Part shown: one piece after another, positions 1 through 64,000 of the stretch
How the letters are laid out: each line of letters opens with the position of its first letter
How positions within the stretch are numbered: the first letter of the stretch is position 1
Source: Oscillospiraceae bacterium
GTDB taxonomy: Bacteria > Bacillota > Clostridia > Oscillospirales > Acutalibacteraceae
Assembly: GCA_015066105.1 (NCBI GenBank)
Contig: SVOY01000013.1
Location: forward strand, 1 to 64,000
DNA length: 64,000 nt
Reading direction: 5' to 3'
Notes under the pieces: generated by a model
The model's input: only the letters and a program-made list of their open reading frames with translations
What the model was told of the DNA's origin: nothing
Databases searched by the model: none
Position numbers and translations under genes: made by a program

Positions 1-332
1 GCTATAGGCATAACATCGGGGTTTTCCTCTGTCCATGAGCCGGGCTTGTTGCGGGACACAACGAAGTTGCCCTTCATCTGATCAACATAAATTTTCTTGT
101 CTTCGCCTAATGTAAGTGTGGGTGAAAAAGCACGAAGTGCATTCTTGTTCTCCTCACGGTACTGAAGATGCTGTCTTATCTGTTCAACGGTTGAGCGTCT
201 TCTGTCGTCGCAGAAGGGTGAAAGCTTTTTTGCGCAATCCTTACACATATTGCCGTCTTCGAGCTTTCTGTTGCCGAGCATACCTATTTTCTCACCGCAG
301 AAATCGCAGTTTTTCTTGTCAAAAAGTCCCAT
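1..332 (-). CDS. DUF4428-type zinc-ribbon protein (3' part outside window)
   Basis: The frame runs off the left edge, so only the first 110 residues are visible. The N-terminus begins MGLFDKKNCDFCGEKIG and has two CxxC pairs (C9/C12 and C30/C33) around a LGNRKLEDGNMC core, the pattern of the DUF4428 zinc-ribbon family. What follows is charged (DDRRRSTVEQIRQHLQYREE) and then a possible beta-rich domain. The start is the ATG at 330-332, preceded by AAAGGAG. It lies 34 bases downstream of the SPFH gene on the same strand, with no terminator between, so it is probably co-transcribed. Function is unknown; such zinc ribbons are often found beside SPFH-domain proteins, which suggests a shared membrane-associated role (inference). 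Confidence 0.75.
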   Translation of the reverse strand, partial: MGLFDKKNCDFCGEKIGMLGNRKLEDGNMCKDCAKKLSPFCDDRRRSTVEQIRQHLQYREENKNALRAFSPTLTLGEDKKIYVDQMKGNFVVSRNKPGSWTEENPDVMPI

Positions 333-366
333 AATATTTTTCTCCTTTATGTAAAATTATTTTTTA

Positions 367-1746
367 TCAGTTTTTATCGTTTTCGTCGAAGAGGTCACCG
401 CATTCGGGACAGAACTTCGGAGGATGGTGGGGATCCTCAGGCTTCCAGCCGCATTTGTCGCACTGATATAAGGGTGCGCCCTCGGGCTTTCTGCTTCCGC
501 ATTCGGGGCAGAATTTACCCTTATTCACTGCACCGCAGCTGCAGGTCCAGCCTTCGGGCTCTGCAGGCTTGGGTGAGCCGCATTCGGGGCAGAACTTACC
601 TGTTGCTGTATTACCGCAAGCACATTTCCAGCCGTTCTGTGCAGGTGCGGCGGCTACTGCATTTGCCATAGCCTGAGCCTGAGCGTTTACAAGCTGTTGT
701 GCCTGCTGCTGTGCTGTCTGCTGCTGTTGCTGCTGAACGCCTGCATTATACATATCCATCGGATTAAATCCGCCGCCTGCTCCCATAGCCATGTTCATAC
801 CCATAAAACCCATCATGGCTCCGTTGGGGTTAGCAGCTGCAGCTTCCATAGCAGCTGCTCTTGCTTCCGCCTCTCTGCCTGCCATCATAAAGGGATTTGA
901 TCCCATTGTTGCGGCATCTTCCATCTTCTGAATCTTCGCTCTGTCCTCATCGTTAAGCTTAATGGGGTTAAGAGCAATAGAGCAAACCGAGATACCTCTT
1001 GCTTCAGTCCAGGTTCTTCTGAGTGCGTTATTTACTGCCTGTTTTAATTCTGCCGTGTGAGCAGGAATCTGTGCAGGGCGAAGCTCAAGTGCTGAAAGCT
1101 CCGCAAAAGCAGGCTGAAGTGCATCTATAAACTCAGTTTTCAGCTGAGGATCAAGTTCTTCTCTTGTGTATTCATAGGAAATATTGCCGGAAAGTCCGGT
1201 GTAGAAAAGAAGAGGGTCTGTAATTTTGTATGAATAAATGCCGTTGCATCTGACTTCGACTGTACGGAACAGGTTAAGTCTTTTGTTTACAACTTCAAAC
1301 TCAAAGGGGTTCGGTGTACCGAATTTGTTGTCAAGGATTTCCTTTGTGTTGAAATAGTAGACTCTCTGATCCTTAGGTGCTTCACCGCCATAGGTGAAAC
1401 GCTTACCGATATTTCTGAAGGTAGCCTTGATGCTGTCACCGAAGGAGCCGCAGAAAATGCTCGGCTCTGTTGAAGCGTCATAGGTGAATTCACCGGGCTC
1501 GGCACAAACCTCAACCACCTTGCCCTGCTCTACGATAATCATACACTGACCGTCGGCAACAACTATGCCTGAGCCTGATGTGATGATGTTTTCGTCACCC
1601 TTATAATTGGATGAGCGACCTGTTGTTTTCTTCTGTCCTTTTCTCATAAGGACATCGTTGGGTAAAGACTCACAGATGAAAAACTCTTTCCACTGGTCAG
1701 CCATTACTCCGCCTGCCGCACCGAATGCAGCCTTTATAAGTCCCAT
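367..1746 (-). CDS. SPFH-domain protein with three C-terminal zinc ribbons (YdjI-like)
   Basis: This 459-residue protein has an SPFH/band-7-like region at about residues 30-290. A Met/Ala/Gln-rich linker follows, including a run of six Gln near residue 340. Three zinc ribbons end the protein: WKCACG...FCPECG from about 373, WTCSCG...FCPECG from about 400 and YQCDKCG...FCPECG from about 427. The order resembles Bacillus YdjI and the 'virion core protein' SPFH family, thought to form membrane-associated oligomers. No signal peptide or clear membrane segment is visible, so it is probably cytoplasmic or peripheral. The start follows AAAGGAG. It sits between a small membrane protein gene upstream and the DUF4428 gene downstream, all on the minus strand. 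The biochemical role is not known. Confidence 0.8.
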   Translation of the reverse strand: MGLIKAAFGAAGGVMADQWKEFFICESLPNDVLMRKGQKKTTGRSSNYKGDENIITSGSGIVVADGQCMIIVEQGKVVEVCAEPGEFTYDASTEPSIFCGSFGDSIKATFRNIGKRFTYGGEAPKDQRVYYFNTKEILDNKFGTPNPFEFEVVNKRLNLFRTVEVRCNGIYSYKITDPLLFYTGLSGNISYEYTREELDPQLKTEFIDALQPAFAELSALELRPAQIPAHTAELKQAVNNALRRTWTEARGISVCSIALNPIKLNDEDRAKIQKMEDAATMGSNPFMMAGREAEARAAAMEAAAANPNGAMMGFMGMNMAMGAGGGFNPMDMYNAGVQQQQQQTAQQQAQQLVNAQAQAMANAVAAAPAQNGWKCACGNTATGKFCPECGSPKPAEPEGWTCSCGAVNKGKFCPECGSRKPEGAPLYQCDKCGWKPEDPHHPPKFCPECGDLFDENDKN

Positions 1747-1781
1747 AATATCTTTCTCCTTTCGGGATTTAATTTATTTCT

Positions 1782-2045
1782 TCATATATCCTTTTTGGAA
1801 TAGGGGTTCTTGTTCTCCTTGGGTGGGTCCTTGTAGTTTCCTGCCCTTGTGAGTGAGCCGAAAACCAGAATTCTCACTGTAACAAATATAACCCAGAGAA
1901 TTATTGAGCCGACAAACCACCACAGAGAAATCCCCTTCCAGAAATGTAAGCCGAGAAATATCCACGCAGGAACGGTCCATTCAAGGTTAAAAACAAGACT
2001 GATTAAAAGAGAGAGAAGAAAGCCCTTGCTTTTTTTGATTTTCAC
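1782..2045 (-). CDS. small two-helix membrane protein, unknown function
   Basis: This 87-residue ORF starts with GTG. It has a basic N-terminus (MKIKKSKG), two hydrophobic segments at about residues 9-32 and 40-62, and a polar, Lys/Asn-rich C-terminus. This is the pattern of a small integral membrane protein. I do not recognise the family. It lies 35 bases upstream of the SPFH gene on the same strand, so it may be the first gene of a membrane-associated operon. An overlapping ORF in another frame (1774-1980) is weaker because it lacks the clean two-helix pattern. The ribosome binding site is not strong, so the exact start is uncertain. Confidence 0.55.
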   Translation of the reverse strand: MKIKKSKGFLLSLLISLVFNLEWTVPAWIFLGLHFWKGISLWWFVGSIILWVIFVTVRILVFGSLTRAGNYKDPPKENKNPYSKKDI

Positions 2046-2080
2046 CTTAAAATCACCGCCCTTAAAGATTCTTATTCAAG

Positions 2081-2107
2081 AAAAACGGAGAAAAGCTCTC
2101 CGTTTTT
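2081..2107 (-). terminator. intrinsic terminator for the 2128-6060 exoprotein gene
   Basis: A perfect 11-bp stem, AAAAACGGAGA paired with TCTCCGTTTTT, has a 5-base loop and a T-run on the minus side. It starts 21 bases after the stop codon of the large exoprotein gene. It is symmetric, so it could also stop plus-strand transcription. Confidence 0.85.
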
Positions 2108-2127
2108 CCTGTCAATTCAATTATTCA

Positions 2128-5100
2128 TTATTTGATTTTGATGCTCTTAACAGCACTCCATGAGGAGTAAACTGTTCCTGATGCAGTCTTCTTGTATGCA
2201 CGGACCTTGAAGTAATACTTCTTGCCGCTCTTGAGCTTTTTCTTTGAGCCCTTTACTACATTCACCTTGTAGGATGCAACCTTCTTGTAGCCGCTGTCCT
2301 TCTTGGTTGAGTAGTAAACCTGATAGCCGCTTTCACCTGAAACATTTGTCCATGTGAGTGAAGCAACGCCCTTCTTTGAGGAGGTGAGCTTGGAAATTGA
2401 AGGAGTCTTGCACTTGGTTGCAGTTGCAAATACATCACTGTATGCACCGTAAATTGAGCCGTCGTCCTTTGTTATTGCTCTCACCTTGTACTTATAGGCG
2501 GTGCCTGCCTTGAGCTTACTTATCTTAAGTGTTGTCTTTGTTACATCCTTAAGCTTTTCGTACTTCTTGGTCTTTGAGTTATACTTATATACTCTGTAAG
2601 CATCTGCACCTGTTACCTTGCTCCACTTGAGGGTAATTGTTGTAGTTGTCTGTGATGCTGTAATCTTTGAGGTTGCTCTGGGCTTGATTGTGAAATAAAG
2701 CCTCTTCACGCCGTCATACTTACCCTTGAAGGTAATCTTAACGGTGTACTTACCGGGAACCTTTCTGCCCTTTTCATAGGATACGGTGTAGTCTGTGTCC
2801 TTCTTAAGGGTGTCGCCTGCTGTGTCCTTTACGGTTACGGAAGGAGTCTGCACCTTGCCGTTATAGGTATACTCTGTTTTTGAAAGCTTGATGGTCTTCG
2901 GGTAATAAACGGTTGTTGTCTTTGAAACATTACCGCAGACCGAACACTTGCTTTCAACCTTGCCGTTCTTTGAAAGGGTTGCCTTTGTTGTTACATTCTT
3001 GTAGGTGTGAGCCTTAAGTGATCCATAAGAAGCAGCACATTCAGTACACTGTGCCTTTTTGGTGCAGGTGGCTGTACCGCCTGTATGTGCGGCGGGAGTA
3101 CGGCTTTCACCGCAATCGTTACAAACTGCATCGCACGCATTATCATAGGAATGGAGACAAATTTCTTCGCTGAGAATCCATACGTTATCGTACTTACCGA
3201 TAGGTGTTACACCGTCCCATTTATGTGAATCGTAAAGCTTTGGAGCACCAATGCCGGGATTGATGGGATTAAGCGTACTGCCGTAATCGTATACATAAAC
3301 ATAACCCTTAGGGATAGAGATTTCCTGATTTATCCATTTGTTTTCCCATGAACCGCCGTCAAACGCGTAGAATGAGCCGTCTTCAACAGCGAGCGTTTCT
3401 ATGCCACCCCAGGTAAGACCGTAGGAATATGCCTGAAATTCTACTTCGGCACCGCCGCTTATTGTAATATTTTTGGTTTTATATGTACCGCAGTAGCCGC
3501 CGTCATAAAAGCGGATTTTACCGCCGGTGAAGTTAATATCACCGTTTACCGCAAATACATAGCTTGGATCGCCGTACCATCCAATTCTAAGTGAGCCTTC
3601 ACCGCCTATTGTTAAACAATAAGGATCCTCTATATCTTCAACATCATACTCTTTAAAATAATAATGACCGTTTACAATGCTATTCAGTTCATTTTCACCG
3701 ATAAGATTAATTTCAAGATGTCTTTCTTTAAAAACTAATTTAGCCGCGGGATCCGTAAAACTGCCACCATTATAATTGTTAAGTGTGAGAACGCCGTCCT
3801 TATAATAAGCATAGCCTCCGCTCGGCTTTGTAGTTGTTACTGCAGACGCACCTAATGCAAGGTAGTCGCCGTCTTTCATTGTAACTCCGCCAAGGTCAAG
3901 CTTATAGCTGCCTTCAGCGTCATCGGTATGATAAACAATCCACATAGTGAATACTGAGTGGTCTTCAGGGTCGGGATAGAACCATGAAGGGGTATCACCG
4001 TTGATATCGAGACAGCCGAAATCATAGGTAGAAACATTGAGCCACTGCTCCTCAAATACAACATCCTGCCCCTTGGGAGGCTTAACGGTTACCTCAAGAC
4101 GGTAGAAGCCTTCGTCGAACTTATCATCTGCTGTCAGAGCATCACCTGTCTTTGTACCGTTTGCAGTACAGGGAAACCATTCAGCTTTATCAAATGCTGT
4201 ATCAGCACTCTGTTCATCACCCGTGAAATCGGGATAGGCTCCGACCTCAGGCCTTGCAAGGTCATAAACATATACGTCGCTTACAACTCTTGTAATAGAA
4301 CGGGAAACATACCATACATTACCTGAATATCTTTTTGCGGTAAAGCCGCCGATTTTTACGGTATAGCCGGATGCAAGCTCATAACCGCTTTCCGGTGTAA
4401 GTTCAATCATACAGCGGTACTGGTTGCCTTCTGTAATGTTTGTTGCTGTTTCCCACTGAGATATAGTAGCATTCCATTTTTCCCATTTGGTGTATGTAAC
4501 CTTGACACCCTTTGTGGAGCTTGTTGCAGCGGCAGGGGCACCTGACCATTTGGCAGAGACATTTACTGTTTTAATTGCGCCAAGGGGTGTCCAGTCAATA
4601 TAGAAGATGTTTGTAGCTTCTTTTACTTTTTTTCCGTCCTTGTCGGTAAGCTGTACGGTTTCTACGATTTTATATTTGCCTGCAGCAAGATTATTAAGGT
4701 CATAGTTTACCTTATCGGTACCTCTGTTACAGTATGCCTTATAGCCGTAAATATACGAATCGTTTTCATTGTATATCTTAAGGATAGCGTTTGAGGTATA
4801 GCCTTCATCCTTCATAGCAGCTGTAAGAGAATGAGAATAGAAGGTGATGGGATATGATGTTTTGCTGACTGCACCGAGATCATACTCTGTTTTGCCCGAG
4901 GGCATTGCAGGAGACTGACCGAGGAAGGCGTTAAACTCAACTACCTCAATGGGATAAACATTAACGTGCTGTGTAACTCCTTTTCCGTCTCTTGTAAGCT
5001 TGATGGTTTCTTTAATCTGATATTCGCCGGCAGTCTTGATAACATCCTTAAGGTCGATGCTAAGGCTTACATTTTCATCGAATGTGCCACTGTCACTGTC

Positions 5101-6060
5101 GGTTTTAGAATAAATAACATTTCCTGCGCTGTCGGTAACCTGTATCGTTCCTGTGGGTGTGTAAACAAAGTCCTCTGCCCATGCAGTATTATTGGCAGTT
5201 TTGAAGGAGTATTTTTTGGATATGCCGAGGAAAAACTTTTCTTTACCAGCCGTAAGCTTTATGCCGGTTGTGTAAGAATCGGTTTCAAGTGCAGGATTCT
5301 GCTCATTGAAGCCGCCTATACATGCTGCACGAAGGTCTTCTCTTACAACTCCTGCCGTACCGAAATCGGGAACTTCGGTAAAGGCTGTATCTTTGTCATT
5401 TAAAAAGCCTACGCTACCGCGATAAAGATTGAATGCCTTACCCTTTAATGCTACCTTGCCTTTTATTTGACCGTTTTTTAATACAGCCGCACCGTTCTGC
5501 AGGCTTGCTGAGCTTATTTTTAAGTACCTGCCGTCAAGTAAAACCCTTCCCTGATGAGCTACAAGTGCAAAATTTCCAGTACCGTCATTTGTAGTGGTCT
5601 CAAAATTCAAATCACCCTTGAGTGTTGCCTTGGCCGTAGAGCCTGCAAGCTCAAGAATGGTATAGTTGAATTTTACTTTACGGGTATCGTCAGCGATAAT
5701 TGTAAGATCACCGCCGTTTTTAACGCTGAACAGACTGCCCTTGGAGCTGCCGGTATACTTGATTTCAATATTATTCTTAAAATTAAGAACCTTCTTTGAA
5801 GAAATTTCTGCAAAAGGCAGTTCAATATCCATATAGCTGGAACTCGTACTGAATTTTGCGTCTATGTACAGTGTGCCGTTGTATTCCAGTGCCTTCTGCA
5901 ATTCTGTTGTGTTATCAACAACGACCGGGTCTGCTTCTGTACCCGTACCCGTTGCACCCTCAATCGGGCAGGTCGCCGCACTCGCATTCATACCCATAGC
6001 GGCAACAAGGCCGATGAGTAAAACGAGAGTAAAGGTAAGGGTTAATAATTTCTTTTTCAT
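2128..6060 (-). CDS. large secreted surface protein with Ig-like and fibronectin-III domains
   Basis: This 1310-residue protein begins with a signal peptide (MKKKLLTLTFTLVLLIGLVAA..., likely cleaved after ASA near residue 28). The first 200 residues have short hydrophobic strands with regular spacing that could form a beta-helix. The middle holds two beta-rich modules with matching AGEYQIKETIKL and AGKYKIVETVQL strands, then a region with repeated GG/GY turns. A Cys-rich stretch (CDAVCNDCGE, CTKKAQCTEC, CSVCGN) precedes a bacterial Ig-like domain (YNGKVQTPSVTVKD). Two fibronectin-III domains end the protein. No LPXTG, SLH or choline-binding motif was seen, so the anchoring mode is unclear. 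Its C-terminal modules closely resemble those of the 22967-28453 exoprotein. It lies downstream of the lipoprotein gene, probably on the same transcript. Confidence 0.8.
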   Translation of the reverse strand: MKKKLLTLTFTLVLLIGLVAAMGMNASAATCPIEGATGTGTEADPVVVDNTTELQKALEYNGTLYIDAKFSTSSSYMDIELPFAEISSKKVLNFKNNIEIKYTGSSKGSLFSVKNGGDLTIIADDTRKVKFNYTILELAGSTAKATLKGDLNFETTTNDGTGNFALVAHQGRVLLDGRYLKISSASLQNGAAVLKNGQIKGKVALKGKAFNLYRGSVGFLNDKDTAFTEVPDFGTAGVVREDLRAACIGGFNEQNPALETDSYTTGIKLTAGKEKFFLGISKKYSFKTANNTAWAEDFVYTPTGTIQVTDSAGNVIYSKTDSDSGTFDENVSLSIDLKDVIKTAGEYQIKETIKLTRDGKGVTQHVNVYPIEVVEFNAFLGQSPAMPSGKTEYDLGAVSKTSYPITFYSHSLTAAMKDEGYTSNAILKIYNENDSYIYGYKAYCNRGTDKVNYDLNNLAAGKYKIVETVQLTDKDGKKVKEATNIFYIDWTPLGAIKTVNVSAKWSGAPAAATSSTKGVKVTYTKWEKWNATISQWETATNITEGNQYRCMIELTPESGYELASGYTVKIGGFTAKRYSGNVWYVSRSITRVVSDVYVYDLARPEVGAYPDFTGDEQSADTAFDKAEWFPCTANGTKTGDALTADDKFDEGFYRLEVTVKPPKGQDVVFEEQWLNVSTYDFGCLDINGDTPSWFYPDPEDHSVFTMWIVYHTDDAEGSYKLDLGGVTMKDGDYLALGASAVTTTKPSGGYAYYKDGVLTLNNYNGGSFTDPAAKLVFKERHLEINLIGENELNSIVNGHYYFKEYDVEDIEDPYCLTIGGEGSLRIGWYGDPSYVFAVNGDINFTGGKIRFYDGGYCGTYKTKNITISGGAEVEFQAYSYGLTWGGIETLAVEDGSFYAFDGGSWENKWINQEISIPKGYVYVYDYGSTLNPINPGIGAPKLYDSHKWDGVTPIGKYDNVWILSEEICLHSYDNACDAVCNDCGESRTPAAHTGGTATCTKKAQCTECAASYGSLKAHTYKNVTTKATLSKNGKVESKCSVCGNVSKTTTVYYPKTIKLSKTEYTYNGKVQTPSVTVKDTAGDTLKKDTDYTVSYEKGRKVPGKYTVKITFKGKYDGVKRLYFTIKPRATSKITASQTTTTITLKWSKVTGADAYRVYKYNSKTKKYEKLKDVTKTTLKISKLKAGTAYKYKVRAITKDDGSIYGAYSDVFATATKCKTPSISKLTSSKKGVASLTWTNVSGESGYQVYYSTKKDSGYKKVASYKVNVVKGSKKKLKSGKKYYFKVRAYKKTASGTVYSSWSAVKSIKIK

Positions 6061-6081
6061 TTCTTTATCGTCTCCTTTTTA

Positions 6082-6564
6082 TTATTTGATTACGATAGTT
6101 TCGATAAGGGGCTTCGCATCATCAAAGGTGCCGCCGTTTATCTGAATGTAAAGGCAGAAATCACCTTCAGCTGATGTGGGAGCAATAAGGTATGCAAGAC
6201 CGTCCTTTGCCTGCATAAAGGAATAGGTGTTGTCACCGATTTTCACTTCCTCGAACTTCTTTTCGGTGTAAGCATATTCCACTGACTTCTTCTGAGCCTC
6301 AAAGCCCTGTTCCTCACTGATATAAATTTTTGAACCGGGAATGGTCTTATCGGCAAATTCAAGCATTCCGGGTGCATATTCACCCTTGTACTCCCAGTTA
6401 CCTACCTCTTTAACAGTGGCATAACCGTTAGCTGTAGGAATGGCCTCATCAACAGGTGCCGCAGTTGTTGTAGGTTCTGTTGTCGTGGGTTCTTCTTCTC
6501 CGCCACAGGCTGCAAGGGTAAAAAGCATCAGGGCGGCAAGAATTACTGCGAGAATTTTCTTCAT
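6082..6564 (-). CDS. small lipoprotein of unknown function
   Basis: This 160-residue protein has a type II signal peptide with lipobox LAAC at residues 17-20. A short Thr/Glu/Pro-rich linker follows (EEEPTTTEPTTTAAP). The C-terminal domain of about 120 residues is a mix of alpha and beta and has no motif that I recognise. It should be anchored in the outer leaflet of the membrane. The gene has its own promoter and is followed after 21 bases by the large exoprotein gene, so both are likely expressed together. The neighbouring sensor kinase genes suggest environmental control of the pair (inference). Confidence 0.75.
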   Translation of the reverse strand: MKKILAVILAALMLFTLAACGGEEEPTTTEPTTTAAPVDEAIPTANGYATVKEVGNWEYKGEYAPGMLEFADKTIPGSKIYISEEQGFEAQKKSVEYAYTEKKFEEVKIGDNTYSFMQAKDGLAYLIAPTSAEGDFCLYIQINGGTFDDAKPLIETIVIK

Positions 6565-6600
6565 TTAAATCGTCTCCTTTTCTGAAAAAATAATAGTATT

Positions 6601-6659
6601 ACCCTACAGTAAAATTATATAATTTTTAAAATACCAAAGTCACCCTACAAATGTAGGGT
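6601..6659. promoter_or_regulatory. candidate regulator binding sites: three ACCCTACA half-sites
   Basis: ACCCTACA occurs at 6601-6608 and 6642-6649, and its reverse complement TGTAGGGT at 6652-6659. The last two form a perfect inverted repeat (8-bp arms, 2-base spacer) directly upstream of and touching the -35 box. The first copy covers the predicted transcription start, 41 bases away. This is a typical arrangement for a LuxR/NarL-type response regulator, and such a gene starts about 730 bases away. The link to that regulator is inferred. Confidence 0.5.
6614..6642 (-). promoter_or_regulatory. promoter for the lipoprotein/exoprotein genes
   Basis: On the minus strand, TGACTT (6637-6642) and TATAAT (6614-6619) are separated by 17 bases. 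The predicted start of transcription is near 6607, about 43 bases before the lipoprotein ATG. The weak -35 box fits an activator-dependent promoter. Confidence 0.65.
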
Positions 6660-6702
6660 TTTTTCGTAAAAAATGAGACAGCTGTTTTTGGATAGATTGC
6701 AC

Positions 6703-6736
6703 AAAAGCACCCCCGAAGGTAGCCTTTCGGGGGTGC
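6703..6736 (-). terminator. terminator of the sensor/regulator operon
   Basis: GCACCCCCGAA (6707-6717) pairs with TTCGGGGGTGC (6726-6736). On the minus strand the stem is followed by TTTTG. It lies 28 bases after the response regulator stop codon. Confidence 0.85.
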
Positions 6737-6763
6737 AGTAAAGTGTTTGTGCGCTTTTTTAAT

Positions 6764-7393
6764 TCAGTTTTTTCTTTCGGGAATGATGATTCCCGTTTCT
6801 CTTGCCTTAACGGCAAGCTCCGTCCTTGTGCGAAAGCCTGTCTTTTCCATAATGGACTTTACATAGTCTCTTACGGTATAGGGCGACATATTCAGCTTTT
6901 CGGCTATCTGTGCATTGGTGTCTCCGCCGATAACCTCACGCAGTATGGCAATTTCACGCTCTGAAAGGTCGGTGCTTTTAATATATCCGAAGGAGACTGA
7001 CGGTGTTTTGTCGGGATAGATTCTCTCCCCTGCCATGGTTCTGTCCATCAGCTCTAAAATCGGCTCCTCGCTCACTTCCTTGTACCAGAAGGAGTCCACA
7101 CCGATTTTTCTTGCCCTTTCGAGATAGGATACCTCAGGCATAGAGGTGACTATGATAATCTTTATTTGGGGGTGCTTCGCCTTGATTCTTTCTGCCGCAT
7201 CAAGTCCGCTTGAATTAAGCTCAGTGCAGACATCCATAAGAATAAGGTCAATGTCTGATTTTTCACAGTAAATGTCGGCCATATCTGCATTTTTAATCGA
7301 GTGAACGAGAGTATATCTGTCGCTCATAGCTATAAACGCTTCAAAGAGCTGTCGGGGCATCGCCTGATCCTCAACAACCATTACATTATACAT
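6764..7393 (-). CDS. LuxR/NarL-family response regulator
   Basis: This 209-residue protein has an N-terminal receiver domain with acidic residues E8/D9, phospho-acceptor D54 in the LILMDVC strand, T83 and K105. A LuxR-type helix-turn-helix follows at about 142-200 (DLSEREIAILREV...NAQIAEKLNMSPYTVRDYV). Phosphorylation by a cognate kinase should promote dimerisation and DNA binding. The start codon overlaps the end of the kinase gene by eight bases, which points to translational coupling and a partnership. Candidate targets are the ACCCTACA sites just beyond its own terminator, upstream of the lipoprotein gene (inference). Length and motifs are complete. Confidence 0.92.
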   Translation of the reverse strand: MYNVMVVEDQAMPRQLFEAFIAMSDRYTLVHSIKNADMADIYCEKSDIDLILMDVCTELNSSGLDAAERIKAKHPQIKIIIVTSMPEVSYLERARKIGVDSFWYKEVSEEPILELMDRTMAGERIYPDKTPSVSFGYIKSTDLSEREIAILREVIGGDTNAQIAEKLNMSPYTVRDYVKSIMEKTGFRTRTELAVKARETGIIIPERKN

Positions 7394-8690
7394 AAGAGAC
7401 CTCCTTTGAGGGTATTTTCAGCCGCAGAACAAACTGTGGGGATATTTCCGTTTCCATTATGCCGCCTTCGCTCTCCACGCTCTGACGAAGTGATGAAAGT
7501 CCTCCGCCCTCCGAAATGGGATTCGCAGGCTTTTCACCGTCATTGGTATATTCGATAACAAAGAAGCTGTATTCATAGTAGAGTGTTACGGTAAGCTCTG
7601 TCGCCTTTGCGTGATGTACCGCATTGGTAAGACTCTCCCTTGCACCGCTCATAATAAAGCGAAGAAGTCGGTTGTCGGAAGGAATCTGCCCTTTAACCGT
7701 AAGATTTATACCCATAAGCTTTGCCGCATCGTAAAGCTCGTCAAGGCTTCCGTCCTCACTGTTTTCTTTAAAACCGCCCTCAAAAAGATAGAGCGTGGCC
7801 TTCCACATATCCGTAAGCTCGTTTTTCGTGATGCCTTCGTCACCGCTTTCGATGTATCTCTTTGTAACAAGCAGTGCCTTTCCGAGCATATCGTGAATAT
7901 TCACCTTGGCAGTAAGTATTTCTCTTTCACGGGTAATATCATAGACATTTTCGCCGTACTCCTGAAGTCGGGTGTTAAGAGAACGAAGCTCATTGTTATA
8001 CTCCTGAAGCTCAAGATTCAGTCCGTACTGCTTAGTTATATCCGTAGCACGGATTTCATAAAGCTTCTTACCGCCGATTTCCCTCTCAATTTTCGTAAAG
8101 CTGACTGTATTACCGTCAGAAAGAGTAATTATCGGATTTTCTCCCCATTTTACCACGGTATTTCCCGGAAGCACCTCACCCTTAGTAAGTCTTCTCCAGA
8201 ATTCGCTACCGTCAAAAAGCGGTTCCCCCGTAATATATCGGCAAAGACCGTCCATACGGTGATTGATTAGCCTGGGCACACCCTTTTCGTTATGATAGCA
8301 AAGACCTGCAGGTAATCTGTCAATGCCTTCCTTAATGGATGCGGGAGTTATATGCTCCCTTTTCCATTTTTCCACGAGATATAACGAAAGCACAGACAAG
8401 GCAGAAAGCAAGGCAAGTAAGGCCATAAATGCCCATCCGTATTCCGAGAAAATATCAAGCAAAAGGCTATGTCCCTTTATGCTTTTACGGTAAACAAAAT
8501 TAGCCGAGGCAAACAGATAAAACAGCACAGAAGTAAATGCCGCAAGCAGAAGATTCAGATTGAGTTTTCGCCTCTGCGCCTCAAAAATAACACAGGACAC
8601 AACACAGTATATATTGATAACCAGCGTGACAAGGCAGAAGAAAACTACAGTATACTGCAGATATTCGGGTAAGCTGAAAAAGTTCATCAT
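7386..8690 (-). CDS. membrane sensor histidine kinase (HisKA_3-like)
   Basis: This 434-residue kinase has three hydrophobic segments at about 13-36, 44-67 and 84-107. A PAS-like segment follows at about 118-215 and a coiled linker (LELQEYNNELRSLNTRL). The phospho-acceptor is H266 in NIHDMLGK, an H-D pair typical of the kinases that pair with LuxR-type regulators. The ATPase domain has an N-box (ARESLTNAVHHA, N356) and a GGGLSSLR glycine-rich box. The ATG overlaps the stop codon of the upstream membrane sensor as ATGA. The downstream regulator gene overlaps its end. The three genes therefore form a tightly coupled unit. The signal sensed is unknown. Confidence 0.88.
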   Translation of the reverse strand: MMNFFSLPEYLQYTVVFFCLVTLVINIYCVVSCVIFEAQRRKLNLNLLLAAFTSVLFYLFASANFVYRKSIKGHSLLLDIFSEYGWAFMALLALLSALSVLSLYLVEKWKREHITPASIKEGIDRLPAGLCYHNEKGVPRLINHRMDGLCRYITGEPLFDGSEFWRRLTKGEVLPGNTVVKWGENPIITLSDGNTVSFTKIEREIGGKKLYEIRATDITKQYGLNLELQEYNNELRSLNTRLQEYGENVYDITREREILTAKVNIHDMLGKALLVTKRYIESGDEGITKNELTDMWKATLYLFEGGFKENSEDGSLDELYDAAKLMGINLTVKGQIPSDNRLLRFIMSGARESLTNAVHHAKATELTVTLYYEYSFFVIEYTNDGEKPANPISEGGGLSSLRQSVESEGGIMETEISPQFVLRLKIPSKEVSYV

Positions 8691-10345
8691 ATATTTCCAC
8701 CACCCTTTCCGAAGCTGAAAGTGATAAAAACAGTTTCATCCTCACGGATAAGGCTGAGCTTTCCGCCAAGTCTTTCAGCCTCACTGTAAAACCTTGACAG
8801 GGACGTCAGCTCCTTTTCCGTATCCGCCGTTATTCTGAAGCTGAAAGCATCTTTCGGGAAGCTGATTTCTGCCGTAACGGCATAAAGCTCAGGAAGGATA
8901 TCCTCAAGCACACTCTGCCACAAATCGAAGCAGAGAAGAAGTATATCCGAAGGCATAACCGCACTTTCATCGGCATAAACATCGGAAACACCGCCGTAAA
9001 GCTTTACATATTCCGAGGATTCCTTTAGACTCAGATAAAGCTCCTCAGAGCTGAATGCAGGTCTTCTATCCTTTAAGAGTGCAAGGTTGGACCTTCTTTT
9101 TACATAGCAGTTGAGTATGCAGATGTGAGCCATATTTTTTCTGAAATCACCCTCTGCATCAATCAGACGGGAAATCTTTTCAAGCTGCGGCTTAACCAGC
9201 AGTGAAATAGAATCGTAAAGTCTGGTCTGCTCGGCTATTTTGGCTCTCTGCTCGCGAAGCTCATTCTCAGCACGGATAAGGTCGCCCTCCTCCGAAAGGC
9301 TTTCACCTATCTGAGAAAGCTTTTCATTCATTTCATTTACGGCTGTCATATCCTCTGTCCAGAATACATAACCGCCCTTTATTCTGTCAGAAAGAAGAAG
9401 GGTATTTTTATCAATCATGACATTACCTTCCTTTGCTTCCTCCATCTGACCGTCTGAAAGGCTTACGGCATTATCTGAACGGTAAATTACATTATTGTCA
9501 GAGTCTGCAATCTGAAAGGCCGCACTTGACTTGGAAACGATCTGACCGTAGGCACTGTTTGAGGGCATAATGCCTATACGGATACTGCTTTCGAGCATGG
9601 CTATAACAATAAAGCAGTGTGTTTCAGGCAGATTAAAGGGAGCTATACTCCACAAGCCGAGTATATAGTCACTAATTATATATAATGAGCCTAAAGCAAG
9701 CCAGAAAATCGGGAGCCAGGCTTTTTTCTTGTTTACGGCTCTGCATTTTACGGAAAGTATAATAACGCCCGCAATAAGGAAAAAGTATATCCATACCGTA
9801 GAAATATAGAAAAGAGGTCCCCAGCTGTACTGCTGATCCCATGCTACAAAATCAATGTTGAAGCTGAAGGCGAGCTGATGTATATCATTGGTAAGATAAC
9901 CGATAACAACAATAACACCGACTGCAAAAAGATAATTAAACACCCTTGGCAGTCTGTACTCCTCTTTTTTACCTACCCTGAAGGCGATTATAAAAGCAAG
10001 GAAGGTGGCAAAAATCTGCGGTACATAATAAAGATACCATAAAAACCTGCCTGCAAAATCTCCGTCAAGGAACACACCGTGCTTGGCAGAGCCTACGAGT
10101 ATATACATAAGCATAAAGAAAACTACACTGAGCATCAGACGGCGTATTTTAGCCGAAAGAATACTTCTTTGCACATATATTCCCCAGGAAAAAATTATTC
10201 CGAAGAAAACTATATTACTGTAAACAAAAACAACAGACTGAAGTGCGCTTTCATAAGGGATAAGTACCTTTAAAACAGCTACAGACAGAAAAATCAGGCC
10301 TGAAAGGACAGCAGGAAAGCGTTTGATTTTATTGTTCTGCGGCAC
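8687..10345 (-). CDS. 7TM-type membrane sensor protein with degenerate kinase-like C-terminus
   Basis: With the start chosen here this is a 552-residue protein. The first 270 residues hold about seven to eight hydrophobic segments, like the N-terminal 7TM module of some Firmicute histidine kinases. A PAS-like region and a coiled coil (EENELREQ-type heptads) follow. The C-terminal 170 residues look kinase-derived: there is a conserved-looking block (CYVKRRSNLALL) after MAHIC, and an ATPase-like fold end (FSEAERLGGKLSL), but no clear N-box or glycine box. I chose GTG at 10345 because AAGAAGG lies seven bases upstream, and because a promoter at 10379-10407 would start the transcript downstream of the longer ATG at 10423. 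It probably senses a signal and works with the adjacent kinase (inference). Confidence 0.75.
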   Translation of the reverse strand: MPQNNKIKRFPAVLSGLIFLSVAVLKVLIPYESALQSVVFVYSNIVFFGIIFSWGIYVQRSILSAKIRRLMLSVVFFMLMYILVGSAKHGVFLDGDFAGRFLWYLYYVPQIFATFLAFIIAFRVGKKEEYRLPRVFNYLFAVGVIVVIGYLTNDIHQLAFSFNIDFVAWDQQYSWGPLFYISTVWIYFFLIAGVIILSVKCRAVNKKKAWLPIFWLALGSLYIISDYILGLWSIAPFNLPETHCFIVIAMLESSIRIGIMPSNSAYGQIVSKSSAAFQIADSDNNVIYRSDNAVSLSDGQMEEAKEGNVMIDKNTLLLSDRIKGGYVFWTEDMTAVNEMNEKLSQIGESLSEEGDLIRAENELREQRAKIAEQTRLYDSISLLVKPQLEKISRLIDAEGDFRKNMAHICILNCYVKRRSNLALLKDRRPAFSSEELYLSLKESSEYVKLYGGVSDVYADESAVMPSDILLLCFDLWQSVLEDILPELYAVTAEISFPKDAFSFRITADTEKELTSLSRFYSEAERLGGKLSLIREDETVFITFSFGKGGGNI

Positions 10346-10378
10346 AGGTATCCCTTCTTTCTTTGTTGTAATAATGCC

Positions 10379-10407
10379 ATTATATATTAAAACCGCCATT
10401 TTATCAA
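10379..10407 (-). promoter_or_regulatory. promoter of the sensor/kinase/regulator operon
   Basis: On the minus strand TTGATA (10402-10407) and TATAAT (10379-10384) are spaced by 17 bases. The predicted transcript starts near 10372, which rules out the ATG at 10423 as the translation start. Confidence 0.8.
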
Positions 10408-10529
10408 GAGAAAAAACAGGCAACTGTTACCGCTGCCCGTATGAAGGATTATCTGTATATCATTTCGTAGAGAACTATCTCATTTTACCACATAACAAAA
10501 GGTTAATCCAATGTGCCGATTTTAAGGCA

Positions 10530-10571
10530 TAAAAAAAGACTGCTTTCAGAATTTTCTCTGATAGCAGTCTT
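10530..10571 (-). terminator. terminator downstream of lysS
   Basis: AAGACTGCTTTCAGA (10536-10550) pairs with the right arm 10557-10571 with one mismatch and a 6-base loop. On the minus strand it is followed by seven T. It lies about 150 bases after the lysS stop codon. Confidence 0.8.
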
Positions 10572-10588
10572 AACTTTTTTACTGTAAG

Positions 10589-10668
10589 CTTACTACAAAA
10601 ATTTAAAGGACTGAAATCTCTGCACATTTTTTGCATCGATTGTAGTAAGTTTGTAGTAAGTAGTAAGT
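10589..10668. repeat. clustered CTTACTAC repeats and hairpin 3' of lysS
   Basis: TGTAGTAAG occurs at 10641-10649, again (TTGTAGTAAG) at 10651-10660, and overlapping TAGTAAG at 10661-10667. An inverted copy, CTTACTACA, lies at 10589-10597. A further imperfect stem, CTCAAAACCCC with GGGGTTGTTGAG (10687-10718), sits next to the lysS stop. All of this lies in the lysS 3' untranslated region, before its terminator. The function is unknown. Confidence 0.5.
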
Positions 10669-10722
10669 TTTTGGTGTTTTACACCCCTCAAAACCCCAGT
10701 AAAATAGGGGTTGTTGAGAGAT

Positions 10723-12231
10723 TTACTTGTCCAAGCTCTTCATTGTGGGGAACAAAAGCACGTCTCTGATTGCGGATGAGTCGGTCATAAGCATTACCAT
10801 ACGGTCAATGCCGAAGCCGATACCGCCGGTGGGTGCCATACCGTATTCAAGTGCACAAAGGAAGTCCTCGTCGGTGGTGTTTGCTTCTTCGTCGCCCTGT
10901 GCAAGCTGCTCCTCCTGAGCCTTAAAGCGTTCGCGCTGGTCAATGGGGTCGTTAAGCTCTGAATAGGCGTTTGCAAGCTCCCAGCCGTTCATAAAGAACT
11001 CAAAGCGCTCAACATAGTCGGGATTTTCAGGCTTACGCTTGGTAAGGGGTGAAATCTCAACGGGGTGATCCATAAGGAAGGTGGGCTGAATAAGGTGATG
11101 CTCAACAAATTCCTCAAAGAAGAGGTTGAGAATGTCACCCTTCTTGTGTCTCTTTTCAAACTCAACGCCCTTTTCCTTTGCAATGGCCTTAGCTTCCTCG
11201 TCAGTCTTGATTTCGTTGAAATCAATGCCGGTGTATTTCTTGACTGCGTCAAGCATTGTAATGCGCTCAAAGGGCTTTCCGAGATCCATTTCAACACCGT
11301 TGTAAACGATTTTTGTTGTGCCGAGAACAGTCTGAGCAACGTGACGGTAAAGATTTTCCGTGAGGTCCATCATACCGTGGTAGTCCGTGTATGCCTGATA
11401 GAGCTCCATAAGCGTAAACTCGGGGTTGTGACGGGTGTCAAGTCCCTCGTTACGGAATACTCTGCCGATTTCGTAAACTCTTTCAAGTCCGCCGACAATA
11501 AGCCTCTTAAGATAAAGCTCAAGAGAAATGCGAAGCTTGAAATCCTCGTCAAGAGCATTGAAGTGGGTTTCAAAGGGACGTGCGGCTGCACCGCCTGCGT
11601 TTGAAACAAGCATGGGAGTTTCAACCTCAAGGAAACCCTGACCGTCAAGATAGTTTCTTATCTCGCGGATAATTCTTGAACGGTTGATAAGAGTCTGCTT
11701 TGACTCCTGATTCATAATAAGGTCAACATAGCGCTGACGGTATCTTGTATCTGTATTTGTAAGGCCGTGGAACTTTTCGGGAAGAGGAAGAAGTGACTTT
11801 GTGAGAAGGGTAAGCTTTTCGGCGTGGATTGAGATTTCTCCGGTCTTTGTTCTGAAAACGGAGCCCTCAATACCGATGATGTCACCGATGTCAAGCTTTT
11901 TGAAGGCCTTATATTCTTCTTCACCGAGGCTGTCACGTGCAACGTAGGACTGAATGTTGCCCTTAAGGTCCTGAATGTTGCAGAAGGAGGCTTTACCCAT
12001 AATGCGCTTTGACATCATACGGCCCGCAACACGCACGGTCTTGCCCTCAAGCTCATCAAAATTCTCTTTGATTACGGCACTGTGATGTGTCTGGTCGTAT
12101 TTTGTAATTACAAAGGGGTCATTACCTGCTTCCTGCAAAGCGGTAAGCTTGTCAACCCTTACCTTTCTTAATTCGTTAACATCCTGCACAGCTTCCTGCT
12201 GAGGAATGTTTGCGTTATTTTCCTTTGCCAT
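10723..12231 (-). CDS. lysS: lysyl-tRNA synthetase, class II
   Basis: This enzyme charges tRNA-Lys with lysine in the cytoplasm. The N-terminal OB-fold anticodon-binding domain (about 60-170, [18 protein letters not shown]) is followed by the class II catalytic core. That core shows motif 2 ([20 protein letters not shown]) and motif 3 ([12 protein letters not shown]). The C-terminus is complete (LLFPTMKS). The usual upstream ATG at 12240 sits only two bases behind GGATG, whereas the ATG at 12231 has AAAGGATG at normal spacing. This gives 502 residues and a sequence starting [14 protein letters not shown]. It follows greA on the same strand, a common gene order in Firmicutes, and both probably share the promoter at 12799-12827. 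Confidence 0.97.
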
Positions 12232-12264
12232 TTTTTTCATCCTTTCGGGATTTTGTAGAGTTAA

Positions 12265-12747
12265 TTATTTTGTGATTTCAACAATCTCGTACTTGATGAT
12301 ACCCATAGGAGCCTCAACGTCAACAATATCGCCTACCTTGTGGCCGATGATTGCCTTTGCAACGGGTGACTCGTCACTTGTAAGATAGTCTGCACCCTTA
12401 TCCTTTGAGGTTGAAGATGAAGAAATAATCTGATATTTGTAAACATCACCGTATTCAATATCCTTGATGGTTACCTTTGAGCCCATCTGAATAACGTCGG
12501 TGCTGAGTGCATCCTCATCAATGATTTTTGCAGTTGCAAGGGTTTCCTCAATTTCCTTGATGCGTGCCTCAAGCTTTGCCTGGTCGTTTCTTGCTTCGTC
12601 ATATTCGCTGTTTTCGGATAAGTCACCGAAGGAAAGTGCTACCTGGATTTTTTCCTTGATTTCCTGACGGCCTTTGACTCGCAGCTCTTCAAGCTCCTCT
12701 TCAAGTTCTTTATAGCCGGCGCTGGTAAGAAGTTTTTCCTGTGCCAT
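12265..12747 (-). CDS. greA: transcription elongation factor GreA
   Basis: GreA enters the RNA polymerase secondary channel and helps cleave backtracked RNA. The 160 residues show the N-terminal coiled-coil hairpin (about 1-75; LTSAGYKELEEELEELR and the acidic tip SFGDLSENSEYDEAR). The C-terminal FKBP-like domain follows (about 80-158; MGSKVTI...SPVAKAIIGHKVGD). Length matches the family. AAAGGATG precedes the ATG at proper spacing. A near-perfect promoter lies upstream and lysS lies 33 bases downstream. Confidence 0.97.
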   Translation of the reverse strand: MAQEKLLTSAGYKELEEELEELRVKGRQEIKEKIQVALSFGDLSENSEYDEARNDQAKLEARIKEIEETLATAKIIDEDALSTDVIQMGSKVTIKDIEYGDVYKYQIISSSSTSKDKGADYLTSDESPVAKAIIGHKVGDIVDVEAPMGIIKYEIVEITK

Positions 12748-12798
12748 TATATTTCATCCTTTCGCAATATAGATTTTTACATAAACTATCAATTTATT

Positions 12799-12827
12799 AT
12801 TATATTAAATAATAGTCAAAGTGTCAA
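12799..12827 (-). promoter_or_regulatory. consensus promoter of greA-lysS
   Basis: The minus strand carries a perfect TTGACA (12822-12827) and TATAAT (12799-12804) with 17 bases between. It lies about 50 bases upstream of greA. No terminator with a good T-run separates it from the ABC transporter gene that ends at 12864. Confidence 0.9.
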
Positions 12828-12863
12828 GTAAAATTTAGGATTTACCGCTTATTGCCGCAGTTT

Positions 12864-14594
12864 TCAGCCTTCAAACTGGCTGTTATAAAGTCCGGCATAA
12901 AAGCCGCCCCTGCTCATAAGCTCCGAATGGCTTCCCCTTTCAACAACCTTGCCCTCATTCATAACAAGAATCATATCCGCTCCCTTGACCGTTGAAAGCC
13001 TGTGTGCAACAATGAAGCTCGTCCTTCCCCTCATCATTCCGGAAAAGGCATCCTGGATTTTCATTTCCGTTCTTGTGTCAATAGACGAGGTCGCCTCGTC
13101 AAGAATAAGCATCGGCGGAAGGCAGAGCATTGCGCGGGCAATGCAAAGCAGCTGTCTCTGGCCGACTGAAAGGCTGTCACACCTTACGGGAGTATCATAG
13201 CCCAGCGGCAAACGGCGTATGAACGAGTGAGCGTGAGCCGCCTTCGCCGCCGCAATAATCTCCTCGAGCGTTGCATCGGGCTTGCCGTAGGCAATGTTTT
13301 CTCTCACGGTGCCGTCACAAAGCCAGGTGTCCTGAAGCACCATGGCATAGCGGGAGCGAAGGTCACGACGGGTCATATTCCTTATGCTTTCACCGTCAAC
13401 GATAATCTCTCCGCCGTCAACCTCATAAAAATTCATAAGCAGATTGATAAGCGTTGTTTTGCCGCAGCCCGTGGGGCCTACTATTGCAACACGGCTGCCC
13501 GGGCGTACCTCAAGCGAAAGGTCCTTGATAAGCTCCCTTCCGGGGGTGTAGGAAAAGTCCACGCCCTTAAGCTCAACCCTTCCGCAGACAGGCGGATTTA
13601 CGGGATTTTCCGGGTCGGGGCGTCTGTCCTCTTCTTCAAGCAGGTCGAAAACACGCTTTGCGCAGGTCAGTGAATTCTGCAGCTCTGTAATAACACCGCT
13701 TATTTCGTTAAAGGGCTTTGCATACTGCCCCGCATAGCTTAAAAATATACTCACCTGACCCACGGTAATGCCCGCAGCTGAAAGGGCAAACAGCGAGCTT
13801 ATGAGAGCTACCGCCGCATAAACCACGTTGTTTACAAGACGTGTGCTCGGATTTGTAAGGCTTGAGAAAAAGGTTGCAAGCATTGATGTTTTCTCAAGTC
13901 TGCCGTTTATTTCATCAAATTCTTCAAGCCTTTCCACTTCACAGCCGAAGGCACTGACTAAATTCTGCCCCTCAATCAGCTCATTTATAAGTGCGGTCTG
14001 TTCACCGCGTATTTTTGCCTGCTCGGTAAAAAAGCGGTGAGTTTTTGAGGTAATGAACCTTGCCACAAAAATCGAAAAAGGAGTAAGCACAAGCACGGTA
14101 AGGGCCACAAAGCCGTTAAGATAAAGCATAACCGCAAGGGTTGCCGCAATGGTAAGCACACCCGTAAAAAGCTGAGTGAAGCCCATAAGAAGGCCGTCGG
14201 CAAAGGTATCGACGTCAGCTATCATACGGCTTACAAGGTCACCCGAGGGGTGACTGTCAAGATAAGAAACGGGCAGTGAGTTCAGCTTGTCACTAAGGCC
14301 GTTACGAAGGTCACGGCAGACACAGTAGGTCACCTTGTTGTTACAAAGTGCCGAAAGATGCTGACTCAAAGCAGAAGCAAGCATTACCGCACCGATAATT
14401 ACAACAACCTTTAAAACTCCGTCAAGGCTAACTCTGCCCTCACCGAGCATAAAATCAATAGCTCTGCCGCAAAGGTAAGGTATGAGCAGCTGACCGCAGA
14501 CGCTGACAAATGAGCAGATAATGCTCAGAGCTACAAGCAGTCCGTAGGGTTTTATAAGGTGCAATGTTTTTAAAAAGGCAGCTTTGTTTTTCAT
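12864..14594 (-). CDS. ABC exporter subunit (membrane + ATPase), catalytic half
   Basis: This is a type IV exporter half with six expected membrane helices (about 1-320) and an ATPase domain (about 330-576). The ATPase has Walker A GPTGCGKTT, signature LSVGQ, Walker B LILDEATSS with the catalytic Glu, and H-loop IVAHRLS. The signature has Val in place of the usual second Gly. The start is ATG at 14594, one base overlapping the upstream stop and preceded by GGAGG; GTG at 14597 is an alternative. The upstream gene encodes the partner half. Together they should form a heterodimeric multidrug- or lipid-type exporter. The substrate cannot be told from sequence. Confidence 0.9.
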   Translation of the reverse strand: MKNKAAFLKTLHLIKPYGLLVALSIICSFVSVCGQLLIPYLCGRAIDFMLGEGRVSLDGVLKVVVIIGAVMLASALSQHLSALCNNKVTYCVCRDLRNGLSDKLNSLPVSYLDSHPSGDLVSRMIADVDTFADGLLMGFTQLFTGVLTIAATLAVMLYLNGFVALTVLVLTPFSIFVARFITSKTHRFFTEQAKIRGEQTALINELIEGQNLVSAFGCEVERLEEFDEINGRLEKTSMLATFFSSLTNPSTRLVNNVVYAAVALISSLFALSAAGITVGQVSIFLSYAGQYAKPFNEISGVITELQNSLTCAKRVFDLLEEEDRRPDPENPVNPPVCGRVELKGVDFSYTPGRELIKDLSLEVRPGSRVAIVGPTGCGKTTLINLLMNFYEVDGGEIIVDGESIRNMTRRDLRSRYAMVLQDTWLCDGTVRENIAYGKPDATLEEIIAAAKAAHAHSFIRRLPLGYDTPVRCDSLSVGQRQLLCIARAMLCLPPMLILDEATSSIDTRTEMKIQDAFSGMMRGRTSFIVAHRLSTVKGADMILVMNEGKVVERGSHSELMSRGGFYAGLYNSQFEG

Positions 14595-16315
14595 CACTCC
14601 GCCTCCTTTTTGAACTGACTTTCATATATTTCACGGTAAACCTCACAGCCTTCAAGAAGGCTCTTGTGGTCACCCATACCAACAAGCATACCGTCGTCAA
14701 GGACAAGTATTTTATCCGCATTGGCAATGGAGCTTGTACGCTGACTGACAATAAACAGCGTTTTCTCTGCGTGCAGAGTTTGCAAAGCCTTACGTAATTT
14801 TGCCTCGGTGGCAAAATCAAGGGCCGAAGCACTGTCATCAAAAATAAGTATATCTGCCTTTGAAGCAAGGGCACGGGCTATTGTAAGTCGCTGTTTTTGT
14901 CCGCCGGAAAGATTTCTGCCCATCTGCTCAACACGGGCATCAAGACCGCCCTGCATTTTTTCAACAAAGTCCCTTGCCTGACTCAGCTCAAGGGCTCTCA
15001 TAAGCTCCCCGTCAGAGGCATCAGGGTTACCCCACAAAAGGTTGCTTTTTACCGTACCCGAAAAAAGCATTGCCCTTTGAGGCACAACGGCAACCGCACC
15101 GTTGAGTGCAGACTTGCAAAGGTCGGTGATTTTTTCGCCCTTTAAGCGGATTTCGCCCTCAGTTGCATCATAAAAGCGTGAAATCAGATTGATAAGGGTC
15201 GTTTTTCCGCTGCCCGTACCGCCGATAATACCTACGGTTTCGCCCTTTTTCACTGTGAAGCTTATATCCGTAAGTGAGGGGGCACCTGCGCCCTCATAGG
15301 TAAAGCTTACGTTATCAAAGCATACTGCATCATCGTATTCGCCAAAGTCCGCCATGCTTCCGTAGGTCATAGTGCCTGCGGTATCAAGCAGCTGACCCAC
15401 ACGCTCCATGCTTGCCACGGAGCGGGCAATAAGCGTAATAAGGTTTGCAAGCTTTACAAGCTCAATGAGAATCTGACCGATATAATTTATAAGTGCAACA
15501 ATGTCGCCCGAAAAAAGCAAGCCGGCGTCGGTCTTTTTTGCACCGAAGTAAAGCACAAGTATAATAGCCGTGTTCACCACAACATAGGTGACGGGATTAA
15601 GCAGTGCCGACACTCTGCCCACCTTAAGCTGAGAGAAAAGAAGACGTGCATTTGTATTTCTGAAGCTTTTCTTCTGCTCCTCTTCACGCGAGAAGGCGCG
15701 GATAACTCTTACGCCGTTAAGGCTTTCGGCGGTTTCTCCCGTTACGCCGTCAAGCCTTTGCTGAACAGCTTTGTGCATGGGCTTTGTTATCCTCATCATA
15801 CCGAAAACAACGGCAAAAAGAACAACGATTATACCGACGAAAATCAGTGCGAGGTCTCTTTCAACGGTAAAGGCCAATATTGCCGCGCCGAAAACTATAA
15901 AGGGACTGCGCATAAAAAGGCGCAGGAACATATTCACACCGTTCTGCACCTGATTGATATCACCGGTCATTCTTGTAATGAGTGTGCTTTTGCCGATTTT
16001 GTCAAGCTGAGTAAAGGACAGACTCTGCACCCTTGAAAGGAGCTCATGGCGAAGACCCGTTGCGGTACCTATAGCCGCCCTTGCGGCAAAAAACTGAGCG
16101 GTAAAGCTGCTGAGAAGACCGAGCAAGGCCATAAGTATGAGCAGAAAAAAGCGGCTTACGATAAAAGCCTTATCCCCTTTTGCAATACCCGTATCAATTA
16201 TACTTGCAACAATAAGTGGCACTGCAAGGTCAAAGCAGGCCTCGAGCATCTTGAACAGGGGCGCAAGTATACTTTGTAATTTATATTTTTTAAAATACGG
16301 TATCAGATGTTTCAT
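14594..16315 (-). CDS. ABC exporter subunit (membrane + ATPase), degenerate half
   Basis: This is the partner exporter half, 573 residues, with a membrane domain (about 1-320) and ATPase. Walker A is GGTGSGKTT and the signature is canonical, LSGGQ. Walker B reads IFDDSAS, with Asp in place of the catalytic Glu, and the H-loop reads IVSQRTS, with Gln in place of His. Such changes mark the non-hydrolysing site of heterodimeric exporters such as TM287/288. I chose the ATG at 16315, which has GAGGTG six bases upstream. The ATG at 16339 would lie almost on the predicted transcription start. The downstream half overlaps this stop codon. Confidence 0.9.
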   Translation of the reverse strand: MKHLIPYFKKYKLQSILAPLFKMLEACFDLAVPLIVASIIDTGIAKGDKAFIVSRFFLLILMALLGLLSSFTAQFFAARAAIGTATGLRHELLSRVQSLSFTQLDKIGKSTLITRMTGDINQVQNGVNMFLRLFMRSPFIVFGAAILAFTVERDLALIFVGIIVVLFAVVFGMMRITKPMHKAVQQRLDGVTGETAESLNGVRVIRAFSREEEQKKSFRNTNARLLFSQLKVGRVSALLNPVTYVVVNTAIILVLYFGAKKTDAGLLFSGDIVALINYIGQILIELVKLANLITLIARSVASMERVGQLLDTAGTMTYGSMADFGEYDDAVCFDNVSFTYEGAGAPSLTDISFTVKKGETVGIIGGTGSGKTTLINLISRFYDATEGEIRLKGEKITDLCKSALNGAVAVVPQRAMLFSGTVKSNLLWGNPDASDGELMRALELSQARDFVEKMQGGLDARVEQMGRNLSGGQKQRLTIARALASKADILIFDDSASALDFATEAKLRKALQTLHAEKTLFIVSQRTSSIANADKILVLDDGMLVGMGDHKSLLEGCEVYREIYESQFKKEAE

Positions 16316-16347
16316 ATTGCACCTCACGCGGCAAAGCATTGTTTTTT

Positions 16348-16376
16348 ATTATACCCCTATAAAAAGCGAAAGTAAA
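16348..16376 (-). promoter_or_regulatory. promoter of the ABC exporter genes
   Basis: TTTACT (16371-16376) and TATAAT (16348-16353) are separated by 17 bases on the minus strand. Transcription should begin near 16341. Confidence 0.75.
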
Positions 16377-16381
16377 GGGCA

Positions 16382-16407
16382 CGTCGGGATTACTTAAAAC
16401 CCCGACG
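16382..16407. terminator. hairpin between the GPH transporter and ABC genes
   Basis: CGTCGGG (16382-16388) pairs with CCCGACG (16401-16407) around a 12-base loop. It lies 13 bases after the transporter stop codon. The T-run on the minus side is poor (TGCCCTTTACTTT), so termination may be weak. Confidence 0.55.
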
Positions 16408-16419
16408 ATTGCTTTTATT

Positions 16420-18585
16420 TTATACTCCGAGTGCCGCCGCCCTCATTTCAAGCTCTTCAAGGTGTGTATAATCCTTTGCCTGACTTAAAAGCAGCTCTGA
16501 CTCTGTGTAGGGCTTTGTTGCCCTTTCATAAATTGATACGGCCTTTGCCCATTCGCGAAGCTCTTTTCTTACCTTCATAGCTTCCGCAAAGGTAGGCGTT
16601 TCTCTTGATTGAATTTCTTCCTTAACGCTTTCAGAAGGAAGAACGATATTTTCAATGCCGAACCTTTCAATAAGGCGGTTTGCCTGCTTTTTGAGCTTTG
16701 CAAGCTTGATTGCATCGGCTCTGATTTCTTTTTCCTGACTTGTTGATTTCGGAAGTGACTTAGCTCTTGCCATTTCCTGCGAAACATTTTTATAGAAGCA
16801 AAGCTTACCCTCGGCAACTGTTTTTTCCGCCTCGGAAATACGGATAAGGCCTGCCTTTGTTGTAAATTTCTCAAGCTCTTCAACAACAATTCCGGCTCTT
16901 TCCGTTGCAAGATTTCTCTCCACCAGATTATTATATTCCGCCTTTGCTTCGGCAATAGCCTTCATACGCAAAAGCTTCTCCTCCTCGGTTTTCTTCGGCA
17001 TACGCTTTGCGGCCTTTATTGCACTCTTGTCTTCTGGAAGCTTCTGCTTTCCGTAAAGCTCTCTTGCGGTACGGATAATTCTTACAGCATCAACAAGCTC
17101 TGAATCCTCAAGCTTGTTTACGGAGTTGTTGATGAACATTGCGCGTATCTTCAGCACCTCAACATAGCCCTTGTGCTTGTTTTCCGTAAGGTTATAGAAG
17201 AAGAAGGGAAGAAGATTGAGCACTGCACCTATTGCCGACCAGAATATAAGTGTCTCAAAAAGGTTGTTTCTTATTGCATCATCATAAAGAACACTGTAAT
17301 CGCCCTTAAGGCCCATGCTCTCATAAATATACGGGTAGAACATACCGGTAAACAGACCGATAACCGTGCCTATCATGCCGAGAGGGCCGAAAAGGCCGTC
17401 AACTCTGACACCTGTTTTCCACTGGTGATAGTCTCTCATATCAGCACTGATATTATGCTGAACAATGTTCCAGAAGGTGCTTATGAATGTGTTGAGGTAG
17501 GTAATAATACAGATAAGCCATATATTATGGTAAGCAAAATAAAGTGCCGCAATGGCCAGAACGTTGAAGCCGTTAATTATAATAAGCAGGTTCCGCTTAC
17601 CGAATTTTTTGATTGCAAAGGGGCAGGCCATCATAGACCACAGTGCCGCATTACCTATGACAAGGCTGGCCACGCCCTCGGGCGCGCCTGCATATTTTCC
17701 GTCAAAGCCGTAATTGAAGCTCCAGGTGAGAATAACACCGTAGCCCGATTCAAGGAAAACAATCCACGCTGCGGCCTGAATCATCCAATAATACTTGTTT
17801 TTTGCTACCTCTCTTATAGCATCAAACATTCTTACGGGCTCGGGCTTGACCTTGGGAAGAATAAGCCTTTCCTTAACCTTACGGAAAAATACCAGGCTCA
17901 TAATAAGACCTATTACCGTAAAGCAGGGATAAATAACTCTGTAGGTCCAAATGTTATCTCGTCCCCAGGTCATACCGGCAAGGGCGGGAAGCGCCGCATT
18001 GGAGATTGTAGGAGCCAGTGAATATACAATCTGTGATATACTCATTACATTGGATCGCTCCTGGGAATCAGGGGTGATAATCTGCTGGAAGTAGCTGTAG
18101 CTTTCCGTATAGAAGCTCAGTGAAATGCTTATTGCAAGGTACATCACCTCAACCACAACTGCCTTGGTTATGTAATTCATATACTCATAGGGGAGCCATA
18201 CGAATAATGTTGAAAGCAGAAAAATCGGAAGTGCCGATTTGTTTATAAACGGCAGGAATTTGCCGCCCTCAAGGTGATGATTATCATAATACCAGCTACG
18301 GAAAATACCTATGGGTATACCTATGATATTTGCTACATTGAGCATAATCTGCAGATGCACGGGCTCAAGGCCGATGCTCGGGCCCACAATATAGTTAGTG
18401 GCACTGAGGCTGATGCTTGTGGCAAGAAGCGTAAGCCAGTGCGCACCAAAGCCCGCACCGCTTAAAAAAGCAACCTCTTTATAGGAAACATATTTTCCCT
18501 CGGCGGGCTTTTGCCAATAGGTCTTTGCCGTATTCAAGGCATTTACGGCCTTTTCCTTCAATGACGGTTTTGTTACATTTTCCAT
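16420..18585 (-). CDS. GPH-family (MFS_2) cation symporter with long cytoplasmic tail
   Basis: This 721-residue protein has a membrane domain of about 12 helices (residues 35-465) resembling glycoside-pentoside-hexuronide:cation symporters. Typical loops are GIPIGIFRSWYYDN, TPDSQERSNV and the central DMRDYHQWKTGVRVDG. The family usually ends near 450-500 residues. Here a charged helical tail of about 245 residues follows the conserved VLKIRAMF. The tail is rich in Lys, Glu and Ala and contains YTHLEELEMRAA at its end. The substrate is unknown, probably a sugar or sugar acid. A paralogue with a related tail lies at 35926-38307. The start has AGGAGGAG upstream. The DUF362 gene ends 16 bases before, so they likely share a transcript. 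Confidence 0.85.
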   Translation of the reverse strand: MENVTKPSLKEKAVNALNTAKTYWQKPAEGKYVSYKEVAFLSGAGFGAHWLTLLATSISLSATNYIVGPSIGLEPVHLQIMLNVANIIGIPIGIFRSWYYDNHHLEGGKFLPFINKSALPIFLLSTLFVWLPYEYMNYITKAVVVEVMYLAISISLSFYTESYSYFQQIITPDSQERSNVMSISQIVYSLAPTISNAALPALAGMTWGRDNIWTYRVIYPCFTVIGLIMSLVFFRKVKERLILPKVKPEPVRMFDAIREVAKNKYYWMIQAAAWIVFLESGYGVILTWSFNYGFDGKYAGAPEGVASLVIGNAALWSMMACPFAIKKFGKRNLLIIINGFNVLAIAALYFAYHNIWLICIITYLNTFISTFWNIVQHNISADMRDYHQWKTGVRVDGLFGPLGMIGTVIGLFTGMFYPYIYESMGLKGDYSVLYDDAIRNNLFETLIFWSAIGAVLNLLPFFFYNLTENKHKGYVEVLKIRAMFINNSVNKLEDSELVDAVRIIRTARELYGKQKLPEDKSAIKAAKRMPKKTEEEKLLRMKAIAEAKAEYNNLVERNLATERAGIVVEELEKFTTKAGLIRISEAEKTVAEGKLCFYKNVSQEMARAKSLPKSTSQEKEIRADAIKLAKLKKQANRLIERFGIENIVLPSESVKEEIQSRETPTFAEAMKVRKELREWAKAVSIYERATKPYTESELLLSQAKDYTHLEELEMRAAALGV

Positions 18586-18601
18586 TTTTTCTCCTCCTAT
18601 A

Positions 18602-19465
18602 TTATAAAGCTATAAGGTTATATTCCTTACTGCCGATACCGAGCTCTGCGGCGGCATCAACTGTAAGGGCACCGTTACGCGACTCTATCCTTTCAATAAG
18701 GTGTGCCTTGCCCGGGTCGTCACTCTTATAAACAAGGTCCAGGCAGGCCTTGTCTATTGCAACGGGGTCAAGAGATATGAGCATACCTATATCCTTCATG
18801 CAGGGGTCCTCTGCAACGGCACAGCAATCGCAGTCAACAGACATATTTTTCATAACGTTGATATAAACACAGTTACCCTTGAAATAATCAACAACGCTTT
18901 TTGCCGCATCTGCCATTGACATAAGGAAGCTGTTATGCTCGGCCGTCCAGATTTTTTCCACCTCGCCTGCGCCGTGAATATATGCCTTACCATAGGATGA
19001 GGCCATACCTATTGAAAGCTGCTTGAGTGCTCCGCCGTAGCCGCCCATAGGGTGACCCTTGAAATGGGAAAGCACTAAAAGCGCATCATACTTTGCGGTG
19101 TTTTTGCCGACGAAGTTCTTTTTTATCACTTTGCCCTCGGGAATTTCAAGCATCATATCCTCTCCCTCGCCGTCAAGCAGGTCAAAGGGAAAAAGCTCAC
19201 TCCAGCCGTGCTCCTTAAGGGTTTTCAGGTGCTTTTGCGTGGTGTTGCGTGTGCCCTCATAGGCGGTATTCGTCTCCGTAACCGTTCCGCCCACATAATC
19301 TATAAGCTCCTTCCAGAAATCGGGGCGCAGAAAATTCTGATTTCCCGTTTCACCGCTGTGCACCTTAACGGCAACCTTGCCCGTAAGCTCCTTGCCGAGT
19401 GCCTTGTAAAGCTTCAGCACGCTTTCCTTTTCACAGTCGGGAATGAAATAAACATTGGGTTTCAT
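18602..19465 (-). CDS. DUF362 family protein
   Basis: This 287-residue protein matches DUF362 (COG2006), including VAVKVHSGETGNQNFLRP, the ALLVLSHFKGHPMGGYGGALK segment and the CDCCAVAEDPCMKDIGML Cys-rich strip. ISLDPVAIDKACLDLV follows. Many members carry a C-terminal ferredoxin; this one ends without it (AAELGIGSKEYNLIAL). The family is thought to be redox- or metal-related but has no firm function. I chose ATG at 19465, which overlaps the upstream stop as ATGA and is preceded by AAAGGAG. The longer ATG at 19498 would run into the upstream gene. It sits between dCMP deaminase and the transporter. Confidence 0.85.
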   Translation of the reverse strand: MKPNVYFIPDCEKESVLKLYKALGKELTGKVAVKVHSGETGNQNFLRPDFWKELIDYVGGTVTETNTAYEGTRNTTQKHLKTLKEHGWSELFPFDLLDGEGEDMMLEIPEGKVIKKNFVGKNTAKYDALLVLSHFKGHPMGGYGGALKQLSIGMASSYGKAYIHGAGEVEKIWTAEHNSFLMSMADAAKSVVDYFKGNCVYINVMKNMSVDCDCCAVAEDPCMKDIGMLISLDPVAIDKACLDLVYKSDDPGKAHLIERIESRNGALTVDAAAELGIGSKEYNLIAL

Positions 19466-19965
19466 ACGAGCTCTCCTTTTTCCGTATTCTGATACCATTC
19501 GAGCTCTGATACAGGAACAATTATGTAATTGTTCTCACCTTCGCCCGTGCGCAGTATCACATTATTTATGCCCGCCTGAATAATATTTCTTGCACAAACG
19601 GGACAGGGCTTTGCTTTGTGGATTGTGTTATCGGGATTTACGCCCGTAAGGTATAAATCCGCCCCCATTGTCTGTGCTCTTGAGCAGTTGAGAAGAGCAT
19701 TCATTTCCGCATGAATTGCCCTGCATATCCCGTAGCCTTCACCCTGATGCATATTGCGTTCAATACGCGGACAGCTGACCGAATCGCAGCAATTTGCAAA
19801 ACCTCTGGGCGAACCGTTATATCCCGTTGAAATTACCACATCTTCTTTTACAATCATGGCACCGTATTTTCTTTTAAGGCAAGTACTTCGGTATGCAAAA
19901 GTTTCAGCACAGTTCAAATATGTATCAATTTTTGAAATGCGCTTTCCTTTTTCGGGTATTACCAT
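19462..19965 (-). CDS. dCMP deaminase-family protein
   Basis: This 167-residue protein belongs to the deoxycytidylate/cytidine deaminase superfamily. The zinc site is visible: HAEMNALLNC supplies His and the catalytic Glu, and PCPVC supplies two Cys. The N-terminal YGAMIVKEDVVISTGYNGSPRG also matches ComEB/dCMP deaminases. The likely reaction is dCMP to dUMP, feeding thymidylate synthesis. It is the first gene of a probable three-gene unit with DUF362 and the GPH transporter. The start has GGGG nine bases upstream. Related single-domain deaminases with other substrates cannot be excluded. Confidence 0.88.
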   Translation of the reverse strand: MVIPEKGKRISKIDTYLNCAETFAYRSTCLKRKYGAMIVKEDVVISTGYNGSPRGFANCCDSVSCPRIERNMHQGEGYGICRAIHAEMNALLNCSRAQTMGADLYLTGVNPDNTIHKAKPCPVCARNIIQAGINNVILRTGEGENNYIIVPVSELEWYQNTEKGELV

Positions 19966-19984
19966 TTATATTCCCCATTTCTTA

Positions 19985-20031
19985 CCCTCTCAGTCACTTC
20001 GTGACAGCTCTCCCAAAGGGAGAGCCAAGGG
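19985..20031 (-). repeat. palindromic intergenic repeat in the dCMP deaminase leader
   Basis: Two adjacent stem-loops are visible: GTCAC(19993-19997)/GTGAC(20001-20005) and GCTCTCCC(20007-20014)/GGGAGAGC(20018-20025), flanked by CCCT and AGGG. From general experience this resembles a short REP-like repeat seen many times in gut Clostridia genomes; I cannot verify that here. It lies inside the predicted 5' leader between promoter and ATG. Confidence 0.6.
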
Positions 20032-20053
20032 TGGAATTACTCATATTTTTTTA

Positions 20054-20085
20054 ATTATACCACAATGCTTTACAAAAAGTAAAGA
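20054..20085 (-). promoter_or_regulatory. probable promoter of the dCMP deaminase operon
   Basis: TATAAT (20054-20059) on the minus strand has an upstream TGG, giving an extended -10. The -35 box is weak (TTACTT at 17 bases). Confidence 0.55.
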
Positions 20086-20113
20086 AAAAGAGAGCCGTTT
20101 CCGACTCTCTTTT
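20086..20113 (-). terminator. terminator of the arabinofuranosidase gene
   Basis: AAAAGAGAG (20086-20094) pairs with CTCTCTTTT (20105-20113), extended by an inner CG pair. On the minus strand it continues TTTTTC. It lies about 65 bases past the stop codon. Confidence 0.8.
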
Positions 20114-20121
20114 GTTATTTT

Positions 20122-20170
20122 GCTCGCCGCGGGGCGTTACTTTTTAAAAAAAGTAACACAAAAACTTTTA
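20122..20170 (-). repeat. 3'-UTR palindromic element, copy 1
   Basis: This is a divergent copy of a dispersed element also found at 35385, 35860 and 62584. A palindrome (GTTACTTTTT/AAAGTAAC, 20136-20157) is flanked on one side by CTCGCCGCGGGGC and on the other by ACAAAAACTTTTA. Read with the arabinofuranosidase gene, it begins six bases after the stop codon and precedes the terminator. Confidence 0.7.
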
Positions 20171-20175
20171 TTGCT

Positions 20176-22902
20176 TTATCTTTCTATTCTGATTACCGTT
20201 GCGCTGTACATCGGTACTGTATAATTAAACTTATCGCTTATACCCTCAACGGTAAACTCTTCCATAATGCAGTCTTCCTTTTCGCCGAGAATATTGTCAT
20301 TGTCAAGGCTGTCGCCTGCCACCTGATATACGGTTGCAGTGCCCTTGACATCAGCATTTGCAATATCAAATGCAAAGCTTCTGTCACTGTCTGTTACGTT
20401 GACAAGCTTGATGATAATATCTCCGCTTTCGTCAGTAGAAACCACCTGATAGCTTTCTGCCTTTGCGCCCGTTTCAAGGCTCTTGTCAAACATAAGCTCG
20501 CCGTCAATGTAGCCCTTTGCATTATATCCGTCCACTACAAGCTTGATTTCATAGGTTCTGCCCGTTTCAACGGCAAAATCCTTAACCGTACCGGGAACTC
20601 TGCCGGTCTTGACACCGTTTTCAATCTCCTGAAGGCAGGAAACGGTGTTGCCCCAGCCGCCGATATTCCAGAACCAGTAGTTATCCGTGTCCTGAGCGGC
20701 AAAGGGAATAATAAAGCCCTCACTGCCGTCAAGCTTTGTAGCCTCAACGGTGTAGGTGTAGTTTGTCCACTCCGTATCGCCGAAGAAGGTTACCGCACCT
20801 CTGTGATTGTCTGCCATCCAGGTGTCCTTCTGAACGAGCTTGCCGCCCTCAATGCCCCAGTCACCGCTTGTGGTGTCTGTCCAGCCCCACCAATAGGATG
20901 TGGGAAGGAAGGTGTCCATACCGAGAATAAGGCCGTTGTCGTTATTTACAACCTTAACATTATCAAACTCGGCACTTGTGTACCAGGTGCCTACGCCTAC
21001 TCTGCCCGCCGCATCGTTAAGGGGAAGAGTCGCACCCTCAAGCGAGGATGAAAGAAGGCTTGTGCCTGCATTTGTTGAAAAGAGCTTTTGCATATAATAG
21101 CTTATTGAGCCCGTTGAAAGCTGGTTGTTGAACCAGATAAGGTCGGGCGACCAGTGAGTTGCCGTAAGATTACCGAAAAGAGGAGCATAAGCTGCCATCT
21201 TTACAATATCGCCGTTTCTCTCAAGACCCGTCATATATGCCGCCTCGGCAAGGGCCGCCTCAAGTCTGTTTGAGCGTGCCGCATATTCACCGAGGAAAAC
21301 ATTTATTGCACCGCCGTAGCCCGTTGAAAGCATTTCAGAGGTTTCCCTCTTATAGTTCTTTTCGTCGTAATAATCGGCATTTTCAAGGAACCAGGAGGGG
21401 TCGTTGTAATAGTGGTGGTCTGTTACGCCTGCATACTCATCAATAGTAATGCCCTTTTCATTAACATATCCGTAAGCGTTTTCATATGACTTTATGTAAT
21501 TTTCACTGCTTGTTGCTTCATCGGCACCGGAGGAATAAATAAGCTCAAGGCCCTCATAAAGCTCGGGATTCTTTGCCTTTTCTTCATTGAAGCGTGCAAG
21601 GAATGCCTCATAACGCTCAAAGTAGTCCTCACCCTCGTTTTCGTTACCGATACCGATATACTTAAGCTCAAAGGGCTCGGGATGTCCGAGCGAGGCTCTT
21701 ACCTTGCCCCATGTTGTGTTAACATCACCGCGGCAGAATTCAACAAGGTCAACCATATCCTGAAGATACTGCTCAAACTCGGGAGTGTACATATCAACGG
21801 GACCCTTGCCTCTCATCTGGCAGTAAAGACCGCAGTTGATAACGGGCACACCTATTGCGCCTATATCCTCAGCAAGCTGAAAATACTCAAAAAAGCCCAG
21901 ACCGTAGCTCATATAGCAGGGAAGCGGGTCCTCTGTTGCATTAACGTCTGTCCAGAGGTTGATGCCGTAGCTTCTTGTCGCAACATCACCGTAGGTGCCG
22001 TTGAAAAGAAGAGGCTGTCCGTCCTCACCTACACCTATACTGTCCTTCCAGTTGTAGGCTGTTTCACTGTCGTAGCCTTCAATTACACAGCCGCCCGGGA
22101 AGCGAAGAAAGGCAGGCTCAAGCTCGGCAAGCTTTGTTGCAAGGTCCATTCTCATTCCGTGGCCCTTATAGGTCTCGGGGAAAAGTGAAACCATATCAAC
22201 GGCAACCTTACTGCAGTCTGAAAGCAGCTGAAGATAAACGTTTGCGTTTGCCGTAACAGCTGAGGTAAGCTCCAGCTCATACTTTTTCCAGTCTGTACCG
22301 ATATCGGCAATTTTACCCGTTGCGGCAATTTCACCGTCTGCAACAAGGTTAACCGTAAGGTCAGCCTCGCCGCCCTTAAAATCCTTTGCATAAACGGAGA
22401 AGTAATACTTTCCGTCCTGTTCTATAGCCATACCGTCAAGAAAGCCCCTGTTCTGTACACCCGAGGGCTCGCTTGTTGTGTTTGTGATTACAAGATAATT
22501 GGTGTTGTTTTCATTAAGGCCGCCGAGCTTATCGCCCTTTTTGACCTCTATAAGAGCACCGCCGACCTTGCTCCAGCCGTGAAGCTCGTCGTCTGCGGCA
22601 AGCTTGCCGTACTCAAAGGAGCGGTTGATTACCTTTTCGGCATAAAGGCCGCCGTCTGCGGCAAAGTTGATATCCTCGAAAAAGATTCCGTAAAGAAGCT
22701 CGCTTATGTCGTGCACCTCGTCTGCCGCATCAATGCTCAGCCTGTAATCGGCATTTTCATCATAAGCCGTTACGGTGTTGGCCTGACCTCTTACGGGCTC
22801 GGCTGAGTCGCCCGGATTTCCGCAGGTAATGCCTATTGAAAGCAGAAAGGCCACAATTGCGGCTATGATTTTTTTGTACACTGCAATAATTTTGTGCTGC
22901 AT
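20176..22902 (-). CDS. secreted GH51 alpha-L-arabinofuranosidase
   Basis: This 908-residue protein removes terminal arabinofuranose from plant arabinoxylan or arabinan. An N-terminal hydrophobic segment (IIAAIVAFLLSIGITCG) should direct export; the lipobox match is poor. A CBM4-like beta-sandwich (about 135-240) precedes the GH51 barrel. Catalytic residues are visible: acid/base Glu near 421 in GIGNENEG, and nucleophile Glu near 539 in VFLGEYAAR. A concanavalin-like insertion at about 670-800 (TDNYWFWNIGGW...YIDGELMF) lies before the C-terminal GH51 beta domain. The ATG at 22902 follows GGGAGGAG; the longer ORF start at 22962 runs into the upstream gene's hairpin. It lies downstream of the 1828-residue repeat exoprotein on the same strand. 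Confidence 0.88.
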   Translation of the reverse strand: MQHKIIAVYKKIIAAIVAFLLSIGITCGNPGDSAEPVRGQANTVTAYDENADYRLSIDAADEVHDISELLYGIFFEDINFAADGGLYAEKVINRSFEYGKLAADDELHGWSKVGGALIEVKKGDKLGGLNENNTNYLVITNTTSEPSGVQNRGFLDGMAIEQDGKYYFSVYAKDFKGGEADLTVNLVADGEIAATGKIADIGTDWKKYELELTSAVTANANVYLQLLSDCSKVAVDMVSLFPETYKGHGMRMDLATKLAELEPAFLRFPGGCVIEGYDSETAYNWKDSIGVGEDGQPLLFNGTYGDVATRSYGINLWTDVNATEDPLPCYMSYGLGFFEYFQLAEDIGAIGVPVINCGLYCQMRGKGPVDMYTPEFEQYLQDMVDLVEFCRGDVNTTWGKVRASLGHPEPFELKYIGIGNENEGEDYFERYEAFLARFNEEKAKNPELYEGLELIYSSGADEATSSENYIKSYENAYGYVNEKGITIDEYAGVTDHHYYNDPSWFLENADYYDEKNYKRETSEMLSTGYGGAINVFLGEYAARSNRLEAALAEAAYMTGLERNGDIVKMAAYAPLFGNLTATHWSPDLIWFNNQLSTGSISYYMQKLFSTNAGTSLLSSSLEGATLPLNDAAGRVGVGTWYTSAEFDNVKVVNNDNGLILGMDTFLPTSYWWGWTDTTSGDWGIEGGKLVQKDTWMADNHRGAVTFFGDTEWTNYTYTVEATKLDGSEGFIIPFAAQDTDNYWFWNIGGWGNTVSCLQEIENGVKTGRVPGTVKDFAVETGRTYEIKLVVDGYNAKGYIDGELMFDKSLETGAKAESYQVVSTDESGDIIIKLVNVTDSDRSFAFDIANADVKGTATVYQVAGDSLDNDNILGEKEDCIMEEFTVEGISDKFNYTVPMYSATVIRIER

Positions 22903-22932
22903 ATTTCTCCTCCCGCCGTTAAAACCGGCTGA

Positions 22933-22957
22933 CACAGCCCGCAGAAAACGGGCTGTG
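22933..22957 (-). terminator. hairpin between repeat exoprotein and GH51 gene
   Basis: CACAGCCCG (22933-22941) pairs with CGGGCTGTG (22949-22957). The minus-side tail (TCAGCCGGTTTTAACG) has only a short T-run, so it may attenuate rather than stop transcription into the GH51 gene. Confidence 0.55.
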
Positions 22958-22966
22958 AACAATGCT

Positions 22967-25900
22967 TTATTTCATTTTAACCGTTACGCGTGAATACTCA
23001 CTGAAAAGATTTTCGCCGTTCAGGGTCTTGTAGGCTCTTACTGCAAAGAGATATTTTGAGCCCTTTTTGTAGCCTGACTTTTTGAATGAGGTCTGGTTGC
23101 TCTTGACCGTGCCTATAAGGGTAAGCTTCTTTGTCTTGCTGTCCATACAGTAGATACGGTAGCCGGTTGCACCCGTTACCTTGCTCCACTTTACGGTTGC
23201 GGTGCCGCCCTTTGTTGTCACCTTGATTTCAGGTGCCTTGGGAAGTGTGGATACGGTAAGTGTTTTTGCCTCACCCGTTACCTTAACCTTATCGGCAGTA
23301 AGTGTAACCGCCCTTACAAGATACTTATAGCTTGTTCCGCTCTTGAGCTTTTTGATTGTGAGCTTTGTGCCGCTTACGGTTTTATAAAAATCATACTTCT
23401 TTGTCTTTGAGTTATACTTATAAACTCTGTAGCTGTCAGCGCCCGAAACCTTGCTCCACTTAAGGGTAACCGTGGTTACGGTCTGAGTTGCAACAAGCTT
23501 TTTTGGTGCAGAGGCCTTTGTAACCGTGTAAACACTCTTTGAAGCATCGGATACATAGGTTTTTGAGCCGACCTTTGCATAGGCCTTTACAACAAAGGTG
23601 TATCTCTTGCCGGCAGTAAGCTTATTTACCGTAAGGGTGTTCTTTGAGGTTGAGCCTACCTCCTTAAGGCCGTCAGAGGTCTTTCTGTAAACCTTGTAGC
23701 CAGAAGCATAGGGAACCTTTTCCCAGGTAAGCTTAACGGAAGATGTGCCCGAAGTGAAGCTGATTTTCTTTGTGGCGGGAAGCTGACCGATTGTAAACCT
23801 GAGTGTTGCAGAGCCGGTGTAGCTGCCCGTAAAGGTAACCTTGACACTTGCGGTACCCGGTGCAGTGTTTGATGAATAGCTTACGGTGTAATCCGTACCC
23901 TTTTTAAGGGTCTTGCCCTTTGTGTCCTTTACTGTTACGGAAGGTGTGATTGCCTTACCGCTGTAGCTGAAGGAGGTGCCGCTGAGCTCAACGCTCTTGA
24001 TGCCTGCAAAGGGCATGGGGTCACCGTAGGCCTTGCCGCAATCGGCACAGAAGAAGTCCGTTGCACCCTCTTTGTTGATGCTTGCCTGCTTTGTCACCTT
24101 TTCAACGCTGAAATAATGATACATAGGCTCACCGTCGGTAAAGGTTTCATCCTTGAACACGGTGTCGCAGGTAAGGCAGCCCATATAGTATTTTGCGGGG
24201 TTTTCGCAATCAGCAGCCGAAACAAGATATCTGCTGTTGATTCTCTTTGTCTTTTCGTGGGGAATAAGGCCCTCTGCCTTGTTTTCAAAGGTCTGTGATG
24301 TCATATCGTCGCAACGTACACAGTCATAGAAATACTTTGCATAAGCCGTGCAGGTCTTTGCCTGATAGAGATGCTTCTCGTCAATGATTTTTTCACTGTA
24401 GTCGTGGCCGAGTGCATCAACTTCCGTTGTCACTCTGCTGAGCTCAGTATCACATACACTGCAGTATACCACTGTGTCGTAGGAGCCGGGGTTTTCGCAA
24501 TCGGGCTTCACTTCTTTTTCGGTTACTGACTCATCCTCCGTGTGGCCGAGTGCATCAATAACCTCTTCAACGCTGAGAACAAGTCCGCACACCTCACAGT
24601 GTGAGGCCTCCGTGTTACCGTTGTTTACGCAGTCGGGATCTTTTGCCTGTTTGTCAACAACCTTTGTACAGCCCGCACTGTGAATTCTGTTTATTTTATC
24701 AACGTCAATTGAAACAGTGAACTTCTGTGTGGAAATGCCGAAGCCGTTTGCATCCCAGTCAAATTCATAGGTCCAGTTGAAAATTCCGTCGGCATCATTG
24801 TCAATATAAGCCTGCGTAACGGGAAGCCATACCGTGATAAAATGCTCCTCGTCGCCGTCCTTTGAATCCTTGAACTGCCAGAAGGATTTTGCCTCGCCGC
24901 CTCCTACGCGGTATTTTGCCAGCTTAAGCTCTTCGGCGGTCATATCCTCGGGGGCAGTAATCTTTGCACCAATCCACCATGCATCCGTATATCTTCCTAC
25001 GGACATATCAGCCAATGAGAAGTCAACTGTGATTTCGTCCGCATTTTTAAGGGTCATATCCGTTTCGCCCGAAGCAACAAGGCCCTGCGTAATGCCCTCA
25101 ATTGTGCCGTAATGGTTCTCATGGTCAAGAACAAGCTTTTCAACGTCAAGCTCAAAGTCTATCTTCTGCACGGCACTTTCAAAGCCGTTGCCGTACCAGT
25201 CAAATTCATAATTGATAGTAAGCTTGCCGTCCTCGCCCTCTGACTTTTCGTTTTCAATAAGCTCGGGGGTTACAAGCATCCAGGCCTGCATAAAGTGTAC
25301 CTCGTCACCCTCCTTTGAGTCCTTTGCGCTCCAGAAGGAAATGGGGTCACTCCAGCCGTCAGCCGTGTACTTGCGGTAGTTTACATTTTTAAGCTCGTCC
25401 TCTGTAAGCTCAGCGGGTGCAACAATCTGTATGCCTGCCCACCAGCCGTCCTCAAATCTGAAAATTGAGGGGTCTGCCTTTGAGTAGGTAAGAGTGATTT
25501 CTTCCTCGTTTGTTGCAAGAATTTTTTCACTGCCCTCAACGGTGATGCCATTTGTAAGAGCCTCAACCGAGCCGAGGAAGGGTGTCATATCAAGGTTGAT
25601 TTTTGTTATATCAAGAACATAATCAATTTTCTGAGTGGAAATGCCGAAGCCGTTTCCGTCCCAGTCGAATTCATAATTGATAGTGAGCTTGCCGTCCTCG
25701 CCCTCTGACTTTTCGTTTTCAATAAGCTCGGGGGTTACAAGCATCCAGGCCTGCATAAAGTGTACCTCGTCACCCTCCTTTGAGTCCTTTGCACTCCAGA
25801 AGGAAATGGGGTCACTCCAGCCGTCAGCGGTATACTTGCGGTATTTTGCATCCTTGAGCTGTGCTTCTGTAAGGCCTGCAGGTGCAACCACCCTGATGCC

Positions 25901-28453
25901 TGCCCACCAGCCGTCCTGATAACGGCCTACTGCTGCATCAGCCTTTGAAAAGCTGAGCTTGATTTCATTTTCGTTTGTTACGGTAAGGTCAGTTGTGCCC
26001 GTAACCTCTATGCCCTGTGTGTATGTCTCAACAGATGCATAATAATCCTCATGTGCAAGGTTGATTTTTGTTGTGTCAAGCTCAAAGTCAACCTTCTGTA
26101 CATCGCTTTCAAAGCCGTTGCCGTACCAGTCGAATTCATAATTGATAGTGAGCTTGCCGTCCTCGCCCTCTGACTTTTCGTTTTCAATAAGCTCGGGGGT
26201 TACAAGCATCCAGGCCTGCATAAAGTGTACCTCGTCACCCTCCTTTGAGTCCTTTGCACTCCAGAAGGAAATGGGGTCACTCCAGCCGTCAGCGGTATAC
26301 TTGCGGTAGTTTACATTTTTAAGCTCGTCCTCTGTAAGCTCAGCGGGTGCAACAATCTGTATGCCTGCCCACCAGCCGTCCTCAAATCTGAAAATTGAAG
26401 GGTCTGCCTTTGAGTAGGTAAGAGTGATTTCTTCCTCGTTTGTTGCAAGAATTTCTTCACTGCCCTCAACGGTGATGCCATTTGTAAGAGCCTCAACCGA
26501 GCCGAGGAAGGGTGTCATATCAAGGTTGATTTTAGCTACATCAAGCTCAAAGTCAACCTTCTGTACATCGCTTTCAAAGCCATTTCCGTACCAGTCAAAT
26601 TCATAATTGATAGTAAGCTTGCCGTCCTCGCCCTCAGACTTTTCGTTTTCAATAAGCTCGGGGGTTACAAGCATCCAGGCCTGCATAAAGTGTACCTCGT
26701 CACCCTCCTTTGAGTCCTTTGCACTCCAGAAGGAAATGGGGTCACTCCAGCCGTCAGCCGTGTACTTGCGGTAGTTTACATTTTTAAGCTCGTCCTCTGT
26801 AAGCTCAGCGGGTGCAACAACCTTAATTCCGGCCCACCAGCCGTCCTGCCATCTGCCGATAGAAACATCTGCCTTGGAAAAATAAAGAGTTATTTCATCC
26901 TCGTGGGTTACAAGGATTTCGTCCTCGCCCTCTGCGGTAAGGCCGCTTGTAAAGGCTTCAACTCTGCCGTTGAAGTGGCTCATATCAAGGTTAATCTTGC
27001 TTGTGTCAAGGGTAAAGGTTACCTTCTGAACAAGATTTTCGGCCCAGGTGAATTCATAATTTATGGTAAGCCTTCCGTCACCGCCCTGCTGTGCATCGGC
27101 TTCCCTTGCAATGAGCTCAGGTGTTACAAGCATCCATGCGCCCATGTAATGAACGCTGTCGCCCTCCTTTGAGTCCTTTGCACCCCAGAAGGAGATGGGG
27201 TCGCTCCAGCCGTCGGCAGTATATCTGCGGTATGTGGCTTCCTTAAGCTCATCCTCTGTAAGTCCTTCGGGAGCAATAACCTTAATTCCGGCCCACCAGC
27301 CGTCCTGCCATCTGCCGATTGAGGTATCTGCCTTGGAAAAGCCGAGGGTGATTTCCTCGCTGTTGGTGACAGTGATATCTTTCTCACCTTCAACGGTAAG
27401 TCCGCTTGTGAACGGAACAACACTTCCGAGATAGCCTTCCATATTAAGGTTGATTTTGGTTACATCAAGCTTAATCGTAATCTCCTGTGCGGAAATGCCG
27501 AAGCCGTTATCATCCCAGTCAAAAAGGTATTTTGCAGTAATGAAGCCGTCAGATGCCTGTGCAATAGCCTCAGGTGATACAAAGGCCCAGATGCCTACCC
27601 AATGTGTCTCGTCACCTTCTGCGGAATCCTTGACGCTCCAGAAATAGCTGTCATCACTCCAGGCTCCGTCTGTATACTTGCGGAATTTTACATTCTTAAG
27701 CTGGTCCTGTGTAAGCTCTGCGGGAGCAACAACCTTGATGCCTGCCCACCAGCCGTCCTTGTTTCTGCCTATTGAGGGGTCTGCAGGAGCAAAATCAAGG
27801 GTAATTTCTTCAGTGTTTTCAACAGTCACTGCATTTGTATCTGTATCTTTTACGGTAAGACCCTCAGTGATACCGTTCACATCTGCAAAATAATTTTCGT
27901 GGTCAAGATAAACCTTTTCAGTATCAATTACAAAATCAATTCTCTGCACGGCACTTTCAAAGCCGTTGCCGTACCAGTCGAATTCATAGCTGTAGGTAAG
28001 CTTGCCATCCTCTGCCTGTGCAATAGCCTCCGGCGATACAAAGGCCCAGATTCCTACCCAGTGCACTTCATCGTCCTCTGCGGAATCCTTGACACTCCAG
28101 AAATAAGCCTCATTACTCCATGCGCCGTCTGTGTTCTTACGGAATTTTACATTCTTAAGCTGGTCCTGTGTAAGTCCTTCGGGAGCAATAACCTTAATTC
28201 CGGCCCACCAGCCGTCCTTGTTTCTGCCTATTGAAGGGTCAGCCTTTGCATAGGTAAGTGTGATTTCTTCCTTGTTGGTTACAAGGATTTTGTCCTCACC
28301 CTCTGCGGTAAGGCCGCTTGTAATGGCTTCAACAGTACCGAGCTCGGCAGTCTGCTCAACTGCAAAGGCCGGCATCATGACCGTAAAAGCCATGACGAGA
28401 CTGAGCACAAGGCTCAGAGCTCTTTTCGCATTATCCTTTATTGTTATTTTCAT
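22967..28453 (-). CDS. very large secreted protein with eight tandem ~155-residue repeats
   Basis: This 1828-residue protein starts with a signal peptide (MKITIKDNAKRALSLVLSLVMAF..., cut near PAFA). Residues about 36-1240 are eight repeats of about 155 residues. Each has E-I-T-L, ADPSIGR, DGWWAGI, YRKYT, FWSAKDSKEGD, W-L-V-T-P-E-L-I, EFDWYGNGFES and a closing L-D-x-x-K-I-N-L strand. A Cys-rich segment with ALGHTEDE/ALGHDYSE units follows (about 1240-1430). Then come one bacterial Ig-like domain and three fibronectin-III domains to the C-terminus. No LPXTG or SLH motif is visible. I do not recognise the repeat family. The aromatic-rich WW core suggests a carbohydrate-binding beta-sandwich, supported only by the GH51 gene downstream (inference). 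Confidence 0.85.
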   Translation of the reverse strand: MKITIKDNAKRALSLVLSLVMAFTVMMPAFAVEQTAELGTVEAITSGLTAEGEDKILVTNKEEITLTYAKADPSIGRNKDGWWAGIKVIAPEGLTQDQLKNVKFRKNTDGAWSNEAYFWSVKDSAEDDEVHWVGIWAFVSPEAIAQAEDGKLTYSYEFDWYGNGFESAVQRIDFVIDTEKVYLDHENYFADVNGITEGLTVKDTDTNAVTVENTEEITLDFAPADPSIGRNKDGWWAGIKVVAPAELTQDQLKNVKFRKYTDGAWSDDSYFWSVKDSAEGDETHWVGIWAFVSPEAIAQASDGFITAKYLFDWDDNGFGISAQEITIKLDVTKINLNMEGYLGSVVPFTSGLTVEGEKDITVTNSEEITLGFSKADTSIGRWQDGWWAGIKVIAPEGLTEDELKEATYRRYTADGWSDPISFWGAKDSKEGDSVHYMGAWMLVTPELIAREADAQQGGDGRLTINYEFTWAENLVQKVTFTLDTSKINLDMSHFNGRVEAFTSGLTAEGEDEILVTHEDEITLYFSKADVSIGRWQDGWWAGIKVVAPAELTEDELKNVNYRKYTADGWSDPISFWSAKDSKEGDEVHFMQAWMLVTPELIENEKSEGEDGKLTINYEFDWYGNGFESDVQKVDFELDVAKINLDMTPFLGSVEALTNGITVEGSEEILATNEEEITLTYSKADPSIFRFEDGWWAGIQIVAPAELTEDELKNVNYRKYTADGWSDPISFWSAKDSKEGDEVHFMQAWMLVTPELIENEKSEGEDGKLTINYEFDWYGNGFESDVQKVDFELDTTKINLAHEDYYASVETYTQGIEVTGTTDLTVTNENEIKLSFSKADAAVGRYQDGWWAGIRVVAPAGLTEAQLKDAKYRKYTADGWSDPISFWSAKDSKEGDEVHFMQAWMLVTPELIENEKSEGEDGKLTINYEFDWDGNGFGISTQKIDYVLDITKINLDMTPFLGSVEALTNGITVEGSEKILATNEEEITLTYSKADPSIFRFEDGWWAGIQIVAPAELTEDELKNVNYRKYTADGWSDPISFWSAKDSKEGDEVHFMQAWMLVTPELIENEKSEGEDGKLTINYEFDWYGNGFESAVQKIDFELDVEKLVLDHENHYGTIEGITQGLVASGETDMTLKNADEITVDFSLADMSVGRYTDAWWIGAKITAPEDMTAEELKLAKYRVGGGEAKSFWQFKDSKDGDEEHFITVWLPVTQAYIDNDADGIFNWTYEFDWDANGFGISTQKFTVSIDVDKINRIHSAGCTKVVDKQAKDPDCVNNGNTEASHCEVCGLVLSVEEVIDALGHTEDESVTEKEVKPDCENPGSYDTVVYCSVCDTELSRVTTEVDALGHDYSEKIIDEKHLYQAKTCTAYAKYFYDCVRCDDMTSQTFENKAEGLIPHEKTKRINSRYLVSAADCENPAKYYMGCLTCDTVFKDETFTDGEPMYHYFSVEKVTKQASINKEGATDFFCADCGKAYGDPMPFAGIKSVELSGTSFSYSGKAITPSVTVKDTKGKTLKKGTDYTVSYSSNTAPGTASVKVTFTGSYTGSATLRFTIGQLPATKKISFTSGTSSVKLTWEKVPYASGYKVYRKTSDGLKEVGSTSKNTLTVNKLTAGKRYTFVVKAYAKVGSKTYVSDASKSVYTVTKASAPKKLVATQTVTTVTLKWSKVSGADSYRVYKYNSKTKKYDFYKTVSGTKLTIKKLKSGTSYKYLVRAVTLTADKVKVTGEAKTLTVSTLPKAPEIKVTTKGGTATVKWSKVTGATGYRIYCMDSKTKKLTLIGTVKSNQTSFKKSGYKKGSKYLFAVRAYKTLNGENLFSEYSRVTVKMK
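24690..28348 (-). repeat. eight in-frame tandem repeats of about 465 bases
   Basis: The repeat-coding part of the exoprotein has a period near 465 bases; the DGWW-coding segment recurs near 25441, 25906, 26370, 26836, 27293, 27746 and 28204, with a divergent eighth copy near 24970. Repeats 5 and 7 are almost identical in DNA, and repeats 4-7 share long identical blocks, indicating recent duplication or gene conversion. Confidence 0.85.
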
Positions 28454-28497
28454 AGTTTATATCCTCCTTTTTAAAGCAATACGATATAATTATACGG

Positions 28498-28531
28498 ATA
28501 TAATATACCATATTATATTGCAAGTGTGCAA
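28498..28531 (-). promoter_or_regulatory. probable promoter with AT-rich inverted repeat for the repeat exoprotein
   Basis: On the minus strand TTGCAC (28526-28531) and TATATT (28502-28507) are 18 bases apart. An inverted repeat, ATATAATAT (28498-28506) and ATATTATAT (28510-28518), overlaps the -10 box and could be an operator. AGGAGGATATAAACT precedes the ATG. Confidence 0.45.
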
Positions 28532-28567
28532 GAGCTTTTTTATTCTTTTATTTTTTGTTAAAAAAGA

Positions 28568-28596
28568 TTGCAATATTTTTTCTTAAATGGTATGCT
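28568..28596 (+). promoter_or_regulatory. promoter of the NrdG-like activase gene
   Basis: TTGCAA (28568-28573) and TATGCT (28591-28596) have a 17-base spacer. The activase ATG is 31 bases further on. Confidence 0.7.
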
Positions 28597-28626
28597 TTTA
28601 ACAGTAGAAAAGAAAGGAGAATTATT

Positions 28627-29316
28627 ATGCTTATTGCCGGTCTGCAGAGGCTTACTCTGCTCGACTACCCCGGAAAAACGGCCTGCACGGTTTTCACCCA
28701 CGGCTGTAACTTCCGCTGCCCCTTCTGCCACAATGCACTGCTTGTAACCGAAAAAGCAGAAAGCCTTATAAGTGAAGAGGAGTTTTTTTCCTTTCTGAAA
28801 AAGCGTACGGGCATACTTGACGGTGTGTGCATAACCGGCGGAGAGCCCACACTGCAGAAGGACCTCATTGCCTTTATGAAAAAAATCAAGGATATGGGCT
28901 TTCTTTTAAAGCTTGACACAAACGGCTACAGACCCGATGTGCTTAATCAGGTGCTTGAAAACGGCCTTGCCGACTATATTGCAGCCGATATCAAGGCCTC
29001 ACACGAAAAATATGCCGCGGCAACGGGTATTGACTCTCTTGATTTTTCGCTTATATTAAATAGTATAGAGCTTATTGAAAAAAGCGGTGTCCCCCACGAA
29101 TTCCGCACCACCGTAACAAATGAGCTTCACAGCGAGGAGGACTTTGAAAAAATCCTTTCTCTTTTCTCCCCCGACACGCCCTATTTTCTTCAGCAGTTCA
29201 AGGATTCGGGCTGTCTGATTGACAGCGGCTGCAGCGGCTGGAGCACGGAAAGAATGAAAAATCTCACTGAAAGGCTTCGCGCCTCGCACCCCAATGTTTC
29301 TCTTCGTGAGGGATAA
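28627..29316 (+). CDS. nrdG: anaerobic RNR activating protein, radical SAM (NrdG2 type)
   Basis: This 229-residue radical SAM enzyme should install the glycyl radical on the NrdD reductase encoded next. The 4Fe-4S cluster motif CNFRCPFC is at about residues 26-33 and the GGEPTLQ SAM-binding strand follows near 75. Its size and the start MLIAGLQRLTLLDYPGK fit the NrdG2 subfamily rather than the shorter classical NrdG. AAAGGAG precedes the ATG at 28627; the longer frame from 28555 begins upstream of the promoter. nrdD starts 245 bases downstream with its own promoter, so the two are not a simple operon. Confidence 0.88.
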   Translation: MLIAGLQRLTLLDYPGKTACTVFTHGCNFRCPFCHNALLVTEKAESLISEEEFFSFLKKRTGILDGVCITGGEPTLQKDLIAFMKKIKDMGFLLKLDTNGYRPDVLNQVLENGLADYIAADIKASHEKYAAATGIDSLDFSLILNSIELIEKSGVPHEFRTTVTNELHSEEDFEKILSLFSPDTPYFLQQFKDSGCLIDSGCSGWSTERMKNLTERLRASHPNVSLREG

Positions 29317-29379
29317 TCCCGATAGTTGGACTTTACCCTTTTAAGTCAAAAAAGCTAAACGACAGCTGTTGTTTTGAAA

Positions 29380-29416
29380 AAACTATATATTGGGTACAAA
29401 ACGCAATATTTTGTGG
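29380..29416 (+). promoter_or_regulatory. tandem NrdR-box-like sites upstream of nrdD
   Basis: Two 16-base sites resemble the NrdR consensus ACACWATATATWGTGT: AAACTATATATTGGGT (29380-29395, 14 of 16) and ACGCAATATTTTGTGG (29401-29416, 13 of 16). They are 21 bases apart, two helical turns, as expected for paired NrdR boxes. They lie about 40 bases upstream of the -35 box, a little farther than usual. Confidence 0.65.
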
Positions 29417-29455
29417 TTTTTTTTAAAATTTATACAAGAAATTGTGTAATAACCC

Positions 29456-29484
29456 TTGCTTTTTACTGCCAATAGTGCTATAAT
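29456..29484 (+). promoter_or_regulatory. promoter of nrdD
   Basis: TTGCTT (29456-29461) and TATAAT (29479-29484) have a 17-base spacer. The -10 box overlaps the left arm of the hairpin described next. Confidence 0.8.
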
Positions 29485-29527
29485 CAGTTTCGCACCGCAA
29501 AAAGCGGAAGAAACTGATTATTTTTTT
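29482..29527 (+). terminator. intrinsic terminator overlapping the nrdD promoter
   Basis: AATCAGTTTC (29482-29491) pairs perfectly with GAAACTGATT (29510-29519), with an inner CCGC/GCGG stem, followed by a seven-T run (29521-29527). The left arm starts inside the -10 box and ends at the predicted transcription start. Read-through RNA from nrdG would fold it; RNA started at the nrdD promoter would not. Confidence 0.75.
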
Positions 29528-29561
29528 GAAAAGAGAAAAAGGAAACAAAGGAGGCTATACT

Positions 29562-31934
29562 ATGTATTCAGTTATGAAGCGTTCAGGCAAGCTTATTGAG
29601 TTTGACCTCGGAAAAATCACCCAGGCTATCACTCTCGCCTTTGAAGCAGAGCAAAGAGACTATAACCCCAACATCATCGACTTCCTTGCCCTTAAGGTAA
29701 CTGCAGACTTTGAGCCCAAAATCAAGGACCACTGCATCGCCGTTGAGGACATTCAGGACAGCGTTGAAAACGTGCTTGTTCAGGCCGGCTATTCAGATGT
29801 TGCAAAGGCATACATCCTCTACCGCCGTCAGCACGAAAAGCTTCGCAGCATCAACACCACAATCCTTGACTATAAGGAAATTGTTGACAACTACGTTAAC
29901 GTTTCCGACTGGCGTGTTAAGGAAAACTCAACCGTTACATATTCTGTAGGCGGCCTTATCCTCAACAACTCGGGTGCCATTACTGCCAACTACTGGCTCA
30001 GCGAGGTTTACGATGACGAAATCGCCAACGCTCACAGAAATGCAGACATTCACATTCACGACCTTTCAATGCTCACCGGCTACTGTGCAGGCTGGTCACT
30101 TAAGCAGCTTATCCAGGAGGGTCTCGGCGGTGTAACGGGTAAAATCACCTCAGCCCCCGCAAAGCACCTTGCAACCCTCTGCAACCAGATGGTAAACTTC
30201 CTCGGCATTATGCAGAACGAGTGGGCAGGCGCTCAGGCCTTCTCCTCCTTTGATACATATCTCGCTCCCTTTGTAAAGGTTGACAACCTCAGCTACGACC
30301 AGGTAAAGAAGTGCATCGAAAGCTTTATCTACGGCGTAAACACCCCCTCACGCTGGGGTACACAGGCTCCCTTCTCAAACATCACCCTTGACTGGACCGT
30401 TCCCGCTGACCTTGCAGAGCTCAACGCCATCGTCGGCGGCAAGGAGATGGACTTCAAGTACAAGGATTGCAAGAAGGAAATGGATATGATCAACCGTGCC
30501 TTCATTGAAACCATGATTGAGGGCGACGCCAACGGCCGCGGCTTCCAGTATCCCATTCCCACCTACTCAATCACAAGCAACTTTGACTGGTCGGAAACTC
30601 AGAACAACAAGCTCCTTTTCGAAATGACCTCAAAGTACGGCACTCCCTACTTCTCAAACTACATCAACTCAGATATGGAGCCCAGCGATGTACGTTCAAT
30701 GTGCTGCAGACTCCGTCTTGACCTTCGTGAGCTTCGCAAAAAGTCCGGCGGCTTCTTCGGCAGCGGCGAAAGCACAGGCTCAATCGGCGTTGTAACAATC
30801 AATATGCCCCGTATCGCTTACCTTGCAAAGGATGAGGCAGATTTTTACGCACGCCTTGACAGACTTATGGATATCTCGGCCCGTTCACTGGCAATCAAGA
30901 GAAAGGTTATCACAAACCTTCTTGATGCAGGTCTCTATCCCTACACAAAGAGATACCTCGGCACATTTGCAAACCACTTCTCAACAATCGGCCTTGTAGG
31001 TATGAACGAAGCCGCACTCAACGCAAACTGGCTTCGCTGCAACCTTGTTGACGACAGAGCTCAGCAGTTTGCAAAGGATGTTCTCAACCATATGAGAGAA
31101 AGACTTTCCGACTATCAGGAAAAGTACGGCGACCTTTACAACCTTGAGGCAACTCCCGCCGAGTCAACAAGCTACCGCCTTGCAAAGCACGATGTCAAGC
31201 ACTATCCCGACATCATCACCGCAGGCGACAAGGAAAAGAAGGAAACACCCTACTACACCAACTCCTCACATCTTCCCGTAGGCTACACAGACGATATTTT
31301 TGAAGCACTTGACAAGCAGGACGAGCTTCACACCCTTTACACCTCGGGTACTGTTTTCCACGCTTACCTCGGTGAAAAGCTTCCCGACTGGAAGAGTGCC
31401 GCAAACCTTGTTAAGAAGATTGCAGAAAACTACCGTCTTCCCTACTACTCAATTTCTCCCACCTACTCCGTATGTAAGAACCACGGCTACATTGCAGGCG
31501 AGGTTTACACCTGCCCCGATTGCGGTGAAACCACAGAGGTTTACAGCCGTATCACAGGCTACTACAGACCCGTTCAGAACTGGAATGACGGTAAGAGCCA
31601 GGAATACAAGCACAGAGTTGAATACAACCCCTCAAAAATCGGTGACAGAATTTTCGAAGCAAAGCAGGAAATCAAGGCCGCTGAGGAAAACTGTGTTGCC
31701 TGCGAGGATAAGACAATCCTTTTTGCAACAACAACCTGCCCCAACTGCAAAATGGCAGCCCGCTTCCTTGATATGGCCGGCATAAGCTATGAAAAGGTTT
31801 ACGCTGACGAAAACAAGGCTCTTGCAGAGGAATACGGAATTCAGCAGGCTCCCACCCTTGTAGTTATCAGAGACGGCAAGGCTGAAAAGATTGTTAACCT
31901 TTCAAATATCAGAGCTTTCACCGAAAGGGCATAA
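29562..31934 (+). CDS. nrdD: class III (anaerobic) ribonucleoside-triphosphate reductase with fused redoxin domain
   Basis: This 790-residue enzyme reduces ribonucleoside triphosphates to deoxy forms under anaerobic conditions. An N-terminal ATP-cone (about 1-95) regulates activity. The catalytic barrel ends in the glycyl-radical loop RITGYYRPV (Gly near 666), with a zinc-binding Cys set (CPDC, CVAC) near 650 and 711. Unusually, residues about 716-790 form a thioredoxin/glutaredoxin-like domain with a CPNC active site (726-729) and cis-Pro segment QQAPTLVV. This points to a thiol-redoxin reductant rather than formate. The start at 29562 has AAAGGAGG upstream. trxB begins two bases after the stop, so TrxB probably recycles the fused redoxin (inference). 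Confidence 0.93.
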   Translation: MYSVMKRSGKLIEFDLGKITQAITLAFEAEQRDYNPNIIDFLALKVTADFEPKIKDHCIAVEDIQDSVENVLVQAGYSDVAKAYILYRRQHEKLRSINTTILDYKEIVDNYVNVSDWRVKENSTVTYSVGGLILNNSGAITANYWLSEVYDDEIANAHRNADIHIHDLSMLTGYCAGWSLKQLIQEGLGGVTGKITSAPAKHLATLCNQMVNFLGIMQNEWAGAQAFSSFDTYLAPFVKVDNLSYDQVKKCIESFIYGVNTPSRWGTQAPFSNITLDWTVPADLAELNAIVGGKEMDFKYKDCKKEMDMINRAFIETMIEGDANGRGFQYPIPTYSITSNFDWSETQNNKLLFEMTSKYGTPYFSNYINSDMEPSDVRSMCCRLRLDLRELRKKSGGFFGSGESTGSIGVVTINMPRIAYLAKDEADFYARLDRLMDISARSLAIKRKVITNLLDAGLYPYTKRYLGTFANHFSTIGLVGMNEAALNANWLRCNLVDDRAQQFAKDVLNHMRERLSDYQEKYGDLYNLEATPAESTSYRLAKHDVKHYPDIITAGDKEKKETPYYTNSSHLPVGYTDDIFEALDKQDELHTLYTSGTVFHAYLGEKLPDWKSAANLVKKIAENYRLPYYSISPTYSVCKNHGYIAGEVYTCPDCGETTEVYSRITGYYRPVQNWNDGKSQEYKHRVEYNPSKIGDRIFEAKQEIKAAEENCVACEDKTILFATTTCPNCKMAARFLDMAGISYEKVYADENKALAEEYGIQQAPTLVVIRDGKAEKIVNLSNIRAFTERA

Positions 31935-31936
31935 AA

Positions 31937-32851
31937 ATGATTTACGATACAATAATTATCGGTGCAGGCCCTGCAGGTCTGACAGCGGCAATTTATCTTA
32001 AAAGAGCTAACAAGAGCGTGCTCGTTCTTGAAAAGGAAACCTTTGGGGGACAGATTACTCACTCCCCCAAGGTTGAAAACTACCCCGGCTTTATCAGTAT
32101 GAGCGGCGTGGAATTTGCCGACAAGCTTGTTGAGCAGGCTATGGCTCAGGGTGCCGACGTTGATATGGATGAGGCAAAGGGCATTACAAAGGCTGACGGA
32201 ATTTTCACCGTAAAGGGCGAAAGAGCCGACTATCAGGCAAAAAGCGTTATCCTTGCAACGGGCTCAAAGCACCGCACTCTCGGACTTTCCGGCGAGGATA
32301 AATTCACCGGCGAGGGCATTTCCTACTGCGCGGTATGCGACGGTGCCTTTTATAAGGATATGGACATTGCCGTTATCGGCGGCGGAAATTCCGCTTTGCA
32401 GGAGGCAATTCTTCTTTCAAAAACCTCAAAGAGTGTTACCGTAATTCAGAATCTCCCCTTCCTTACAGGCGAAAGCAAGCTCATTGAGCAGCTTGAAGCC
32501 ACTGATAACATCAGGGTGATTTTATCTTCTGTTGTTGCAAAAATCCTCGGTGAAGACAAATTTGAGGGCATCACCGTAAAGAATGAAGAAAGCGGTGAGG
32601 AAACTGACCTTTCCTTTGACGGCATCTTTGTTGCCATCGGACAGAAGCCGGAAAACGATAGCTTTGCGTCAGCTGTTAAGCTTGATGAAAGAGGCTACAT
32701 CACCGCAGACGAAAGCTGTATCCCTCAGAGCGAGGCCGGCATTTTTGTTGCGGGTGACTGCAGAAGCAAGGCTGTAAGGCAGATCGCAACTGCAATCTCA
32801 GACGGAGCCGCCGCTTCGGTTGCAGTGTGCAGATACTTAGACAACAACTAA
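31937..32851 (+). CDS. trxB: thioredoxin reductase
   Basis: This 304-residue FAD enzyme passes electrons from NADPH to thioredoxin-like disulfides. The FAD motif GAGPAGLTAA is at the N-terminus, the redox pair CAVC near residue 133, the NADPH motif GGGNSA near 151, and GIFVAGDCRSKAVRQ closes the FAD domain. All family landmarks are intact. It starts two bases after nrdD, with its ribosome binding site (GAAAGGG) inside the nrdD coding end, so translation is coupled. This placement makes the NrdD-fused redoxin domain its likely substrate. Confidence 0.95.
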   Translation: MIYDTIIIGAGPAGLTAAIYLKRANKSVLVLEKETFGGQITHSPKVENYPGFISMSGVEFADKLVEQAMAQGADVDMDEAKGITKADGIFTVKGERADYQAKSVILATGSKHRTLGLSGEDKFTGEGISYCAVCDGAFYKDMDIAVIGGGNSALQEAILLSKTSKSVTVIQNLPFLTGESKLIEQLEATDNIRVILSSVVAKILGEDKFEGITVKNEESGEETDLSFDGIFVAIGQKPENDSFASAVKLDERGYITADESCIPQSEAGIFVAGDCRSKAVRQIATAISDGAAASVAVCRYLDNN

Positions 32852-32891
32852 GGGGCGTGCCCATTAAGCGCAGACCAAAAAGCAGAACAAA

Positions 32892-32940
32892 AAAAGCAGA
32901 TTTTTTCAGTAGTTTTTTACCGAAAAATCTGCTTTTATTT
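32892..32940 (+). terminator. terminator of nrdD-trxB
   Basis: AAAAGCAGATTTTT (32892-32905) pairs with AAAAATCTGCTTTT (32923-32936), about 40 bases after the trxB stop, with T-rich sequence following. Confidence 0.85.
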
Positions 32941-32960
32941 TATCGAAAAGAATTTTTAAG

Positions 32961-33054
32961 TGTTGCATAAGAAGAATTTTGCTTTTTCATCCGCTCGGAG
33001 TACCCTTGTACTCCTTCGGGGTGAAGAAAACGCCTTCTGCATCTTAATGCAACA
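32961..33054. repeat. long imperfect palindrome between convergent genes
   Basis: The 94-base block has TGTTGCAT and ATGCAACA at its ends (32961-32968, 33047-33054), an imperfect stem, and a perfect GGAGTAC/GTACTCC centre (32997-33003, 33008-33014). It lies between the trxB terminator and the end of the small CxxC protein gene. It could be a dispersed repeat or a two-way terminator. Confidence 0.55.
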
Positions 33055-33077
33055 GCCCCTTTTTATGTTATATACTT

Positions 33078-33416
33078 TTATCTTTTAAACTCGTCAACGG
33101 GTCTAAGCTCAGCCTTTACCGAAACGTTGTTCATTGCACACTCACGGCAGATTATAACACCCTCAACGGTTTCAACGGGTATGCTTTCCGTATCGCCGAA
33201 AACCGAGCCGAAAAGAGAGCTGAGCACTCCCTCGCTTTCCTTTTCCTTATAGTAGCCGCTGCCGAAAACCGCCGCACCGCAATCGTCACATTTATGCACA
33301 TTCAAAGCCGTAACCGCACCGAGCGCAATTACAACGGCAAGCGCTGCCGAAACGGCTATAAGCAGCCTTTTGTTTTTCTTCTTTTTATTTATTTCTTCAC
33401 GTCTTTCCTTTGACAC
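33078..33416 (-). CDS. small membrane-anchored protein with two CxxC pairs
   Basis: This 112-residue protein starts with GTG after AGAGGATG. A strongly basic N-terminus (KKKKNKR) is followed by one membrane helix at about residues 18-40. The outer or exported part holds CDDC (near 43) and CREC (near 91), which may bind zinc or form disulfides. The middle is Gly/Ser-rich (SLFGSVFGD). I do not recognise the family. It has its own strong promoter and is convergent with trxB. Confidence 0.65.
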   Translation of the reverse strand: MSKERREEINKKKKNKRLLIAVSAALAVVIALGAVTALNVHKCDDCGAAVFGSGYYKEKESEGVLSSLFGSVFGDTESIPVETVEGVIICRECAMNNVSVKAELRPVDEFKR

Positions 33417-33450
33417 GGAAAATACATCCTCTCATTTTTAATTTTAAATA

Positions 33451-33479
33451 ATTATATACCTTTATTGCATTTTCGTCAA
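33451..33479 (-). promoter_or_regulatory. promoter of the small CxxC membrane protein
   Basis: TTGACG (33474-33479) and TATAAT (33451-33456) have a 17-base spacer on the minus strand. Confidence 0.8.
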
Positions 33480-33558
33480 CGGGTTATAAATTTTCATTTT
33501 TTGAGTAACACATCTCTTCAATGTGTCGATTTTGTTACAAATAATCACAAATTGACCA

Positions 33559-33586
33559 TTGACTTTATGCATACAGGCTATATAAT
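33559..33586 (+). promoter_or_regulatory. promoter of the acyl-CoA synthetase gene
   Basis: TTGACT (33559-33564) and TATAAT (33581-33586) have a 16-base spacer. A small hairpin, ACACAT/ATGTGT (33506-33524), lies just upstream. The leader to the ATG is about 65 bases. Confidence 0.7.
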
Positions 33587-33659
33587 TGTATTGAACTTAA
33601 ATTGTGATTACTTGTCATAATTTTAACAAGTTATACCAATAAAAAGGAAGGTAATATCA

Positions 33660-35369
33660 ATGGCTATTAAAATGACCCCTGCGGACTACGGCCCCCATAT
33701 TGAGCAATATCTCAGAGCACCCGAAACACAGTCCTGCTACGAATATCTTCACGAATGCTACAACCGCATCAGAAAGGACCTCGGCGACGATTACATAGCC
33801 TTTATGATTCCCGTTGCCGACCAGGAATCGGCAGTAAGAATGCCCCGTCTGCTTGCTGACATTGAAAAGCTTGCAAGCTATTTTGCTTCAATCGGCCTTA
33901 AAAAGGGTGACGTATACACTGTCTTTCTTCCCACCTGCGGACATGCCGTTGTTGCAATGTATGCTCTTAATAAGCTTGGCATTATAGCAAACTATGTTCA
34001 TCCTATGACTCCTCCCAATGCACTTGCGGAGATTATGTCACACACAAAGAGTAAGGGTATTTTTACTCTTGATATTCTTGCCGGACCCTTTGCTCCCCTT
34101 CTCAAGAACTATCCTACCGTCGTAGGCTCAGTTTCTGACTTTTGTGACGGTGTTGCTCTTCAGTATGCACTTTATAACGAAAAGCAGAACGCTAAGGTAC
34201 CCGAGCTTGATACAATCACAATTTACAAGGATATCCTTAAAATGGACCTTCCCGAAGCAGAGCTTGTTAAGGATATGGGCAAGCAGGACGCTTTCTATAT
34301 GCACGGTGGCGGAACAACGGGCAGAAGCAAGACAATCCGCCTTTCAAGCTACGCCTTTAACAGCCTTGCATATAAGTTCTATCTTCTTGACCTTCCTCAC
34401 GATTATAAAACAGCACACGCTATCAGTGCAATTCCCTGCTTCCACGCTTACGGCCTTGCAGGTGTTATCCACTACGGCATCTGTAACGCTTACAAGCCTT
34501 TCCTTTGTGCAAAGTTTGATGCACGTCAGACAAACGATATCATCCGCAAGTACAATGTTATTGAGTTCATCGGTGTGCCCAAGATGTTCCAGAAAATGAT
34601 GCAGGAGGACAACTTTGAAAACGAGGGCACAAAAAATCTTGCAATGGTTTTTGCAGGCTCAGACATTGTAAGCAAGGCCTTTGTTGATGAGTTTGATGCC
34701 ATTATGGAAAAGCACGGTGCCTCTGCCAGAATGTGCCGCGGCTACGGCCTTACGGAGGTTTGCGGTGTTGTAACCTCAAACGGCGGTGCAGGCCCCTACC
34801 GTAAGGATTCCACCGGCTTCCCCCTTTACGGCCTTACAATCGAAATCTGGGACGATGAATGTAACAAGCTTCCCGTGGGTGAGGTTGGTGAAATCTGCGT
34901 TACCGGTGACAGCATAATGAACGGCTACCTTCCCGACAGTGTTATCAACGAAAGCGGCATTTACACCGACGAAAACGGTGTGAACTGGATTCGCACCGGC
35001 GATATGGGTTATCTTGATGAGGACGGCTTTATGTACTTTGCAGGCAGAAAGAAGAGAATCATCATCATTTCCGGCTACAACATTTATCCCGCAACAATCG
35101 AAGAAAAGGTTGACACACTCCCCTACATCAACGAGGTTTGTGCCGTTCAGGGCTACAGTGAGGACGGCAAGCCCCTTGTTAAGCTTGTTGTTTCCCTCCT
35201 TGACAAGGAAGCCGACCACGAAAAGGTTATCGCTGACCTTAAGGCCTTCTGTGAAGCCAATCTTGAAAGCATTTCCGTACCGAGAAAGTATGAGATTATG
35301 GACCTTCTTCCCAGAACAAAGATGGAGAAGATTGACTTTATGAAGCTTTCAGACCCCGTACCGCAGTAA
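33660..35369 (+). CDS. AMP-forming acyl-CoA synthetase / ligase
   Basis: This 569-residue enzyme belongs to the AMP-binding (ANL) superfamily, which joins a carboxylic acid to CoA through an acyl-AMP. The P-loop is YMHGGGTTGRSK near 215, the A5 motif is GYGLTEVCG near 360, the A7 motif is RTGDMGYLD near 445 and the hinge GRKKRIIIISGYNIYP follows. The C-terminal Lys of motif A10 is in PRTKMEKIDF. The sequence does not tell whether the substrate is a short- or long-chain fatty or aromatic acid. It is a single gene with its own promoter and a strong terminator. Confidence 0.88.
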   Translation: MAIKMTPADYGPHIEQYLRAPETQSCYEYLHECYNRIRKDLGDDYIAFMIPVADQESAVRMPRLLADIEKLASYFASIGLKKGDVYTVFLPTCGHAVVAMYALNKLGIIANYVHPMTPPNALAEIMSHTKSKGIFTLDILAGPFAPLLKNYPTVVGSVSDFCDGVALQYALYNEKQNAKVPELDTITIYKDILKMDLPEAELVKDMGKQDAFYMHGGGTTGRSKTIRLSSYAFNSLAYKFYLLDLPHDYKTAHAISAIPCFHAYGLAGVIHYGICNAYKPFLCAKFDARQTNDIIRKYNVIEFIGVPKMFQKMMQEDNFENEGTKNLAMVFAGSDIVSKAFVDEFDAIMEKHGASARMCRGYGLTEVCGVVTSNGGAGPYRKDSTGFPLYGLTIEIWDDECNKLPVGEVGEICVTGDSIMNGYLPDSVINESGIYTDENGVNWIRTGDMGYLDEDGFMYFAGRKKRIIIISGYNIYPATIEEKVDTLPYINEVCAVQGYSEDGKPLVKLVVSLLDKEADHEKVIADLKAFCEANLESISVPRKYEIMDLLPRTKMEKIDFMKLSDPVPQ

Positions 35370-35384
35370 GAAAAGTAAAGACAA

Positions 35385-35436
35385 GAAAAGTTTTTTGGTT
35401 ACTTTTTTTCAAAAAAGTAACGCCTGACCGGCGAGG
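35385..35436 (+). repeat. 3'-UTR palindromic element, copy 2
   Basis: A perfect palindrome (35398-35421, arms GTTACTTTTTT) follows AAAAGTTTTTTG and precedes GCCTGACCGGCGAGG. Read with the acyl-CoA synthetase gene it begins about 15 bases after the stop codon and is followed by the terminator. Confidence 0.75.
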
Positions 35437-35477
35437 TCAATAAGCAACAATCAAACTTACTATTAAATAAAATTATT

Positions 35478-35516
35478 GGGGATGTAAAAAAACTCGTTTT
35501 TTTACATCCCCTTTTT
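35478..35516 (+). terminator. terminator of the acyl-CoA synthetase gene
   Basis: GGGGATGTAAAAA (35478-35490) pairs perfectly with TTTTTACATCCCC (35499-35511), followed by five T. Confidence 0.93.
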
Positions 35517-35517
35517 A

Positions 35518-35766
35518 GGGGCTAGGAAAAAATGCGCAGAATGAACAAACCGAGCCAAAATAAAGCTTTTAGCTTTATTTTGGGTTACCCGACGGCGTAC
35601 AAAGGTACCCCGAGGGCGAGGTTTGTTTATAGCATAAAACACAAAAACATCGTTTTTGTCTGTTTTCGAGAATTTTTATGTTTTAAGGGTTTCTTTGGTA
35701 GTTTAAAACCTAAAGAAACCCTTTATTTATCTTGTTTTATGCGGTCTGCACTTTTTTTACAGCCCC
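35518..35766. mobile_element. MITE-like element, 249 bases, terminal inverted repeats
   Basis: The ends are inverted copies of about 22 bases: GGGGCT...TGCGCAGA on the left and TCTGCAC...AGCCCC on the right. TTTTA flanks both sides (35513-35517, 35767-35771), a possible 5-base target duplication. Inside are three stem-loops: CCAAAATAAAGC/GCTTTATTTTGG (35555-35583) within AACAAACC/GGTTTGTT (35544-35627); ACAAAAAC/GTTTTTGT; and GGGTTTCTTT/AAAGAAACCC. No transposase is encoded, so any movement would be in trans. A plus-strand ORF through it is not credible as a gene. Confidence 0.6.
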
Positions 35767-35814
35767 TTTTATAATCTCTTGCGTTATTGATTAATCAGTA
35801 CCGCATTATATAAT

Positions 35815-35844
35815 AACACCGCCTTGTTTAAACAAAGCGGTGTT
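35815..35844. terminator. 30-base hairpin 3' of the second GPH transporter
   Basis: AACACCGC (35815-35822) pairs with GCGGTGTT (35837-35844), with TTGTTTAAACAA in the centre. The T-run is weak on both sides. Confidence 0.5.
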
Positions 35845-35859
35845 AACTGTTTTATTTGC

Positions 35860-35914
35860 GCTCGCCGCGCAGGCATTACTTTTCTTGTAAGAAAAGTAAT
35901 CAAAAGAACTTTAC
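35860..35914 (-). repeat. 3'-UTR palindromic element, copy 3
   Basis: ATTACTTTTCTT (35875-35886) and AAGAAAAGTAAT (35889-35900) form a 12-bp stem. CTCGCCGCGCAGGC lies on one side and CAAAAGAACTTTAC on the other. Read with the GPH transporter gene it starts about 11 bases after the stop codon and precedes a hairpin. Confidence 0.8.
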
Positions 35915-35925
35915 ATTTTCTTTTA

Positions 35926-38307
35926 TTATTTGTTAAGCTTTTTGGCAGCCTTTGCAGCTTCCTTTTCTTCCTTGAGCTGTCTTGTTCTTGCAGCCTTTTC
36001 TTCCTCAAGGCGCTTCTGCTCATCAAGCTGTGCCTGACGTGCAGCTTCAGCTGCTGCCTTACTCTCTTCATACATTGCGGCAATGTCATCAAAGTGAGCG
36101 TAGTTTTCCTTATCCTTCATAAGCTTTTCAGCGTCAAGATAGGGCTTGGCGGCGCGGGCAAACTGAGCCTGCTTATCCATCTCAGTCTTAGTGTCCTTCT
36201 GAATCTGCTTCTTTTCAAGCTTAAGCTGCTTGATTTCAACATTAAGTGAGGTTACAAGTGCACTGTCCTTAGCCTTCTTAGCCTCGTCTCTCTTAAGGTA
36301 AAGAGCTCTGAGCTTTTCGTCAGCGGCATCCTCTGCATTGTAAAGCCTTTCAATAACTGCAAAGTCAGGCTGTACAAATTCGTCAACACTCTTATAATAC
36401 TTTTTGATTGCCTTGCAGGAGGCCTTTTTGTTCTTGGCAATTTCAATAGCAAACTTACGAAGCTCTTTTTCTTCCATTGTCTCTGTAGGCATAATCTTAG
36501 CAGCTGCAAGCTCTTCTCTGATAGCGTTGATATCAGCATTGTAAAGGCCTGCAAGACCTGCGTGGTAAACCTTTTCGTTAGCGGCAACCTTGGTCATAAC
36601 AACCTTGGAGCTGAACTTTTCAAGCTCGGCAATAACAAACTTTGCAATTTCAATTTCTTCGTTTTCAGCCTTAAGCTTTCTGCGTTCCTTACCGGAAAGC
36701 TTCTTGTCAATTTCCTTAACTGAAAGAACAGCAGTTTCTCTTGCGCTGCGGATGATGTCAATAGCTTCAACAAGCTCGGCATCATTGCGCACGCCGTTGC
36801 CGTAGTCTTCAAACATAGCACGGATTTTAAGAACACGGATAATGCCCTTCTGATCCTTTTCCTTAAGGTCATAGAAGAGGTAGGGAACCATATTAAGGAA
36901 TGCACCGAATGCGGCCATAAGAATAATTGTGCCAACAATCTTGGGAAGTAAGCCTGCTTCACCTGTTTCCACGTCAAGAATAGCAAGTGAGTTTTCGTAG
37001 CCGTTACCCTCGTAAATGCCGTAATGCTCATAAACAAAGGGAATAATTGATGATGTAACAAGTGTTACGATATTACCGATAGTCTGAACGGTTGCAAACA
37101 TACCGTCGATTCTTTCACCTGTCTTATACTGATGATAGTCACGGATATCAGCCTGAATAGCAGGTGTTGTAATCTGCTCAAAGGCGCCGAAGAGCCAGTT
37201 GAAGTAAACGCAGATTGCAAGCCAGTAAATATTGCTTCTGTTAAGACCCATAGCAAGAATACAGACAATATTCATTGTGTTGACGCCGATAAGCACATTC
37301 TTTTTACCGAAGCGGCGGATACAGAAGGGAGCAATAATCATACCCCACATAGAAGCATTACCTACAACGGTATTAATAATACCCATTGTGGTACCGTTAC
37401 ATGCGTGGCCGTAGTTGTAGGTCCAGTTCATAATATTTCCGTAGGAGCCTTCAAGGAAGCCGAGCCAGCCTGCAAGAGCAATAATCCAGAAATACTTATT
37501 CTTTGCAACGGATTTGAATGAATCGGCAAAGCGTACCTGAACAACACGAGTCTTTGCCTGAACAATTTTTTCCTTTGTGTTAGCAAAAACAACAATTGTA
37601 AGACCGATACCTATAAGTGAGAATACGGGATAGGTAACTCTGTAAAGTCTGATGTCATCCATCCTGTTATTGGTAAGATACTGTGAAACAACAGGAAGAA
37701 TAATATTTGCAATAGAAGGAGCGAGTGAATAAACAACACTCTTGATTGCAAGTACGTCTGTTCTTTCCTGTGTGTTGGGTGAAAGAACATGGATAAGATT
37801 GGTATAGGCATCACTGAAGAAGTTAAAGAAGAACTGCAACAGCAAATTGAAAATCAGGACTACTGCCGCCTTTGCAACATATCCTCCGTCAAGGTTGAAT
37901 ATCTCACCCGGGAACATATCATAAAGCTTATCGTAGGGGAACCAAACATATGCCAGTGCAATAATGATTGTGGGGATACCCATTGAAATAAGATAAGGTC
38001 TGTACTTACCGGCCTTATTTCGGGTATTGTCAATCATATTAGCTCTGATTGCAGTCAAAGGAATATTTGACAGTGTTGCGATAACATAAAGTATGTACAT
38101 ATGAGTGGGAGAAAGACCGATTGCACCGCCGACGATCATATTGTTGATGTTAACAGCAAGCTGACCGCCCATGTAGATAAGGAAATACGCACCGATACCG
38201 CCGCCGGCATAAGCTGCAATTTCCTTAAAGGTCATGTAACGTCCGGGCATTGGAATTTTCCAATAGGTACGGGCGTCGGAAAGAATTGAGTTGATTTTGT
38301 TAGCCAT
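35926..38307 (-). CDS. GPH-family symporter paralogue with long coiled-coil tail
   Basis: This 793-residue protein has a 12-helix membrane domain like the 16420-18585 protein, with matching loops (SPNTQERTDV, DIRDYHQYKTGERIDG, VLKIRAMF). The cytoplasmic tail of about 300 residues aligns with its paralogue: VIAELEKFSSK against VVEELEKFTTK, and FARAAKPYLDAEKLM against YERATKPYTESELLL. The final 60 residues are an extra Ala/Glu/Lys coiled coil (ARQAQLDEQKRLEEEKAA). The substrate is unknown. The start has GAGGAGG upstream. It is a single gene between the palindrome-rich region and the purine operon. Confidence 0.85.
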   Translation of the reverse strand: MANKINSILSDARTYWKIPMPGRYMTFKEIAAYAGGGIGAYFLIYMGGQLAVNINNMIVGGAIGLSPTHMYILYVIATLSNIPLTAIRANMIDNTRNKAGKYRPYLISMGIPTIIIALAYVWFPYDKLYDMFPGEIFNLDGGYVAKAAVVLIFNLLLQFFFNFFSDAYTNLIHVLSPNTQERTDVLAIKSVVYSLAPSIANIILPVVSQYLTNNRMDDIRLYRVTYPVFSLIGIGLTIVVFANTKEKIVQAKTRVVQVRFADSFKSVAKNKYFWIIALAGWLGFLEGSYGNIMNWTYNYGHACNGTTMGIINTVVGNASMWGMIIAPFCIRRFGKKNVLIGVNTMNIVCILAMGLNRSNIYWLAICVYFNWLFGAFEQITTPAIQADIRDYHQYKTGERIDGMFATVQTIGNIVTLVTSSIIPFVYEHYGIYEGNGYENSLAILDVETGEAGLLPKIVGTIILMAAFGAFLNMVPYLFYDLKEKDQKGIIRVLKIRAMFEDYGNGVRNDAELVEAIDIIRSARETAVLSVKEIDKKLSGKERRKLKAENEEIEIAKFVIAELEKFSSKVVMTKVAANEKVYHAGLAGLYNADINAIREELAAAKIMPTETMEEKELRKFAIEIAKNKKASCKAIKKYYKSVDEFVQPDFAVIERLYNAEDAADEKLRALYLKRDEAKKAKDSALVTSLNVEIKQLKLEKKQIQKDTKTEMDKQAQFARAAKPYLDAEKLMKDKENYAHFDDIAAMYEESKAAAEAARQAQLDEQKRLEEEKAARTRQLKEEKEAAKAAKKLNK

Positions 38308-38358
38308 TTTATTCCTCCTCGTTTTTCACAAGGCGCAATGCACCTTTATATCTTTGGT

Positions 38359-38367
38359 ATTATAACA
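38359..38367 (-). promoter_or_regulatory. extended -10 promoter of the second GPH transporter
   Basis: TGTTATAAT on the minus strand is an extended -10 element; no good -35 box is seen. It lies about 50 bases upstream of the ATG. Confidence 0.55.
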
Positions 38368-38474
38368 CAAACTGAATACTAAATCTATATTAAAACTACC
38401 TTTATATAAAAATCGGTTTTTTTGACAAATTAGTTCTTTAAACTTTGGTTAAATTGACAGTTTAAAAGTGCAAA

Positions 38475-38508
38475 TGTAAATCACCGATGAACTCATCGGT
38501 GATTTACA
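38475..38508 (-). terminator. terminator of the purine operon
   Basis: A 16-bp perfect stem, TGTAAATCACCGATGA with its complement (38475-38490, 38493-38508), starts 19 bases after the purL stop. T-rich sequence follows on the minus side. Confidence 0.85.
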
Positions 38509-38526
38509 GATAGATACTATTTTGAA

Positions 38527-41500
38527 TTATTTGAAATATTCCACAGCTGCCTTGAACATCTGAATATCATATTCACCGGGAACATTCTTATAAAGTCCGT
38601 CACCGATACGCTCACTGTGACCCATCTTACCGAATACTCGGCCATCGGGTGAAGTGATACCCTCGATTGCGCAGAGTGAACCGTTGGGATTAAAGTCGAT
38701 ATCAGAGGTAGCCTTGCCGTCAAGGTCAACATACTGTGTTGCAATCTGGCCGTTGGCGGCAAGCTCCTTGATGAGCTCTGCCGAGGCGAGGAACTTACCC
38801 TCACCGTGTGAAATGGGAACATTTACAACGTCGCCTACATTCATACGGCTGAGCCAGGGTGACTTTGTTGAAGCAATACGTGTATGCACAATTCTTGACT
38901 GGTGGCGGCTGATGTTGTTGAAGGTAAGGGTGGGACAGCTTTCATCTGTGTCAATAATCTTACCGTAGGGAACAAGTCCGAGCTTGATAAGAGCCTGGAA
39001 GCCGTTACAGATACCGCACATAAGACCGTCACGGTTATCAAGAAGGTCGGTAACTGCCTCTTTTACTGCAGGGTTGCGGAAGAAAGCGGTAATGAACTTT
39101 GCTGAGCCGTCGGGCTCGTCACCGCCTGAGAAGCCGCCGGGGATAAAGATAATCTGAGCTTCCTTAACCTTCTGTGAAAAGCCTTCAACGCTTCTTGCAA
39201 CGTCCTCTGCCGTAAGGTTTCTGATTACAAAAATCTCAGCCTCGCCGCCTGCCTTTTCAACTGCGCGTGCCGAATCGTATTCGCAGTTTGTGCCGGGGAA
39301 TACGGGAATAAGCACCTTGGGCCTTGCAACCTTGTTTGCAGGTGCTGCACTGCACTTGCCGTCAAAGGAGAAGGTGGGAATTTCACCCTTATCCTCTTTT
39401 GCCTTTGTGGGATATACATCCTCAAGGATTGCGGTGTGGAGCTTGTAAAGCTCCTCTATTGAAGCGCTGTCATCCTCAAGGGTAATTACGGCCTCTTCGG
39501 TTGTTGTACCGATTTTCATTACGCCGGGAAGCTCAACATCCTCGCTGAGCTCTGCAACAATGAAGCCCCACATACCGAGATGCCAGTTTTCACCTAAGCT
39601 TGCAGATGAGCTGAAGCCGATGTTGTTACCGAAGCTCATCTTCATAACTGCCTCGCCGATGCCGCGTTCAACAGCCCAGGAGGCCTTTACCTTACCGACC
39701 TTGCAAAGTGCATGGAAGGCATCCCAAGTAGCCTTGAGGCTGTCTGCACTTTCGTCCTTTGCACCGAAGAGATAAACGGGATTGCCTGCCTGTTTGAACT
39801 CGGGGCTGATAACGTCCTGCTTCTTAATGGGTGCAATAGCAAAGGAGATAAGTGTGGGAGGTACGTCCTTATCAAGGAAGGAGCCGGACATTGAGTCCTT
39901 ACCGCCGATTGCAGCGGCACCCAATTCAAGCTGAGCATCAAGTGCACCGAGAAGAGCGGCAAAGGGCTTGCCCCAACGCTCGGGCTCGGTTCTGAGCTTT
40001 TCAAAGAATTCCTGAAGTGTAAGATAAGCAAGCTTGTAATCACAGCCTGCGGCAACAAGCTTTGCTACTGAGTTATAAATTGCGGCGTGAGCACCCGTAT
40101 AGGGGTCAACGCTGAGATGGTCGGGGTCACAGCCCCAGCTGAATACGCTTGCCATATCCGTTTCCTGACCGGGAAGCACGGGTAATACGGCTGCCATTGA
40201 CTGGGCGGGAGTAAGCTGACGCTTACCGCCGTAGGGCATAATAACACTGCCTGCACCGATTGTTGAGTCAAAGCGTTCAACAAGGCCTCTCTGGCTTGCG
40301 GTGCGAAGGTCGGCGGCCATTTCACGAAGTGAAGAGAACATAGCCTTGCTCAGTACGGTAAGGTCCTTTTCCGTAACGTCAACGTCAGTATGCTTAACTG
40401 CACCGTTAGTGTCAAGGAACTCACGGCTGAGGTCGGCAATGATATTGCCCTTCCACTTCATAACCATACGCTCCTGCTCGGTTACAACAGCAACACGGTA
40501 GGCTTCAAGGTTTTCAGCCTCGGCAAATTCTATGAATCTGTCGGCATCCTCTGCGGCAACAACAACTGCCATACGCTCCTGTGATTCGGAAATGGCAATT
40601 TCAGTGCCGTCAAGGCCCTCGTACTTTTTGCGTACTGCGTCAAGGTCAATCTGAAGGCCGGGAGCAAGCTCACCTATTGCAACGGATACACCGCCTGCGC
40701 CGAAGTCATTGCAGCGCTTGATAAGGCGTGTTACCTCAGCGTTGCGGAAAAGACGCTGAATCTTTCTTTCCTCGGGGGCATTACCCTTCTGAACCTCAGA
40801 GGCCATTGTGGTAAGGGATTTCATATTGTGGCTCTTTGATGAGCCGGTGGCACCGCCGATGCCGTCACGGCCGGTACGACCGCCGAGAAGCACGATTACG
40901 TCTCCGGGAGCGGGACGCTCACGGCGCACATTATAAGCGGGAGCGGCGGCAACAACTGCACCGCATTCAAGGCGCTTTGCAACAAATCCCTCATGGTAGA
41001 TTTCTGCAACGTGACCTGTGGCAAGGCCAATCTGATTACCGTAGGAGGAATAGCCTGCGGCGGCAGTCTGGCAGATTTTACGCTGAGGAAGCTTACCTGC
41101 CATAGTTTCGGCAATGGTTTTTCTCGGGTCGCCTGCGCCTGTTACGCGCATTGCCTGGTGAACATATGCACGGCCTGAAAGCGGGTCACGGATACAGCCG
41201 CCGATACAGGTAGCGGCACCGCCGAAGGGTTCAATTTCCGTAGGATGGTTATGGGTTTCGTTCTTGAACATAAGAAGCCAATCCTGGTCCTCGCCGTTAA
41301 CCGTTGCGGTAACGTGAATTGAGCAGGCATTGATTTCCTCACTTTCGTCAAGCTCGGGAAGCATACCGCGCTTTTTAAGGGTCTTTGTACCGATGGTAGC
41401 AATATCCATAAGGGTCTGAGGACGTGCGGCGGCCTTTTCTTCGCCGTAAACCTCAACCCTTGCGGCAAGATAACGCTCATAAGCGGCCTGCACTGCAGGG

Positions 41501-42216
41501 TCACTGATACGCACGTTATCAATATGAGTTGAGAAGGTTGTGTGACGGCAATGGTCTGACCAATATGTGTCAACAACGCGGATTTCCGTAATAGTGGGGT
41601 CTCTCTTTTCAGTATCTCTGAAATAAGCCTGAAGGAACTTGAGGTCGTCAAGGTCCATAGCAAGACCCTTTTCGTCAAGAAGCTCAGCGAGTGCTTTTTC
41701 ATCCATTGTGATAAAGCCCTCTACGGTTGCAACGGTTTCGGGAGCGGCGTATGTAGCGGCAAGGGTTTCGGGAACCGAAAGCTCTGCCTCACGGCTTTCA
41801 ACCGCATTGATTACGTGATGCTTGAAGGCTGCGATATCAGCCTCGGTAAGCTCACCGTAAAGAGCATAAACCTTTGCAGTACGGATAAGGGGACGCTCAC
41901 CCTGAGAGATAATCTGAATACACTGGGCGGCAGAGTCGGCTCTCTGATCAAACTGACCGGGAAGTGCTTCAACCGCAAAAACGTAAGCCTCGGGAATTTC
42001 CACGCTTTCTGAAACATTATCGAGCTGAGGCTCCGAAAAAACTGTTTTTACAGCGTAGGAAAATAACTCCTCGGTAATGTTTTCTGCATCGTAGCGGTTG
42101 AAAAGACGGATGTTCTCTATCCTTTCAATGCCGAGCAGATTTTTTGCTTCACCAAGAAGGCTCTTTGCTTCGTTGTCAAGTCCTGCCTTCTTTTCCACAA
42201 ATATGCGATATACCAT
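38527..42216 (-). CDS. purL: phosphoribosylformylglycinamidine synthase, single-chain
   Basis: PurL converts FGAR, glutamine and ATP to FGAM, the fourth purine step. The 1229 residues combine the linker, the two AIR-synthetase-like halves (HNHPTEIEPFGGAATCIGG near 295; DRDGIGGATGSSKS near 450) and a C-terminal glutaminase. The glutaminase has FPGTNCEYD, the nucleophile Cys in MCGICNGFQ and a His/Glu pair in SHGEGKF, so it looks active. The length fits the Clostridium-type single-chain form. It starts right after the purD stop codon, with AAGGAGG inside purD, and is the last gene of the operon. Confidence 0.96.
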   Translation of the reverse strand: MVYRIFVEKKAGLDNEAKSLLGEAKNLLGIERIENIRLFNRYDAENITEELFSYAVKTVFSEPQLDNVSESVEIPEAYVFAVEALPGQFDQRADSAAQCIQIISQGERPLIRTAKVYALYGELTEADIAAFKHHVINAVESREAELSVPETLAATYAAPETVATVEGFITMDEKALAELLDEKGLAMDLDDLKFLQAYFRDTEKRDPTITEIRVVDTYWSDHCRHTTFSTHIDNVRISDPAVQAAYERYLAARVEVYGEEKAAARPQTLMDIATIGTKTLKKRGMLPELDESEEINACSIHVTATVNGEDQDWLLMFKNETHNHPTEIEPFGGAATCIGGCIRDPLSGRAYVHQAMRVTGAGDPRKTIAETMAGKLPQRKICQTAAAGYSSYGNQIGLATGHVAEIYHEGFVAKRLECGAVVAAAPAYNVRRERPAPGDVIVLLGGRTGRDGIGGATGSSKSHNMKSLTTMASEVQKGNAPEERKIQRLFRNAEVTRLIKRCNDFGAGGVSVAIGELAPGLQIDLDAVRKKYEGLDGTEIAISESQERMAVVVAAEDADRFIEFAEAENLEAYRVAVVTEQERMVMKWKGNIIADLSREFLDTNGAVKHTDVDVTEKDLTVLSKAMFSSLREMAADLRTASQRGLVERFDSTIGAGSVIMPYGGKRQLTPAQSMAAVLPVLPGQETDMASVFSWGCDPDHLSVDPYTGAHAAIYNSVAKLVAAGCDYKLAYLTLQEFFEKLRTEPERWGKPFAALLGALDAQLELGAAAIGGKDSMSGSFLDKDVPPTLISFAIAPIKKQDVISPEFKQAGNPVYLFGAKDESADSLKATWDAFHALCKVGKVKASWAVERGIGEAVMKMSFGNNIGFSSSASLGENWHLGMWGFIVAELSEDVELPGVMKIGTTTEEAVITLEDDSASIEELYKLHTAILEDVYPTKAKEDKGEIPTFSFDGKCSAAPANKVARPKVLIPVFPGTNCEYDSARAVEKAGGEAEIFVIRNLTAEDVARSVEGFSQKVKEAQIIFIPGGFSGGDEPDGSAKFITAFFRNPAVKEAVTDLLDNRDGLMCGICNGFQALIKLGLVPYGKIIDTDESCPTLTFNNISRHQSRIVHTRIASTKSPWLSRMNVGDVVNVPISHGEGKFLASAELIKELAANGQIATQYVDLDGKATSDIDFNPNGSLCAIEGITSPDGRVFGKMGHSERIGDGLYKNVPGEYDIQMFKAAVEYFK

Positions 42217-43479
42217 TTATTTTGCCTCCTTGGCTTTTTTGCCTATATCTTTTCTGTAAAAGGCATTTGCAAAAGTAACCTTCTGCACCTTTTCATATGC
42301 ACTGTCAATAGCCTTTTCAAGGCTTTCCTCAACGGCGGTAACACCCAGCACTCTGCCGCCTGCATTTTTGAGAATACCGTCCTCAAGCCTTGCACCGGCA
42401 ACGTAAACGCTGTCCTTTACCTCGTCTGCAATCTTAATCTCGTAGCCGCTCTCATACTTCTGAGGATAGCCCTCTGAAGCCATAATAACACAGCAGGCAT
42501 TCTTATCGGCAAACTTAACCTCGGTTTCGGCAAGGGTGCCCTCGGTGGTTGCCTTCATAACGGTGAGAAGGTCACTTTCAAGAAGAGGAAGCACAACCTG
42601 GGTTTCGGGGTCACCGAAGCGGCAGTTATATTCGATTACCTTGGGGCCCTTTTCCGTGAGCATAAGGCCGAAATAAAGGCAGCCCTTAAAGCTTCTGTCC
42701 TCTTTGTTCATAGCCTCAATTGTGGGAAGAAAAATTTCCTTCATACATCTTTCGGCAACCTCTGCCGTGTAATAGGGGTTGGGGGCAACGGTGCCCATAC
42801 CGCCCGTGTTAAGGCCCTTATCTCCGTCAAGCGCACGCTTGTGGTCCATTGAAGAAATCATCGGAACAACGGTTTTTCCGTCTGTAAACGAAAGCACGGA
42901 AACCTCGGGACCTGTAAGAAACTCTTCAACAACAACCTGACTGCCGCTTTCACCGAAGATTTTATCCTCCATCATTGACCTTACGGCGGCCTTCGCCTCG
43001 TCGCGGGTCATTGCAATGATAACGCCCTTGCCGAGTGCAAGTCCGTCAGCCTTGATAACTGTGGGAACGGGAGCTGTTTCAAGATATGCGAGAGCACCTT
43101 CAAGGTCTGTAAATACCTCGTATTCCGCTGTGGGAATACCGTATTTTTTCATAAGATTTTTTGAAAAAACCTTACTGCCTTCAATTATAGCCGCCTTCTT
43201 TTCGGGGCCGAAGCAGGGAATTCCCAGCTTTGTAAGCTCGTCAACACAGCCGAGAACAAGCGGGTCGTCGGGAGCAACAACGGCATAATCAATACCCTTT
43301 TCCTTTGCAAATTCGCAAATAGCAGGAAGGTCGGTTGCCTTTATGCTTACGCAGGTGGCGTCAGCGGCAATGCCGCCGTTACCGGGAAGTGCGTAGATTT
43401 CTTTGATATCCTTGTTTTCCTTAAGCTTTTTTATGATGGCGTGCTCACGTCCGCCACCGCCTACAACCATAATTTTCAT
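42217..43479 (-). CDS. purD: phosphoribosylamine-glycine ligase
   Basis: PurD joins glycine to 5-phosphoribosylamine to give GAR, the second purine step. The protein has 420 residues with an ATP-grasp fold: N-terminal VVGGGGREHAI, ATP site VIKADGLALGKGV near 140, GGMGTVAPNPYY near 230 and RFGDPETQVVLPLL near 285. I chose the ATG at 43479, giving MKIMVVGGGG, because GAGGAG is seven bases upstream. The longer start at 43494 has none. purL follows immediately. Confidence 0.96.
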   Translation of the reverse strand: MKIMVVGGGGREHAIIKKLKENKDIKEIYALPGNGGIAADATCVSIKATDLPAICEFAKEKGIDYAVVAPDDPLVLGCVDELTKLGIPCFGPEKKAAIIEGSKVFSKNLMKKYGIPTAEYEVFTDLEGALAYLETAPVPTVIKADGLALGKGVIIAMTRDEAKAAVRSMMEDKIFGESGSQVVVEEFLTGPEVSVLSFTDGKTVVPMISSMDHKRALDGDKGLNTGGMGTVAPNPYYTAEVAERCMKEIFLPTIEAMNKEDRSFKGCLYFGLMLTEKGPKVIEYNCRFGDPETQVVLPLLESDLLTVMKATTEGTLAETEVKFADKNACCVIMASEGYPQKYESGYEIKIADEVKDSVYVAGARLEDGILKNAGGRVLGVTAVEESLEKAIDSAYEKVQKVTFANAFYRKDIGKKAKEAK

Positions 43480-43531
43480 ATATAAACTCCTCAAGGAGAC
43501 GGTGTTTCACGTCTCCTTTATTATACTAGTA

Positions 43532-44770
43532 TTAATAGATGGGATATTTCTCGCAAAGGGCCATAACCTCAGCCTTTACCGTTTCCTTACTGCCTTCAAA
43601 GTCAACGATAACTGCCTTTATCCACCTTGCAATCATTTTCATTTCCTCTTCCTTGAAGCCTCTTGAGGTAACTGCGGCAGTACCGATACGAAGACCGCTT
43701 GTAACAAAGGGGCTCTTGGGGTCGTTGGGAATTGTGTTTTTGTTTGTGGTAAGGTGAACCTCGTCAAGACGTGCCTCAAGCTCCTTGCCGGAAATATCAA
43801 ACTTGCGAAGGTCAAGAAGCATAAGGTGGTTATCCGTACCCTTTGAAACAATATCAATACCCTCAGCCTTAAGGCTTTCGCAGAGCACTGCGGCATTTTT
43901 CACAACCTGAGCGGCATATGCCTTGAAATCGTCTGAAAGAGCCTCGCCGAGAGCCACAGCCTTACCTGCGATAACGTGCATAAGAGGTCCGCCCTGTGTG
44001 CCGGGGAATACTGCCTTATCAATAATCTTTGCATATTCCTCCTTGCAGAGAATCATACCGCCGCGGGGACCGCGGAGAGTTTTGTGAGTTGTTGTTGTAA
44101 CAACGTCTGCATAGGGTACGGGTGAGGGATGAACACCTGCGGCAACAAGACCTGCAATGTGAGCCATATCAACCATAAGGTATGCGCCGACCTCGTCTGC
44201 AATTTCTCTGCAACGGGGGAAGTCGATAATTCTTGAATAAGCACTTGCGCCTACAACAATCATCTTAGGCTTACATTCAAGGGCAATTTCTCTCATTTTG
44301 TCATAGTCAATCATCTCGGTCTCATCGTCAACACCGTAGGGTACTATGTTCCAGTATTTACCTGAAATGTTTACGGGTGAGCCGTGTGAAAGGTGACCGC
44401 CCTGCGAAAGGTTCATACCCATTACGGTATCGCCGGGCTGTAAAAGTGCAAAGAAAACTGCAAGGTTTGCGTTTGCACCGGAGTGAGGCTGAACATTGGC
44501 ATGGTCTGCACCGAAGAGCTTCTTTGCTCTTTCTCTTGCAAGCTCCTCTACCTCGTCAACACAGTGGCAGCCGCCGTAATAACGCTTGCCGGGATAGCCC
44601 TCTGCGTATTTGTTTGTAAGCACACTGCCTGCGGCAAGAAGTACTGCCTTTGAAACAATGTTTTCTGAAGCAATAAGCTCAATAAAGCTCTGCTGACGGT
44701 CAAGCTCCTTGTTGCAGGAGGCAAAAACCTCACTGTCAAAGCTTTCAAGTTCGTTAAAATAATTAAGCAT
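43532..44770 (-). CDS. glyA: serine hydroxymethyltransferase
   Basis: GlyA makes glycine and 5,10-methylene-THF from serine and THF using PLP. The 412 residues show the active-site Lys in [14 protein letters not shown] near 225, the substrate loop [14 protein letters not shown] near 52, and [10 protein letters not shown] near 95. Placement within the purine operon fits: PurN and the AICAR transformylase both need 10-formyl-THF. A GGAG site precedes the ATG. It has 21 bases to the AICAR transformylase gene. Confidence 0.97.
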
Positions 44771-44791
44771 CTCTATTCTCCTGTATCTGTA

Positions 44792-45976
44792 TTAGTGGTG
44801 GAAAAGTCTCATTCCGGTGAATGCCATTGCCATACCGTACTTGTCGGCACATTCAATGACTGCATCGTCTCTTATGGAGCCGCCGGGCTCTGCAATATAT
44901 TTTACGCCGCTTCTGTAAGCTCTTTCAATATTATCCGAGAAGGGGAAGAAGGCATCTGAGCCGAGGGCAACATCCTTGCAGGTTGCAAGGTGAGCTTCCA
45001 TTTCTTCCTTTGTGAAGGGCTCGGGCTGTGAGGTGAAATACTTCTGCCAGTTGCCGTCTGCACAAACATCCTCTTCGTTTTTGTTGATGTAGCCGTCAAT
45101 AACGTTATCTCTGTCTGCTCTGCCGAGGGTGGGAAGGAAGGGAAGGTCAAGCACCTTGTCAGCCTGACGAAGGAACCAGGTGTCAGCCTTTGTGCCTGCA
45201 AGGCGTGTGCAGTGAATTCTTGACTGCTGACCTGCGCCAACGCCGATTGCCTGTCCGTCAACTGCGTAGCAAACTGAGTTTGACTGTGTATACTTAAGAG
45301 TGATAAGAGCGATTATAAGGTCGCGCTTTGCACTTTCGGGAAGCTCCTTGTTCTTTGTTACAAGGTTTGAAAGAAGCTCCTCATTGATTTTGAAGTTGTT
45401 TCTGCCCTGAACAAAGGTGATACCGAACACCTGCTTGTGCTCTGCCTCGTCGGGAACATAGCTTTCGTCAATTTTTACGATGTTGTAATTGCCCTTTCTC
45501 TTCTGCTTAAGAATTTCAAGAGCCTCATCGGTATAGCCGGGAGCGATAACGCCGTCGGAAATTTCACGCTTGATGAGCTTTGCAGTAAGTGCATCGCAAA
45601 CATCTGAAAGTGCAACCCAGTCACCGAAGGAGCACATTCTGTCGGTACCTCTTGCTCTTGCATAAGCGCAGGCAAGGGGGCTTTCGTCAAGACCCTCGAT
45701 GTCGTCCACAAAGCAGGCTCTCTTAAGCTTATCGCTGAGGGGAAGACCTACTGCAGCTGAGGTGGGGCTTACGTGCTTGAAGGAGGCAACGCAGGGAAGG
45801 CCTGTTGCTTCCTTAATCTCCTTGACAAGCTGCCAGGAGTTGAAGGCGTCAAGGAAGTTGATGTAGCCGGGTCTGCCGCAAAGAATTTCAATGGGAAGGT
45901 CGCTTCCGTCGTGCATATAAATTTTTGAAGGCTTCTGATTGGGGTTACAGCCGTATTTGAGTTCAAATTCTTTCAT
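44792..45976 (-). CDS. stand-alone AICAR formyltransferase
   Basis: This 394-residue enzyme corresponds to the C-terminal half of bifunctional PurH and converts AICAR plus 10-formyl-THF to FAICAR. Motifs include the N-terminal KYGCNPNQKP and ASFKHVSPTSAAVG near 64 (the catalytic Lys-His), and GAGQQSRIHC near 248. The IMP cyclohydrolase (MGS) half is absent. The next upstream gene supplies a PurO-type cyclohydrolase, so the final two purine steps are split into two proteins. AAGGAG precedes the ATG. Confidence 0.93.
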   Translation of the reverse strand: MKEFELKYGCNPNQKPSKIYMHDGSDLPIEILCGRPGYINFLDAFNSWQLVKEIKEATGLPCVASFKHVSPTSAAVGLPLSDKLKRACFVDDIEGLDESPLACAYARARGTDRMCSFGDWVALSDVCDALTAKLIKREISDGVIAPGYTDEALEILKQKRKGNYNIVKIDESYVPDEAEHKQVFGITFVQGRNNFKINEELLSNLVTKNKELPESAKRDLIIALITLKYTQSNSVCYAVDGQAIGVGAGQQSRIHCTRLAGTKADTWFLRQADKVLDLPFLPTLGRADRDNVIDGYINKNEEDVCADGNWQKYFTSQPEPFTKEEMEAHLATCKDVALGSDAFFPFSDNIERAYRSGVKYIAEPGGSIRDDAVIECADKYGMAMAFTGMRLFHH

Positions 45977-45999
45977 TGTACTTCTCCTTTACGTCCTTC

Positions 46000-46716
46000 T
46001 TATTTATTCTTGTTTACAACTCTTGTTTCGGTCTCGCCGCTTTCAATGTCAATGTATCTGACAAAAAGCGAAACCTTGTTATCCTCATTGAGGTTTGTCC
46101 AGATAAGGTCAGTGAGCTCGTCAATGCCTACATCGGGAAGCTCGAGTGTTTTGGGCTCACCCTCAAAGGAGGGAAGCGGATTTCCGTCACAGTTGTAGGT
46201 GTGGATAAACTTTGCTCTGCCGCAAAGAGGATTTGAGTAAGCGTAGGTAAATCTCTCACAGGAGCTGTCGTCACCCTCTGCACTTTTGAGGATTGACATG
46301 GCATAGTTCATGCCTTCCTTTTCAAGGCGGATAATGCCCGAAATTCTGGGTGTGAAGTTGGGAGCATCGTCCTCAAACTCTCTTGTACGAAGAGCCTGCT
46401 CAAAGGTCATCTGCTTATCCATAAGCTCGTAGATAGTATCGGTCTGGTCACCGTTTGTAACAATGGTCTTGTTGCCCATTACTCTTACGGGATAATAGAT
46501 AATAAGATGGGGGTCTGTCATTTTGCTTTCGTCAAAGGCCTTGGTGCGCATATCCTCGCCCTCAAGCACGAAAACGCGGTTGCGGCTGTTTACGCTTCTG
46601 CCCATAATGAAGTAAGCGGTTACAGCCTTTTTGCCGTCGGCACTCTTGCCTATTATGATGCCTCTGCCGTGATAAGCAAGCGAATTAAGCTCGTCTTTGA
46701 TTGTAGAAACTTTCAT
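46000..46716 (-). CDS. purO: IMP cyclohydrolase, PurO-type
   Basis: This 238-residue protein matches the archaeal-type IMP cyclohydrolase family. Landmarks are YHGRGIIIGKSADGK, a catalytic-core-like FIMGRSVNSRNRVF, HLIIYYPVR, NGDQTDTIY and DDAPNFTPRISGII. It should close FAICAR to IMP. It is unrelated to the cyclohydrolase half of PurH. It lies directly upstream of the stand-alone AICAR formyltransferase, completing the pathway. The ribosome binding site overlaps the purN stop region (GGAGAG). Confidence 0.85.
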   Translation of the reverse strand: MKVSTIKDELNSLAYHGRGIIIGKSADGKKAVTAYFIMGRSVNSRNRVFVLEGEDMRTKAFDESKMTDPHLIIYYPVRVMGNKTIVTNGDQTDTIYELMDKQMTFEQALRTREFEDDAPNFTPRISGIIRLEKEGMNYAMSILKSAEGDDSSCERFTYAYSNPLCGRAKFIHTYNCDGNPLPSFEGEPKTLELPDVGIDELTDLIWTNLNEDNKVSLFVRYIDIESGETETRVVNKNK

Positions 46717-46719
46717 ACC

Positions 46720-47349
46720 TTACTCTCCTATATGTACTGTATTATTTTCAGTTTTGAGTCTGTCCTGACAGAAGAGGCTGACAGCCTCGGGAAGAATGTT
46801 CCATTCCGCCTCAACCATAACTCTCTTCTGAAGAACCTCGGGGGTGTCCCCCTCTTTTATTTCAACGGCTTTCTGGAGAATGATTTCTCCGCCGTCGGGA
46901 ATTTCATTTACAAAATGCACCGTTGCGCCCGTCACCTTAACACCCTTTGCGAGTGCCGCCTCATGCACGTGAAGGCCGTAAAAGCCCTTGCCGCAGAAGG
47001 AGGGAATAAGTGAGGGGTGAACATTTATTATTCTGTGAGGATAGGTCCTTGTAAAATCCTCGGAAAGAATACTCATAAAGCCCGCAAGAACGATAAGGTC
47101 AATTTTGTTTTCGCTGAGAAGCGAAATGATTTTTTCCTCAAAGGCCTGCTGACTGCCAAGCTCCTTTTTTAAAACGGTTTCGGTTTTAATGCTTGCCCTC
47201 GCGGCTCTTTCAAGCGCGTAGGCTCCTGCCACATTTGAAATTACAAGGCTGATTTTACCGTTTTTGATTATACCGCTTTTCTCGGCATCAATGAGAGCCT
47301 GGAGATTTGTTCCGCCGCCGGATACGAGAACTGCGATTCTCTTTTCCAT
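46720..47349 (-). CDS. purN: phosphoribosylglycinamide formyltransferase
   Basis: PurN transfers a formyl group from 10-formyl-THF to GAR. The 209 residues show LVSGGGTNLQALID at the N-terminus, the catalytic set Asn-His-Asp in INVHPSLIPSF and GATVHFVNEIPDGG. Length matches the family. Its ATG shares a base with the purM stop (TAATG), so translation is coupled. Confidence 0.96.
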   Translation of the reverse strand: MEKRIAVLVSGGGTNLQALIDAEKSGIIKNGKISLVISNVAGAYALERAARASIKTETVLKKELGSQQAFEEKIISLLSENKIDLIVLAGFMSILSEDFTRTYPHRIINVHPSLIPSFCGKGFYGLHVHEAALAKGVKVTGATVHFVNEIPDGGEIILQKAVEIKEGDTPEVLQKRVMVEAEWNILPEAVSLFCQDRLKTENNTVHIGE

Positions 47350-48401
47350 TACAGAATCACCTTCTCCTCGCCTTCGATAATCTCACCGATAACATAGGCA
47401 TCAATGCCGTTTTCCTTAAGAACGGAAATTGCAAGCTCAACCTCATTTGCAGGAACAACAACGCTCATACCGACACCCATATTGTAGGTGTTGAACATAT
47501 CACGCTCGGGAATGTTGCCCCACTTTGCAATAACATCAAAAATTGGAAGCACCTTAACGGCTGACTTGTCAATTTTTGCACAAAGGCCGTCGGGAATTGA
47601 ACGGGGAATATTTTCGTAGAAGCCGCCGCCCGTAATGTGTGAAATACCCTTTACGGCAACCTTTTCAAGAAGTGCGAGAACGGGCTTAACATAAATTTTT
47701 GTGGGAACAAGAAGAGCTTCTGCTATAGTTTTGCCGCCAAGCTCTTCACGGGGAACGTAAAGCTCGGGGTTATTGTTGTCAATATCAAAAACCTTGCGGC
47801 AAAGGCTGAAGCCGTTGGAATGAATACCTGTTGAAGGAAGAGCGATAACCACATCACCTGCTGCCATTTTGCTGTTGTCAATCATTTTGGGCTTGTCAAC
47901 AACACCTACGGCAAAGCCTGCAAGGTCGTAGTCCTCCTCGGGCATAAGGCCGGGATGCTCAGCGGTTTCGCCGCCGATGAGTGCACAGCCGGACTGAACA
48001 CAGCCCTCTGCAACGCCGCCTACAATTTCTGCAATTTTTTCGGGAACGTTTTTACCGCAGGCAATATAGTCAAGGAAATATAAGGGCTTTGCGCCTACAC
48101 AGATAATATCGTTAACGCACATTGCAACTGCATCAATGCCGATTGTGTCGTGCTTATCCATAAGGATTGCAAGCTTAACCTTTGTGCCGCAGCCGTCAGT
48201 GCCCGAAACGGAAATGGGATGCTCCATACCGGCAACACAGCTGAGGTCAAAACAGCCGCCGAAGCCGCCCACATCATCAACCGAGCCTTCGTTACGTGTT
48301 CTTGCAACGTGCTTTTTCATAAGCTCCACCGATTTGTAGCCGGCGGTAATATCTACGCCTGCAGCTGCATAGCTGGCAGAAAAGGAATTCTTGTGGTCCA
48401 T
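47349..48401 (-). CDS. purM: phosphoribosylformylglycinamidine cyclo-ligase
   Basis: PurM closes FGAM to AIR using ATP, the fifth purine step. The 350 residues contain [28 protein letters not shown] near 76, the glycine loop [12 protein letters not shown] near 145 and [14 protein letters not shown] near 250. It is complete and sits between purF and purN in the usual order. AGGAGAG precedes the ATG. Confidence 0.96.
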
Positions 48402-48422
48402 AGTACACTCTCCTGTAGTTTT

Positions 48423-49850
48423 TTATTCTTTGCCGTTCCAGCAGTATGTGCAAAGGCAGTCTGCCGGAAGGCCGATAGCTTCGATAAGTCCCTCAATGCT
48501 CTGATATCCGAGAGATGCGAAGCCTAATTTTTTGCATATGCAATCAAGCATAGCCTTGCCTCTTTCGGTAGAGGCATCTGCATATTCTTCAATATGCTTT
48601 TCGCCCTCCTCGCCCTCAAGCTCAAGGATTGTTCTTCTTGCTATAAGGTCATAATCAGAGGTGCTTGTTGAAAAATTAAGATATTTGCAGCCGTACATAA
48701 TCGGCGGGCAGGCTGAACGCATATGTACTTCCTTAGCGCCGTTACTGTAAAGGAATTCTACCGTGCCCTGAAGCTGGGTGCCTCTTACGATACTGTCATC
48801 AACAAAAAGAAGTCTCTTGTCACGGATAAGCTCATGAACGGGTATCATCTTCATTTTGGCAACCTTGTTACGCTCCTTCTGGTTAGTAGGCATAAAGCTT
48901 CTGGGCCAGGTGGGTGTGTATTTTATAAAGGGTCTTGCAAAGGGAATGTCGCTTTCGTTTGCATAGCCTATTGCGTGGGGTGTACCCGAATCGGGAACGC
49001 CCGAAACATAATCGATGTCTTCCTTTTTAAGGCCGCCATTTCTGTCCTCTCTTGCCATAATCTCGCCGTTACGGGTTCGCATAACCTCAACGTTTGTGCC
49101 CTCATAGCTTGAGTTGGGATAACCGTAGTAGGTCCACAGGAAGGAGCATACACGCATTTTCTTTCCCGGCTCAACAAGCGTTTTTACACCGTCGGCTGTA
49201 ATTTCAACAACCTCACCGGGGCCAAGCTCCCTCACACACTCATAGTCAAGCTTTTCAAAGGCAAAGGACTCAAAGGATACACAGTGACCGTCGCCGTCCT
49301 TACCGAGCACAACGGGAAGCCTGCCGAGCTTATCTCTTGCGGCAATTATTGTGCCGTCCTCTTTAAGAATGAGAAGAGAAAGTGTTCCGTCAATTTTTTC
49401 CTGAGCAAAGCGGATACCCTCGCTGAAGCTGCTCTTCTGGTTGATAAGAGCAGCCGCAAGCTCCGTAGAATTGATTCTGCCTCCGGTCATTGCGGTGAAG
49501 TGGCCTCCGCTGAAGGAAAGATACTGATTTATAAGCTCATCGGCATTGTTTATTATACCGACCGTTGTTATTGCGTATGTGCCGAGATTTGAACGCATAA
49601 GAAGAGGCTGAGGGTCACTGTCACTTATGCAGCCGATGCAGGAGTTACCCTGCATCTCATCGGTTACACCTGCAAACTTTGTGCGGAAGGGCGAATTTTC
49701 AATGTTGTGGATATCACGCTGAAAGCCCTTTTTTTCATTCACGGCAGCCATACCGCCGCGGCGGGTGCCCAGATGTGAGTGATAGTCAACACCGAAAAAC
49801 ACATCAAGAACCGTATCTCTTTTACTGACTGCGCCAAAAAAACCACCCAT
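48423..49850 (-). CDS. purF: PurF-like amidophosphoribosyltransferase lacking the glutaminase Cys
   Basis: This 475-residue protein should make 5-phosphoribosylamine from PRPP, the first purine step. The PRPP loop LLFVDDSIVRGTQ is intact near 345. C-terminal Cys (CLCTYCWNG) resemble iron-sulfur ligands. However, the mature N-terminus reads GGFFGA instead of the canonical CGVFGI, so the nucleophile Cys is absent. The segments expected to hold the glutamine-binding residues (GHxRYxTxG, HNG, and the later Asp) read IGCISDSD, TVG and RINSTE. The glutaminase domain is therefore probably inactive and free ammonia may be the nitrogen source (inference). The start follows GAGGTG. Its operon position is that of purF. 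Confidence 0.88.
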   Translation of the reverse strand: MGGFFGAVSKRDTVLDVFFGVDYHSHLGTRRGGMAAVNEKKGFQRDIHNIENSPFRTKFAGVTDEMQGNSCIGCISDSDPQPLLMRSNLGTYAITTVGIINNADELINQYLSFSGGHFTAMTGGRINSTELAAALINQKSSFSEGIRFAQEKIDGTLSLLILKEDGTIIAARDKLGRLPVVLGKDGDGHCVSFESFAFEKLDYECVRELGPGEVVEITADGVKTLVEPGKKMRVCSFLWTYYGYPNSSYEGTNVEVMRTRNGEIMAREDRNGGLKKEDIDYVSGVPDSGTPHAIGYANESDIPFARPFIKYTPTWPRSFMPTNQKERNKVAKMKMIPVHELIRDKRLLFVDDSIVRGTQLQGTVEFLYSNGAKEVHMRSACPPIMYGCKYLNFSTSTSDYDLIARRTILELEGEEGEKHIEEYADASTERGKAMLDCICKKLGFASLGYQSIEGLIEAIGLPADCLCTYCWNGKE

Positions 49851-49863
49851 AGAAATACACCTC

Positions 49864-50544
49864 TTATGCGAAGAAAAGCTCTGAAAGGGTCATGGGGTCA
49901 ATGTACTTGCCGTCCTTGTAAACGCGCATATTGCCTGAAGCAATTTCATCAATAAGCATTACGTTGCCTTCGGGGTCATAGCCGAATTCAAACTTGATAT
50001 CATAAAGAACAAGGCCCTTTTCCTTAAGGTCATCAGCAACAATCTGAGTAATCTTCTGGGTCATTTCCTTGATATCGTCGTACTGCTTTTCTGTCATAAC
50101 GCCGAGAGCAACAAGAGCATCCTTGATTACAAGGGGGTCGCCCTTTGCGTCATTTTTGAAGGTCATTTCAACATATGCGGGAAGGTCGGCACCCTCTTCG
50201 ATATAATCGCCGTAGCGACGGATGAAGCTGCCTACTGCCTTATGGCGGCAGATTACCTCAAGGCCGTGGCCGAATACCTTTGCGGGAAGAACCTCCATAG
50301 TTGTATCTTCAAGATTTGCGCTTACATAATGAGTCTTTATACCTGCGGCATTAACCTTTTCGAAGAAATAAATTGACATACGAAGGTTAACGTCGCCTAC
50401 ACCGTCAATTGTAAGACCTACTGAATTTTCACCGGGATCAAAAACGCCGTCCTTACCTGTGCAGTCGTCCTTGAACTTAAGAAGGCAGTTGCCGTTTTCA
50501 AGCTTGAATACGTCCTTTGTTTTACCTGTGTAAATCTTTTCCAT
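49864..50544 (-). CDS. purC: SAICAR synthetase
   Basis: PurC condenses CAIR with aspartate using ATP. The 226 residues start [19 protein letters not shown] and include the conserved [17 protein letters not shown]-like loop, the [17 protein letters not shown] segment near 80 and [18 protein letters not shown] near 185. I chose ATG at 50544 with GGAGGT at correct spacing; the TTG at 50562 overlaps that site. It lies between purE and purF. Confidence 0.95.
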
Positions 50545-50582
50545 TGTTTGTACCTCCGACAAAATTATTTATTATTTGTTTT

Positions 50583-51077
50583 TTATATGTTGAACTGCTT
50601 TTCAGCAGCTGCATTCTTTTCGAGAACTGCTTTTGTATCAGCCTGTCTTTTTGCAGTAAGCTTTTCTGCAAGTGAAGCATCGCTTACGGAAAGTATCTCA
50701 ACAGACAACAAAGCGGCATTGACTGCACCGTCAATCGCAACTGTGGCTACGGGGATACCGGAGGGCATCTGCACGGTTGAAAGAAGGGCATCAATACCGT
50801 CGAGATATTTTGATTTCATAGGAATACCGATAACGGGAAGGGTTGTGTTGGCGGCAATTGCACCTGCAAGGTGTGCTGCCATACCTGCGGCGGCAATAAT
50901 GCAGCCGAAGCCGTTTTCTCTTGCGTTAACGGAAAAGTCTTTGGCCTCTTCGGGTGTGCGGTGAGCAGAGAAAATATGAAGCTCAAAGGGTACACCGAAC
51001 TGCTTAAGGGTGTCGGCGGCCTTTGAAACAACGGGTAAATCGCTGTCACTGCCCATAATGATTGCTACTTTTTTCAT
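50583..51077 (-). CDS. purE: N5-CAIR mutase
   Basis: PurE rearranges N5-CAIR to CAIR. The 164 residues show the class I active-site strands [22 protein letters not shown] and [15 protein letters not shown]. It is the first gene of the operon, downstream of the ZTP riboswitch. AGGAGG lies eight bases before the ATG. No purK was found next to it, so the N5-CAIR synthase, if present, is elsewhere. Confidence 0.96.
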
Positions 51078-51143
51078 TGTTTTATCCTCCTTTTACAAAA
51101 CAGAATCCTGTTGCCGGTCAAGTGTTTTTTTACCGTAAAAAAC

Positions 51144-51265
51144 AAAAAAGGGCACACTCACAAAAGGGATACCTTTCCCCTTGCAAGAAGCCCAGACGGT
51201 CGACTGATATTTACTCCCTCAATCCGTGTGGTGAGCTCCACTTAACCGTCAGTTTCAAGGGAATG
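51144..51265 (-). promoter_or_regulatory. ZTP (pfl) riboswitch with intrinsic terminator, controlling purE
   Basis: In the minus-strand leader, P1 pairs ATTCCCT with AGGGAGT around a conserved-looking GAAACTGACGG segment and a GTGG/CCAC stem. The hallmark CCGTCTGGGC follows. Its GGGC (51190-51193) is the start of a terminator stem pairing with GCCC (51150-51153), followed by TTTTTT. Ligand (ZTP/ZMP) binding would hold the CTGGGC in a pseudoknot and prevent termination, so the operon is switched on when AICAR-derived nucleotide builds up from lack of 10-formyl-THF. The aptamer is about 51190-51265. Confidence 0.82.
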
Positions 51266-51299
51266 CGTCGGCATAAAAACCGACAAAATTTATGTTGAA

Positions 51300-51329
51300 A
51301 TTATAACACAAAAATCCGATAATTGTCAA
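51300..51329 (-). promoter_or_regulatory. promoter of the purine operon
   Basis: TTGACA (51324-51329) and an extended TGTTATAAT (-10 at 51300-51305) have an 18-base spacer. Transcription should start near 51293, just ahead of the riboswitch. Confidence 0.85.
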
Positions 51330-51424
51330 CCAAAAAAGCACCGTAAAAGCATTTTTGACAATAAGGACAAATAAACGAAAAAAAGGCACAATTTAGTTGT
51401 AAATTTTGACTTTTCGCAGCATAA

Positions 51425-51460
51425 AAAATCCGCCGCAGGTCAATCAACTCAACCTGCGGC
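51425..51460 (-). terminator. terminator of the metallophosphoesterase gene
   Basis: GCCGCAGGT (51432-51440) pairs with ACCTGCGGC (51452-51460), and the minus side reads GGATTTTTTATG. It lies 11 bases after the stop codon. Confidence 0.9.
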
Positions 51461-51470
51461 TCAGACTGTT

Positions 51471-54400
51471 TTATTTGATTATCGGCGCAATATAAAGGCC
51501 GAAGATGCTAAGAAGCACACGGAGAATTCTGAAGATGATGTCAAGAATTTCGTGTAGGGTCTTGTCGCTTTCGTTTTCAGCGGGCGCTTCGGGCTCAACA
51601 TATTCCGTGTTGACATCGCCCTGGGTCTTATCCTTCTGAATTGCAAAGGAGTCAACTCTCTCACTGCCGTTTTCCGTTACCTCGTAAGCATCGAAGTAAA
51701 GTATACCGTCCTCAATTCTTACAGCGGAATACATGGGATAGTCAACGGAAAGGATAGCCTCGCCTCTGGGGAAATATTCATCGGTGAGGGTAACATCGTT
51801 CTGAATGTAGGTCTTGACGCCTGCGGTGCCGGAAATCACGTAGCTTGTGCCGTCGGGCTGAACCTGAGTTCTGTAAATGTTGTCACCGTAGTTGAGATAT
51901 ACCTTGTCATAAGGAACAAGGGTGTTTCTGTCAAGGCTGCCCGTTCTTAAATATACGTGGTCGTGGCCCTGGAACACAACGTCAACACCAAGCTCGGGCA
52001 TAAGAGTACCAAGCTGCTCACGCATAGCACAGACGTCATCGTCAGCGTAATGCGAGCCCTGTGAATAAAGAGCCTTGTGGAGCACCACAAACTTCCATTC
52101 GGCATCGCTTGAGAGCATATCTCTCTTAAGCCATTCAACCTGTGTGGCTGAAAGCGATTCATCAGCGGCAAGGTCGTTTGTGTTAAGCACTGCAATGTGA
52201 ACATTGTTGTAATCAAATGAATAGTATACACCGCTTGTCTTATCCTGCTCGGGAGCATTCGGAAGAACAAAGAAGTTGTCAAGGGCGTTTGTGCCCATAC
52301 CCTCGTGGTTACCTGAAGCAGGCATCATATAGGTGTTCATAAGGTAATCAGAGCCCGTGTTGAACATCCATGCCCACTGCTTCTGATTGTCACCGTGGTC
52401 AACAAGGTCACCGCTGTTGATGATGAAGTCTGCATCGGGATATTTTTCAAAGGCACTTTCAAGCACCTTGGCCCAGGCACGGTTGTACTGTCTCTCGTTC
52501 TGCGACTGAGGGTCAGTCATATGAAGGAAGGTTACGTTGTCACTGCCGTCAGCAACTCTTAAGCTGCCGGTTTCGCTCCACCAGCCTCTTTCGGCGTCAC
52601 CCACACGGAAGTAGTAGGTTGCGCCCTTTTCAAGGCCCGTAAGCTCAACAACGTGTCTGTTCATGGGATATTCATACTGGAAGAAGCCGATAAAGCCAAT
52701 GTCAATACCGGGATATGAGCGTGTAACGGTTTCACTTTCAACCGCAACGCCGTCGGTGGGAACACCCGTGAAGGCGGGCTCACTGTCAGCCTTGTAAATC
52801 TCAATATCGCCGCCTACCGTTGATTTTGAGAACCAGCTGATAAAGGCGCTTTCATCCTTATCCTCACCGAGAGTTACGCTGACCATTGTGGGCAGACGGA
52901 AGTTCTCCTGAGTTACGGGCACCTCAACCTTAGCCGAGCTGTAGGTCACAGCATAGTCACCCTTGTCAACGGGATTTACATCGGTGTTGAAATCCTTGAG
53001 AACATAGGCCACAAAAATGCCGAGAGATTCAAACTGACTGTCGGTGAGATACTTCTGCATAAGAAGCTGGTCAAGAACATCGTAAAGGTCTGTGAAGGGA
53101 AGAATATCAAGTGCAAACACGGTATTTACAAGGTTCATATAGGTAAAGTCGCCGCGAAGCACATAATAGAGAAGATAGTTCACACCCTCACCAAGGCGCT
53201 TTGAAATTTCGTCGTCGGCAAGAAGCTTGTCGATACGGATTTCAAGCTTTGCAAGAAGGCTGTCTTCAATAAGGTCGTGAAGAAGCACGTCAACAACAAG
53301 GTCAAAGAAGCCCTTGAAGAGGTCGCCGTCCTTTTCAAAGTTGCTGATTACGTCCTGCATAAAGGCATCGTCGCTGATATCCTCGTTACCGCCGGTCCAG
53401 TAAACAAGGGTTGAAAGCACTGCCTCGCCGAGAGTACCTGCCTTGTCGGGGTTGCCGAAGCCGAAGGTATCAATAAACTTTGTGCAGGGAAGTGAGGATA
53501 CCTCATAATTGATGAGCTTTGCCACAAGCTCACCAAGAAGGTCCATAAGTGCATCCGAGTCATCAATATAAAGGTCATAAACCTGACCGAGAAGGTCGTC
53601 AATAAACCACATAAGGTTTTCAACGCTGAAAATGTTATAGCCTGCAAGGCTTATTCCGTCACCGAGGTAGGGTGAGAGGAAATCGCCGAGGATTTGCTCA
53701 AGGTCAATGCCGAGAGTTTTGAGATATGCACCCACACTGCCCTCAGCTCTGATATCATCAAGTATGCCGCCGAGATAGGTTTCAACAATCGCCATAAGGA
53801 ATTCCGTGCAGTCTGGGTTGCCGTCGGCACTTGTTGCGCCGCCGTAGCACAGTGAAAAGGCCTTATATTTGAAGCTGCTCTTTTCATAGGTAACGCCGTC
53901 AAAGCTGAACTGCTTTTCAGCATCAAAATCAACGGAGTCAACCTTCATTTCGCTTTCGCCGTTTTCAAAGGAGGTAACGGTAATTTCGCGGTATGTGTTG
54001 GGGAAGCCCGTTACCGAAGCGGTTTCCACATCGTAAAGCACATCGCCGTCATCGTTGATAACGCAGGCGGTATCGTCGGTATGAAGATGGCCCGAGAAGG
54101 CATAGTTGATGCCCCATGAGGCAAACTGCTCAGCCTTGTTCATATAATCGTTAAGGGGGAAGGCGTGAGTAATTGAGGGCTCAACCTCCATGTGTGCGGA
54201 AAGGCTGTGATGAATCATAATCATAGGCTCAAGACCCTTTGCAACCGCATCGTCGGTCATTGCCTTAATCCACACCATAAGCTCATCGCTTATTGCACCC
54301 TCTGTTTTGTAGGAGTCGGGCTCACCGAAGCTGTAAAGACAGCTGTCAACGGCAATAAGTCTGTAGCCGCCCTCAAGATCAGCCGCATAGGAAAGCTGAC

Positions 54401-54959
54401 CGGGAACATTTGCGCCCTTTTCGGCATATTCGTTTACGGCAAGGTCATAACCGAGCTCAGCATAAACATCACGGAATTCAGAGGCGGTGATTGACCTGCC
54501 CTGCTCCTTGACGCCGTTTACAAAGGTTTCTGCTCTGGGTGAGTTAATGTCGTGGTTACCGTCAATTACAAGGAATTCCACATCATACTTATCCTCATAT
54601 TCAAGAAAAATCTTTGCAAGCTCTGTGTGAGCCTCGTATTCACTGTCCTTTGTAAGGTCACCGGGCACGAAAACATACTTAAGCTCCGGATTTCTTATAA
54701 GCATTGTGTCAAGGGCAGTTCTTACAATAGCATCCGAATAGCGGAAAAGCTTACTGTTTATACTGCAGTAATCAAGCCACGCCTGACAGTTGTTGCCCGT
54801 AAGGCTTTCGGGATAATAATGGGGGTCGGAAAGCACTGCAAAGGAAAGCTCTGATTTTTTCTCACTGCCCGAGGGCTGTGCCGTAGCGGCAACACTGCAG
54901 ACAGAAAAAACAAGCATAATGCTCAGAAGCAAAGCAAGTGCCTTTTTAAGATTTTTCAT
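51471..54959 (-). CDS. secreted protein with two metallophosphoesterase domains
   Basis: This 1162-residue protein has a signal peptide (cut near ATAQ, residue 28). The first phosphoesterase (about 38-380) shows LSDPHYY, PGDLTKD, DGNHD, MIHHS and GHLHTDD, a complete two-metal site. A helical linker of about 300 residues follows. The second unit (about 690-1090) is purple-acid-phosphatase-like, with an N-terminal fibronectin-type domain and MTDPQ, NSGDLVDHG, ASGNHE, VLHKALYS and FQGHDHVYLR. The C-terminal 30 residues are hydrophobic (ILRVLLSIFGLYIAPIIK) and may anchor it to the membrane. It probably hydrolyses phosphate esters outside the cell. The start has AGGAGG upstream. Confidence 0.85.
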   Translation of the reverse strand: MKNLKKALALLLSIMLVFSVCSVAATAQPSGSEKKSELSFAVLSDPHYYPESLTGNNCQAWLDYCSINSKLFRYSDAIVRTALDTMLIRNPELKYVFVPGDLTKDSEYEAHTELAKIFLEYEDKYDVEFLVIDGNHDINSPRAETFVNGVKEQGRSITASEFRDVYAELGYDLAVNEYAEKGANVPGQLSYAADLEGGYRLIAVDSCLYSFGEPDSYKTEGAISDELMVWIKAMTDDAVAKGLEPMIMIHHSLSAHMEVEPSITHAFPLNDYMNKAEQFASWGINYAFSGHLHTDDTACVINDDGDVLYDVETASVTGFPNTYREITVTSFENGESEMKVDSVDFDAEKQFSFDGVTYEKSSFKYKAFSLCYGGATSADGNPDCTEFLMAIVETYLGGILDDIRAEGSVGAYLKTLGIDLEQILGDFLSPYLGDGISLAGYNIFSVENLMWFIDDLLGQVYDLYIDDSDALMDLLGELVAKLINYEVSSLPCTKFIDTFGFGNPDKAGTLGEAVLSTLVYWTGGNEDISDDAFMQDVISNFEKDGDLFKGFFDLVVDVLLHDLIEDSLLAKLEIRIDKLLADDEISKRLGEGVNYLLYYVLRGDFTYMNLVNTVFALDILPFTDLYDVLDQLLMQKYLTDSQFESLGIFVAYVLKDFNTDVNPVDKGDYAVTYSSAKVEVPVTQENFRLPTMVSVTLGEDKDESAFISWFSKSTVGGDIEIYKADSEPAFTGVPTDGVAVESETVTRSYPGIDIGFIGFFQYEYPMNRHVVELTGLEKGATYYFRVGDAERGWWSETGSLRVADGSDNVTFLHMTDPQSQNERQYNRAWAKVLESAFEKYPDADFIINSGDLVDHGDNQKQWAWMFNTGSDYLMNTYMMPASGNHEGMGTNALDNFFVLPNAPEQDKTSGVYYSFDYNNVHIAVLNTNDLAADESLSATQVEWLKRDMLSSDAEWKFVVLHKALYSQGSHYADDDVCAMREQLGTLMPELGVDVVFQGHDHVYLRTGSLDRNTLVPYDKVYLNYGDNIYRTQVQPDGTSYVISGTAGVKTYIQNDVTLTDEYFPRGEAILSVDYPMYSAVRIEDGILYFDAYEVTENGSERVDSFAIQKDKTQGDVNTEYVEPEAPAENESDKTLHEILDIIFRILRVLLSIFGLYIAPIIK

Positions 54960-54991
54960 CGTAATTCCTCCTGTCGGAAATAGTTGATTAC

Positions 54992-54997
54992 ATTATA
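54992..54997 (-). promoter_or_regulatory. possible -10 box of the metallophosphoesterase gene
   Basis: TATAAT lies on the minus strand 33 bases before the ATG. The -35 region is weak (TTAAAT at 16 bases). No Pho-box-like direct repeat was recognised. Confidence 0.45.
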
Positions 54998-55131
54998 TCA
55001 TACATTCACAGAAATTTAAGGAAAATAATAAATGTTAAACAATTTTGTCAGTTTGCATAAAACTCAACCTTTCTTTATAAGCAAATTTAATAAAGCTTTT
55101 TTGTAAAACTGTGGAATAAAACAATATATTA

Positions 55132-55140
55132 TGCTATAAT
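55132..55140 (+). promoter_or_regulatory. extended -10 promoter of the MATE gene
   Basis: TGCTATAAT is an extended -10 element on the plus strand, 38 bases before the ATG. The -35 match is weak. Confidence 0.6.
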
Positions 55141-55178
55141 ATGTCAAGCTTAGATATTTAAAGGAACAGAGGTATAAA

Positions 55179-56534
55179 ATGAAAGAGAACAAAATGGGCG
55201 TTATGCCCGTAAAAAAGCTCGTTATAACCATGAGCCTGCCGATGATGATTTCAATGCTTGTGCAGGCACTTTACAATGTTGTTGACAGCATCTTCGTTTC
55301 GCAGGTTTGCGAGGATGCGCTCACTGCCGTTTCGCTTGCCTTCCCCGTGCAGAACCTTATGATAGGAGTTGCAACGGGTACGGGCGTGGGTATCAACGCA
55401 CTTTTATCCCGTGCACTCGGTGCAAAGGATTTTGAAAAGGCAAACAGAATTGCCGCCAACGGTCTTTCGCTTACCGTATTCAGCGGACTTATCTTTCTGC
55501 TTTTCGGTCTTTTCGGCACAGAGGCCTTTTTCCGCACACAGATTGACCCCTCAGACCCGATTTACACCTACGGCGTTGACTACCTTTCGGTTGTGTGTCT
55601 GTTTTCCTTCGGTGTTTTCGGTCAGGTAACCTGTGAAAGACTTATGCAGGCAACGGGCAAGGCAACCCTTTCAATGTTCACCCAGCTTTCCGGTGCAATC
55701 GTCAACATTATCCTTGACCCCCTCTTCATCCTCGGCATAGGCCCCTTCCCCCGCCTTGAGGCAAAGGGTGCCGCCGTTGCAACGGTTATCGGCCAGATTT
55801 TTGCCTTTATAATGGGACTTATCCTCAACAGGCACTTCAATAAGGAAATCCATGTTTCCTTCAGAAAATTCCGCCCCGATTTCAGGCTTATCGGTGAAAT
55901 TTACAAAATCGGCGTGCCCTCAATCCTTATGGTTGCAATCGGCTCGTTTATGACCTTCTTCCTTAACAAAATCCTGCTTTCCTTCAGCTCAACTGCGGCA
56001 GCGGTTTTCGGTGTATACTTCAAGCTTCAGTCCTTTATCTTTATGCCCGTATTCGGCCTCAACAACGGTGTTATCCCCATCATTGCCTATAACTACGGTG
56101 CCAAAAAGCGCGACCGTATTATTAAAACAATCCGCTTCTCCTGCGTTATCGCCGTGGCAATAATGGCCTTCGGCACGCTTATGATGTGGCTTATGCCCGA
56201 GCAGATGCTCCGCCTTTTCAAGGCAAGCGAGGATATGATGGCAATAGGCGTTCCCGCCCTTCGCTACATCAGCCTTTCCTTTGTGCTTGCGGCGGTCAAC
56301 ATCAATCTCGGTGCCTCCTTCCAGGCCCTGGGAAAGAGCTATTTCTCAATGATTGTTTCCTTTGCAAGACAGATTGTGGTGCTTCTCCCCGCCGCTTATC
56401 TGCTTTCAAAAACCGGCATTATCGACAATGTATGGTTTGCCTTCCCCATTGCGGAAATCGCCTCGCTTACGGCAACGCTGATTTGCTTCACGGCTGTTTA
56501 TAAGAAAATTATAAACAAAATCGGTACAGTGTAA
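55179..56534 (+). CDS. MATE-family efflux transporter
   Basis: This 451-residue membrane protein has about 12 hydrophobic segments in two related halves. It shows MATE features: PMMISMLVQALYNVVDSIFVSQ in helix 1-2, GTGVGINALLSRALG near 70, and GLNNGVIPIIAYNYGAKKRDR near 285. Such proteins export drugs or other organic cations using Na+ or H+. The substrate is unknown. It stands alone, with GAGGTATAAA before the ATG, its own promoter, and a terminator. Confidence 0.92.
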   Translation: MKENKMGVMPVKKLVITMSLPMMISMLVQALYNVVDSIFVSQVCEDALTAVSLAFPVQNLMIGVATGTGVGINALLSRALGAKDFEKANRIAANGLSLTVFSGLIFLLFGLFGTEAFFRTQIDPSDPIYTYGVDYLSVVCLFSFGVFGQVTCERLMQATGKATLSMFTQLSGAIVNIILDPLFILGIGPFPRLEAKGAAVATVIGQIFAFIMGLILNRHFNKEIHVSFRKFRPDFRLIGEIYKIGVPSILMVAIGSFMTFFLNKILLSFSSTAAAVFGVYFKLQSFIFMPVFGLNNGVIPIIAYNYGAKKRDRIIKTIRFSCVIAVAIMAFGTLMMWLMPEQMLRLFKASEDMMAIGVPALRYISLSFVLAAVNINLGASFQALGKSYFSMIVSFARQIVVLLPAAYLLSKTGIIDNVWFAFPIAEIASLTATLICFTAVYKKIINKIGTV

Positions 56535-56542
56535 AAAGCATT

Positions 56543-56572
56543 GGTGCAGCCTATCACGGTTGCACCTTTTTT
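56543..56572 (+). terminator. terminator of the MATE gene
   Basis: GGTGCA (56543-56548) pairs with TGCACC (56561-56566), extended by an inner CC/GG pair and followed by six T. Confidence 0.85.
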
Positions 56573-56606
56573 ATGTTGAAATTACATACTTTGACGTGTA
56601 CAGCCG

Positions 56607-56640
56607 AACAAAGCCACCGAGAATTCTCGGTGGCTTTGTT
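56607..56640. terminator. perfect 34-base palindrome terminating the glycosyltransferase operon
   Basis: AACAAAGCCACCGAGAA is directly followed by its exact complement. It sits three bases after the stop codon of the glycerophosphotransferase gene on the minus strand. Confidence 0.85.
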
Positions 56641-56642
56641 CG

Positions 56643-57752
56643 TTATTTCATCACCGCTTCAATTACCCTTTCCGAGCTTTTTGCATCAAAAAAGCTGAAA
56701 TTGAAGCCTTTGAATTTTTCATTTTTTTCTCTGTCAGTCTCTTCCTTTACCGCCTCGGCACAATCCTCAAGGGTAAACACGGTTTTGCCCGGCACATAGC
56801 CTTCATACGGAAAGTAAAAATCTCTTTTTGCCGTGTATTCCTCAAGGTCATATGCAAAAAACACCGTCTTTTTGTCAAGGAAGGCAAAATCCATACAGAT
56901 TGAAGAATAGTCCGTAATAAGCACATCGCAGAAAAGTGCAAGCTTTCTTACATCGTCAAAATCCGTTACGTCAATTGCATTTTCAATTTTCACGCCCTCA
57001 TGCACCTGGGGGTGAAGCTTTACCATAAGCACATATTCATCGCCTGAAAGAGCGGTGAATTTTTTTGTGTCAAAGTGCCTCATTATTTCAAGGTTACCCT
57101 CTTTTGTATCGCGGAAGGTGGGCGCATAAAGCACAACCCTTTTGCCCCTGCACTGAGGATAAAGCTGCAAAAGCTCCTCCCTTGCCTTTTCTGCGTTACC
57201 CTGCTTGATAAGGAAGTCGCACCTTGGTGCACCCAGGGGTAAAACCTGCTGCTTTTTCACACCGAAGGCACCTGCGTAAATATCACGCACGCCCTCAGAC
57301 GAGCAGACAACATACGTAAGCTTTCCGTTTGCCGCGGCCTCTGCTTTTCTTACCTCGTCGGGCTGAGTTATGTCAAGGCCGAATTTTTTGAACACGCCCT
57401 CAGCGTGCCACAGCTGAGTAATAACCGCATCCTTTTTAAAATTAAGCTTGCCCATAGGCAGAAAATTATCGTTGAGGAAAATATACTCTGAGGTTGCAAG
57501 AAGCCTTGATTTGATAAGAAAAAAGGATAAAAGCCTGAGAGGATTTTTCAGAGAAAGGTCCTCTCTTGTGATGTAAACTGTTTGCATATCACTGCGCTTT
57601 TCCCTAAGGCAATCGCATACACTGCCGAGCGAATCGCAAAAGCCCTCATTGTGCATTGAAAGAAAACAGACCCGGTTTTTCTTAAGCGGAAAAAGTGCCG
57701 CACTGATGTTAAAAAACAAGGCGTAAATGCCGTAAAAAAAGCCTTTCATCAT
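56643..57752 (-). CDS. CDP-glycerol glycerophosphotransferase family protein
   Basis: This 369-residue protein matches the TagF/Glyphos_transf family, which adds glycerol phosphate or similar units to wall teichoic acid or other polymers. Motifs are QLWHAEGVFKKFG near 137, VVLYAPTFRDTKEG near 215, VKLHPQVH and the CMP-binding end VLITDYSSICMDFAFL near 290. An N-terminal hydrophobic stretch (FFYGIYALFFNISAALFPL) may associate it with the membrane. It is the last gene of a glycosyltransferase operon; its ATG overlaps the previous stop. It supports a Gram-positive envelope. Confidence 0.88.
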   Translation of the reverse strand: MMKGFFYGIYALFFNISAALFPLKKNRVCFLSMHNEGFCDSLGSVCDCLREKRSDMQTVYITREDLSLKNPLRLLSFFLIKSRLLATSEYIFLNDNFLPMGKLNFKKDAVITQLWHAEGVFKKFGLDITQPDEVRKAEAAANGKLTYVVCSSEGVRDIYAGAFGVKKQQVLPLGAPRCDFLIKQGNAEKAREELLQLYPQCRGKRVVLYAPTFRDTKEGNLEIMRHFDTKKFTALSGDEYVLMVKLHPQVHEGVKIENAIDVTDFDDVRKLALFCDVLITDYSSICMDFAFLDKKTVFFAYDLEEYTAKRDFYFPYEGYVPGKTVFTLEDCAEAVKEETDREKNEKFKGFNFSFFDAKSSERVIEAVMK

Positions 57753-59101
57753 TTAACAATCCTTTTTGTAAGCAGAAAATCTATACCCTTTATCATAACG
57801 GGGAAGAACATATCGGTAACAAAGGGCGGGAATTTCTTTCTGACCTTGTAGATTATGCGGAAATCTCTTATATCAAGCTTTCGCGGTCTTTTAAAGGTGA
57901 CAACCCACCTTGAGCGTGCGGCCTTTCTCGCCTTTTTCATATATCCCTTATCGGGCAGCACCCTCACATTTTCCATATGCACATACTCTTCGGGGATAAG
58001 ACCCTTTTCCACCATACTCTCAGGCACAATAACCTCAAACATAGGTGAAACCTGGCGGTAGAGAGAATCAAACAGCTCTGTCATATCCTTACCCGATTTT
58101 CTTATGATAACGGAAATGTTGGGATTTTCCGCAATCTGCTTTTTTGTGGAGAATATATTTTCAAGGTGAAGGTCCGGGTCGGTGCCCTGCATAACCTGAA
58201 AGCGCTTTTGCGTCATAAGAGCCTTAAGGCGGTTAAACTCCTCGGCGCAGTATGCCATACACTCGTCGTCACCTCTCCAGCAAAGGCGGTAAAACTGTGA
58301 AATGAGAATATAGGCGGTCTTGTAAATAACCTCCTGAATATAGTCCTCTCTGTCAACCTCCTCGGGCGCATTTTCAAGTGCCTCAAGTGCCCTGTCATAA
58401 ATAACCTTAAGTGAGCCGCTGAAGCTTTTTGCAAGGTCGGCGTTGACGGTCTGACTTACGGAAAGGCCCTCAGCTGCAGTGTGGCGCCTGTAATTCATGC
58501 AGGCATCCATTGTGCCCGCAATTTTTGCCCCCGTGTAAACGTAGGACATAAAGAAGGCTCCCTCCTCGGAGTATTTATATAGGGGGAAGCGCACGCCGCT
58601 TTCCATAAGCCGTTCACGGTTATAGCACTTGTTGCCCACAAGGAAGCTCCAGAGAAGAATTTTTGTAAAGGTGTCTATACTTTCCGTTGAAGCAAGTCTG
58701 TCGGCAAAGGCGTTGTGCTTGCTTACAATATCCTTGCCGAAATTCATAAGTCTGCCGAGAACAAGGTCTGCACCCGTTCTTTTTGCAGTTTCATAAAAGG
58801 CCTCAAGCGAGCCTTCGGTGTAGGTATCGTCGGCATCAAGGAAAACAACGTACTCGCCCGTTGCTCTTTCAAGGCCGTAGTTTCGTGCCGCAGAAACGCC
58901 GCCGTTTTCTTTTATATAGGATTTGAAAATATCATATTTTGCACAGTATTCATCAATTATATTCTGTGTGCCATCAGTTGAGCCGTCGTTTACGATAACA
59001 ACCTCAATGTCCTTGAGTGTCTGCTTCACAAGGCAGTCAAGGGTTTCGGCAATAAACTGCTCAGAATTATATGCAGGTATAATAACGGATACCTTTGCCA
59101 T
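57749..59101 (-). CDS. family 2 glycosyltransferase with C-terminal extension
   Basis: This 450-residue protein has a GT-A fold N-terminus (about 1-220): VSVIIPAYNSEQFIAETL, VIVNDGSTDGTQ and the DxD-type FLDADDTYTEG. The second half (about 330-450) contains further IIRKSGKDMTELFDSLY-like repeats and may mediate polymer binding. It probably builds a surface polysaccharide or teichoic acid. GGAGAG precedes the ATG and its stop overlaps the glycerophosphotransferase start. Confidence 0.88.
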   Translation of the reverse strand: MAKVSVIIPAYNSEQFIAETLDCLVKQTLKDIEVVIVNDGSTDGTQNIIDEYCAKYDIFKSYIKENGGVSAARNYGLERATGEYVVFLDADDTYTEGSLEAFYETAKRTGADLVLGRLMNFGKDIVSKHNAFADRLASTESIDTFTKILLWSFLVGNKCYNRERLMESGVRFPLYKYSEEGAFFMSYVYTGAKIAGTMDACMNYRRHTAAEGLSVSQTVNADLAKSFSGSLKVIYDRALEALENAPEEVDREDYIQEVIYKTAYILISQFYRLCWRGDDECMAYCAEEFNRLKALMTQKRFQVMQGTDPDLHLENIFSTKKQIAENPNISVIIRKSGKDMTELFDSLYRQVSPMFEVIVPESMVEKGLIPEEYVHMENVRVLPDKGYMKKARKAARSRWVVTFKRPRKLDIRDFRIIYKVRKKFPPFVTDMFFPVMIKGIDFLLTKRIVK

Positions 59102-59113
59102 TTTAATCTCTCC

Positions 59114-59884
59114 TTAAAATCTGATACCCCATTTAAGAAAGTATTTGATAATCGACATAATGTGAATAAAAAGAAGCCTTTTATTCCTTTTGCTCTCTCT
59201 TTCCCAAAGGTGGTAAACCGTAGCCATAGGATAAAAAAGAGCCTTGCATTTTTTACTTACCCGCCTTGCAATGTCACAATCCTCAAGGTACATAAAAAAT
59301 CTTTCGTCAAAGCCGCCGAGCTCAACAAACACGCTTGTGCGGAAAAACATAAAGCAGCCCGTTGCGTTTGTAATTTCAAAAACCTCGTTCTCGGGCATAT
59401 CAAGCATACAGTATTCGGTCATAAGCTTGTTGGGCTCATCACCCTTGTGGAACCAGTGATTGCCGAGATATCTGACCGTGGGGTTACGCTTTGCGAGCAT
59501 CTGAAGTCTGCCGTCCTCAAAGCGTATCTGCGGTGAAAGCAGGCCGATTTTTTCGTCCCCCTGCGCATAGAGTGCAAGCTCGGTGATAACGTCCTCTTTA
59601 ATAAGAATATCGGGATTTATAACCACGTGGTAATCGGACTTAAGGAAAGGTATAACCATATTATGTCCCGCGCCGAAGCCCGCATTTCTGCCGCTTTCAA
59701 TAACAATCACCGAGGGAAATTTTTCTTTTATATGCTCTGCCGTACCGTCAGAGGAGGCGTTGTCAACAACATAAAGAGTGAAGTCGACGCCCTTTGTTTT
59801 TTCAAGCAGGCTTTCAATTGTGGCATCCACCTTGCCTTTTGCATTGTAGGTTACGATACAGCCGCTGACCTTTATTTCATTCAT
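59114..59884 (-). CDS. family 2 glycosyltransferase (rhamnosyltransferase-like)
   Basis: This protein of 256 residues starts MNEIKVSGCIVTYNAKGKVD. The GT-A motifs VVDNASSDGT and VVINPDILIKEDV, and the acceptor-side FDERFFMYLEDCDIARRV, match rhamnosyl- or galactofuranosyl-type GT2 enzymes. I chose ATG at 59884, preceded by GAGGTG. A longer frame to 60040 would overlap the preceding gene by about 146 bases. It belongs to the four-gene surface polymer operon. Confidence 0.88.
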   Translation of the reverse strand: MNEIKVSGCIVTYNAKGKVDATIESLLEKTKGVDFTLYVVDNASSDGTAEHIKEKFPSVIVIESGRNAGFGAGHNMVIPFLKSDYHVVINPDILIKEDVITELALYAQGDEKIGLLSPQIRFEDGRLQMLAKRNPTVRYLGNHWFHKGDEPNKLMTEYCMLDMPENEVFEITNATGCFMFFRTSVFVELGGFDERFFMYLEDCDIARRVSKKCKALFYPMATVYHLWERESKRNKRLLFIHIMSIIKYFLKWGIRF

Positions 59885-59894
59885 CCTTGACACC

Positions 59895-60599
59895 TCACTT
59901 TTTAAAGATGACTCTTCTGTAAAGCCTTGTGATAAGGTATCTTCTCCATTCAGCCTTCTGTGCAAAGGAGGTTTTGGAGGTACCCGTAACATTGCTGCCG
60001 TGCATACGGTGATAAATAAGGGGCTGGTCAAGAAAAACAACGTTGCCGTAAATTTCGCATATAAGCCCTATCCATTGGTCGTGCATAGGCACGCTTTTGG
60101 GCACGGGCATAATTTTTTTGAGCATTTTTCTGTCAAAGGCCATACAGCAGCCCATATAGGAATTTTTTACAATATTGTGCATTATGCCCTTACGGCTGCC
60201 TCTGAGCTCGAAAAAGGAATAGTCCGTAATTCTGAGCTTTTTATCGGTAACGTAAGCATTGTGAAGCACAAGGTCTGCACCCTGCTCAAACTCACGCATT
60301 ACAAGCTTAACCTTGTCGGGAAGCCATACGTCATCCTGGTCGCAAAGGAAAATTTTATCGCCGCGGCAATGCCTTATTGCATTTACAAAATTGGCAACAA
60401 CGCCCTTACCCTTGCCCTCAACGTACTTTATGCGCTTATCCTTTTCCATCATTTTGCGCACAATTTTTTCCGTAATTCCGCCCGGTCTGTCGTCAGAGAC
60501 GATAATTTCATCGCCGGGTGCAAGCTGAGGGAGAATGGACTTTATCTGCTCGTATATATATTTTTCACCCTTATAGGCGGCAAGTGCAACTGAAATCAT
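59895..60599 (-). CDS. family 2 glycosyltransferase
   Basis: This 234-residue enzyme is the first gene of the surface polymer operon. It shows ISVALAAYKGEKYIYEQIKS, IIVSDDRPGG, FLCDQDDVWLPDK with the metal-binding Asp cluster, and a later HDQWIGLICEIYG acceptor strand. I chose ATG at 60599, because the promoter at 60633-60661 would start transcription around 60626, and longer ATGs lie at or upstream of that. The donor sugar is unknown. Confidence 0.87.
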   Translation of the reverse strand: MISVALAAYKGEKYIYEQIKSILPQLAPGDEIIVSDDRPGGITEKIVRKMMEKDKRIKYVEGKGKGVVANFVNAIRHCRGDKIFLCDQDDVWLPDKVKLVMREFEQGADLVLHNAYVTDKKLRITDYSFFELRGSRKGIMHNIVKNSYMGCCMAFDRKMLKKIMPVPKSVPMHDQWIGLICEIYGNVVFLDQPLIYHRMHGSNVTGTSKTSFAQKAEWRRYLITRLYRRVIFKK

Positions 60600-60632
60600 A
60601 TTTTCACCACCGAAAATGTTCATATTCGATTT

Positions 60633-60661
60633 ATTATAACATCCGCTAAGGATTTTTACAA
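60633..60661 (-). promoter_or_regulatory. promoter of the glycosyltransferase operon
   Basis: TTGTAA (60656-60661) and an extended TGTTATAAT (-10 at 60633-60638) have a 17-base spacer on the minus strand. Confidence 0.75.
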
Positions 60662-60698
60662 TAGAAAATGCCCTGCTTATCAAAATATTATTCTTATA

Positions 60699-60728
60699 TT
60701 GACATCCGCACCCGTATTTTGATATAAT
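60699..60728 (+). promoter_or_regulatory. promoter of asnA
   Basis: Perfect TTGACA (60699-60704) and TATAAT (60723-60728) have an 18-base spacer. The ATG is 33 bases on. Confidence 0.85.
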
Positions 60729-60761
60729 AAATAGAATTTATTTAATGGGGAGATATCAGAA

Positions 60762-61763
60762 ATGCCACATTACATTCCCGAGGGCTACGAGCCTCACCTC
60801 AACTTAAGAGAAACCGAAATTGCAATTAAAAAGGTAAAGGACTTTTTTGAAAGAGACCTTGCCATTGAATTAAATCTCACCCGCGTTTCCGCGCCCCTTT
60901 TTGTTGACCGTGAAAGCGGCCTCAACGATAACCTCAGCGGTAAGGAAAGACCCGTTACCTTTGACGTTTTCAGCGGCAAGAATTTTGAAATTGTTCATTC
61001 CCTTGCAAAGTGGAAGAGATACGCACTCAAGATGTACGGCTTTGAAAGCGGTGAGGGTCTTTACACCGATATGAACGCTATCCGCCGTGATGAGGACACC
61101 GACAACATCCACTCAATTTTTGTTGACCAGTGGGACTGGGAAAAAATCATCAGCAAAGAGGACAGAACGGAAAAATATCTTAAGAAAACCGTTAAGCTCA
61201 TTTATTCCGCTTTAAGACACACGGAATACTATATTTCACGCGAGTATAACTTCCTGGGCACTCAGCTGCCCGAAAAGATTACCTTCATCACCTCCTCGGA
61301 GCTTGAGGAAAGGTACCCCGACAAGTCACGCAAGGAAAGAGAGTACCTTGCCGTTAAGGAATACGGCGCAATCTTCCTTATGCAGATTGGCGGAAAGCTG
61401 AAGGACGGCGCGCCCCACGACGGCAGAGCCCCCGACTATGACGACTGGACACTCAACGGCGACATAATTGTCTATTACCCCGTGCTTGATATTGCCCTTG
61501 AGCTTTCCTCAATGGGTATCCGCGTTGACGAGGAGGCTATGGAAAAGCAGCTCAAGGAAAGCGGCTGTGAGGACAGAAGAAGCCTCCCCTTCCACAAGGC
61601 ACTTTTAGCAGGTGAGCTCCCCTACACCATCGGCGGCGGTATCGGTCAGTCAAGAATGTGCCTTTTCTTCCTTCGCAAGGCACACATAGGCGAGGTACAG
61701 TCCTCCTACTGGGATGAGGAAACGGTACGCTACTGCAAGGAAAACGGTGCAGAGCTGCTGTAA
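60762..61763 (+). CDS. asnA: aspartate-ammonia ligase (ammonia-dependent asparagine synthetase)
   Basis: AsnA makes asparagine from aspartate, ammonia and ATP. The 333 residues show class II synthetase-like features: RVSAPLFVDRESGLNDNLSG near 42, YTDMNAIRRDEDTDNIHSIFVDQWDWE near 100, and the C-terminal GGGIGQSRMCLFFLRK loop near 288. It uses free ammonia rather than glutamine. GGGGAG precedes the ATG. It is a single gene with its own promoter and terminator. Confidence 0.96.
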   Translation: MPHYIPEGYEPHLNLRETEIAIKKVKDFFERDLAIELNLTRVSAPLFVDRESGLNDNLSGKERPVTFDVFSGKNFEIVHSLAKWKRYALKMYGFESGEGLYTDMNAIRRDEDTDNIHSIFVDQWDWEKIISKEDRTEKYLKKTVKLIYSALRHTEYYISREYNFLGTQLPEKITFITSSELEERYPDKSRKEREYLAVKEYGAIFLMQIGGKLKDGAPHDGRAPDYDDWTLNGDIIVYYPVLDIALELSSMGIRVDEEAMEKQLKESGCEDRRSLPFHKALLAGELPYTIGGGIGQSRMCLFFLRKAHIGEVQSSYWDEETVRYCKENGAELL

Positions 61764-61822
61764 GCAGCAAGCAGGGCCAAGGGCCAAAGGACCGAGGTCC
61801 GAGAGTAATAAAACAAGTAAAT

Positions 61823-61850
61823 GCCACGGAAAAATCCGTGGCGTTGTTTT
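61823..61850 (+). terminator. terminator of asnA
   Basis: GCCACGGA (61823-61830) pairs with TCCGTGGC (61835-61842), followed by GTTGTTTTTTTG. Confidence 0.9.
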
Positions 61851-61865
61851 TTTGTTCACACACAA

Positions 61866-61901
61866 ACGGAGCAGTTGCAATAAAAAATGCAACTGCTCCG
61901 T
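61866..61901 (-). terminator. terminator of the toxin-antitoxin operon
   Basis: ACGGAGCAGTTGCA (61866-61879) pairs with TGCAACTGCTCCGT (61888-61901). It lies 15 bases after the toxin stop codon; the minus-side tail is TTTGTGTG. Confidence 0.75.
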
Positions 61902-61916
61902 AAATCTTACGTCAGT

Positions 61917-62198
61917 TTAAAATAATTCAGAATGACTGCCCGTGCGGTTCAGCATCAACACAAGCACACCATCAATAATTTCATAAATCAGAAGCCAATC
62001 AGATTCAATATGACATTCACGGCAGCTGTTATAATTACCGCTCAATGAATGGTCACGGAACTTTGCTTCAAGTCTTTCTCCTTCAGCCAGCTTTTCAACA
62101 ACGGCATAAAGCTTTTCTAAATCCTTGCCCTGCTTTTTAGCAAGCTTTACGTCCTTTTTGAACTGATTGGTAAACTGAACCTCATACTTCATCTTCAA
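61917..62198 (-). CDS. YafQ/RelE-family type II toxin
   Basis: This 93-residue protein matches the RelE/ParE superfamily, nearest to YafQ mRNA endonucleases. Landmarks are YEVQFTNQFKKDVKLAKKQG at the N-terminus, the catalytic-type HSLSGNYNSCRECHIESDW stretch and the C-terminal LMLNRTGSHSELF with His and Phe. It would cleave mRNA on the ribosome when not bound by its antitoxin. The start overlaps the antitoxin gene by 17 bases. The pair is a typical horizontally moving module. Confidence 0.9.
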   Translation of the reverse strand: MKMKYEVQFTNQFKKDVKLAKKQGKDLEKLYAVVEKLAEGERLEAKFRDHSLSGNYNSCRECHIESDWLLIYEIIDGVLVLMLNRTGSHSELF

Positions 62199-62460
62199 GC
62201 GCCGCCCTTAAGTCTGCCATATTTGTATATCTTGTTGCGTTTTTGTCCCTTGCAAGCTCTCTGCCCTCTTCAATAGCTTTAACCGTTGTTTCATTGGGCA
62301 CATTCAGTGAAAGCTCAAAGGGTATTCTCTGCTGTCTTACAACAGTTTTTGCAAAAATGTTAAATGCCGCACTCGCCGTAATTCCTATTTCACTGCAGAA
62401 CAAGTCAAGCTGTCTTTTAAGCTCATCATCCATTCTGATATTAACATTCGTCTGCGCCAT
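62182..62460 (-). CDS. RelB/DinJ-family antitoxin
   Basis: This 92-residue protein has an N-terminal ribbon-helix-helix DNA-binding domain (MAQTNVNIRMDDELKRQLDL...GITASAAFNIFAKTVV) and a C-terminal toxin-binding helix region (ATRYTNMADLRAALEDEV). It should neutralise the toxin and repress its own promoter. I chose ATG at 62460 with AAAGGTGG upstream; the TTG at 62478 overlaps that site. A perfect 24-base palindrome over the -10 box is the likely operator. Confidence 0.9.
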   Translation of the reverse strand: MAQTNVNIRMDDELKRQLDLFCSEIGITASAAFNIFAKTVVRQQRIPFELSLNVPNETTVKAIEEGRELARDKNATRYTNMADLRAALEDEV

Positions 62461-62476
62461 AAAAACACCACCTTTC

Positions 62477-62511
62477 AATAATATTATATATAATATTATT
62501 TACATTGTCAA
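62477..62511 (-). promoter_or_regulatory. consensus promoter and operator palindrome of the toxin-antitoxin operon
   Basis: TTGACA (62506-62511) and TATAAT (62483-62488) have a 17-base spacer on the minus strand. A perfect 24-base palindrome (half AATAATATTATA, 62477-62500) covers the -10 box and start, a typical autoregulation site for a ribbon-helix-helix antitoxin. Confidence 0.85.
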
Positions 62512-62533
62512 TATATTTATGCACACTCGCACA

Positions 62534-62566
62534 CAAAAAAACGCTCACGGAAAATTCCGTGAGCGT
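62534..62566 (-). terminator. terminator of the mmsA gene
   Basis: ACGCTCACGGAA (62541-62552) pairs with TTCCGTGAGCGT (62555-62566). On the minus strand it is followed by seven T. Confidence 0.92.
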
Positions 62567-62583
62567 ATCTTTTTACCTCTTGC

Positions 62584-62639
62584 CCTCGCCGGGCAGGCAT
62601 TACTTTTCTTGAAAGAAAAGTAACCAAAAGAACTTTACC
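62584..62639 (-). repeat. 3'-UTR palindromic element, copy 4
   Basis: TTACTTTTCTT (62601-62611) and AAGAAAAGTAA (62614-62624) form the central stem, flanked by CTCGCCGGGCAGGC and CCAAAAGAACTTTAC. Read with the mmsA gene it lies after the stop codon (36 bases, including a GCGGCttCGCCGC-like hairpin) and before the terminator. Confidence 0.8.
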
Positions 62640-62674
62640 TGCGGCGAAGCCGCCCTGACTGCCGGCTACTTAAA

Positions 62675-64000
62675 TCACACGCCGCCGCCAACTGAACCGT
62701 CCCAGGTGTCAACGCTTGTAGCCTTCATCTCTTCCTCGTCAAACCAGCGGGTTGTAACAGCCTTTGTCTCTGTGAAGAAGCGGAATGCATCCTTGCCGAG
62801 GCAGTGAAGATTACCGAAGAAGGAGAGCTTGTGTCCCGTGAAGGGGAATACGCCAACGGGTACGGGGATACCAACGTTAACGCCTACCATACCGCCGTCT
62901 GTTCTCTTTGCAAATTCTCTTGCATAGTAGCCGCTCTGAGTGAAGATAACCGAGCCGTTAGCAAAGGGATTGCGGTTCATAAGGGCAAGACCCTCTTCAA
63001 AGTTCTTGACTCTCTTGATGCAAAGCACGGGTCCGAAGATTTCCTGTGTGCCTACGGTCATATCCTCTGTTACATTATCAAGGATTGTGGGACCTACATA
63101 GAAGCCCTTCTCATAGCCCTCTACAACAGCATCGCGACCGTCAAGCACAACGGTTGCACCCTCTTCAATACCCTTGTTGATCCAATCGATAACCGACTTC
63201 TTGTGCTCTGCGGTTACAACGGGACCGAGGGTTGAGCCTTCCTCATAAGCGGGGCCGAGCTTAAGCTCCATAGCAAATTTCTTTATGTAAGCAACAAGCT
63301 CATCAGCAATACTTTCCTGTGCAACAACAACGGGAAGAGCCATGCAACGCTCACCGGCACAGCCGAAGGCTGAGTTGATGATACCTCTTGCACTTCTTTC
63401 AAGGGCGGCATCCTCAAGAACAAGTGCGTGGTTCTTTGCTTCGCAGAGAGCCTGAACGCGCTTACCTGTAGCGGCAGCCTCTTTGTAAACGTGAAGACCG
63501 ACCTTTGTTGAACCGACAAAGGTGATACCCTTAACATCGGGATGCTTAAGGAAAATGTCAGCCTCAACTCTTGAGCAGGTTACAAGGTTAACAACACCCT
63601 TGGGAAGACCTGCTTCAACAAGAAGCTCGTTAAGTCTCATTGCTGTCATGGGAGTCATGGATGCAAGCTTGAGAACGATTGTGTTACCTGCGGCAATACA
63701 GCAGGGAACCATCCAGCCCATGGGAATCATACCGGGGAAGTTGAAGGGAACAATGCCTGCAAAAACACCTACGGGCTCATAGTAAAGAGTTGTGTCGTAG
63801 CCGCTTGAGGTATCTCTCATTGAGTCACCTAAAAGAGCCATAGGTGCACCGATTGCTAATTCAACGGGCTCCTTAACCTTAAGGATGTCACCCTTTGCCT
63901 CTGAAAGCACCTTGCCGTGCTCAAGTGCGCAGAGCTTTGAAAGCTCATCCATATGCTCAATAAGAAGCTCACGGAATTTATATAGCACCTGTACTCTCTT
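62675..64000 (-). CDS. mmsA: CoA-acylating methylmalonate-semialdehyde dehydrogenase (5' part outside window)
   Basis: 441 residues are visible; the frame stays open to the right edge (KRVQVLYKFRELL upstream of the first possible GTG), so the gene starts outside. It is an aldehyde dehydrogenase of the MmsA type. Motifs are NFPGMIPMGWMVPCCIAAGN, FVGSTKVG, the active-site Cys in FGCAGERCMA, QEIFGPVLCIKRV and the typical C-terminus FFTETKAVTTRWF. The reaction is oxidative decarboxylation of methylmalonate or malonate semialdehyde to propionyl- or acetyl-CoA, in valine or myo-inositol breakdown. The Glu-to-other change typical of CoA-dependent members fits ALVLEDA near 192. Confidence 0.9.
   Translation of the reverse strand, partial: KRVQVLYKFRELLIEHMDELSKLCALEHGKVLSEAKGDILKVKEPVELAIGAPMALLGDSMRDTSSGYDTTLYYEPVGVFAGIVPFNFPGMIPMGWMVPCCIAAGNTIVLKLASMTPMTAMRLNELLVEAGLPKGVVNLVTCSRVEADIFLKHPDVKGITFVGSTKVGLHVYKEAAATGKRVQALCEAKNHALVLEDAALERSARGIINSAFGCAGERCMALPVVVAQESIADELVAYIKKFAMELKLGPAYEEGSTLGPVVTAEHKKSVIDWINKGIEEGATVVLDGRDAVVEGYEKGFYVGPTILDNVTEDMTVGTQEIFGPVLCIKRVKNFEEGLALMNRNPFANGSVIFTQSGYYAREFAKRTDGGMVGVNVGIPVPVGVFPFTGHKLSFFGNLHCLGKDAFRFFTETKAVTTRWFDEEEMKATSVDTWDGSVGGGV

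Follow-up and report, generated by a model that had tools for sequence, protein, structure and literature searches.

A dispersed, probably mobile repeat with a predicted intrastrand triplex behind gene ends in an Oscillospiraceae genome

What is a short palindromic element doing four times over between a stop codon and the next terminator, and does it act as RNA or spread as DNA? The question was raised by a 64,000-nucleotide stretch of an Oscillospiraceae genome (contig SVOY01000013.1, positions 1 to 64,000; hereafter, the window). An earlier note on this DNA had listed four copies with their host genes and read them as a transcribed 3′-UTR RNA element rather than as insertions. All four copies are present where they had been placed, between stop codon and terminator, as judged from the sequence and from model matches, and all four have the same polarity relative to the host gene. 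The Pfam assignments of the host genes (arabinofuranosidase, AMP-binding enzyme, MFS_2 transporter and aldehyde dehydrogenase) also agreed with those given.

Copies and anatomy of the element

Copy 1 (20118-20172, minus strand) lies behind the arabinofuranosidase gene and was matched by our covariance model (R1) at 55.7 bits. Copy 2 (35383-35440, plus strand; 75.2 bits) follows the AMP-binding gene, copy 3 (35856-35915, minus strand; 85.0 bits) the MFS_2 transporter gene, and copy 4 (62580-62639, minus strand; 82.6 bits) the aldehyde dehydrogenase gene, whose stop codon is at 62675-62677. Based on the sequence and a hairpin scan, terminator-like hairpins come after copy 1 at 20086-20113 (minus strand), after copy 2 at 35478-35511 (plus strand), after copy 3 at 35815-35844 (minus strand) and after copy 4 at 62541-62566 (minus strand). 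In one scan of 37 hand-picked long open reading frames, all four element-bearing genes were followed by such a hairpin, compared with 5 of the 33 others.

In the element, read 5′ to 3′, a T/C strand (TTCTTTTG) precedes a hairpin (RTTACTTTTCTT/AAGAAAAGTAAY), and a compact pseudoknot comes third. The third (Hoogsteen) strand of copy 4, TTCTTTTG (62625-62632, minus strand), is the parallel complement of the purine arm AAGAAAAG. Its hairpin (62599-62624, minus strand) has the 5′ arm GTTACTTTTCTT (62613-62624), a TC loop and the 3′ arm AAGAAAAGTAAT (62599-62610), with G.T as the outermost pair, and in the pseudoknot (62582-62598, minus strand) GCC (62596-62598) pairs with GGC (62588-62590) and GCCC (62591-62594) with GGGC (62582-62585). 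Copy 1 is the shortest variant, with a third strand of T5 and an arm of A5, and copy 2 is a T6/A6 variant in which a T6 third strand matches. The palindromic core described earlier was confirmed, with the exact arms TTACTTTTCTT/AAGAAAAGTAA found in two of the four copies and a plain T-run and A-run in the other two. The flanks of that description are also there but had been recognized only in part, given that the 15-base flank holds the third strand and the GC-rich flank is a second covarying structure.

A typical copy begins with a short A-rich leader, AAG and the T/C strand with its final G; versions of this strand include TTCTTTTG, TTTTTTTG, TTCTTTGG, TTCTTTG, CTCTTTTG, TTCTTTTTG and others. 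The hairpin has 9-13 bp in 105 of 111 copies (simple finder), with R-TTAC as the usual first bases and a foot that is mostly TTTTG, TTTG or TTTGG, and the stem is a near-perfect, A/T-rich palindrome without a T tract behind it. The segment 3′ of the hairpin, composed of GCC, one base, 3-4 bases, GGC, GA, the complement of those 3-4 bases and an A-rich tail, is a compact H-type pseudoknot. A-rich linkers flank the element on both sides, and beyond about 10 A-rich bases there is no conserved sequence in the window's genus. A few copies (L072, L104 and L106) differ in having a G/C-rich upstream strand that, by eye, is complementary to the loop of the hairpin, the T run keeping its place beside the A run; the resulting topology is that of an H-type pseudoknot whose first loop occupies the deep groove.

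The palindrome pattern occurred at 31 sites in the genome and at none in the reversed control, and 4 of the 31 sites belong to a different repeat. A covariance model built from 27 copies of the window genome retrieved 52 full-length copies from the 2.48 Mb draft (E-values of 4e-6 or better, which are rough; the draft is 85% complete). A scan that looked blindly for hairpins accompanied by a parallel third strand recovered three of the four window copies and nothing in the reversed, complemented and three block-shuffled versions of the window. The aligned sets comprised the 52 own-genome copies (one place was listed twice, and the duplicate was dropped from alignment A2) and 59 copies from relatives, which were sampled around strong matches. 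Also dropped were 20 palindrome half-matches (A4) and, in the third-strand test, 5 copies with a stem shorter than 9 bp. Genes were considered as open reading frames only.

No Rfam family accounted for the element in a gathering scan of the window or in permissive scans of 9 and 7 loci, and a literature search with the literal repeat sequence found no paper on the repeat. Elsewhere in the window, the Rfam scan detected a ZMP/ZTP riboswitch (51183-51266, minus strand). A different repeat that shares the TTACTTTT..AAAAGTAA core and has its own hairpin, CCAAAAGCGTGCTTTTGG, in front was found in four copies (G000:C17:29571 and G000:C23:25025, 25969 and 121609; loci L020, L026 and L027).

Third-strand match and covariation

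The T/C strand runs parallel to the purine arm, with T opposite A, C opposite G and the final G opposite G. Among 184 copies from all lineages with a stem of at least 9 bp, the last 7 bases matched in full (7/7) in 153; over 500 shuffles, the number of full matches averaged 46.9 and never exceeded 62. The window genome alone had 44 full matches in 51 copies (12.2 when shuffled), and the termite, Patescibacteria and other copies had 55 in 76 (shuffled mean of 29.3). Copying errors are not known to give mirror repeats, as opposed to direct or inverted ones, so we take the parallel match of three strands as a sign of selection for a pyrimidine-motif triple helix. Natural covariation that can tell parallel from antiparallel pairing is strong evidence for a selected intrastrand triplex, and the pattern in these sequences suggests a pyrimidine-motif intrastrand triplex of class IV, in which the Hoogsteen strand comes first at the 5′ side, followed by the pyrimidine and the purine strand (Holder et al. 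2015, PMC4666352, in the accessible part of the text).

The class IV (ITxF) rules allow stems of 6-15 nt, loops of 1-6 nt, T.A-T and C.G-C triads and at most one mismatch from 7 nt. In our own implementation they recovered 44 of the 52 own copies, 58 of the 59 relatives' copies and 72 of the 78 termite, Patescibacteria and other copies, with the window copy at 20118 among those failing; the rule alone is unspecific, as its 6 window sites with a stem of at least 7 included 3 element copies and 3 unrelated places (0 in the scrambled window). A separate candidate, in which the upstream strand would pair with the 3′ arm in antiparallel orientation, was rejected, being found 25 times compared with 25.9 by shuffling, that is, at the level of chance.

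The three Watson-Crick helices are 97.9-99.5% paired, in alignments (A2 and A3) that were fitted to the stem and second helix of the model, so that pair counts lean that way, and with the pseudoknot helix absent from the model. In the GCC/GGC pseudoknot helix, the middle pair is G-C instead of C-G in 4 of the 52 and 5 of the 58 distinct rows; the other two pairs are nearly invariant and thereby uninformative on covariation. Both sides of the variable pseudoknot helix are altered in many copies, and the measure of further pair types in A3 was not above shuffles (455 of 500 as high). A lack of compensatory stem changes had been named earlier as grounds for giving up the 3′-UTR RNA reading; the helices do covary.

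The near-perfect palindrome of the stem could also be expected of a double-stranded DNA operator for a dimeric protein, with the structure being incidental. Such an operator leaves the parallel third-strand covariation, the pseudoknot covariation and the variable stem sequence unexplained, and we find it hardly credible. What has been kept, as the covariation shows, is the fold of one strand rather than one particular transcript.

Position, polarity and spread among lineages

To describe the position of the copies, we recorded whether a frame of at least 100 codons ended within 60 nt. A same-strand stop lay upstream of 45 of the 52 own copies and 54 of the 59 relatives' copies (99/111 combined), compared with 289 of 4000 random places in the window. 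On the antisense side, the same rule was passed by 4/52 and 6/59 copies. With the minimum frame lowered to 40 codons, a laxer rule passed also by 1503 of 4000 random places in the window, 50/52 and 55/59 copies were sense, and the stop ended from 21 nt before to 6 nt after the first model position in 43/52 and 52/59. In a second, partly overlapping set from five records that we assign to the window's genus, 40 of 47 copies were sense, 1 was both, 2 were antisense and 4 neither, compared with sense in 236 of 3000 random places at those loci. One copy (L001, 1239-1441) lies behind a T-box leader without a clear gene end. In the window's genus the mRNA nearly always corresponds to the folding strand, and dozens of mRNAs should accordingly carry the predicted fold in their 3′ UTRs.

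A terminator-like hairpin followed within 150 nt (strict rule) in 23/52 own and 32/59 relatives' copies, and 43 of these 55 hairpins start 8-28 nt past the element. Being so often directly before such hairpins, the element could be part of a transcription terminator or a termination enhancer. A separate terminator follows in those cases, however, the A/T-rich stem has no T tract of its own, and a related E. coli triplex motif is without terminator activity in the accessible part of its description (PMC4666352). We therefore regard a role in termination as very unlikely.

A dedicated 3′-UTR RNA element, whose triplex and pseudoknot in the mRNA would block 3′-5′ exonucleases or bind a protein, with all other copies derived or decayed, is a possible explanation that we hold only tentatively. 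The sense polarity behind stops in both sets, the terminator-like hairpins behind 55 of the 111 copies and the A-rich linkers on both sides are consistent with it. Intrastrand triplexes of the pyrimidine type are found in RNA, unlike those of the purine type (PMC4666352, accessible part), so RNA could form the triplex in the polarity of the window's genus only.

Base pairing speaks against a dedicated RNA element, with no wobble preference detected in the window-genus g1 alignments (11 G.T, 10 A.C and 12 others among 2005 cells), compared with 21 G.T in the 250 pairs of 12 tRNAs from the fetched DNA, identified by a program that may not count A.C. The stems had 5 G.T, 1 A.C and 3 others in 2076 pairs, and the 67 neighboring terminators had 16 G.T, 9 A.C and 12 others in 816 pairs. 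Because the triplex itself needs true Watson-Crick pairs, the purity of the stem argues no more than moderately for selection acting on the DNA, and the low G.T share may partly reflect this constraint.

The orthologous loci also argue against a dedicated RNA element. Behind the aldehyde dehydrogenase and AMP-binding genes (30 orthologous loci each, one aldehyde dehydrogenase locus being without the gene end), the element was found only in the window genome and in one relative, G031. Several G031 orthologues keep it as a different variant, with the third strand and both arms altered together. Other orthologues are without the element (G000 vs. relatives), and two G031 elements have window orthologues without it (95% and 74% amino-acid identity). 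At the orthologue 3′ ends (two window genes; G000 vs. relatives), the intergenic DNA is too diverged between species for a clean empty site to be aligned. Copy number within the genus ranged from 0 to 92 matches per genome, which are upper bounds that include half-matches on the other strand. Two loci of the window genome (L104 and L090) have another post-stop repeat, AAAAGTTTTGGTCAAGCTTTTTCAAAAGCTTG, of similar layout, and the orthologous genes in relatives carry the element; AAAAGTTTTGGTCAAGCTTTTTCAAAAGCTTG had no match in the window at up to 3 mismatches.

A pattern scan of 84,980 species genomes returned 86 stretches from two Patescibacteria and from gut Clostridia/Oscillospiraceae, with 90 matches that include the 47 of the window's genus given above. 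Of the 38 matches in termite-gut Oscillospiraceae, 23 were antisense, behind the stop of an opposite-strand gene, with 4 both, 1 sense and 10 neither; random places at the termite loci were antisense in 286 of 3000 cases. The other 5 matches were from one record of uncertain genus (sense), two other Clostridia (1 antisense, 1 neither) and Patescibacteria (1 sense, 1 neither). In a wider termite set of 68 matches, the hairpin lay no more than 45 nt from the end of an opposite-strand gene in 31, and 6 matches were sense and no more than 45 nt from a gene start; two places are counted on both strands. Most termite copies comprise, by eye, the third strand and hairpin only, without the pseudoknot. 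The folding strand in the termite-gut copies is mostly not the mRNA strand, yet the triplex match is kept (the 55 of 76 given above), which again counts against a dedicated RNA element.

In one Patescibacteria genome (G062), all four matches are contained in three larger elements (L337-L339; 357-515 bp) whose ends are inverted repeats, the arms being 19-30 nt long and 80-89% complementary, and the repeat is carried as a cassette. Two of these three elements have the same ends, ACAATCCTTGTAC. The full pattern had no match in viral contigs. A shorter motif, TTTTGGTTACTTTT..AAAAGTAAC, was detected in 5 of 398 genomes of the phylum, including that of the window, with 0 in the reversed control, and two of the other genomes carry it as part of a longer repeat, enclosed by an outer stem. 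Two other Bacillota genomes, G417 (L365, L369, L371, L373, L375 and L377) and G256 (L366), contain a conserved repeat, a few hundred bases long, whose triplex-type hairpin lies inside the outer stem GGTTCC/GGAACC. Its loop and upstream strand differ between L373 and L375, by eye, in a matched manner, and no Rfam match was found for it (L365, L366 and L373).

The earlier reading as transcribed 3′-UTR RNA fits the copies of the window's genus (45/52 and 54/59 sense) and breaks down as a general rule with the termite and Patescibacteria copies. To set it against insertion was a false choice, given the antisense termite copies, the inverted-repeat elements of Patescibacteria, the dispersal and the variable copy number; the family is dispersed, differs strongly in copy number between species and is probably mobile. 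The switch of polarity between genera makes the DNA-versus-RNA question on such repeats directly testable.

Mobility and relation to known systems

Y1 transposases (PF01797, Y1_Tnp) were found in 19 of 33 genomes, including that of the window, and in 7 of 9 genomes of a further set, all counted in incomplete drafts. No Y1_Tnp match was obtained in the drafts of the element-carrying G003, G007, G009, G017, G020 and G022, and the G003 and G022 drafts have many element matches. The element lay near 1 of the 27 Y1 loci fetched. In these searches, no Y1 transposase emerged as a consistent partner of the element. In one termite-gut genome (G059, L349), a 162-aa Y1 transposase gene has element copies on both sides, and the genes flanking it are presumably mreC and mreD.

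A classical REP sequence moved by a RAYT (TnpA-REP) transposase would explain short, multicopy intergenic palindromes close to gene 3′ ends, as known for REPs (PMC3733652, accessible part), and the Y1 transposase gene between two copies in G059. The hairpin foot of the present element is without a GTAG or CGTC tag, and this, together with the six element-carrying drafts lacking a Y1_Tnp match, makes a classical REP quite unlikely. Base triples are known from the contacts of IS200-type transposases (PMC6006769, accessible part) and may be a lead for a mobile mechanism.

We favor, with moderate confidence, a dispersed and probably non-autonomous mobile intrastrand-triplex repeat that has a secondary RNA effect in the window's genus. 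When single-stranded, one DNA strand would fold into a three-stranded hairpin, in which the upstream T/C strand occupies the hairpin's major groove and runs parallel to the purine arm (T.A-T, C.G-C); the compact H-type pseudoknot would come next. We infer that the repeat spreads as DNA via a transposase and is selected by its fold when single-stranded, and that the survivors in the window's genus are mostly those behind stops in the polarity that lets RNA fold. The RNA fold would then slow 3′-5′ decay, its most likely role being to shield the 3′ end of the mRNA behind the terminator. The sequences make an RNA function plausible, and the polarity in the window's genus together with the positions shared by G000 and G031, occupied by differing and internally matched variants, is more than a plain parasite needs. 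Points against a mobile repeat are that no transposase was tied to it, that no clean empty site was found and that the E. coli motif is not associated with mobile elements.

More far-reaching would be a genus-wide module for 3′-end protection, with a triplex and pseudoknot on dozens of mRNAs in RNA-competent polarity, recruited from a mobile DNA repeat that also occurs in Patescibacteria; such a bacterial counterpart of the eukaryotic triple-helix stability elements is speculative, and we consider it doubtful. If the RNA reading is true, a common three-stranded structure tags many mRNA ends in these bacteria.

The sequences suggest that the element belongs to a known class of bacterial repeats, the intrastrand-triplex repeats, of which it is an unusual form. 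Like the PIT elements, BoxC and TM_ECO (PMC4666352), it is a short intergenic repeat that would form three strands from one and varies strongly in copy number between relatives. TM_ECO is a G/C-rich purine motif, whereas the present element is A/T-rich and has a pseudoknot. In the accessible part of the same source, the E. coli triplex motif shows neither a strand bias nor a fixed distance to genes, and it is not linked to mobile elements; unlike TM_ECO, the present element has a preferred polarity, which differs between lineages, and a loop-paired strand in a few copies. With REP, REPIN and BIME sequences (PMC3733652, accessible part) it shares the dispersal of palindromes near gene 3′ ends, and it differs from REPs in its third strand, its pseudoknot and, in the window's genus, its gene-tied polarity.

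The SAM-V riboswitch (PMC6061858, accessible part) likewise places a strand in the deep groove of a stem, and the pairing of upstream strand and loop seen by eye in L072, L104 and L106 would give the same topology. Unlike that riboswitch, the present element lies after the gene, with no known ligand or expression platform and no Rfam match. The MALAT1 triple helix of eukaryotes uses the RNA's own A-rich 3′ end. We claim no homology of the present element to it, but if the RNA reading is right, both would place a U-rich strand against an A-U stem close to the 3′ end of an RNA (PMC11411715, accessible part).
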